DNA of 32,833 nucleotides, from the IMG/VR virus record IMGVR_UViG_3300007276_000160, positions 1-32,833 of that record, one strand, 5' to 3'. This DNA is from a virus. The notes beneath the pieces are model-generated. The model searched no databases. It saw nothing but the letters and a program-made list of their open reading frames with translations, and was not told the origin of the DNA. The position numbers were made by a program, and so were the translations under genes. Position 1 is the first letter of the stretch; every line of letters starts with the position of its first letter. Below, piece after piece: positions 1-32,833 of the stretch.

Positions 1-2
1 AG

Positions 3-170
3 TATGGTCATAACTATTCAGCCGCTGCTCGTAAATCTTTTAAAGCAAGACACAAATGTGGAACTGCTAAAAGTAAACTAACAGCAAGATACTGGTCCTG
101 TAAAAACTTATGGGGTGGTAAAGGAGGATCAACAAAGTCTAACCCTTCAGGTGTTAGAGGTAAATACTAA
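3..170 (+). CDS. Small basic two-cysteine phage protein, C-terminal part
   Basis: An open frame enters from the left edge and stops at TAA 168-170, giving 55 visible residues with no start in the window, so the gene is 5'-truncated. The visible part is rich in Lys, Arg, Gly and Ser and contains the motifs SFKARHKCGTAKSK and ARYWSCKNLWGG, with two cysteines. The pattern FKARH-x-C...ARYWSC resembles a small conserved protein of unknown function that I recall from marine phages, including cyanophages; I cannot confirm a family accession. Two other small basic proteins with exactly two cysteines lie at the far end of the window. The function is unknown; a virion-associated or nucleic-acid-binding role would fit the composition but is inference. 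The next start is 17 bases downstream, consistent with one transcript. Confidence 0.75.
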   Translation, partial: YGHNYSAAARKSFKARHKCGTAKSKLTARYWSCKNLWGGKGGSTKSNPSGVRGKY

Positions 171-187
171 TAACAAACAAAACTATC

Positions 188-1228
188 ATGGCTTACAATC
201 AAAAAAACAGTCCCTTTAAACAAACAACCCTTAAAGGTACTCTAAAAGGCGTAGCGAAAGATGCAGCAATTTTGGCGCTTGGGGGACCAATTCCATTCGC
301 TACAAAAACGGCAACTGACGCTTACAAAAAATTTAAAAGTAATAGTCAAAACAAACCTAGTGAGAAGTTTCTTCCTTCAATGGTTTCTACAAAACAAAAG
401 TCAACTGGTTCTAAACAAACAGCTTTAGACAAAATTAGAAACACCCCTGACCTTTCTACAGGAAAAACTAAAACAAAAACAGTAGAAATAGGTAAAAGAC
501 CTAAGCGTAGTCTTAAAGAAGCGTATGACATTGCTCTTACAAAGGGCTACCGTAAGAAAAGCGAAAGTTTTGCGGACTATTCAAAAAGAGCAAAAGCGGA
601 TCCGTTGTACGGAAAAAGCGGAAGTAAAGGGTTTAAAGTAACAGCAGCAGGTGATGATGTTGTTTCTCCTTACAAGCCAGGTACTAAAGTATCTACTCTT
701 AAAGACAAAGAAGCTAAAGAGTATGCGGCTAAAACAAAAAAGCTAAACAAAAAGGCTTCAGAAATCCGTAAAAGCAGAAAGGTAATTAATCAAGCAGCAA
801 AGAACAAACCTAAGGTAGCAGAGATTAAGACTGAGCCGGCGAAAATTAATACACCTAAGAAAACAACAAAGGTAACGGTAAGCCGTAGAGATCAAAGAAG
901 ATTAGACAAGCAAGCTAAGCGAGAAGCTAGAATTGCTGAAACTAGAAAGAAAGGAAAAGCAGCTTTAGCCGGAGGGGATACTCAAAAAGCAAACAGATTA
1001 AGAAGAAAGCAAGCTAGAATCGAAGGTAGAATCGCTAAGACAAATAAAAAATTGCGCGAGTCAGCTGGTATTAAAACAAAAAAAGGTACTTATAACTTCG
1101 CAGAAGGAACAGGTCCTAAAACTAGCAAGTTTGATAAAACTAAAAACGCAGGAGATAAGCCTAAGACGAAAGTGAAAGCAAGAAGACGTGCGGCAAAGGG
1201 ATCTACTAGAGCAACACTTAGAAAGTAA
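188..1228 (+). CDS. Lys/Arg-rich phage protein of unknown function
   Basis: A 346-residue, extremely basic, low-complexity protein. The N-terminus (MAYNQKNSPFKQ) looks like a type of opening I associate with marine Bacteroidota phage proteins, followed by a short Ala/Leu/Gly stretch near residues 25-42 (AILALGGPIPFATKTA). The rest is Lys, Arg, Thr and Ala rich. Near residues 230-295 there is a helical basic segment of the type RRLDKQAKREARIAETRKKG followed by a Gly-Gly turn and KANRLRRKQARIEGRIAKTN, suggesting two amphipathic basic helices. There are almost no aromatic residues. The composition is histone H1-like and compatible with binding DNA or RNA, possibly inside the virion, but no catalytic motif is visible. 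The holin gene follows after 3 bases. A virion or assembly role is inferred only from its place in the late operon. Confidence 0.85.
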   Translation: MAYNQKNSPFKQTTLKGTLKGVAKDAAILALGGPIPFATKTATDAYKKFKSNSQNKPSEKFLPSMVSTKQKSTGSKQTALDKIRNTPDLSTGKTKTKTVEIGKRPKRSLKEAYDIALTKGYRKKSESFADYSKRAKADPLYGKSGSKGFKVTAAGDDVVSPYKPGTKVSTLKDKEAKEYAAKTKKLNKKASEIRKSRKVINQAAKNKPKVAEIKTEPAKINTPKKTTKVTVSRRDQRRLDKQAKREARIAETRKKGKAALAGGDTQKANRLRRKQARIEGRIAKTNKKLRESAGIKTKKGTYNFAEGTGPKTSKFDKTKNAGDKPKTKVKARRRAAKGSTRATLRK

Positions 1229-1231
1229 TAT

Positions 1232-1621
1232 ATGAGCTTTTTTGCAAAACTATTAGGTTCAGGCACTAAAGGCTTAGGTGATTTAGCAAAGGATATTAGA
1301 GAAGCTATAAAAGGCAAAGAGCTAGATCCTAAAGTTCAGATCGAAACCGCGGCTAAATTAGTTGAACTACAAACAAAAATAAACGAAGCAGAAGCAGGGC
1401 ACAGGACCTTGTTCGTCGCAGGATGGAGGCCTTTTATCGGTTGGGTCTGCGGTACTGCTTTATTGTATAACTTCATACTACGGGATTTGCTTATATTTGC
1501 GAATCCCAATTGGAGTGAACTACCGGCATTACAAATGCAAGAATTGTTTTCAATCTTGTTTGGTATGTTAGGATTAGGAGGATTAAGAACATTTGAAAAG
1601 AAAAATAAAATAGCAAAATAA
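1232..1621 (+). CDS. Holin, 3TM-type
   Basis: A 129-residue small membrane protein. After an amphipathic, charged N-terminal half (about residues 1-62) it carries AGHRTLFVAGWRPFIGW, a first hydrophobic stretch around residues 63-90, and a second around 104-120 (LFSILFGMLGLGGLRTFEKK) with a Lys-rich cytoplasmic tail. The WRPFIGW motif with the hydrophobic C-terminal hairpin is the signature I associate with the Holin_3TMs family, found in phages and gene transfer agents. Such holins accumulate in the inner membrane and open at a set time to release the endolysin. The endolysin candidate here lies about 30 kb downstream (31234) rather than next door. The stop codon directly abuts the start of the tail fibre gene. 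Confidence 0.85.
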   Translation: MSFFAKLLGSGTKGLGDLAKDIREAIKGKELDPKVQIETAAKLVELQTKINEAEAGHRTLFVAGWRPFIGWVCGTALLYNFILRDLLIFANPNWSELPALQMQELFSILFGMLGLGGLRTFEKKNKIAK

Positions 1622-2965
1622 ATGGCAGCAGGAATAGGATTAGGAATAAGTATGGGCTGGACGTATGCTAAAAAAGGCTTTAGCGCAGTTATACAGGGTT
1701 TGTTTGCGATTTTAGAAGCTAGATCTACTTTTTTTGAAAATGCGAACAACTCAAAGTTAGGTGTTCAAGAACTAGAAACCGCAGGTTTGCTTGACAAGGC
1801 TAGTATTATACTTACCCCTACGGGTTATAGTGATTCCGTTATCCATAACGTAAAGCCAAGTTCAACGCCTTTTGGCGACATGGCACTCGTTAAGAACGGG
1901 ACTTGCACTAGGGTTAATAAAGACGGTCTCGTTGAAACAGTAGCATCTGACGTTCCTAGGATAGATTACTCGAAAGGAGAAGGCGCGATATTATGTGAAA
2001 CTTCTTCAGTAAACCAAATACGATATAGCGAAGACTTTTCAAACGCTCTTTGGACAAAGGCAGCAATTAGCTTGACCTCTTCTACAGGTACAAACCCTAA
2101 AGGAGTAAGTCAAACACTTTACACAATTACTAGGCAAGCTGCTGCAGGAGATGGCTTGTTTGCCTCTCTTGCTTCGTCAGCTACTGGTAACGGTGTAGGA
2201 ATGTCTTTATGGATTAGAAGAGTTTCAGGTCCCGGTAGTACGGGTGAAGTTTGGCTAGGTAGAGAACCACAAACTACTCCTTTAACGCCAAGCGAAGGAG
2301 AGCTAGTTGATGTTGGTTCTGATTGGCAAAGAATTGAGTATAAATCAACAGGTTACACTGGGACATCCAAAATGTATATCAACCCTCAATATCTGCACAG
2401 CTTTCAAATATGGGGTGCGCAAACAGAAAAATCTGGAGGCGGACAACCAGGAAAAGTATCCAGCTACATTCCAACTACTGCAACGGCGGTTACAAGAAAT
2501 AGAGATAACTACGCCAACGGAGGGGACTCTACGCTAATTGGGCAAACAGAAGGAGTGTTTTATTTTGAGGGAGCTTCGCTAACCGCGTGGTCTACAGGGC
2601 GAGCAATGGCTTTATCAGACGGCGGAGCAGCCAATAGAGTTGTTTTATTTTTTGACTACGCAGCTAACTCAATTAGAGCTTTGGTTAGAGACGGGAACAA
2701 TAATCAAACACTTTTTACGGATGTTTTATTTGGTCAAACGAACTTTAATAAAATAGCAGTAAAATACAAATCAGGCGATATAGCTCTTTGGATAAACGGA
2801 ACAGAAGTAGCTACATCAACAAATGCACTTTCGTTTACTAGCCCTTTAACCGAGCTAGCTTTTGATCAAGGTAACGGATCTGTCCACATGGACGGTTTTA
2901 TTAAACAAGTTGCGGTATTTAAAGAAGCATTATCAGACGCGGAATTAGCTGCATTAACATCATAA
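1622..2965 (+). CDS. Tail fibre / receptor-binding protein with lectin-like C-terminal domain
   Basis: A 447-residue protein. Residues about 60-125 carry SIILTPTGYSDSVIHNVKP, then a TRVNKDGLVETVASDVPRID segment and GEGAILCE; this recurs in phage tail fibre and adhesin proteins. It is followed by the RYSEDFSNALW-type start of a carbohydrate-binding beta-sandwich (about 130-270), then a second beta-sandwich (about 290-447) ending DAELAALTS, a typical ending of LamG / concanavalin A-like lectin domains. The likely role is binding host surface polysaccharide. The assigned ATG directly follows the holin stop codon; an in-frame ATG at 1655 (Met12) is an alternative. The first 30 residues are Gly/Ala rich and mildly hydrophobic, which may be a virion-attachment segment. 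The exact receptor cannot be read from the sequence. Confidence 0.75.
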   Translation: MAAGIGLGISMGWTYAKKGFSAVIQGLFAILEARSTFFENANNSKLGVQELETAGLLDKASIILTPTGYSDSVIHNVKPSSTPFGDMALVKNGTCTRVNKDGLVETVASDVPRIDYSKGEGAILCETSSVNQIRYSEDFSNALWTKAAISLTSSTGTNPKGVSQTLYTITRQAAAGDGLFASLASSATGNGVGMSLWIRRVSGPGSTGEVWLGREPQTTPLTPSEGELVDVGSDWQRIEYKSTGYTGTSKMYINPQYLHSFQIWGAQTEKSGGGQPGKVSSYIPTTATAVTRNRDNYANGGDSTLIGQTEGVFYFEGASLTAWSTGRAMALSDGGAANRVVLFFDYAANSIRALVRDGNNNQTLFTDVLFGQTNFNKIAVKYKSGDIALWINGTEVATSTNALSFTSPLTELAFDQGNGSVHMDGFIKQVAVFKEALSDAELAALTS

Positions 2966-2968
2966 TAT

Positions 2969-3334
2969 ATGAGACTAAATATAGGTAAGTACGCTTTCAA
3001 TTCAGAAAAGCAAGCGAAAAGCAAAATAAAAGCATTAGGCACACAGGCTACAGATGAAGGTGTAGAATATCCTACGCATCCGCATGTTGTTACGGAGCTA
3101 GGGATAGAGCGACTGTCTGAAGACATTTACAACGAGGAATGGGAACTATTGCACGAGGCTATTTATGGTACGGATTACTTAGTAGACGTTTTATGGGTTG
3201 ACCTAGAAGAAGAAGAAGATGGAAGCACTAATCACCCCTATGGATGGGCTACTTACTCGGTTAACGTTTCAGACGAAGGTATACACAGCTTTCTAGGATT
3301 AAAATATCAAGAACTAAAAATAACAAATAACTAA
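2969..3334 (+). CDS. Conserved phage protein of unknown function
   Basis: A 121-residue protein starting 3 bases after the tail fibre gene. It has a basic N-terminus (KQAKSKIKALG), a central acidic region (EEEEDG near residue 82), and a C-terminal motif HPYGWATYSVNV followed by GIHSFLGLKYQ. I recall proteins of this shape, with HPYGW and a final GLxYQ, next to tail fibre genes in marine phages, but no function is known to me. No membrane segment or signal peptide is seen. Its place directly behind the fibre gene makes a fibre-associated or chaperone role possible; this is inference only. Confidence 0.8.
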   Translation: MRLNIGKYAFNSEKQAKSKIKALGTQATDEGVEYPTHPHVVTELGIERLSEDIYNEEWELLHEAIYGTDYLVDVLWVDLEEEEDGSTNHPYGWATYSVNVSDEGIHSFLGLKYQELKITNN

Positions 3335-3340
3335 ACAAAA

Positions 3341-3604
3341 ATGGGACAATTCCAAAATCAACCAGATTTCGCAACAAAAGCAGAAGCTTTAACGTCTTTG
3401 CCTTATACTCCTGAAGAGCCATCGGCTATTTACATAGGAGAAAAAACAGATACAGCAGCAGACGCCTCTATTACAGTTATCATGCCAGGGAGCACTACTC
3501 AAGTAGTGTTTAAAAATGTTACCACAGGTTTCTTACCGGTAGTAGCTGCAACTGTACATGCTTCTACAAACATAAATCAAAACAGTATCGTACTGGTTAG
3601 ATAA
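3341..3604 (+). CDS. Small beta-rich phage protein, possible spike-base-like component
   Basis: An 87-residue protein opening MGQFQNQPDFATKAEAL and rich in Thr, Val, Ala and Ser, with predicted beta strands (SAIYIGEKTD, ITVIMPGSTTQVVFKNV, GFLPVVAATVHAST) and ending in IVLVR. The arrangement YIG...VVFKNV..GFLPV.A..V.A...N..SIV is similar in pattern to small phage proteins sometimes annotated as spike base or RCAP_Rcc01079-like proteins, but that comparison is from memory and weak. There are no cysteines, charged helices or membrane segments. It sits between the fibre-associated gene and the packaging module. The start is preceded by an A-rich leader with no Shine-Dalgarno motif. Confidence 0.75.
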   Translation: MGQFQNQPDFATKAEALTSLPYTPEEPSAIYIGEKTDTAADASITVIMPGSTTQVVFKNVTTGFLPVVAATVHASTNINQNSIVLVR

Positions 3605-3640
3605 ACTTTTATCTACAAACAATTTAATTAAATAAGTAAA

Positions 3641-3862
3641 ATGAGTAATTTAATAAGAAAGATAAGTATCGGCAAAGACTACAAAGTTGATGCGATGCAC
3701 TACTCTGTAGGCCAAGAGGTTTATGGAGGTCACACAATAAAGCATATTGTAGAGGAAGAAGATAAGTATTCTATATTTATAGAGAAAAAAGGAGACTTAA
3801 TACCCTGGAAAGATTTTAACAAAAATATGGGTATTGCTATTGAGTATAATATAGAGTACTAA
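3641..3862 (+). CDS. Small conserved phage protein of unknown function
   Basis: A 73-residue protein with motifs IRKISIGKDYK, MHYSVGQEVYGGHTIKHI and a C-terminal PWKDFNKNMGIAIEYNIEY. The mixture of short beta strands (SIFIEKKGDLIPW) and the closing IEYNI suggests a compact beta-rich fold. I recall similar short proteins just upstream of the co-chaperonin and terminase genes in marine phage genomes, without a known role. Its stop codon shares one base with the start of the GroES-like gene (TAATG), so the two are very likely translationally coupled. The 36-base gap before it is AT-only in part and contains a 12-base palindrome at 3622-3633. Confidence 0.78.
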   Translation: MSNLIRKISIGKDYKVDAMHYSVGQEVYGGHTIKHIVEEEDKYSIFIEKKGDLIPWKDFNKNMGIAIEYNIEY

Positions 3863-4461
3863 TGAAAGGTGTGTTTAATTTTATTGTGTCACCTAAAGAT
3901 GGTAGATACGATAGCTCGAAAGAGATAGACGGCAAAACACTTATTTTAAATACAGAAATGCAAAACCACAATTTTGTGAGTAGAGTTGGTGTCATAGAAG
4001 GACTACCTGCTTACGATACGATGGGATTGGAGATAGGCGATGAAGTAATAGTGCATCACAATGTATTTAGAAGATTTAGAGACATACGCGGAAAAGAAAA
4101 GAATAGCTCTAGTTACTACGAAGAAGATTTATACTTTGTACAACCGGATCAAATCTTTGCTTATAAAAGAGAAAAGCAATGGACGCCTTTAGATGGATTT
4201 AACTTTGTTAAGCCGATTAAAGACGATTCATTTTTATCTAATGCTAAAGAAAAACCTTTAGTAGGAGTAATGAAGCATAAAGATCCTAAGCTTGTTTTTT
4301 TAAAAAGAAATGACTTAGTAGGTTTTAAACCTTCAAGCGAATACGAATTTATTATAGAGGGCGAACGTTTATACAGAGTACCCACCAATTCAATTACAAT
4401 TAAATATGAATACAAAGGAAACGAAGAAGAATATAATCCAAGCTGGGCAGAAGGCAGTTGA
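3862..4461 (+). CDS. Two-domain GroES-like co-chaperonin
   Basis: A 199-residue protein that reads as two GroES-like beta-barrels in tandem. First unit: NFIVSP (6-11), VGVIEG (42-47), GDEVIVHH (59-66), LYFVQPDQIFA (90-100). Second unit: NFVKP (114-118), VGVMKH (134-139), NDLVGFKP (150-157), LYRVPTNSITI (170-180). Ordinary GroES is about 95 residues with one such unit. Phage co-chaperonins such as T4 gp31 act with host GroEL to fold the major capsid protein, and marine phage proteins of this pattern are commonly labelled GroES-like; a capsid-folding role here is inference. It overlaps the preceding gene by one base and the following one by 56 bases. The polar segment at about residues 70-87 (RRFRDIRGKEKNSSSYY) could be a mobile loop. 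Confidence 0.72.
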   Translation: MKGVFNFIVSPKDGRYDSSKEIDGKTLILNTEMQNHNFVSRVGVIEGLPAYDTMGLEIGDEVIVHHNVFRRFRDIRGKEKNSSSYYEEDLYFVQPDQIFAYKREKQWTPLDGFNFVKPIKDDSFLSNAKEKPLVGVMKHKDPKLVFLKRNDLVGFKPSSEYEFIIEGERLYRVPTNSITIKYEYKGNEEEYNPSWAEGS

Positions 4462-4684
4462 AGAATTAATAAAGGTAGCAAAAGAAGCTATTGTAGATTC
4501 CGAAGACGATTTGTCAGCGGATAAGTTAAAGAACGCTGCAGCAACAAAGAAGCTAGCTATATTCGATGCTTTCGAAATACTATCTAGGATAGAAGAGGAA
4601 GAGGAAAGACTTAACGAAAAACCTAAAAACGTAAAGAAAGAAGAAAAAACGTTTAAGGGTTTTGCAGAAGGAAGGTCTAAGTAA
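4406..4684 (+). CDS. Candidate terminase small subunit
   Basis: A 92-residue mostly helical, highly charged protein directly upstream of the large terminase (2 bases between stop and start). It opens with a basic helix, continues through AKEAIVDSEDDLSADKLKNA and ATKKLAIFDAFEILSRIEEE, and ends with a basic tail KTFKGFAEGRSK. The ATG at 4406 lies 56 bases inside the 3' end of the co-chaperonin gene in another frame. It is the only Met in the frame, so there is no alternative ATG start. Small terminases recognise packaging sites and are short and helical, and this position is the usual one, but no helix-turn-helix is clear. The SADKLKNAAATKKLAIFDAF core looks conserved-phage-like from memory. 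It could instead be another packaging accessory. Confidence 0.6.
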   Translation: MNTKETKKNIIQAGQKAVEELIKVAKEAIVDSEDDLSADKLKNAAATKKLAIFDAFEILSRIEEEEERLNEKPKNVKKEEKTFKGFAEGRSK

Positions 4685-4686
4685 TC

Positions 4687-6915
4687 ATGTACAAGCAAAC
4701 ATTATATAAAATAGAGAACGACTACATTAAGCCTAAAGTGCTTAAGAGAATGAATCGTTACAAAAAATGGGAATATGGTTACAATGCTGAGCATGATATC
4801 GTGGTTATTAGTAAAACTGGAGAGATTGGAGAAATTTATGATATCCAGAATCTTAAAATCGCTTTACCTAAAGCAACAAAGAACATACATAAACGCTCAG
4901 ATAAAAAAGATGAGCAGTTCTGGGAGGCTGCGGAATATCCAAAAGAATTAAGCAAAATAAAAAGCGTATTTGATTGGGAAAAATACCCGTCAGACTTTAA
5001 AGAAAAATGGTACGATTATATCGACCAAGAGTTTAACTATAGAGAAGAAGGGTTTTGGTTTTACAACAATGGTAAACCTACATATGTAACAGGTACGCAT
5101 TATATGTACCTTCAGTGGACTAAAATTGACGTAGGTCATCCTGACTTTAGAGAGTCGAACAGATTGTTCTTTATATTTTGGGAAGCTTGTAAAGCAGATA
5201 AAAGAAGTTATGGTATGTGCTATTTAAAGAATAGACGTTCTGGGTTTTCTTTTATGTCGTCTGCAGAAACAACTCACCAAGCAACAATGTCTAGTGATGC
5301 TCGTTTTGGTATACTATCAAAGTCAGGAGCAGATGCTAAAAAAATGTTTACAGATAAAGTTGTACCGATTTCTATAAACTACCCTTTCTTTTTTAAACCC
5401 ATACAAGATGGTATGGATAGACCGAAAACTGAGTTAGCGTATAGAATACCGGCAAGTAAGTTAACTAGAAAGAAGTTGGACTCAAATGAACAGCTTGAAG
5501 AACTTGTAGGGTTAGATACTACAATTGACTGGAAGAACACAGGGGACAACAGTTATGATGGAGAAAAATTAAAACTACTAGTACACGATGAAAGTGGAAA
5601 ATGGGAAAAGCCAGATAATATTTTAAATAACTGGCGAGTTACAAAGACCTGTTTAAGGCTAGGTAGCAAAGTGATCGGTAAGTGTATGATGGGATCAACA
5701 TCAAACGCTTTAGAAAAAGGTGGAGCTAACTTTAAAAAACTATACGATAATTCGGATGTTAAGAAAAGAAACCGCAACGGACAAACTGGCTCAGGACTAT
5801 ATTCTTTGTTCATACCTATGGAATGGAACTACGAGGGATACATTGACACTTATGGGTTACCTGTATTCGATACGCCAAAAGAACCTGTCAAAGGAGTTGA
5901 TGGAGAGTTAATAGACATGGGTGTTATAGAACACTGGGAAAATGAAGTTGATGGACTAAAGAGTGATCAAGATGGTTTAAACGAATTCTATAGACAATTT
6001 CCTCGAACAGAGAAGCATGCGTTTAGAGACCAAACTAAAGATAGTATATTTAATTTAGTAAAAATATACGAACAAATTGATTATAACGAAGATTTACGTA
6101 ATACTAATATAGTTACAACAGGTAGTTTTCAATGGGAAAACGGTGTTAAAGACACAAAAGTTATATTTATGCCTAACCCTAGCGGTAGGTTTAAAGTATC
6201 TTGGGTACCTGGTTCAACTATACAAAACAGGCAAATTAAAAAGAACGGAGTAAGATACCCAGGCAATGAACATATGGGTGCGTTTGGTTGTGATAGTTAT
6301 GATATATCAGGAACCACAGATGGTAAAGGATCCAAAGGAGCATTACACGGACTGACAAAGTTTAGTATGGAAGACGCTCCTCCTAATTCGTTTTTCTTAG
6401 AATATGTAGCAAGACCTCAGACCGCTGAAATGTTTTTTGAAGATGTATTAATGGCTTGCGTATTTTACGGTATGCCTATACTTTGTGAGAACAATAAGCC
6501 TAGGTTACTATATCATTTCAAAAGAAGAGGATATAGAGGCTACTCAATGACAAGACCGGATAAGCTTTGGAATAAGCTATCTGTTACCGAAAAAGAAATA
6601 GGTGGTATACCTAACTCGAGCGAAGATATAAAGCAGGCTCACGCAGCCGCTATAGAAACCTACATACAACAATACGTAGGATACAAAGGAGACGAAGGTT
6701 ATGGCGATATGTATTTTAATGAAACGCTAAACGACTGGAGTAAGTTTGACATAACAAAAAGAACAAAGTTTGATGCCTCTATAAGTTCTGGTCTTGCAAT
6801 AATGGCCTGCAACAAAAACCTATATAGACCAAGCGCAGAAAGACAAAAGCAAAAGCTTAATATTAGCTTTACTAAGTATAACAATAATGGAGGAATTTCA
6901 GAAATAATAAAATAA
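4687..6915 (+). CDS. terL: Terminase large subunit
   Basis: A 742-residue DNA-packaging motor. ATPase domain: a deviant Walker A region CYLKNRRSGFSFMS (about 178-191), Walker B LLVHDESGKW (297-306) with the Asp-Glu pair, and a coupling motif MGSTSN (335-340). C-terminal nuclease domain: FGCDSYDISG with Asp536 and Asp539 as likely metal ligands, a second acidic site LCENNKP around Glu601, and late acidic residues near SSEDIKQAHAA (644-654). The length is somewhat above the common 450-650 because of an N-terminal extension of about 100 residues (MYKQTLYKIE...). It would bind the portal at the prohead vertex, translocate DNA with ATP and cut the concatemer. The portal gene follows after 3 bases. 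The identification rests on motifs plus neighbourhood. Confidence 0.9.
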   Translation: MYKQTLYKIENDYIKPKVLKRMNRYKKWEYGYNAEHDIVVISKTGEIGEIYDIQNLKIALPKATKNIHKRSDKKDEQFWEAAEYPKELSKIKSVFDWEKYPSDFKEKWYDYIDQEFNYREEGFWFYNNGKPTYVTGTHYMYLQWTKIDVGHPDFRESNRLFFIFWEACKADKRSYGMCYLKNRRSGFSFMSSAETTHQATMSSDARFGILSKSGADAKKMFTDKVVPISINYPFFFKPIQDGMDRPKTELAYRIPASKLTRKKLDSNEQLEELVGLDTTIDWKNTGDNSYDGEKLKLLVHDESGKWEKPDNILNNWRVTKTCLRLGSKVIGKCMMGSTSNALEKGGANFKKLYDNSDVKKRNRNGQTGSGLYSLFIPMEWNYEGYIDTYGLPVFDTPKEPVKGVDGELIDMGVIEHWENEVDGLKSDQDGLNEFYRQFPRTEKHAFRDQTKDSIFNLVKIYEQIDYNEDLRNTNIVTTGSFQWENGVKDTKVIFMPNPSGRFKVSWVPGSTIQNRQIKKNGVRYPGNEHMGAFGCDSYDISGTTDGKGSKGALHGLTKFSMEDAPPNSFFLEYVARPQTAEMFFEDVLMACVFYGMPILCENNKPRLLYHFKRRGYRGYSMTRPDKLWNKLSVTEKEIGGIPNSSEDIKQAHAAAIETYIQQYVGYKGDEGYGDMYFNETLNDWSKFDITKRTKFDASISSGLAIMACNKNLYRPSAERQKQKLNISFTKYNNNGGISEIIK

Positions 6916-6918
6916 AGC

Positions 6919-9345
6919 ATGGCTGATTCAATTACAAAAAGTTTTTTCCCAAGTCAAGTAGCTAGCGATCAAGAGAAGATCTCTGACGAATATGGCTTAA
7001 GAGTTGGTAAAGCTATTCAAGACGAATGGTTTAACACTAATTCAGGAAATACTAGATTTAGAAGTAATCAAAATACGTTTCACAATCTAAGGCTTTATGC
7101 TAGAGGAGAACAAGGTGTTCAGAAGTACAAAGACGAATTATCTATTAATGGTGATTTATCTTACTTAAACATAGACTGGAAGCCTGTTCCGATTATACCT
7201 AAGTTTGTAGATATTGTTGTTAACGGTATATCTGATAGAACTTTTGATATTAAAGTTTATTCTCAAGACCCTTACGGAGTCAGCAAGAGAACCGAGTACA
7301 TGGAATCTATTATAAGAGATATACAGACTCAAGAACTAAATGAATTTGCTGCAGAAAACTTTGGAGTAAATTTATTTGAAAACCCACCAGAGCAATTACC
7401 TGACTCTAAAGAGGAGTTGGAGGTACACATGCAACTATCGTACAAGCAAGGAGTAGAGATTGCAGAAGAGCAAGCTATAACTACAATACTCGAAAGCAAT
7501 AATTACGACTTATTAAAAAGAAGAGTAAACTACGACTTAGTAACTTTAGGTATTGGAGCTACAGTAAGTAGATTCTCAAAATCAGAAGGAATTGTAGTAG
7601 ACTACGTTGATCCAGCTAACCTAATATACTCATACACGGAATCACCTTACTTTGAGGATATATACTACGTAGGAGAAGTTAAGTTGGTACCTATCAACGA
7701 GATTAAAAAACAATTCCCTGAAATAACAGACGAAGAACTAGAAACTATATCTAGACAATCTTTCCAGAACAACGGTTTTTCTAATAGAACCATTTCCAAC
7801 TACGACCAAAGCGATTCAAATACAGTTCAATTATTGTACTTTAATTATAAGACGTACATGAACGAAGTTTACAAAGTTAAAGAAACTGCTACAGGAGCTT
7901 CTAAAGTAATCGTTAGAGACGACCAATTTGATCCGCCTGTTGAATCGCTAGAAAAAGAATTCGGCAAGCTCTCGAGGTCTCTAGAGGTGCTCTACGAAGG
8001 AGTTATGGTTGTAGGAACGAATAAAATCCTTAAATGGGAGATGGCTAAGAACATGATGCGCCCTAAAAGCGACAATTCTAAAGTGTTACTAAACTACAAT
8101 ATTGTAGCGCCTAGAATGTATCAAGGTAAGATAGAATCATTAGTAAGCCGGATCACTGGTTTCGCCGATATGGTACAGCTTACACATTTAAAGCTACAGC
8201 AAGTATTATCTAGAATGGTTCCAGACGGGGTTTATTTAGACGCGGATGGTTTAGCTGAAATAGATTTAGGTAACGGCACAAGCTACAATCCACAAGAAGC
8301 TCTTAATATGTTCTTCCAAACAGGTTCTGTACTAGGTAGATCGTTTACTCAAGACGGTGATATGAATCCTGGCAAAATACCTATTCAAGAAATATCTACT
8401 GGAGCTGGCGGTGGGAAATTAGCCTCGCTTATACAGACTTACAACTATTACTTACAGATGATAAGGGACGTGACAGGTCTTAATGAAGCTAGAGACGGTT
8501 CTACGCCGGACTCGCGGGCTTTGGTTGGAGTACAGAAACTTGCAGCAGCAAATTCCAATACAGCAACTAGACATATATTAGACGGAGGATTATTCCTTAC
8601 TAGAAGATTAGCAGAGTGCTTATCTTTAAGAATATCAGACGTATTAGAGTTCTCTCCTTCTAAAGATGCTTTTATCCAAAAGATAGGTGGTCACAACGTA
8701 GCTACTTTGTCTGAGATGGAAGAACTACACTTGCACGACTTCGGTATATTTATAGAGTTATCACCAGACGACACCGAAAGATCTATGCTAGAAAATAATA
8801 TACAGACTGCATTGTCAGCAGGTCTTATTGATCTTGAAGACGCTATTGATATTAGAGAAGTTAAAAACTTAAAGCTAGCTAATCAAGTATTAAAAATTAG
8901 AAGAAAAAAGAAGCAAGAAAGAGATCAAGTTATGCAACAGCAGAACATACAAGCTCAAGCGAGCGCGAATGCTCAAGCGCAGCAAGTATCTGCTCAAGCA
9001 GAAGTTCAAAAGAACCAAGCGCTTACCCAGCAAAAAGCTCAGTTAATGCAAATGGAAAACCAGTTTGATATGCAGAAGCTGCAAGCAGAAGTGCAAGCTA
9101 AGAAAGATCTTATGGAAGTAGAATTTCAATATAACATGCAAATTAAGAATATTGAGGTTGAAGGTTCTAAATCTAAAGACTCTCAAAAAGAGGATAGAAA
9201 AGACGATAGAACTAAGCTGCAAGCATCGCAGCAAAGTGAATTAATAGAGCAAAGACAAAACAACTCAGGCCCAAAAAGCTTTGAGTCCTCAGGAAACGAT
9301 ATTGTAGGCGGAGGATTTGACTTAGGTTCCTTCGAGCCTAGGTAA
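6919..9345 (+). CDS. Portal protein
   Basis: An 808-residue protein placed directly after the large terminase, as portals are. The N-terminal 300 residues contain helical and beta segments typical of large portal proteins: FHNLRLYARGEQGVQKYKDE, then PVPIIPKFVDIVVNGISDR, and DYVDPANLIYSYTESPYFED (the VDPxNL-type wing motif often seen in podovirus portals). A later helical core has GLNEARDGSTPDSRALVGVQ (around residues 528-547), which resembles the stem/crown transition. The last ~110 residues (about 670-780) form a Gln/Ala-rich coiled coil, probably the portal barrel or an internal tail. A dodecameric portal would form the DNA entry and exit vertex. Length is in the range of T7/N4-like and crAss-like portals. 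Confidence 0.85.
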   Translation: MADSITKSFFPSQVASDQEKISDEYGLRVGKAIQDEWFNTNSGNTRFRSNQNTFHNLRLYARGEQGVQKYKDELSINGDLSYLNIDWKPVPIIPKFVDIVVNGISDRTFDIKVYSQDPYGVSKRTEYMESIIRDIQTQELNEFAAENFGVNLFENPPEQLPDSKEELEVHMQLSYKQGVEIAEEQAITTILESNNYDLLKRRVNYDLVTLGIGATVSRFSKSEGIVVDYVDPANLIYSYTESPYFEDIYYVGEVKLVPINEIKKQFPEITDEELETISRQSFQNNGFSNRTISNYDQSDSNTVQLLYFNYKTYMNEVYKVKETATGASKVIVRDDQFDPPVESLEKEFGKLSRSLEVLYEGVMVVGTNKILKWEMAKNMMRPKSDNSKVLLNYNIVAPRMYQGKIESLVSRITGFADMVQLTHLKLQQVLSRMVPDGVYLDADGLAEIDLGNGTSYNPQEALNMFFQTGSVLGRSFTQDGDMNPGKIPIQEISTGAGGGKLASLIQTYNYYLQMIRDVTGLNEARDGSTPDSRALVGVQKLAAANSNTATRHILDGGLFLTRRLAECLSLRISDVLEFSPSKDAFIQKIGGHNVATLSEMEELHLHDFGIFIELSPDDTERSMLENNIQTALSAGLIDLEDAIDIREVKNLKLANQVLKIRRKKKQERDQVMQQQNIQAQASANAQAQQVSAQAEVQKNQALTQQKAQLMQMENQFDMQKLQAEVQAKKDLMEVEFQYNMQIKNIEVEGSKSKDSQKEDRKDDRTKLQASQQSELIEQRQNNSGPKSFESSGNDIVGGGFDLGSFEPR

Positions 9346-9357
9346 TATTAATAGTAG

Positions 9358-9377
9358 TAATTTTATAATATTTTATC
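9358..9377 (+). promoter_or_regulatory. Candidate AT-rich promoter or leader motif before the scaffold gene
   Basis: The 20 bases before the scaffold ATG match the 20 bases before the ATG at 12044 at 16 of 20 positions, at identical spacing; consensus TWATTTWATWATATTWTATC. The copy here contains TATAAT at 9364-9369. No other gene leader in the window shows it. It may be a phage promoter or a translation leader; AT richness makes chance similarity possible. Confidence 0.3.
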
Positions 9378-10520
9378 ATGGAAGAAAACCAACAAGAAAA
9401 CATTGCTGAAGAGCAAGTTGAACAAAACGAAACTAGTAGTGGCGTAGCTCAAGCAGAAGACGGTACTATTAAGATTAATCTAGGAGAGCTGAATAAAGCA
9501 CAAGAAGCTCAGCCAGAAGCAGAGGTTGAACAACCAGAAGCTACCGAGCAGCCTGCAGAAGAGCACGCGACTCCAGAAGAAGCAATTGCTACTTTAGAAG
9601 AAGTAATTGAAGAGGTTACAGAACCAGAAGTAGTTAACGAAGAAGTAGTTGAAAAAGAGCAACCTACAGAAACGCCTCAACCAACCGGTAGAGAATTACC
9701 TGAAGCTCTAGAAAAGTTAGCTGCCTTCATGGAAGAAACAGGGGGTTCTTTAGCAGATTACAACAAACTGAATGTGGACTACGACTCGCTAGACGAGAAG
9801 CAGTTGATGAGAGAATATTACGAAGATACTCATTCTCATTTAGATAAAGACGAAATAGATTTCTTATTAGAGGACAAGTTTGACTATGACGAAGACTTAG
9901 ACGAAGAAAGAGATATTAAAAGAAAAAAACTTAAATGGAAACAAGAGCTAAACCAAGCTAAAAACCATTTAACTGACTTGAAGTCTAAGTACTATCAAGA
10001 AGTAAAATCTGGATCTAAATTAACACCAGAGCAAAAAGAAGCGGTTGACTTTTTCAATCGTTATAAAAAAGAAAGTAGAGAAGCTACCACTATAGCTGAA
10101 CGAGAGGCCAATACGTTTCTAAGTAAAACCGATAAAGTATTTTCAGAAGATTTCAAAGGATTTGATTTCAATGTAGGAGATAAAAAATATAGGTTTAACG
10201 TGAAAAATCCGGTCGAGGTTAAGAATACCCAAAGTGACATCAACAACTTTGTCAAGAAGTTCTTGAACGAAAAGAATGAGATGTCAGACGCTAAGGGTTA
10301 TCATAAATCGCTGTTTACAGCTATGAACGCAGACGCAGTAGCGCAACACTTTTATGAGCAAGGCAAAGCCGATGCAATTAAGGGAAGTATTTCTAAATCT
10401 AAGAATATTGATATGGATCCGAGAGGGGTTCATGAAAAAGTCAATATGTCTAATGGTTGGTCAATACGAGCGGTACCCAGTGAAAGCGCGGGAATTTCTA
10501 AACTTAAAATTAGAAAATAA
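9378..10520 (+). CDS. Acidic scaffold-like head assembly protein
   Basis: A 380-residue protein between portal and major capsid genes, the usual place of a scaffolding protein. Residues 1-105 are extremely Glu/Gln/Pro rich and low in complexity (for example EEVIEEVTEPEVVNEEVVEK), so probably disordered. Residues about 110-310 are helical and charged, including a coiled-coil-like run KRKKLKWKQELNQAKNHL and a basic stretch. The C-terminus is basic, ending ISKLKIRK, which fits the capsid-binding helix of scaffolding proteins. There is no protease motif. It would template prohead assembly and leave before or during packaging; this role is inferred from position and composition, not from a recognised domain. 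The preceding gap carries the AT-rich leader motif, and the capsid gene follows after 22 bases. Confidence 0.7.
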   Translation: MEENQQENIAEEQVEQNETSSGVAQAEDGTIKINLGELNKAQEAQPEAEVEQPEATEQPAEEHATPEEAIATLEEVIEEVTEPEVVNEEVVEKEQPTETPQPTGRELPEALEKLAAFMEETGGSLADYNKLNVDYDSLDEKQLMREYYEDTHSHLDKDEIDFLLEDKFDYDEDLDEERDIKRKKLKWKQELNQAKNHLTDLKSKYYQEVKSGSKLTPEQKEAVDFFNRYKKESREATTIAEREANTFLSKTDKVFSEDFKGFDFNVGDKKYRFNVKNPVEVKNTQSDINNFVKKFLNEKNEMSDAKGYHKSLFTAMNADAVAQHFYEQGKADAIKGSISKSKNIDMDPRGVHEKVNMSNGWSIRAVPSESAGISKLKIRK

Positions 10521-10542
10521 ATAATCATTAAAAACACAAATT

Positions 10543-11952
10543 ATGGCATTTGAAACAAGCCCAACTACGTTGGCTAATTTATCACACTTAACTCCACGAC
10601 CTGTTAAAGGTTTGTTTGGAGACAACTATTTGTCTGTAGGAGATATGGACTTTACACAACAATTTCTTCCTGAAGTATACGAAAAAGAAGTAGAGCGTTA
10701 CGGTAACCGTACAATTGCTGGATTCTTGCGTATGGTCGGAGCGGAAATGCCTATGGCTTCTGATCAAGTTGTTTGGTCTGAGCAAGGAAGATTGCACATT
10801 TCTTTTGACGACATCGTTAAAACGGATGGAGACACTATTACTTTTGCTAGCGCGGATGACGCTAAACTTGTAGGAGTTGGAGCAACTGTAGTATTGTCTA
10901 AAGACTACAACACTGTAAAAGCTTACGTTTCCGCTAAGCCAACTGCAACTACTGCTACTGTTTTAGCTTATGGAGCTGCTACCATTGATGCTCTTGGAGC
11001 TGATGGAGCAACAGCCGTTAAGCTTTTCGTTTACGGTTCTGAGTACGCAAAAGGATCTAGCAACGCTGGAAACTCAATCGATGCTTCCTTCACAACTTTC
11101 AGCAACAAACCAATCATCCTGCGTGACAAGTACAGCGTAAATGGTTCTGACGTTGCTCAAATTGGATGGGTTGAAGTTACTTCTGAAGCTGGTACATCTG
11201 GATACCTTTGGTATTTGAAATCAGAGCACGAAGCTCGTATCCGTTTCGAGGATCAATTAGAAATGACAATGGTAGAGGCTGAAAAAGCAGACGGTGGAGC
11301 AGCAGCAGGAGCAACAGGTCCTTCTGGAGCTAACTCTGGAACCGAAGGCCTATTCTCTGCATTGAGCACAAGAGGTTTGGTATACAACGATCAAGACTTT
11401 GGAGGAGCTAATGGATTGGATGATTTCGATGCTATCCTTCAAGAATTGGACAAGCAAGGAGCAATTGAAGAAAACATGCTTTTCTTAAACCGTGCTACTT
11501 CTTTGGGTATGGATAACATGCTAGCTGCGCAAAACTCTTATGGAACTGGAGGAACATCCTTTGGTGTATTCGAGAACAGCGAAGATATGGCTTTGAATCT
11601 TGGTTTCTCAGGTTTCCGTAGAGGATCTTACGATTTCTACAAGACTGACTGGAAATACTTGAACGATTCAACAACTAGAGGATCTATTGCTGATATCGAA
11701 GGAGTTCTTGTACCAGCAGGTACATCGACTGTTTACGATCAATCACTTGGTCAAAACATCTCAAGACCTTTCTTGCACGTACGTTACCGAGCTTCTGAAG
11801 CTGATGACAGACGTTTGAAATCTTGGGTAACTGGATCTGTTGGAGGTAACTACACTTCTGATGCTGATGAAATGAATGTACATTTCCTTTCTGAAAGAGC
11901 ATTGTGTGTACAAGCAGCTAATAACTTCGTATTGTTGAAAGCAACTTCATAA
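10543..11952 (+). CDS. Major capsid protein
   Basis: A 469-residue protein after the scaffold gene, with N-terminal region NYLSVGDMDFTQQFLPEVYE and a body suggestive of an HK97-fold capsid protein: FLRMVGAEMPMASDQVVWSE, an insertion of Ala/Thr/Val-rich beta sequence about residues 95-170, then a long acidic/helical stretch with DQLEMTMVEAEKADGGAAA and a Gly-rich loop. The C-terminal part has VTGSVGGNYTSDADEMN. The gene is the codon-usage outlier of the window: Arg is often CGT (about half of Arg codons), Ile is ATT/ATC with no ATA seen, and AAC/TTC are frequent, whereas neighbours rely on AGA and ATA. That fits the most abundant virion protein. A strong terminator follows immediately. Assignment is by position, size and expression bias. 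Confidence 0.82.
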   Translation: MAFETSPTTLANLSHLTPRPVKGLFGDNYLSVGDMDFTQQFLPEVYEKEVERYGNRTIAGFLRMVGAEMPMASDQVVWSEQGRLHISFDDIVKTDGDTITFASADDAKLVGVGATVVLSKDYNTVKAYVSAKPTATTATVLAYGAATIDALGADGATAVKLFVYGSEYAKGSSNAGNSIDASFTTFSNKPIILRDKYSVNGSDVAQIGWVEVTSEAGTSGYLWYLKSEHEARIRFEDQLEMTMVEAEKADGGAAAGATGPSGANSGTEGLFSALSTRGLVYNDQDFGGANGLDDFDAILQELDKQGAIEENMLFLNRATSLGMDNMLAAQNSYGTGGTSFGVFENSEDMALNLGFSGFRRGSYDFYKTDWKYLNDSTTRGSIADIEGVLVPAGTSTVYDQSLGQNISRPFLHVRYRASEADDRRLKSWVTGSVGGNYTSDADEMNVHFLSERALCVQAANNFVLLKATS

Positions 11953-11972
11953 TACTCAAGTAGTAAATTACT

Positions 11973-12019
11973 GTAATTTTTACCCTCGTTTTATCGACGG
12001 GGGTAACTATTACTTTTTT
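11973..12019 (+). terminator. Rho-independent terminator after the capsid gene
   Basis: A stem-loop built from GTAAT (11973-11977) with ATTAC (12009-12013), TTACCC (11980-11985) with GGGTAA (12001-12006), and TCG (11986-11988) with CGA (11995-11997), loop TTTTAT. There is a small internal loop and a 3-base bulge (CGG). It is followed directly by six T (12014-12019). It lies 20 bases after the capsid stop, in the longest gene-free stretch of the window (11953-12043). It likely ends or attenuates transcripts carrying the capsid gene. Confidence 0.82.
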
Positions 12020-12023
12020 AAAA

Positions 12024-12043
12024 TTATTTAATTATATTATATC
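12024..12043 (+). promoter_or_regulatory. Candidate AT-rich promoter or leader motif after the terminator
   Basis: A second copy of the AT-rich leader found before 9378 (16 of 20 identical, same distance to the ATG). It starts 4 bases after the terminator T-run, the place where a new promoter would be needed if the terminator is efficient. No canonical Bacteroidota -7/-33 boxes (TAnnTTTG / TTTG) were recognised here. Confidence 0.3.
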
Positions 12044-12886
12044 ATGGCAAAACAACAAGCAACTAAAAAAGCGGAGGCAGCGCCTCAACCAAAAGCAACT
12101 GCAGCAAAACCAGCTCCAGTTCAAACAAAACAAGTAGAACCTAAGAAACCTACTTGGGAAATTAAGGATAGATTATATACTTTAAAAGGTAACAAAAAGC
12201 CATTAGTATATACTATTCCATCAAAACATTCAGCAAGAAAACCATTATTGTGGTTTGATGAAGAGAAAGGATACCAAAGAGAAATTAAGTACGCAACCAA
12301 CCAGCCTTCTGTATTTGTAGATGAGCAAAAAGGTGTAGCTACTTTAGGTAGAATTGTTATAAGAGACGGTGCTTTGCGCGTCCCCAAAGAACAACAAGTT
12401 CTTCAAAAACTTTTATCTTTGTATCACCCAATGAAGGATCGTACTTACGAAGAATACAATCCTGTGCAAGAAGCTACAGACGAAGTATCGTGGATTGAAG
12501 CAGAACTAGAGGCTATGAACGCAGCAAAAGCGATGTCTTTAGAAGAAGCAGAAGCAGTACTAAGAGTAGAGTACGGTAGTGACGTAAGTAACAGCACTTC
12601 TAGCGAGCTTAAAAGAGATATACTTGTATTCGCTAAAAGAAAACCTTTATTGTTCTTAGAATTAGCCAGTGACGATAACGTGATGCTACGTAACTTTGGA
12701 ATCAAAGCTGCTGAAGCAGGTGTCGTTAAACTATCTAATGACCAAAGAACTTTCTTTTATGGAGATGGCAACAGAAAACTTATGACTGTACCATTTGACG
12801 AGCACCCTTATAGTGCATTAGCTTCCTTCTTTAAAACAGATGAAGGCATGGAAGTATATAAGGCTATTGAAAAAAGATTAAATTAG
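12044..12886 (+). CDS. Head or connector-region protein of unknown function
   Basis: A 280-residue protein. Residues 1-40 are Ala/Lys/Pro/Gln low complexity (KKAEAAPQPKATAAKPAPVQ), a probable flexible arm. Residues about 45-125 are beta-rich with KPTWEIKDRLYTLKGNKKP, IPSKHSARKPLLWFDE and a segment reading GVATLGRIVIRDGALRVPKEQ. Residues about 135-280 are helical (YEEYNPVQEATDEVSWIEAE; SLEEAEAVLRVEYG) and end with an acidic/basic tail. No catalytic motif is recognised. The place between capsid and connector genes suggests a minor head protein, capsid decoration or head-completion factor, which is inference. It follows a terminator and an AT-rich leader and is followed by a long hairpin, so its expression may be set separately from the capsid gene. 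Confidence 0.75.
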   Translation: MAKQQATKKAEAAPQPKATAAKPAPVQTKQVEPKKPTWEIKDRLYTLKGNKKPLVYTIPSKHSARKPLLWFDEEKGYQREIKYATNQPSVFVDEQKGVATLGRIVIRDGALRVPKEQQVLQKLLSLYHPMKDRTYEEYNPVQEATDEVSWIEAELEAMNAAKAMSLEEAEAVLRVEYGSDVSNSTSSELKRDILVFAKRKPLLFLELASDDNVMLRNFGIKAAEAGVVKLSNDQRTFFYGDGNRKLMTVPFDEHPYSALASFFKTDEGMEVYKAIEKRLN

Positions 12887-12891
12887 CCACC

Positions 12892-12932
12892 TTATAGTGA
12901 TAGCCGCTGTAACAGGCGGCTTATCATTATAA
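12892..12932. other. Long intergenic hairpin without a T-run
   Basis: TTATAGTGATA (12892-12902) pairs with TATCATTATAA (12922-12932) with one G-T wobble, and GCCGC (12903-12907) with GCGGC (12916-12920), leaving one bulged T (12921) and a loop TGTAACAG. On the + strand it is followed by AAATAACAAAA, not by T residues, so it is not a standard Rho-independent terminator. It lies between the stop of the 280-aa gene and the start of the next connector gene and could be an mRNA processing or stability element. Confidence 0.7.
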
Positions 12933-12945
12933 AATAACAAAACAT

Positions 12946-13647
12946 ATGAGCGTAAATATAAACACTGTTTATCAAACAACACTTAGTCTACTCAATAAGG
13001 AACAAAGAGGGTATTTAACGCCTCAACAATTTAACTTGTTCGCTAATCAAGCGCAGTTAGACTTATTTGAGCAGTACTTTTATGACATTAACCAATTTGG
13101 TAGAGTATCTGGTAACAGTACAGAATACTCTGACATGCTCAACATACTAAACGAAAAAATAAGTCCTTTTGAAACGGTTAGCCCTACGCTATCGATTTTT
13201 GGAGCGGGACTTGTTTTACCTACAGACCTATATAGGCTAGGTACGGTAATAAAAGATGGAACAATAGAATGTGAAAGACTTGATCGTAAAGAGTTCTTGC
13301 AAGCTGCCCAGTCCCCTTTGGCTGCACCTACAGATACTAGGCCTGTGTATATACAGACGCCGGGTAGAATACAAGTGTACGGTAAAAACACAGTAACCCA
13401 ATTAAACACGGGAATTACGTGTAATTATATTAAAAAACCAGCAATACCTATTTGGGGATATAATATTGTGTTTGGAGAAGCTTTGTATAACGCAGGTACC
13501 TCCACTGATTTTGAACTACACCCTTCAGAAGAAACAGAACTTGTTATAAAAATATTAGAGTTAGCAGGTATAGCAATAGAAGATATACAGCTTTACCAAA
13601 TAGCAGCAGGAGAAGAATTAAAGAATACTCAACAAGAAAAAGCATAA
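12946..13647 (+). CDS. Connector / tail-adaptor-like protein
   Basis: A 233-residue protein. The N-terminus is helical (NINTVYQTTLSLLNKEQRGY then LTPQQFNLFANQAQLDLFEQ), the middle is beta-rich (LPTDLYRLGTVIKDGTIECE), and the C-terminus is a helical segment LVIKILELAGIAIEDIQLYQ, ending Q/E/K rich. The pairing of this gene with the next one (13651), 3 bases downstream, just after the head genes and before a very large nozzle-like gene, is the usual arrangement of adaptor or head-to-tail connector proteins in podoviruses. The helical-hairpin plus beta-strand layout would suit a ring adaptor, but I do not recognise a named family. The leader is AAAATAACAAAACAT with no Shine-Dalgarno motif. The function is inferred from context. 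Confidence 0.65.
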   Translation: MSVNINTVYQTTLSLLNKEQRGYLTPQQFNLFANQAQLDLFEQYFYDINQFGRVSGNSTEYSDMLNILNEKISPFETVSPTLSIFGAGLVLPTDLYRLGTVIKDGTIECERLDRKEFLQAAQSPLAAPTDTRPVYIQTPGRIQVYGKNTVTQLNTGITCNYIKKPAIPIWGYNIVFGEALYNAGTSTDFELHPSEETELVIKILELAGIAIEDIQLYQIAAGEELKNTQQEKA

Positions 13648-13650
13648 TAA

Positions 13651-14517
13651 ATGGGACTATTACCAGATCAAACAGACCAGCAATACTACAACGGAAGCGA
13701 CTTTGGTAATTACCAGTATGTTGACTTAAATTATGTTGTTAATAACTTTATAGTTTCTTACGTTGGAGAAGACAAGCTTATACCCAAAGTTAAAAGGACA
13801 GACATAGCGTTTCACGCTAACCGAGCTGTTCAAGAGTTTAGCTATGATACTTTCCCTATAGAAGAAGCTTTAGAAATAGAAGTTACTTCACAGCTTCATT
13901 TTGTTTTACCTAGAGACTATGTAAATTACGTAAAGATGTCGTGGACTGACGATCAAGGTGTGCAAAGAATAATATACCCTACTTCCAATACAAGTAATCC
14001 TAAAGCTATATTACAATCAGCTGCCGGCGATTACCTATACAATAATGACGGAGATTTAACATTTGCCTCAGAATCAGAAACACTTAGTAGATTTAAAACT
14101 GCCCCGAATGGACAGAGCAGTGATGAGCAAGACAATTTATACAAACATAATAGAGGATCTAGGTACGGGTTAAGTCCTGAGCAAGCTCAATCTAATGGAG
14201 TTTTTTACATAGATAGAATAGAAGGGGTCGTAAGATTCAGCTCTAACATGGTAGGAAAAATTGTAACTCTTAGCTATATATCAGATGGTGTAACTGGGGA
14301 CAACCCTAAAATACCTAAACTAGCAGAAGAAGCTATATATAAGTACATAGCTTACGCGATACTATCATCAAGAGTAAGTACACCTGAATATGTCGTAGCT
14401 AGGTTTAAAAAAGAATCGTCTGCAGCGAGAAGAAACGCTAAAATAAGATTATCAAATATGAAGACCCTCGAGATTGCTCAGGTAATGAGAGGAAAGTCTA
14501 AGCAAATAAAACACTAG
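13651..14517 (+). CDS. Head-to-tail connector-like protein
   Basis: A 288-residue protein. The N-terminal third has NYVVNNFIVSYVGEDKLIPK and a segment VKRTDIAFHANRAVQEFSYD, a helix plus strand pattern I associate with adaptor proteins at the portal-tail interface (the same role as T7 tail tubular protein A). The middle part reads LPRDYVNYVKMSWTDDQGVQ, resembling a domain common in such proteins (LPxDYxxxxKVxxxDxxG). The C-terminus is a basic helix (KIRLSNMKTLEIAQVMRGKS), with an AARRNAKIR stretch that could bind the portal or DNA. The gene sits between the first connector candidate and the nozzle-like gene, with 3-base gaps on each side. The pattern LPRDYV plus context supports a connector; exact family not confirmed. 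Confidence 0.7.
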   Translation: MGLLPDQTDQQYYNGSDFGNYQYVDLNYVVNNFIVSYVGEDKLIPKVKRTDIAFHANRAVQEFSYDTFPIEEALEIEVTSQLHFVLPRDYVNYVKMSWTDDQGVQRIIYPTSNTSNPKAILQSAAGDYLYNNDGDLTFASESETLSRFKTAPNGQSSDEQDNLYKHNRGSRYGLSPEQAQSNGVFYIDRIEGVVRFSSNMVGKIVTLSYISDGVTGDNPKIPKLAEEAIYKYIAYAILSSRVSTPEYVVARFKKESSAARRNAKIRLSNMKTLEIAQVMRGKSKQIKH

Positions 14518-14520
14518 AAT

Positions 14521-17500
14521 ATGCCAGAAATAAATAACACGTTCGTCAGAGGTAAAATGAATCAAGATCTTGACGAAAGACTTGTTCCCTCTGGTGAGTA
14601 TAGAGATGCAATTAATCTCGAAATATCTACATCGGAAGGCAGTAACGTAGGTTCTTTGCAAAACATACTAGGTAATGAAAAGAAAGTAAATAAATTTGTA
14701 GATCCTCAAACAGCTGTTGTTTCTACTTGGGCGACAGGAGGCATCGATAGCCTTACTAACCCTGTAGTAGTAGGTTCTTTTGTGGACAATACAAATGATA
14801 ATATATACTGGTTTATTGCTTCTGACAATGTTAGCGCAATTGCAGAATTTGTTCAATCAAGCCAAGTGCTTAGACCTATACTTGTAGACACTCAAAATAT
14901 ACTTAATTTCAGCGAAGATTACTTGATAACAGGTATTAATGTTATTGAAGGTAATCTTTATTGGACCGATGATCAAACCGAACCTAAGACTATTAATATA
15001 GCTACATGGAGAGGCTATAATACAAAATCAAATTCCTTTCCTGAGGACTTTGACACACATACTCAGCTTTCTGGTAGAAATTTTGAAGAAGCTGATATTA
15101 CGGTAATAAAAAAACAACCACTTTCCCCACCTACACTAACCTTACTAGATACTTTTAGACCAGGCAGTCAAAACTCATTTTCCTTCAATAGAAACTTCGG
15201 GGTAAGCGACGGCGCAGGAGGTTTTATACCTTTAGCACCAGGATCAGTTTTTACGTTAAATACACTAGACAACATTCTAGGTTTTAAGGTAGGAGATAAT
15301 ATCGAAGCTACTGACGAGCAATCAAATCCCACAAGCGGGGAGACGGGGACAGCTACTTTTACGGCTAAGTTTCAAGTAAAAAGCTTACCTTTTTATGACA
15401 GCGCTAATTCTCGCTATGAAGTAGAATGTATTATGGGCTCTTTCGATTTAGATAGCGGTGTTCTTTCAAACGACCTTTTGACTTATCAAGCCAATTTAGT
15501 CGAGCCTGATGGTATTTTTAAACTTGATTTTGTTAGATTTGCTTACCGTTATAAATTTAACAATAATCAATATTCACCTTTAGGTCCTTTTTCAGAGGTT
15601 GCCTTTAAACCTACTGGAGAATACGAATGGGATAGCTCGAAAGGGTTTAACTCTTCTATGGAGAATAGCGTTAAGACAATAGAGCTTTCAGACATTGAAG
15701 TTATCAATAACGTAAAAGAAATAGAGATTTTATACAAGAATGATTCTTCTAACGTTATATATTCTGTCGATACTGTAGAAAGAGGTGATATAGTAGCTGG
15801 TTATAAGTACGTGATAGATACGGAATTAATTTATGCTGTAATAGACAGCAATCAAATACTACGGCCTTGGGATAATGTTCCTAGGCTAGCAAAGGGACAA
15901 GAGATTATAGCTAATAGGTTAGTTTATGGAAACTACCTGCAAAACTTTAATGTTAGCAAAAACCAAGAAGTTGTAAACTTTTCTTTCTTAAACGAAGACC
16001 CGACAACCACAGAGTTAACCCCTACTAGCACTGTTAAATCCGCTAGAACTTACCAGGTGGGGATAGTGTACATGGATAAATACGGTAGGCAGTCACCTGT
16101 GTTTTCTTCTGCGGACTCAGCTATTGATATAGGCAAAGAATACAGTACAGCTAAGAACTCTTTGCAAGCTAAAGGGCCTGCTGTTGCAAACAAACCTGAC
16201 TGGGCAACTCATTTTAAATACTTTGTAAAAGATTCTTCAAGTAGTTACTATAATTTAGCTATGGACAGATACTATATAGCTGAAGACGGAAACTTTTGGT
16301 TATCATTTCCATCCGCTGATAGAAACAAAGTAACAGAGGAAAGCTTTTTAGAGCTGAAGAAAGCGCATACATCTGACGATGCTGTTTTGGAAAAGGCTAA
16401 GTTTAAAGTGTTGGACATATCTAATGAAGCGCCAGATTTTATAAAAGAAAAAACCTATCAGATAGGGCAAGCAATCGAAGCAGGTACTTTTGACACGAGC
16501 AGTTACCCTGTCGCGGGAAGTATATTTATAGACATTGACGAAGATGCATGGAATGCCTCTACTGCTAAAGGAAGAGAATCTCAATCCGGAAATTACATAA
16601 GAGTAGTAGGCAACGGCAGGGCTACAAAGCTTATAAAAGTGACTAACATAGCTTTGTTCGGTGACAACTACAGGTTATTTTTAGATGAAAAACTGCCATT
16701 AGACGTAAGTGAAATAGTAGGTACAACAGGAAGCCCTGCTTCTGGAGCAGGAATTACTTTGTTCGTAAAGGAAATTGAAAATAGACCTGAATTTACCGGT
16801 AGATTTTTTGTAAAGCTCGACAGTCAAGATATAGCTAGGACGTATATAGCTGAAGAAGTTGACGAGATCTCAGCAAGCTCGTACGACAAAGTGGCGTCAG
16901 TAACCGATGCTGTATTAACCAGAGTAACTAATTCTAATCGATATGAATCTTGGAAATATGATATTGATTGGCCTAGGTGGTCTGCAGATGAGTCGTATGC
17001 TTACAAAATAAATAAAAGCGGACCAAGGAATGGTTTTGGAATACAGGCAGGCGAGAAAACAATAAGCATAAGTTACCACGGACAGCGACCGGGTTCTATA
17101 GGAAGTGGTGAAAGCGCTGCAGATGCTTCTTTTGTTTCAGCTTTAAAAACCCCTGGAACCAAGATATCTTTTAATGGTATTAATAGTGATAATACCGTAT
17201 ACACTATTTTGAGGTCTGACTTATATAGTATTAATAATTACGACAAAAGCTGGTCAGCAGACAGAAACTGGCCTAGTAATAAAAGATCTAGATTTGATTT
17301 AGTTTTAGACAAAGCGATAGAGGGTGACGGCGTTAATGATACTGATTTCCCCTTAAACTACGACGGCGATGGCAAGCAATCTACTAATACTTTTAGTATA
17401 AATATATTATCTAGCTTTATTTCCACTGACTCTTTCTCAAGCTCAAATCCAGCTATATTTGAAACAGAACCTGTAGAGCAAGCTGATCTAGATATATACT

Positions 17501-18879
17501 TTGAAGCTAGTAAAGCTTTCCCTATAAGTGAATTAAACGATTTAAAAACATTAGACTACTATAATGCGTTTTCCTTTGGTAACGGTGTAGAATCGAACAG
17601 AATTAGAGATGATTTTAATGCTCCTACTATAGCTAAAGGAGTTAAAGCTTCAGCAACACTATCAGAACCTTATCAGGAAGACAGATTATCCACAGGCCTA
17701 ATATATAGTGGTATATTTAATTCCACATCAGGAACTAATGAGCTTAACCAGTTCATACAAGCATTACCTATAACAAAAAATTTAGACCCTGTCTATTCAT
17801 CTATTCAAAAACTACATGCTAGAGATACAAACCTAGTTGTGTTCTGTGAAGATAAGGTACTCAGAGTATATGCTGATAAAGACGCTTTGTTCAATGCTGA
17901 TGGTAATACAAACCTTGTTTCTACAAACAGAGTATTGGGTAATGCCGATGCCTTTGCGGGAGAATTTGGTATATCTAAAAATCCAGAATCTTTTGCTTCA
18001 TATGGTTTTAGAGCTTACTTTACCGACAGCAACAGAGGCGTAGTGTGTAGGTTATCCAATAATGGCATAGAAGTTATATCTGACTATGGTATGGTTGATT
18101 TCTTTGCAGACAACTTAAGTAGCTCTTCTAATATTGTAGGTAGCTTTGACGATGACAAGTCCTCTTATAATGTGTCTGTTCGCAATCTTACTAGTGAGTG
18201 GCGGAACAAATTTAAAGGCTTTTCAAAGTCGCATGGCTCTAGCAGCTGGACGGAATACACTCCTAACGATACCGTATTATCTTTTAAAGAAAAAACTAAC
18301 GGATGGGAAAGTAGAAAATCTTTTTCTAAATACGGAGGCGTTTCTTTAAACGATGTTTACTACACCTTTGAAGGAGGAGAAATATGGGAGCATAACATAG
18401 AAACAGTAGATAGAGGTAAATTTTATGGAGTGCACTTTGACAGTGCTGTAAAGTTTGTAGCTAATGACCTACCTGCTTCAGCTAAAAAGTTTAAAGCTTT
18501 AAACTATACAGGCACAAACTCTAAAGAATATAGATACCAGTTAAATGCCCAGTCACCTAAATTAAGCATTGCTCAGGTAATAGCTAGTGATATAACACCT
18601 ACTATTGAGACAGTGCATAAAGAAGGCTGGTATGCTAAAAACTTAACGACTGACTTGCAAAGCGGTTTTATAAAAGAATTCGCTAATAAAGAAAACAAGT
18701 TCTTCCAAAAAATTACAGGCACTAAGACTTATTTTAATTCTTCTACGGACAATAATATAGACTCTAAAGAAATATCTGTTCAAGGGCTAGGACCTGCTTA
18801 TAACATAGGAGGAGACTACATTACGAATACAGACATTAGTTTCTTTATGGATCCTACATGCTTCACTATAATACCATAA
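14521..18879 (+). CDS. Large nozzle / tail-stabilisation-like protein
   Basis: A 1452-residue protein. It opens MPEINNTFVRGKMNQDLDER, followed by LVPSGEYRDAINLEISTSEG and SNVGSLQNILGN, a signature I recall from large tail or stabilisation proteins of podoviruses infecting marine bacteria and of crAss-like phages. There are two beta-propeller-like strand motifs near the N-terminus (IYWFIASDN, and LYWTDDQTEP near residue 146) and a matching region near residues 1160-1195 (RAYFTDSNRGVVCRLSNNGI). Between them lie long beta-sheet segments. T7 gp12, the nozzle, is a propeller protein of 794 residues, so this one is nearly twice as long. It would form the tail tube below the connectors. No enzymatic motif is seen. 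It overlaps no neighbour and is flanked by 3-base gaps. Confidence 0.72.
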   Translation: MPEINNTFVRGKMNQDLDERLVPSGEYRDAINLEISTSEGSNVGSLQNILGNEKKVNKFVDPQTAVVSTWATGGIDSLTNPVVVGSFVDNTNDNIYWFIASDNVSAIAEFVQSSQVLRPILVDTQNILNFSEDYLITGINVIEGNLYWTDDQTEPKTINIATWRGYNTKSNSFPEDFDTHTQLSGRNFEEADITVIKKQPLSPPTLTLLDTFRPGSQNSFSFNRNFGVSDGAGGFIPLAPGSVFTLNTLDNILGFKVGDNIEATDEQSNPTSGETGTATFTAKFQVKSLPFYDSANSRYEVECIMGSFDLDSGVLSNDLLTYQANLVEPDGIFKLDFVRFAYRYKFNNNQYSPLGPFSEVAFKPTGEYEWDSSKGFNSSMENSVKTIELSDIEVINNVKEIEILYKNDSSNVIYSVDTVERGDIVAGYKYVIDTELIYAVIDSNQILRPWDNVPRLAKGQEIIANRLVYGNYLQNFNVSKNQEVVNFSFLNEDPTTTELTPTSTVKSARTYQVGIVYMDKYGRQSPVFSSADSAIDIGKEYSTAKNSLQAKGPAVANKPDWATHFKYFVKDSSSSYYNLAMDRYYIAEDGNFWLSFPSADRNKVTEESFLELKKAHTSDDAVLEKAKFKVLDISNEAPDFIKEKTYQIGQAIEAGTFDTSSYPVAGSIFIDIDEDAWNASTAKGRESQSGNYIRVVGNGRATKLIKVTNIALFGDNYRLFLDEKLPLDVSEIVGTTGSPASGAGITLFVKEIENRPEFTGRFFVKLDSQDIARTYIAEEVDEISASSYDKVASVTDAVLTRVTNSNRYESWKYDIDWPRWSADESYAYKINKSGPRNGFGIQAGEKTISISYHGQRPGSIGSGESAADASFVSALKTPGTKISFNGINSDNTVYTILRSDLYSINNYDKSWSADRNWPSNKRSRFDLVLDKAIEGDGVNDTDFPLNYDGDGKQSTNTFSINILSSFISTDSFSSSNPAIFETEPVEQADLDIYFEASKAFPISELNDLKTLDYYNAFSFGNGVESNRIRDDFNAPTIAKGVKASATLSEPYQEDRLSTGLIYSGIFNSTSGTNELNQFIQALPITKNLDPVYSSIQKLHARDTNLVVFCEDKVLRVYADKDALFNADGNTNLVSTNRVLGNADAFAGEFGISKNPESFASYGFRAYFTDSNRGVVCRLSNNGIEVISDYGMVDFFADNLSSSSNIVGSFDDDKSSYNVSVRNLTSEWRNKFKGFSKSHGSSSWTEYTPNDTVLSFKEKTNGWESRKSFSKYGGVSLNDVYYTFEGGEIWEHNIETVDRGKFYGVHFDSAVKFVANDLPASAKKFKALNYTGTNSKEYRYQLNAQSPKLSIAQVIASDITPTIETVHKEGWYAKNLTTDLQSGFIKEFANKENKFFQKITGTKTYFNSSTDNNIDSKEISVQGLGPAYNIGGDYITNTDISFFMDPTCFTIIP

Positions 18880-18882
18880 AAC

Positions 18883-20307
18883 ATGAGTGTAACAAACATT
18901 GAAAACTTTACTGTAACGCAAGCAGACTACCAAGGAGTAGTTGGAAATACCTTGTACGGGTACACTGGAGGTACAGTTGAACTAGTACTAACCCCTAATC
19001 AAGGCTACACTTTAACCGCTACTGATTTTAGTTGGGATGGAACACCTGGCAACGGCGTAACTGCTGTTAACTTTGTACAAGACGGAACTAATGTTAAATG
19101 TAATTTAACTATAGACCCTTCTTACACAATACCATCAGGAGGCATTAGCTTTCCTGTATGTGCATCTGGTAAAAGCGTATTAATACCTATAAATTTAACT
19201 CTTAACTTTTCTAACACTTTAACTAATGCTACTTCTAATGTAGCCGATGCAACGCTTGCTTTTTCAGGTAACAGAGGCGCCACAGGTAATGTACTAAACG
19301 TAACTTTAACAGCGGATGCAAATAATCGTTTTCCCTCTCCGCTTACTGATTCTGCTTTTTTTACAATAACCAACACAAACCCGAATAGTTCAGTTAATGA
19401 CTCTGCGTTTACCGTTACTAAAACCTACGGGCAAGACGGTTCTGGCAACTTTAACAGCATGCAGGTAGTTGCTGCTTACACTTACCCGGCTACAGATGAA
19501 ACTTTTAATTTCAATGTGTCTGGCTTAGCAGAGGCAATACCGGTAGCAACACCTTTGATTATTAATAATATTAGCGGTGATTTTTCAAGTGTAAACTGGA
19601 AAGGCACGACTCGCAATTACACAATACTTGGTACACCTGGAGCTACGTTTGATTACTCTCTTGATTCTGGAGGAACTAATTACGGCAGCGGAAGCGGTAC
19701 CGTGGGCAGTTTAGGATATTTTTCCATTCCAGGCCTTACGTTCCCACAAAGAGCAGCTACGGGGTACTTGAATTTTAGCTTAAACATAACGGCTACAACA
19801 GTCAGCGGAGTCGCTACTACTTTAAATGCAGCCGCGTTTGGAGGGTCTACAACAACACACGATTTTACTATAGTACAAGCACCTCAAGATACTGTATTTA
19901 TAACCAGAAATGTTAGAGTAGATGGAGCGCAATCAGGTGATCCAAATGATGAACTATCTATTGGCTGGATTGAAAACGAGGCAATACGTAAGGAAGCAAG
20001 ACCTATGAGTAACACATTTAGTTCACCTGGGACGGTAATTACAATTTCAGATGTTTTTGAGGTACCTATTAATTATAACATTCTTACTAAAGTAAAATAT
20101 ACTCAACATTCTATTTCTAGCCCAGGAGCGTATTATATACAAGCCAATATTACCGGTATGTCTGCAGGTAACGGTGTATCAAATGCTACAGCTGCTAATA
20201 GCTCAGGAGCTACTGCTCTTGTCCAACCGTCTTGTACGAGCCCAGGAGCTGGAGCCGCTACCGCGGGAGTGATTAATTTAACAGCTAGCGCAAACGCAAT
20301 ACCGTAA
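18883..20307 (+). CDS. Beta-rich virion protein of unknown function
   Basis: A 474-residue protein, rich in Thr, Asn, Ser, Gly and Val and unusually poor in Lys (fewer than ten). The whole sequence looks like a chain of short beta strands with turns, for example YTLTATDFSWDGTPGNGVTA and ADATLAFSGNRGATGNVLNV, with Ig-like or bacterial adhesin-like character. No catalytic residues, coiled coil or membrane segment are visible. The middle and C-terminal parts contain VNWKGTTRNYTILGTPGATF and DTVFITRNVRVDGAQSGDPN, which could mark domain borders. The gene lies between the nozzle candidate and a small conserved protein, so a tail appendage, fibre or decoration protein is plausible. I do not recognise a family. 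The composition differs from the Lys/Glu-rich genes around it and suits an exposed virion surface protein. Confidence 0.7.
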   Translation: MSVTNIENFTVTQADYQGVVGNTLYGYTGGTVELVLTPNQGYTLTATDFSWDGTPGNGVTAVNFVQDGTNVKCNLTIDPSYTIPSGGISFPVCASGKSVLIPINLTLNFSNTLTNATSNVADATLAFSGNRGATGNVLNVTLTADANNRFPSPLTDSAFFTITNTNPNSSVNDSAFTVTKTYGQDGSGNFNSMQVVAAYTYPATDETFNFNVSGLAEAIPVATPLIINNISGDFSSVNWKGTTRNYTILGTPGATFDYSLDSGGTNYGSGSGTVGSLGYFSIPGLTFPQRAATGYLNFSLNITATTVSGVATTLNAAAFGGSTTTHDFTIVQAPQDTVFITRNVRVDGAQSGDPNDELSIGWIENEAIRKEARPMSNTFSSPGTVITISDVFEVPINYNILTKVKYTQHSISSPGAYYIQANITGMSAGNGVSNATAANSSGATALVQPSCTSPGAGAATAGVINLTASANAIP

Positions 20308-20330
20308 TACTAAATAAAAAAAATAAGAAC

Positions 20331-20678
20331 ATGGCAACAATGATATTAAGCTTTTTACAATCTGTGAATATAACAGCTCAACCTGGAGATATTGTATATT
20401 TTACCGATGATCCGGAAGGAGAAGTGATATACCCAATAGGACCTATAGCCAGTATAACAGATACAGGTGCACCTAATGTACGGAATAAAATAAACATAAC
20501 TACAACACCTTCGTCTAATAGACCTACAACTAGTAGCTACTTTTTGTTTGCTAAAGATAACGAAGCTAACTCATCTTCACTGTTGGGGTACTATATGGAC
20601 ATTGAACTAAGAAACGATTCACCAAAGTACGCGGAAGTATTTTCTTCTGGTACAGAGTTCTTTGAGAGCAGTAAATAA
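20331..20678 (+). CDS. Small conserved beta-rich phage protein
   Basis: A 115-residue protein. It contains SVNITAQPGDIVYFTDDPEG and, near the C-terminus, SSYFLFAKDNEANSSSLLGY with a tail FFESSK. The pattern QPGDxxYF...YFLFAKDNxxNSSSLxGYY...AEVFS is one I remember from short proteins in marine phage structural regions, without an assigned role. Predicted strands dominate; no membrane helix or catalytic motif. It is located between the beta-rich 474-aa protein and the first putative ejection protein, so it is probably a small virion component. The leader (TAAATAAAAAAAATAAGAAC) is A-rich and lacks Shine-Dalgarno complementarity. Confidence 0.75.
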   Translation: MATMILSFLQSVNITAQPGDIVYFTDDPEGEVIYPIGPIASITDTGAPNVRNKINITTTPSSNRPTTSSYFLFAKDNEANSSSLLGYYMDIELRNDSPKYAEVFSSGTEFFESSK

Positions 20679-20713
20679 TACGTAATAATAACTTATACAA
20701 AACTTAATACACT

Positions 20714-21355
20714 ATGATAGGAGCAATAAAAGGCTTAGCAGGCATAGCTGGTGGGCTTATAGGCCAAAAAGGCAGAAAAGCAGAGCTACGCGCTGCAAAA
20801 CAAGAGTACGCTGAAAATAAGCAAAGACTTCAAGGTTTAGATACGTCTAATCCTTATATGAACATGGAGAATACCATGGAAGACCTGACTGTAAATACAC
20901 AGCAAGCTGATTTTGTTGCTCAACAACAGCAACAAGGCTTAGCTAATACTATGACAGGTATGAGACAAGCGGCAGGGGGTAGCGGTATAGCGGCTTTAGC
21001 ACAAGCAATGGCAGGGCAAAGTTCAGCAAATGCTCAACAAGCTTCAGCTAGTATTGGTCAACAAGAGGCTTCTAATCAAGCAGCAGAGCGGTCAATGGCT
21101 GGACAACTACAATCGCAAGAAAGACAAGGAGACTTGATATCAAGAGCTCAAGAGAAAGAAAAAACAGAAACACTGTTTGGCATGGCTCAGCAAAGAATGG
21201 GTGCAGCTCAAGCAGATGTAAATGCAGCAAGAGCATCTATAGCAGGGGGAATTGGTAATATCGTTGGTGACGTTGCAACAGGAGGACTTGGTGCGGCAGG
21301 TATAGCTAAAGATCTCGGAATGAAAATTGACGAAAATGGAAAAATGGTCCGTTAA
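20714..21355 (+). CDS. Putative small internal virion (ejection) protein
   Basis: A 213-residue protein. It begins with a Gly/Ala/Ile hydrophobic stretch (MIGAIKGLAGIAGGLIGQKG), followed by a charged helix and a long Gln/Ala/Met-rich helical region (about residues 60-165, e.g. TMTGMRQAAGGSGIAALAQA and QAAERSMAGQLQSQERQGD). It ends with a second Gly/Ala segment ASIAGGIGNIVGDVATGGLG. This two-hydrophobic-ends, Q/A-rich helical layout matches small ejection proteins such as T7 gp14 and similar podovirus internal virion proteins, which form a channel in the outer envelope after infection. It is followed by two larger ejection candidates, the same order as T7 gp14, gp15, gp16. The assignment is by composition and synteny, not homology. 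Confidence 0.7.
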   Translation: MIGAIKGLAGIAGGLIGQKGRKAELRAAKQEYAENKQRLQGLDTSNPYMNMENTMEDLTVNTQQADFVAQQQQQGLANTMTGMRQAAGGSGIAALAQAMAGQSSANAQQASASIGQQEASNQAAERSMAGQLQSQERQGDLISRAQEKEKTETLFGMAQQRMGAAQADVNAARASIAGGIGNIVGDVATGGLGAAGIAKDLGMKIDENGKMVR

Positions 21356-21380
21356 AAATAAGTAATTAAAGCGTAAGAAT

Positions 21381-22640
21381 ATGGCAAGAGTAAATTTAAT
21401 AGAAGGAGAGAGACTTGCAAGACAAGGTACGTTTATCGACTTGGCTAAAGCTGCAGAGCCTGCTTTCAAAGCGGCTGAATTAAAAATAGCAGAAAGAGAA
21501 GCAGAAACAGCTAGAGCTGAGCAAAGGACAGCTACATACTTAAGCAAAATGAAGTCTAACGTAGACCCAACTAAACTTTCCGACGAACAACAGAAAGCGG
21601 TGCAAAAATTTGCTGGAGAACAGAAGCAAAAATACTTAGACGCTGCAGTTGCTTTAGGAGGGTTAAAATCAACAGACCCTGGTTACATAGAGCAAGTTGA
21701 CATTATGAACTCTGTTAATAGATCTTTTGAAAACTTAAATGCTAACATAAAAGGATATATTAAAGATAAAATTAATTATCACGAGGACTGGAAGGAGGGT
21801 CAAGTCTCAAAAGGAGACGCTTCTAGATACTCTAAAGCATCCGAAATATACGATCCTTCTACTGTTTTTAATTTATCAGAAAATGGCGGGATGTTTTTTG
21901 GAGAGGGTGAAGATTCTATAGATTATAGTGACTGGACTCCTCCTGCGCCACTTGCTCATACTCAAGCAACAACTATACTTAATTTGGCAAATAGCGCTCA
22001 TGACAATTCCTTTAATAGCGGACGGGAAGTAACACCCGGTCAGCTAGAGGTTTACAGATCTCAGCTTGAAGAAAGTATTGGAGCAAACCCAGATGTTATA
22101 AAGTCTTTAAGCAACGATAATTTATTAAGCAAGTACCCTGAAAATTTGCCAGAATACAGCGGCAAACCAGAGGATTATAAAGAATGGAAAAACGCTTACA
22201 TAGATAAAATAATAAAAGGTGTACAAGCTTCTTCTAGACAAGGAGTCAAAGAATATGAAGTAAAAAACAACATGCAAAACCCATCAACCTACAGAGGGTA
22301 CTCTAAACAAGCTCTTCAAGATCGGTTTGACAGCAAAGGCAATATAACTAAAGGAGAAACTGTGTACAAGTATGTGGCTATGCCCAAAGGTGAATTTAGT
22401 TATAAAGACGGCAAATACACTTACAAAGACGGTAAACCAGTTTCTAATGTTGTAAAAAGAGAACTAGAAAAAATAGACGCTATTCAGGGAACATCTGGAG
22501 CAGCTGCTACTTTTACTCCTGAGAATCCATTTAAACCTGGTTACATGGCTATAAATTTAAAAGACAATACTTACGGAAACAACTTTTTAACGGATCCTAT
22601 GGAGCTAGCATCAATCGTCGTTACTAAAACAAATAACTAA
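21381..22640 (+). CDS. Putative mid-size internal virion (ejection) protein
   Basis: A 419-residue mostly helical, charged protein. The first ~80 residues are an Ala/Glu/Lys/Arg coiled coil (EPAFKAAELKIAEREAETAR), the middle part has many Tyr, Lys and Asp residues, and the C-terminal third includes the repeat-like YKDGKYTYKDGKPVSNVVKR. No membrane segment or catalytic motif was seen. It lies between the small Gln/Ala-rich protein and the 2859-aa giant, the position of T7 gp15 (a periplasmic tunnel component) in T7-like phages, although it is shorter than gp15 (747 residues). The structural role is inferred from position; there is no family match I can name. The start is preceded by TAATTAAAGCGTAAGAAT, and the next gene begins 15 bases after its stop. 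Confidence 0.65.
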   Translation: MARVNLIEGERLARQGTFIDLAKAAEPAFKAAELKIAEREAETARAEQRTATYLSKMKSNVDPTKLSDEQQKAVQKFAGEQKQKYLDAAVALGGLKSTDPGYIEQVDIMNSVNRSFENLNANIKGYIKDKINYHEDWKEGQVSKGDASRYSKASEIYDPSTVFNLSENGGMFFGEGEDSIDYSDWTPPAPLAHTQATTILNLANSAHDNSFNSGREVTPGQLEVYRSQLEESIGANPDVIKSLSNDNLLSKYPENLPEYSGKPEDYKEWKNAYIDKIIKGVQASSRQGVKEYEVKNNMQNPSTYRGYSKQALQDRFDSKGNITKGETVYKYVAMPKGEFSYKDGKYTYKDGKPVSNVVKRELEKIDAIQGTSGAAATFTPENPFKPGYMAINLKDNTYGNNFLTDPMELASIVVTKTNN

Positions 22641-22654
22641 TAAAATACAATATA

Positions 22655-25600
22655 ATGTCAACAAAAAAATACTACGACTCTCAAAATAACGAAGTTGATA
22701 ATTCTGAATTGTTGGAGTTGTCTGAAATACTAGGCATCTCTACAGAAGCAGCAGCAGAAAGAGAAGGCTATACAACAAATTTTCAAACGGACCCTCTCAA
22801 GAAAAACGGTGCAAGTGCAGGGTCGTCAAACACAGCACCGAATGGGGATTTAGGTTCGGTAAATACTTCTTCGGCATCTCAAGGAGATGATCCTTATGCT
22901 AAGTACTATGTTACAGCGGAGGACTTAATGAAAGAAGAATCAGAGGTAGCTAATTTTATAAACAAAAGACTTGCTAGACTAGGTATAACGTCTAATGAAG
23001 GTACCGCTTTTGGCAGCCTTGACGCTATTAGACTTAGAAAAGCTGAGGACTTTGACACGTCCAACATGAGTATGATTATCCCGGCATTGGGAATATTTCA
23101 AGTTTTAGACAGCGTTGCTGTAGGTGAAAATAAAACAATCAAAGAGCTAGAAGAGTCGGCTAAAGAAATAAATAAATATATTAAAGAAAACGGTGAATTA
23201 GGGTTTGTAGAAGGAGTAGACGAGGATACTAAGGCTCAGTATAATAAGTTTTCTGAATATATAAAGCCTAATGACATAAGCAATGAAGAGGCTAGCGAAA
23301 AAATGAAAGCAGAGTTTGCCAGTTCGTTTAGAGTTATTAAGAGTAAGGAAAAAGACACCACAAACCAAACATCAAGCTATGCCGGCCTTGGGGGATATGT
23401 AGAAGAAGGTAGAAAAGCCACCGAAGAAGATTTTGCAAGCAAGAGAGACTTCGATCTTTACAACGAATGGAACGAAACAGGTATTATACGTGACTTTACA
23501 GAAGACGAAATTAGAGCGTGGGACGCGGAACGTAAAAATAAACATCGCGCGAAGAAAAGTACTGAATTCGTTAGTGACTTAGGCGCCTTAGACAGAGCTA
23601 AGGTTTATGCTTTAGCTTCTAAAGATGAAGAAGATATACTAAACTTCAATAAACAGTATGAAGACTACAATAAAACAGCAAAAAGCTTAGACGAAGCCAT
23701 AACTAACTTAGAAGAAGATAGAACCCAAGAAAATTACGACATAGCTAAAAGTATTCAAGCTAGTTTCATCAAAGAGCAAGAGGCGTTGCAAGCTACTCAA
23801 TCAAAAGCTGTTGATAGCGGCTTACTGAATAGAGCAGATACTTTACCCTATGCTTTAGAAGACTTAAGCAAAAACTACAATAGACTTCAGCAGCTTAGAT
23901 CAGGGGTTAAGTCACTTGGAGCTGATATTGGATTTGGAGTAATACAAATCGTTGACACGATGATTAGTCCAACAAAGCTATTTACTGAAACAACACTTGA
24001 GAGAAACCAAAGGATAGAAGATACATACGGTATTGTAGGGCTTGGTAGTGATTTGATTAAAGAAACCGAAGACTATCAAAAAGCTGTACAAGTTGATGAA
24101 ATTAGAAGCGTTAAAGACGCAGGTAGATGGGTAGCAGGATCTATGCCTAATTTAGTACCTTCTTTAGCTATGGCTTTTACAGGACCAGCAGCTATGCCTT
24201 TATTTTTCATGTCAGGATTTGGAGGAAAAGGAATGACTATTGCCATTGATCAGCAAGAAGCATACGGGCGTTTACTTGAAAATAGAAAAATATTAGATGA
24301 AAATCCTAATATAGACGGCTTTGAAAAGATGTTTATAGAGCAGCAGATGGAAAAAGATGCTAAGGTAGTAAACATTTCTAACATACAGGCTATCAGTACA
24401 CAAGTGTTGTACGGCGCAGCTGAAGTTGTGTTTGAAAAAATAGGTACTATGGCTTTGCTAAAAGGAGTAAGTAAAGGCGTTAAGGATTTACCCGGGGTAA
24501 CAATAAAAGAAGGTTTTTTCTTTGTTGGTAAACAACTAGGTAAAGCTTTCGGTAAAGAAGGCGGATCAGAATTTGCTACTACTTTCGTTCAGAACTTTGG
24601 AGATAGATTTATATTAGGAGAAAACAAAAACCTTTTTGAAGGCGGTCTTGAGTCGTTTGCTCAAGGTGCTTTAATGGGAGGGGGGTTTGGCGCTGTCGTA
24701 GCGGGCAGAGGCTTTAAGCAAGCATTTGTAAGTGCTTTAGCTACAGAAGCAGAGATGACTGCATTGAAGGATATAACTAATAAACTGAGAGAACTAACCG
24801 GAGATAGCTCAATACAAGGGCCATCGTCATTAGACGGTGTTGATATAGACGGCTTATACGAACCTGAAATAGCGTCAGCGATAAGAGACTTGTTAAAAGA
24901 AGGTAAAGCTAAAGAGGACGGCGTAATGTTCAAATTAGGAAGTAGTTTGTCTATTGAAAATGCTAAAGCAGTTGATGATATAAACTTAGAAATAACTAAA
25001 GCTAATAAAAGATTTGCCCAAGCAGCAGCTAACCCTAATGTAAAAGCCGCTGAGTTAGCAGCGTTAGAAAAGCAAACAAGACAAAAGATAGATAAGCTAT
25101 ATGAAGCTAGGGAAAAAATATTAACCAATGAAAGCAGCATAGCTCAAACAGAGTCGAATGCAGCGTCTCAAGCGGTATATTTTCAAAAAAGCAGCGGTTA
25201 TAAAATGTACAGCGCTAGAATGCTTGCTGAAAGCTCTGCGGCTATTAACTTAGAGTATTCTAAAATAAGCGAAGAAGAGAAACAGCAAGGATACGACGAA
25301 GCTAAGATTGCTCTGCAAAAGAAAAGCAAAGACGGCAAACAGCCAACTGCTGAAGAAATTAAAAAAGAAGCACAAAAAAGGTATAGAGTAAAAGCTTACA
25401 AGACAAGAATTAATCAAGGAAGAAAAAACGCACAGAAGTTTGCTGAAGACAATGATTTAGGTATAGAGTTTATAGTGGTAGAAGGAGATAATGCTGGGCA
25501 GCAAATGGTTGAAGCCTACGAAACCCACGCTCCAAAGCTGTTGAAACAACCCGTTGCAAAAGGAAGCGATAAAACACTTAAAGAAGCTCTCCTAGACGGA

Positions 25601-28600
25601 AGTATCGAAGGAAACGCAGTTACAGACAATTTAGTTATTATAAACTTAGAAGCAGCGGCCGAAAAAGGCAGGACAGGAATTTTTGCTCATGAAGTGTTGC
25701 ATATCTATGCTAAGAAAATAATTGGTAAAGAAAATGCTGATCTTAATGCGGCTGGGAAAGTTTTACTAGATTACCTAGAAAAAAATCAACCAGACTTGTA
25801 TGCTAAAGTCAAATTTAGAATAGACCAGAGTTACACGGTTAAAGACGCTGAAGGTAAAGAAGTCAAAAGCACCGCTTACTACGAGGAGGCTATGAACGCC
25901 ATGTCTGACGTGTTAGCTGATGGACAAAAAGTAGATGAAAGCACTATAGATAATATTAGACTATTCGTGAATAAGCTTTTACCTGCGTCTATGGCTTTTA
26001 AAAAGACAGAAGGAGAGAGTGTTTACTATTTTGTTAAGGACTTTAATAAGTCTAGTCACTTTGGAGGCAAGACTGTTAAAAACCCTGTAGTAAAAGTAAC
26101 TACGCCTGAAGAAGACAAAGATAAAACTACAGAAGAATCTAATAAGTTAAGTATTACTGTCGATAGTATCAACGAGCAAATGGACGAGCTAGTTGAAAAG
26201 CTTAACGACGATGCTATAGATTTTGACGCCTACAATTCACAGATGGAGTCTTTAGAAGCTAAATTAGAAGCGGCTGAAAAAGGAGAAGTAGTCGAAGAGG
26301 TTAAGGTTGAAAAACCTAAGCCAAAAACAGTTAGCACTGCTAAAACAGAAGAAAGAACCAAAGAAAGAAAAGATAAAAAGCAGATTGGAGACGCGTTAAA
26401 CGACATGATACCTGCTGATATGACTTCAGCTGAATGGACAAATGTAGCTGGTAAGATAATTGTAAAGCTACAAGACGGCATGCTATTTCCTTTAGTTAAG
26501 AAAATGGCTGCGCGAATGGGTATTGTCGCTGACAATGTATATGGTAAAACTTTTCAAGAGTTTTATGACGAAGTTATTGGAGTGCAGTTAGTTAAAAACA
26601 TAATGGGCTTTAAACCAAAAACAGAACAAAACCCTAATGGAAACGACGACTTTGGAGGTTACCTTATTGGTAGCCAGGCAGGTATATCAAATAGGATTAA
26701 AGAAGCTTTAATTAAGTTTAAAAAGCAATCTGAATTATCTCAAGCTGATGATATAACTACAGCTAAAGGAATTGCAGCTGAACAAGAAACAGCCCCTACA
26801 TTAGAAGATAAATCTAAATACAAGAACTTACTACAGCAAAAAGTATTAAGTACTGAAGGTTTGAAACAGGTTAGAAGTAAAATGATTACTATTGTAAGAG
26901 TTTTGAAATCTAAACTTGATACCGTTATTTCCAAAAACGCTAGTACTTCGCCTATCATAAACGAGATAAGACTTGCTGCGGGTAAGCAACTAGATCTCAC
27001 GTTTAAAGAAGAAATGGGAGGTAAGAAAAATCTTCAACTTCGTAATTGGACAATTGAGAATAAACAAGCTATTGTAGAAAACGCAACTACTACATGGTTA
27101 ATGGGTAAGGACGCCGGATCGAAAGTTCAGGGAGGTTTGCCTATTGCTATTGAAAAGTCTGTAGATGGTAAGTTTCTTCCATATCCTGAATGGGTTGGTA
27201 AAAAAATTGACAGAGAGACTACTGAAGGTAGAGGCCAAACTTCAGGTAATCAAATAGTAAGAAGAGCAAAGTCTGCTAATATAAACGATGCAGAATTCGC
27301 TGACTTTATTACTAAAGAGAATGGAGCACCTATTCCAGGTAGGAAAGAAGCTCTCGCTAAAATGCTTGCAGAAGAAACCGCGTTTGACTTACTTAAGTTA
27401 GACATGGAAACAGACGGGCCTGTATTCGAAGCTTTAAAAGCGAATCAAGAAGCATTAGGAACCGTCATAACTGATGTTGTCAAACAAGAGGTATCTAGAC
27501 AAATTGAAAGAGGAAATATAAAGCTTAGTATAGGACAGAGCGTAAACGAAGGTGTTGATATACTTGCGGCTAACCAAGGAGATACTAGCTCTTTGACTGT
27601 TCAAGCTTGGTTGACAGAGCAAAATGAAGAAGTTAAAAAGTACTGGGACAAATATGTAGTACCAGCGTTCGCAAAGCTTTCAACAGCAGTAAAAAGCGAA
27701 ATAAATAAAAATTTAAAAGCGTATAAAGATAAATATCCAGAGTTAGCAGCCGCTTACGATGGGTTTGCTACAAATGTTTTAAATGCGAATAATCTTAAGA
27801 AAAACGCAAAGGCTACTGCTGATCTTCAAAGCTTTCAAACTGGTTTCTCAAAAGCTATAGGTAACTTACTTAATTCTATACCTCGTTTTAATATACTAGG
27901 TAGCAGCACTAGATCTGGTGAATTAAATGAGGAAACACGTAGCAACTTAAAACAAGAACCAAAACTAGGTACGTATAGCAAAAGTATGGCAGCAGGAGTA
28001 AGAGCTGCTCTGTCGAATGTTATTGTTTTTAACATGGGTACGAAACCAGTTAATTCATTACTAGATTTTATTACTAGCAACCTAAAAAACGGAGGTTTAA
28101 AAATGCTTACCGATTTAAGCAATAGTGCCATAGGTAAACGTATGGCAGCTGCTAAAATTGCTAACGCTGTTTTATTTAAGTTCGTTAATGTATCAGCGCT
28201 TGAATCTGTGTTAGACTCTAGTGATGTAGTTAAAGCATATGAAGGATTCTTAAGATGGTTAGAATCGAACAACAATAATAGCACAGGTCTAAAAGGTCTT
28301 GGGTTTTTACAAGGTATTGAAGTTACTCCAAATCAAGCGGTATACACGGCAGTAGACGGTAAAAAATACTACTCCAGAGGAGGATTAAAAGTAGTTACTG
28401 CTGCTGAACAATCCAGCACAGGAGCGGGACTTGTAGTTAACACTAAGCACACTAACTGGAAAGAAGCCGAAGCTTTCTTAAAGAAAAAAGGGGCTTTTAA
28501 GAATCTTAAAAACTTTGCTACAAATAAAAAATACGACAGTATACCTAAAGGAGAAAAATTAGAATTTGTTAAAAATCTAATAATTGCGGAAGCTTTAAAA

Positions 28601-31234
28601 ACAACGTTAGAGCACCAAAAGTCTATGGGTAAAGTAGCTAAACAGTTGCAAGTAGTAGCAGCAGAGGCTACTGTGGAATGGATAAACAGCAAAAAAACCG
28701 CAGAGGACAAGAATAGGGTAATGCAAAAGTTTGAACAAAAAGTCGGTCAGATACACTCTGATTTTGGGTTGGTCTTTAATTCTACGTTTATCTCTGTAAT
28801 GCAGAACGACCAGCTAGGTCAAACAAACGAGCTTGACACAGTTAGACTCGTAGCTGCTCCTCGAAAGCTAACTGACAATATTTTAGATGTAAATACTGGA
28901 GAATCATTATTAGCTCCAGCGGTAGTTAAGCTTAAAAAAGAAATTGAGTCAAAGATTATAGACGATATAGCTAAAGCTCAAGAACTGTCTTCTGAAAATA
29001 CTGTTGGTGGATTATCTATATCTAAAAAACCTGTTGACTTAAGCCTAGAGTTTAATGAAATGATTGCGCGCCAGAAAGGTGTTGCTGTTGATGCGGAATA
29101 CTCTAAGATTGTAGCTAAAAGAATGGGTGCGAAAATAGGTAAGTATAAGTTTTATTTACCTTCATCAGCTGAAGATTTTAGATTATTAACGGGTTACACG
29201 TTTTCTGGTAAAGGAAAACAAGGTACTGCAGACATGAAATGGTTCGAAGACAACTTAATCAGACCATATACAAAAGCCATCGCAGCTATTGACAAAGCGA
29301 AGCAAACTACAAAGAATGACTTTAAAGCACTGAACAAGGCTATGCCTGACATGGCTAAAACTATCGGTGATTTAATACCTAGTAAAGATTATACCAATGA
29401 TCAAGCGGTAAGAGTTTATTTGTGGAACAAAGCAGGATATAACATACCTGGCTTAAACCAAAAGGAAATTGACAAGTTAGTCGCTTACGTAACGGGTAAC
29501 CCTAGGTTAGCTCTTTATGCAGACGCTTTACTTGCTATTTCTAAAAGTAAAAAATGGTTAAAACCTGGAGAGCACTGGGATGTGCAGACTATTCTTTCTG
29601 ATATAAACAACCTAACAGAAAAAGGCGGTAGAAAAGCTTACTTAGCTAACTGGATTGAAAATGTTGACGCTATATTTAGTGAAGAAAACATGAACAAGAT
29701 AGAAGCCTTATATGGTAAGCGGCATAGAGAAGCTTTAGAAGATGCTTTATATAGAATGAAGAATGGTACAAACCGTCCTTCCGGAGCAAACGCTCAGGTT
29801 AACAGATGGAATACTTGGTTAAACAACTCTATTGGCTCTATCATGTTCTTTAACAGGAGATCAGCTTTATTGCAGTTATTGTCTACAACTAACTTTTTAA
29901 ACTGGAGCGATAACAACCCTGTTAATGCAGCAAAGGCTTTTGCAAACCAGAAACAATACTGGGCAGATTTTGCTTACATATTTAACTCTGACAAACTAAA
30001 GCAACGTAGAGGAGGTTTAAGAGCTGATGTAAACGAAGCAGAAATTGCTAACGCAGCAGCTAATTCTAAGAACAAAGCTACTGCAGCGTTGAGCTGGTTG
30101 TTGAAAAAAGGTTTTACACCTACACAGATTGCGGATAGTTTTGCTATTGCATCTGGTGGTGCAACTTTCTACAGAAACAGAATTAACACTTACGTGTCAC
30201 AGGGCATGGATGTTAAAGAAGCTGAGAAAAAAGCATGGCTAGACTTTATAGAAACGTCTGACCAAGCTCAGCAATCAGGAGATCCCTCATTAGTATCGAT
30301 GGAACAAGCTAGTATATTAGGTAGAATGGTTCTTGCGTTTCAGAATACAACTCAACAATATTCAAGGTTAATGAAAAGAAGCGGTCTTGATATAGTTAAC
30401 AGACGACAAATGCCTGGTACTAAGTCTATGTTCCAGAGTGACGCTGCTAACTTTAGTAAAATTATGTATTACGGAGCTTTGCAAAACTTAATATTTAGTA
30501 GTTTGTCTGCCGGACTTTTTGCTTTAATACCAGGTTTTGGAGACAACGAGGACGAAGAAGAAAGAAACAAATCTAAAGAAGAAAAAACGGCAAGAATACT
30601 TAATTCGTCTATTGATTCTTTAATAAGGGGTCTGGGTGTAAAAGGTGCTGTTGTAATAACCATTAAGAACGTTATACAAGAATACTTTAAACAAGCAAAA
30701 AAGGAGTACAGAGCTGATCATGCTTATACTATCCTTCAAGCTGTTAACTTATCTCCACCTATCGGATCTAAGATTAAAAAGATTTACTCTGCTATTAAAG
30801 GTTACCAATATGATAAAGATGTAATAAAAGAAAGAGGTTTAGATCTTACTGCTAATGGTAAATTAAATCTTAGCCCAACATATAGAGTATTGGGTAGTCT
30901 GTCCGCAGGAGCTCTTAACTTGCCTTTAGACCGTATATATTCAGAGATCCAGGGTATAGCGGAAATGTTAGACGAAAGAAATACTATTTACCAAAGATTA
31001 GCATTGGCTTTAGGGTTTAGATCTTGGGATGTAAACGCTAAAAATGAAGAAGACGACCTAATAAAACTGGAAGCCAAAGACGTAAGAAAGAAAGAAGGAG
31101 CTCAAAAAAGTAAGAAAACACGTGAAGATAATAGAGTAGCCCGTGAGCGAAAGCTTAGCGGTATGAGTATACTTGAAAGAACTAATTTCTTAAGAGAAGA
31201 AAGAGAACAAAGAAGAAGAAAAAGAAATAAATAA
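22655..31234 (+). CDS. Giant internal virion (ejection) protein with metallopeptidase-like motif
   Basis: A 2859-residue protein, 26% of the window. Parts: disordered N-terminus (1-80); coiled coil (324-385); hydrophobic membrane-like stretch (491-522, e.g. GSMPNLVPSLAMAFTGPAAM); zinc-peptidase-like FAHEVLHIYAKK with His1012, Glu1013, His1016 and a candidate third ligand at Glu1077/Glu1078 (YYEEAMNA); acidic/Lys linker (1148-1242); long helical region; C-terminal block (2400-2640: TTNFLNWSDNNPVNAAKAF, GFTPTQIADSFAIASGGATF) ending in a hydrophobic stretch ALQNLIFSSLSAGLFALIPG; very basic tail. The C-terminal block resembles large proteins I recall in marine phages. Position after two ejection candidates parallels T7 gp16, which carries a transglycosylase; here a metallopeptidase replaces it. 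The stop overlaps the endolysin start by one base. HExxH alone is not proof of activity. Confidence 0.75.
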   Translation: MSTKKYYDSQNNEVDNSELLELSEILGISTEAAAEREGYTTNFQTDPLKKNGASAGSSNTAPNGDLGSVNTSSASQGDDPYAKYYVTAEDLMKEESEVANFINKRLARLGITSNEGTAFGSLDAIRLRKAEDFDTSNMSMIIPALGIFQVLDSVAVGENKTIKELEESAKEINKYIKENGELGFVEGVDEDTKAQYNKFSEYIKPNDISNEEASEKMKAEFASSFRVIKSKEKDTTNQTSSYAGLGGYVEEGRKATEEDFASKRDFDLYNEWNETGIIRDFTEDEIRAWDAERKNKHRAKKSTEFVSDLGALDRAKVYALASKDEEDILNFNKQYEDYNKTAKSLDEAITNLEEDRTQENYDIAKSIQASFIKEQEALQATQSKAVDSGLLNRADTLPYALEDLSKNYNRLQQLRSGVKSLGADIGFGVIQIVDTMISPTKLFTETTLERNQRIEDTYGIVGLGSDLIKETEDYQKAVQVDEIRSVKDAGRWVAGSMPNLVPSLAMAFTGPAAMPLFFMSGFGGKGMTIAIDQQEAYGRLLENRKILDENPNIDGFEKMFIEQQMEKDAKVVNISNIQAISTQVLYGAAEVVFEKIGTMALLKGVSKGVKDLPGVTIKEGFFFVGKQLGKAFGKEGGSEFATTFVQNFGDRFILGENKNLFEGGLESFAQGALMGGGFGAVVAGRGFKQAFVSALATEAEMTALKDITNKLRELTGDSSIQGPSSLDGVDIDGLYEPEIASAIRDLLKEGKAKEDGVMFKLGSSLSIENAKAVDDINLEITKANKRFAQAAANPNVKAAELAALEKQTRQKIDKLYEAREKILTNESSIAQTESNAASQAVYFQKSSGYKMYSARMLAESSAAINLEYSKISEEEKQQGYDEAKIALQKKSKDGKQPTAEEIKKEAQKRYRVKAYKTRINQGRKNAQKFAEDNDLGIEFIVVEGDNAGQQMVEAYETHAPKLLKQPVAKGSDKTLKEALLDGSIEGNAVTDNLVIINLEAAAEKGRTGIFAHEVLHIYAKKIIGKENADLNAAGKVLLDYLEKNQPDLYAKVKFRIDQSYTVKDAEGKEVKSTAYYEEAMNAMSDVLADGQKVDESTIDNIRLFVNKLLPASMAFKKTEGESVYYFVKDFNKSSHFGGKTVKNPVVKVTTPEEDKDKTTEESNKLSITVDSINEQMDELVEKLNDDAIDFDAYNSQMESLEAKLEAAEKGEVVEEVKVEKPKPKTVSTAKTEERTKERKDKKQIGDALNDMIPADMTSAEWTNVAGKIIVKLQDGMLFPLVKKMAARMGIVADNVYGKTFQEFYDEVIGVQLVKNIMGFKPKTEQNPNGNDDFGGYLIGSQAGISNRIKEALIKFKKQSELSQADDITTAKGIAAEQETAPTLEDKSKYKNLLQQKVLSTEGLKQVRSKMITIVRVLKSKLDTVISKNASTSPIINEIRLAAGKQLDLTFKEEMGGKKNLQLRNWTIENKQAIVENATTTWLMGKDAGSKVQGGLPIAIEKSVDGKFLPYPEWVGKKIDRETTEGRGQTSGNQIVRRAKSANINDAEFADFITKENGAPIPGRKEALAKMLAEETAFDLLKLDMETDGPVFEALKANQEALGTVITDVVKQEVSRQIERGNIKLSIGQSVNEGVDILAANQGDTSSLTVQAWLTEQNEEVKKYWDKYVVPAFAKLSTAVKSEINKNLKAYKDKYPELAAAYDGFATNVLNANNLKKNAKATADLQSFQTGFSKAIGNLLNSIPRFNILGSSTRSGELNEETRSNLKQEPKLGTYSKSMAAGVRAALSNVIVFNMGTKPVNSLLDFITSNLKNGGLKMLTDLSNSAIGKRMAAAKIANAVLFKFVNVSALESVLDSSDVVKAYEGFLRWLESNNNNSTGLKGLGFLQGIEVTPNQAVYTAVDGKKYYSRGGLKVVTAAEQSSTGAGLVVNTKHTNWKEAEAFLKKKGAFKNLKNFATNKKYDSIPKGEKLEFVKNLIIAEALKTTLEHQKSMGKVAKQLQVVAAEATVEWINSKKTAEDKNRVMQKFEQKVGQIHSDFGLVFNSTFISVMQNDQLGQTNELDTVRLVAAPRKLTDNILDVNTGESLLAPAVVKLKKEIESKIIDDIAKAQELSSENTVGGLSISKKPVDLSLEFNEMIARQKGVAVDAEYSKIVAKRMGAKIGKYKFYLPSSAEDFRLLTGYTFSGKGKQGTADMKWFEDNLIRPYTKAIAAIDKAKQTTKNDFKALNKAMPDMAKTIGDLIPSKDYTNDQAVRVYLWNKAGYNIPGLNQKEIDKLVAYVTGNPRLALYADALLAISKSKKWLKPGEHWDVQTILSDINNLTEKGGRKAYLANWIENVDAIFSEENMNKIEALYGKRHREALEDALYRMKNGTNRPSGANAQVNRWNTWLNNSIGSIMFFNRRSALLQLLSTTNFLNWSDNNPVNAAKAFANQKQYWADFAYIFNSDKLKQRRGGLRADVNEAEIANAAANSKNKATAALSWLLKKGFTPTQIADSFAIASGGATFYRNRINTYVSQGMDVKEAEKKAWLDFIETSDQAQQSGDPSLVSMEQASILGRMVLAFQNTTQQYSRLMKRSGLDIVNRRQMPGTKSMFQSDAANFSKIMYYGALQNLIFSSLSAGLFALIPGFGDNEDEEERNKSKEEKTARILNSSIDSLIRGLGVKGAVVITIKNVIQEYFKQAKKEYRADHAYTILQAVNLSPPIGSKIKKIYSAIKGYQYDKDVIKERGLDLTANGKLNLSPTYRVLGSLSAGALNLPLDRIYSEIQGIAEMLDERNTIYQRLALALGFRSWDVNAKNEEDDLIKLEAKDVRKKEGAQKSKKTREDNRVARERKLSGMSILERTNFLREEREQRRRKRNK

Positions 31235-31701
31235 TGGATACAAGTATGATAAGTAAGCATGTTTCATTTAAAGAAGGCACAGTTAGTTTTACAGCTTTAA
31301 GGTTAGGTATAGATAATACCCCCACTGGTTACCATAGAGCTAATATGGAGGTTCTCGCGGAAAACGTGTTTGAACCTTTACGAAAGTGGGTTGGTAAACC
31401 TATTAAGATAAACTCTTTTTATCGAGGACCAGAGTTGAACAAAGCTATCGGCGGAAGTTCTAAATCACAACACTGCGAAGGTAGGGCAATGGATATAGAT
31501 GATACATATGGTCATAAAACAAATGCTGAAATGTATGAGTACATTAAGGCTAATCTAGATTTTGATCAAATGATATGGGAATTCGGTACAGATGAAAATC
31601 CTGCCTGGGTACATGTTTCTTACGTGTCCGAAGATTCTAATAGAAATAGATGCCTGAAAGCATATAAAGAAAACGGTAAAACAAAATACAAAGTAATATA
31701 G
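31234..31701 (+). CDS. Endolysin, M15-type peptidase
   Basis: A 155-residue zinc peptidase predicted to cleave peptidoglycan cross-links or stem peptides. The sequence INSFYRGPELNKAIGGSSKS leads into QHCEGRAMDID, giving ligands His80 and Asp87, and WVHVSY gives His127: the H-x6-D...H pattern of the M15 family (D-Ala-D-Ala carboxypeptidase / L-Ala-D-Glu endopeptidase type). There is no signal peptide, so export through a holin is expected, and no cell-wall-binding domain. The length of about 150 suits a single catalytic domain. The ATG overlaps the stop of the giant gene by one base (TAATG). A membrane-anchored spanin-like protein follows after 2 bases, forming a lysis cassette. The 3TM holin lies at the other end of the window. 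Confidence 0.88.
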   Translation: MDTSMISKHVSFKEGTVSFTALRLGIDNTPTGYHRANMEVLAENVFEPLRKWVGKPIKINSFYRGPELNKAIGGSSKSQHCEGRAMDIDDTYGHKTNAEMYEYIKANLDFDQMIWEFGTDENPAWVHVSYVSEDSNRNRCLKAYKENGKTKYKVI

Positions 31702-31703
31702 TT

Positions 31704-32033
31704 ATGACAGCTGAAATCGGTGAAAATACTAAGCTACAAATGAACATAAAAACAATACTAGGTATTTGTTTTGGATTGATGTCTCTTTGTGGTGTTTACT
31801 TTACGCTTATAGCAGAAATTCAATCATTACAGGTTAGGCTGATGAGAATAGAAGAGTACGTTAAAATGAACTCAGAGTTTAGAGTTAAATGGCCTAGAGG
31901 CGAATTAGGAGCTTTACCAGATGATGCGGAACAAAACATGCGGCTGCAGTACCTAGAAAAGCACCAGGAAAAAGCTTTAGATAACATACAAAGCATTAAA
32001 CTAAAAGCTAAGGAGATAGAACTTAAAAAATAA
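31704..32033 (+). CDS. Single-TM membrane protein, spanin-like or holin-like
   Basis: A 109-residue protein. A short N-terminal cytoplasmic part is followed by one hydrophobic segment, about residues 14-35 (IKTILGICFGLMSLCGVYFT), then a charged, helical C-terminal domain with EIQSLQVRLMRIEEYV and EQNMRLQYLEKHQEKALDNI, likely periplasmic coiled coil. An N-in, single-TM, long coiled-coil C-terminus is the layout of an inner-membrane spanin (i-spanin); some phages use the same layout for a holin or its regulator. The position 2 bases after the endolysin supports a lysis role. No outer-membrane spanin lipoprotein with a lipobox was found beside or inside it. Which of the alternatives holds cannot be settled from sequence. 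Confidence 0.7.
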   Translation: MTAEIGENTKLQMNIKTILGICFGLMSLCGVYFTLIAEIQSLQVRLMRIEEYVKMNSEFRVKWPRGELGALPDDAEQNMRLQYLEKHQEKALDNIQSIKLKAKEIELKK

Positions 32034-32037
32034 AAAT

Positions 32038-32262
32038 ATGGGAATACCAATTACTAAAGTAGTACAACAAGGTAGATCTAAAAAAACACCACAGAACCAA
32101 GAAGTAACAAAAAACGCAGATGGTAGTGGAGGGCCAATTAGTATTGCTAAGAAAAAAGATGCTTGTTATCGTAAAGCTAAAGCTAAGTATGATGTGTTCC
32201 CTTCTGCCTATGCTAGCGGGTATATCGCTAAATGCAGAAAAAGAGGAGGAAATATAAACTAA
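32038..32262 (+). CDS. Small basic two-cysteine phage protein
   Basis: A 74-residue basic protein. After a disordered, Gln/Lys/Asn/Gly-rich first half comes the conserved-looking DACYRKAKAKYDVFPSAYAS and GYIAKCRKRGG, with cysteines at residues 43 and 66. The pattern ACYRKxKxxYxVxPSAYASGxxxKCRKxG is one I remember as a widespread short phage protein in marine myo-, podo- and siphoviruses. It is often annotated only as hypothetical. Two cysteines around a YxVFPSAYASG core might form a metal site or disulfide; this is speculation. It lies directly after the lysis genes and before another two-cysteine protein. Confidence 0.8.
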   Translation: MGIPITKVVQQGRSKKTPQNQEVTKNADGSGGPISIAKKKDACYRKAKAKYDVFPSAYASGYIAKCRKRGGNIN

Positions 32263-32276
32263 TATAAGATATACCA

Positions 32277-32552
32277 ATGGGATATAAACAAAATCCTTCA
32301 TCAGCCGTAAAAGTGCGTAAAACCAAAAAAGGTTTAGCTCTTAAGCGCTGGTTTAAGGAAAAATGGACAGATGAGAAAGGTAATGTGTGTGGTTCGGCGG
32401 AGAACAAGAACACTAAAAAATGCAGACCTAGTAAAAAGATAAGTGGAGACACTGTAAAGACGTGGAGCGAAATGTCTTCTGCTGAAAAATCTAAAGCTGT
32501 AGCAGAAAAAAAACGAGTAGGAATGGGCAAAAGAGCTTCTAATATAACGTAA
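32277..32552 (+). CDS. Small basic two-cysteine phage protein (WF...W...C motif)
   Basis: A 91-residue basic protein: GLALKRWFKEKWTDEKGNVC then KNTKKCRPS, with cysteines at residues 38 and 49, followed by WSEMSSAEKSKAVAEKKRVG and a short tail. The layout (LxxWF, W, G, Cys, then Lys-Cys-x-Pro/Ser, then an Ala/Glu/Lys helix) resembles small proteins in cyanophages and other marine phages annotated as a domain of unknown function (from memory, DUF5872-like; accession not verified). It may be virion or DNA associated. The gap to the preceding gene is 14 bases. The next small TM gene starts after 2 bases. Confidence 0.78.
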   Translation: MGYKQNPSSAVKVRKTKKGLALKRWFKEKWTDEKGNVCGSAENKNTKKCRPSKKISGDTVKTWSEMSSAEKSKAVAEKKRVGMGKRASNIT

Positions 32553-32554
32553 TA

Positions 32555-32704
32555 ATGGTATCACAAGAACTAAAACTATACATAATAAACGGAAGCGCAT
32601 TGACAGTAACAACATTTACAGAGGTAGAAAGCTGGTTGAAAATAATATTACTAGCTGTCACTATAGGTTACACCATTTCTAAATGGTCAAAGATACAAAA
32701 ATAA
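32555..32704 (+). CDS. 49-residue single-TM protein, possible holin
   Basis: A short ORF of 49 residues from ATG 32555 to TAA 32702-32704. It starts 2 bases after the stop of the preceding gene and ends just before the terminator, so position and packing support a real gene. The sequence has a mildly polar N-terminus (MVSQELKLYIINGSALTVTT), then one hydrophobic helix around residues 27-42 (WLKIILLAVTIGYTISKW) with a Lys-containing C-terminal end. A short protein with a single TM in a lysis region can be a small holin, antiholin or lysis regulator. It is the last gene of the + strand unit. A lysis role is inference from context; the coding call itself rests on tight spacing and the TM helix. 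Confidence 0.65.
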   Translation: MVSQELKLYIINGSALTVTTFTEVESWLKIILLAVTIGYTISKWSKIQK

Positions 32705-32714
32705 AATATACAAT

Positions 32715-32760
32715 AATTAAAAAAACGCCAGTAATTAATTTTACCGGCGTTTTTTTAATT
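32715..32760. terminator. Bidirectional Rho-independent terminator at the convergent junction
   Basis: A perfect 15-bp stem pairs AATTAAAAAAACGCC (32715-32729) with GGCGTTTTTTTAATT (32746-32760). After one mismatch, GTAA (32731-32734) pairs with TTAC (32741-32744) around a TTAATT loop. A run of seven T lies on the 3' side on both strands, so the same hairpin can end transcription from the left (late genes) and from the right (the minus-strand gene). It sits between the + strand unit and a convergent minus-strand reading frame. Confidence 0.9.
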
Positions 32761-32770
32761 TAATAGGCTA

Positions 32771-32833
32771 CTATCCATCGCATGCTATACACGATTCATC
32801 CATAGCCTTTGCAGCAAGATCTCCTCGTAGTAC
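32771..32833 (-). CDS. C-terminal end of a convergent gene, possibly ribonucleotide reductase large subunit
   Basis: Read on the minus strand from the right edge, an open frame of 20 residues ends at TAG (32771-32773) followed by a second TAG (32768-32770). Its last residues are AAKAMDESCIACDG. A C-terminal pair of cysteines in a CxxC very close to the stop is the hallmark of ribonucleotide reductase alpha subunits, where the tail re-reduces the active site, and phages often carry such genes. With only 20 residues this is a weak identification; any small redox or metal-binding tail could look the same. The frame runs up to the bidirectional terminator, which supports it being a real gene end. 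Confidence 0.5.
   Translation of the reverse strand, partial: VLRGDLAAKAMDESCIACDG

Follow-up and report, generated by a model that had tools for sequence, protein, structure and literature searches.

The closest described systems are the metallopeptidases (MPTases) of phage polyvalent proteins, a set that includes the C-terminal region of the N4 virion RNA polymerase and for which both self-cutting and host targeting have been proposed (Iyer et al., 2017, PMC5512222). These are giant multi-domain proteins found among virion genes, in which an MPTase with three strands, an HExxH helix and a Glu helix has exchangeable neighbours. The text of that study makes no mention of Cellulophaga or Flavobacterium, and an HExxH domain is reported, with no activity assigned, in the accessible portion of the N4 structure paper (PMC12633501). 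A related virion plan, with a muzzle and tail stores of ejected proteins, is known from phiCrAss001, whose cargo includes no protease mentioned in the accessible portion of that paper (PMC10172136). The protein analysed here shares the setting, the predicted order of structural elements and the exchangeable neighbours of the polyvalent MPTases, and judged by its sequence it belongs with the zincin-bearing polyvalent proteins of phages, hence to a known kind, in a family that lacks a Pfam or PHROGs model. It differs in having no detected RNA polymerase, LPD or ArdC domain and in that the Pfam MPTase-PolyVal profile fails to match its zincin domain. Polyvalent zincins have been described before; in the open-licence text searched, this family, its tie to flavophage virion proteins and the exchange of its cassette seem to be undescribed.

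The gene lies in a virus record from IMG/VR (IMGVR_UViG_3300007276_000160), of which the whole 32,833-nucleotide stretch was analysed (the window; Table 1). Related genomes are 60-79 kb long, so the 32.8-kb record is likely a partial genome. Upstream of the giant gene are genes for a terminase, a portal (phrog_6547), a capsid-type protein (phrog_13704) and a muzzle-like protein, a neighbourhood made up of the virion genes of Pachyviridae/Pervagoviridae/Elemovirus-like phages. The 419-aa protein encoded just upstream had no family match; proteins encoded at about this position in phi18:3 (gp121) and phi38:1 (gp100) carry structural annotations. A tblastn search with the terminase found 87 phage records, from phages of Flavobacterium (elemo), Cellulophaga, Tenacibaculum and Maribacter together with one unassigned; because of these relatives and of three Bacteroidota MAG contigs matched in genome collections, the host is suggested to be a member of the Bacteroidota. 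Past the endolysin gene, a DUF5872 protein (PF19197, E=7e-14) is encoded at window positions 32277-32552.

Table 1. Features of the window, with coordinates in nucleotides and the evidence for each.
Feature	Coordinates	Strand	Evidence
Terminase large subunit	4687..6915	+	phrog_6681 E=1e-168
Muzzle-like tail protein, 1452 aa	14521..18879	+	phrog_14478 E=4e-130; crAss_MUZ_C E=3e-4 (below cut-off)
419-aa protein just upstream of giant gene	21381..22640	+	gene order
Giant ejection-type polyvalent protein, 2859 aa	22655..31234	+	single ORF; homologues in 79 IMG/VR loci; locus equivalents in flavophages
N-terminal virion domain, ~residues 450-720, Gly-rich, hydrophobic helices	24002..24814	+	blastp to phi38:1 gp101, elemoF gp18
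Hydrophobic segment 500-518	24152..24208	+	Kyte-Doolittle mean 1.49
Predicted zincin metallopeptidase domain, ~residues 930-1140	25442..26074	+	AlphaFold2 model; hhalign vs Peptidase_M78
HEVLH, residues 1012-1016	25688..25702	+	invariant in 71 aligned relatives
Candidate third zinc ligand Glu1078	25886..25888	+	invariant in alignment; model helix 216-227
Charged K/E/P/T-rich stretch after zincin, residues 1145-1240	26087..26374	+	composition; pLDDT drop
Conserved central domain, residues 1400-1640	26852..27574	+	19 invariant columns, 45 relatives
Constant C-terminal domain, residues 2129-2859	29039..31231	+	~77 relatives, ~50% mean identity
Hydrophobic segment 2607-2625, inside C-terminal domain	30473..30529	+	Kyte-Doolittle mean 1.52
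M15 endolysin-like D,D-peptidase, separate downstream gene	31234..31701	+	PF08291 E=2e-15; phrog_894 endolysin E=3e-29

An earlier note on this DNA had described the 2859-aa frame, its HEVLH motif and the Glu residues of YYEEAMNA about 60 residues further on; we confirmed the ORF and each of these residues. Scanning IMG/VR with the window protein found 367 encoding stretches, from which 79 loci were retained, and the equivalents of the gene at the same locus in flavophages are elemoF gp18, MW202828 UOF82488.1, phi18:3 gp123 and phi38:1 gp101. The extracted ORFs have a constant C-terminal domain and a conserved centre, and their N-terminal two thirds vary far more. No enzymatic domain other than the zincin was identified in the window protein. 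When the full-length protein and 71 zincin segments were scanned against Pfam and PHROGs, the window zincin domain was assigned to no family; a PDB sequence search with the protein and its profile as queries gave no match, and neither did tblastn of the whole protein against INPHARED at E 0.01, a search that missed the N-terminal link seen by blastp of extracted proteins (see below). The conserved central domain had no match in Pfam or in a PDB fold comparison.

Two assignments were rejected, namely the C-terminal domain as LPD38 (PF18857; hhalign probability 0.3) and residues 1290-1400 as sigma-70 region 2 (hhalign at most 3.4%, no fold match, one weak PDB profile match at E 0.09). The wider stretch at approximately residues 1230-1400 (26342-26855) differs in type among relatives such as L015, L016 and L044, and some versions resemble sigma-70 region 2 by eye. 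In L005, L029 and L041 the giant gene is split near residues 1205-1400 and homology resumes in another frame, so these look like assembly frameshifts rather than gene fission. The hydrophobic stretches that the earlier note had placed at 491-522 and 2602-2628 do contain hydropathy peaks, but seven similar ones (Kyte-Doolittle mean of at least 1.0) occur elsewhere, at residues 138-156, 420-438, 584-602, 665-683, 1778-1796, 1835-1853 and 2656-2674.

In the window protein, FAHEVLH supplies H1012, E1013 and H1016, and YYEEAMNA supplies E1077 and E1078, the second of which is the aligned invariant Glu, 62 residues past H1016. Given the composition of the protein (11 His, 231 Glu), 0.0034 HExxH motifs would be expected by chance, and exactly one is present in 69 of 70 near-full-length relatives, for which composition predicts 0.4 in total. 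Across an alignment of 71 zincin regions (A1), column identity averages 16%, and no columns are invariant other than those of H1012, E1013, H1016 and E1078; since the rows were cut around HExxH, the invariance of the first three is partly by construction, whereas E1078 was not selected for. All four residues are kept in every member of a non-redundant set (<60% pairwise identity, 55 sequences), the next best column reaching 89%. We regard H1012 and H1016 as putative zinc ligands, E1013 as the presumptive general base and E1078 as a candidate third ligand. The four invariant residues bear out the gluzincin-like site proposed in the earlier note, and the prediction that the ORF carries a gluzincin-type (H, H, E) zinc site is supported. 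As we read the alignment, retention of the putative active site means selection for catalysis. The single exception, L036 (3545-12220), has EEIGH (codons GAG-GAA-ATT-GGG-CAT) in place of HExxH, which requires at least two base changes; its downstream Glu region looks kept, and its zincin is possibly a natural inactive version.

An AlphaFold2 model of residues 862-1176, built on the 71-row alignment, had a pLDDT of 86.9 (core mostly >90) and a pTM of 0.85. Along the model, strands at 77-81, 125-129 and 132-136 come first, then helix 148-162, bearing HExxH, and helix 216-227, bearing E1078, so that the motif and the candidate ligand are on separate helices behind a three-stranded sheet. We are highly confident in the prediction that this domain has a real zincin fold. 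Where the stretch at residues 1145-1240 begins, pLDDT falls to ~33-55; here K, E, D, R, P, T, S, Q and N make up 62-72% of 40-residue spans, and the stretch is a possible cleavage region. A Foldseek search of the PDB with the zincin model found no solved zincin; in BFVD the matches were a protein of an uncultured virus (E=9e-4) and the elemoC structural protein (E=5e-3).

We compared the domain by hhalign with profiles of known families built with Bacteroidota sequences, obtaining probabilities of 88.7 for Peptidase_M78 (PF06114, ImmA/IrrE type), 34 for SprT, 11.7 for MPTase-PolyVal and 0.2 for a sigma-70 control. As a null, all columns except the motif were shuffled 49 times. The M78 score of 42.5 compares with 26.7 +/- 2.6 for the shuffles (maximum 34.5), none of the 49 being as good, while SprT (1/49 as good) and MPTase-PolyVal (9/49) are not clearly above them; the MPTase-PolyVal profile (PF18818) had no match in the window, its hhalign 11.7% lying within the shuffled range. 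Although the M78 match spans only ~46 columns, it extends over a strand, a second strand and the HExxH helix, and the predicted zincin domain is thereby linked to M78 zincins by more than the motif. The two differ in that the matched stretch ends at the HExxH helix and that the HExxH-to-Glu spacing (62) is longer in the window protein; hmmscan with Peptidase_M78 gave no Pfam match for the window domain, the similarity being at the profile-profile level only. Of the structure prediction and the HMM-HMM comparison suggested in the earlier note, the first gave the expected secondary-structure order (strand-strand-HExxH helix-Glu helix) and the second the M78 score above all shuffles.

The connection to virions runs through the N-terminal domain. 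By blastp, window residues 470-714 match phi38:1 gp101 (E=4e-6) and residues 566-714 match elemoF gp18 (E=4e-9). The 1691-aa phi38:1 gp101 is annotated as structural by similarity, and phi18:3 gp123 (1935 aa) as virion structural from MS/MS proteomics; the latter matches phi38:1 gp101 (3e-19) and relatives of the window protein such as L015 (4e-12), and is tied to the window N-terminal domain through these intermediates. The window protein is probably a virion or ejected protein, as the earlier note had proposed in calling it an ejection protein, a description that fits both the virion gene block and the N-terminal domain common to virion structural proteins of cultured phages; we infer the packaging of the window protein itself from these relatives.

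The zincin is less constant than this link. The Pachyviridae proteins phi18:3 gp123 and phi19:3 gp129 and the Pervagoviridae protein phi38:1 gp101 resemble the window protein in gene position and N-terminal domain but are shorter (1691-1935 aa). HExxH was absent from the proteins examined in Cellulophaga phages (phi18:3, phi38:1 and phi19:3, at the same locus) and Tenacibaculum phages, the latter represented by Gundel gp90, which was chosen by size and has no clear homology to the window protein. Conversely, elemoF gp18 (Elemovirus; 3694 aa) and MW202828 UOF82488.1 (3859 aa) are giants at the same locus with HExxH, and the A1 profile recognises their zincins (6e-12 and 4e-7, respectively), although the zincin lies elsewhere in the protein and MW202828 has two HExxH sites. 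Conservation of HExxH in homologues, which the earlier note had named as a test of its reading, thus holds within the close family and breaks down in the shorter, more distant Cellulophaga proteins. Because of these shorter versions, the predicted zincin is best described as an accessory module of a conserved virion protein.

Several relatives have further features of their own. The 3859-aa giant of MW202828 (L084, 242-11821, minus strand) has HEFGH at 1615 and 2500, the one at 2500 alone being a good match to the A1 profile. In 25 relatives (e.g. L009, L030, L044, L062), ~900-1200 residues past HExxH, there is a DFDDT motif with the pattern of a HAD-like phosphatase, which the window protein does not have. 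Among 16 giant A3 members, one matches AAA_33/Zeta_toxin (~1e-12) and one DUF3293 (1e-12), which suggests further putative enzyme modules in these giants.

The zincin is part of a cassette that is exchanged between constant ends. Over 66 members, zincin and C-terminal identities (medians 20% and 50%) had a Spearman correlation of 0.12 across 2145 non-independent pairs, and in 145 of the 283 pairs whose C-termini reach 60% identity or more, these 145 spanning 52 loci, the zincins were <25% identical. L028 and L031, for example, are 92% identical at the C-terminus and 14% in the zincin by alignment, a rough measure for domains so divergent. The comparison of L051 with L055, made by BLAST, is independent of such alignment identities: the first ~70 and last 890 residues (87%) are common, with no detectable match between them. 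The two HExxH motifs are of different types (HELQH vs HELGH), and similarity in the DNA downstream is mostly 84-89%. Assembly chimeras are unlikely as a general cause because several independent contig pairs have the pattern. To judge from these comparisons, the central part is swapped between phages, each version keeping its H-E-H-E set.

Under the mechanism that we place first, the giant protein would be packaged with the DNA and exit the particle ahead of or together with it, the N-terminal hydrophobic domain aiding passage; in the host, the zincin would most likely act in cis on the giant chain, cutting it at flexible stretches (1145-1240, for example) and releasing the adjacent modules. 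The domain, its four invariant residues, the cassette exchange and the tie to virion proteins come from sequence; zinc binding, protease activity, the timing and the self-cutting step are what we infer here. Cutting in cis is favoured because the zincin is retained through exchange, as would be expected if its role were tied to the cassette, and autoprocessing has been inferred for the processed P1 DdrB protein (PMC5512222). However, there is no conserved cleavage site, phi18:3, phi38:1 and phi19:3 lack the motif at the locus, which speaks against self-processing as a universal need, and in N4 the vRNAP, likewise a giant with an MPTase, enters the particle without being processed (PMC5512222). 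We put self-processing as the zincin's main role slightly short of an even chance, and hold the whole explanation, a giant ejection protein with an exchangeable cassette and a functional gluzincin-type protease that processes itself after ejection, to be evenly balanced. In the close rival to this leading mechanism, the zincin is injected as an effector and would cleave defence or regulatory proteins of the host early in infection, its divergence and exchange tracking changing host targets. Divergence and exchange of the zincin are also compatible with such targets, as are its identity far below that of the C-terminus and nearly uncorrelated with it, the exchange of whole cassettes and its absence from some related phages, which suits an accessory weapon; Iyer et al. 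also list host targeting as a possibility (PMC5512222). Yet no target is known, a single zincin is kept more regularly than expected of optional effectors, and a substrate within the same cassette would diverge likewise, so that we consider a host effector possible but less likely than not.

Two further roles carry less weight with us than self-processing. An action in head assembly, in which the window protein or further virion proteins would be matured before the end of packaging, would agree with the position of the giant gene in a morphogenesis block and with the zincin-dependent pre-packaging cleavage inferred for P1 DdrB (PMC5512222), but the zincin is missing from related phages whose capsid, portal and terminase are similar, and it diverges and swaps far faster than expected of a maturation enzyme with conserved virion substrates; we consider it improbable. 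The earlier note had suggested that the peptidase opens the cell envelope during DNA entry, an idea that draws on the hydrophobic segments close to the domains at either terminus and on analogy with the internal core protein of T7, which carries a transglycosylase. We found no support for it: no cell-wall lytic fold was seen, the separate M15 peptidase gene directly downstream looks like the wall enzyme, and the module is absent from related phages that cross the same kind of envelope. This role is very improbable.

The finding accounts for a large protein that had carried no annotation in these widespread aquatic phages. Proteins that travel in the virion are at work before expression of the phage genes starts, and an injected protease could be a first strike on the host or an unpacking tool for a multi-part protein. 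Whether polyvalent zincins cut themselves or host proteins was left open by Iyer et al. (2017), and can be tested with the elemo phages, which have a cultured Flavobacterium host, BAL314. Phages with near-identical ends and different proteases are in effect a natural experiment on what each protease cuts. Tentatively, and at somewhat less than an even chance, constant ends and a swapped centre would make this a polymorphic ejection system in phages of Bacteroidota, in which each cassette's own divergent zincin may free its effectors in the host or attack host proteins.
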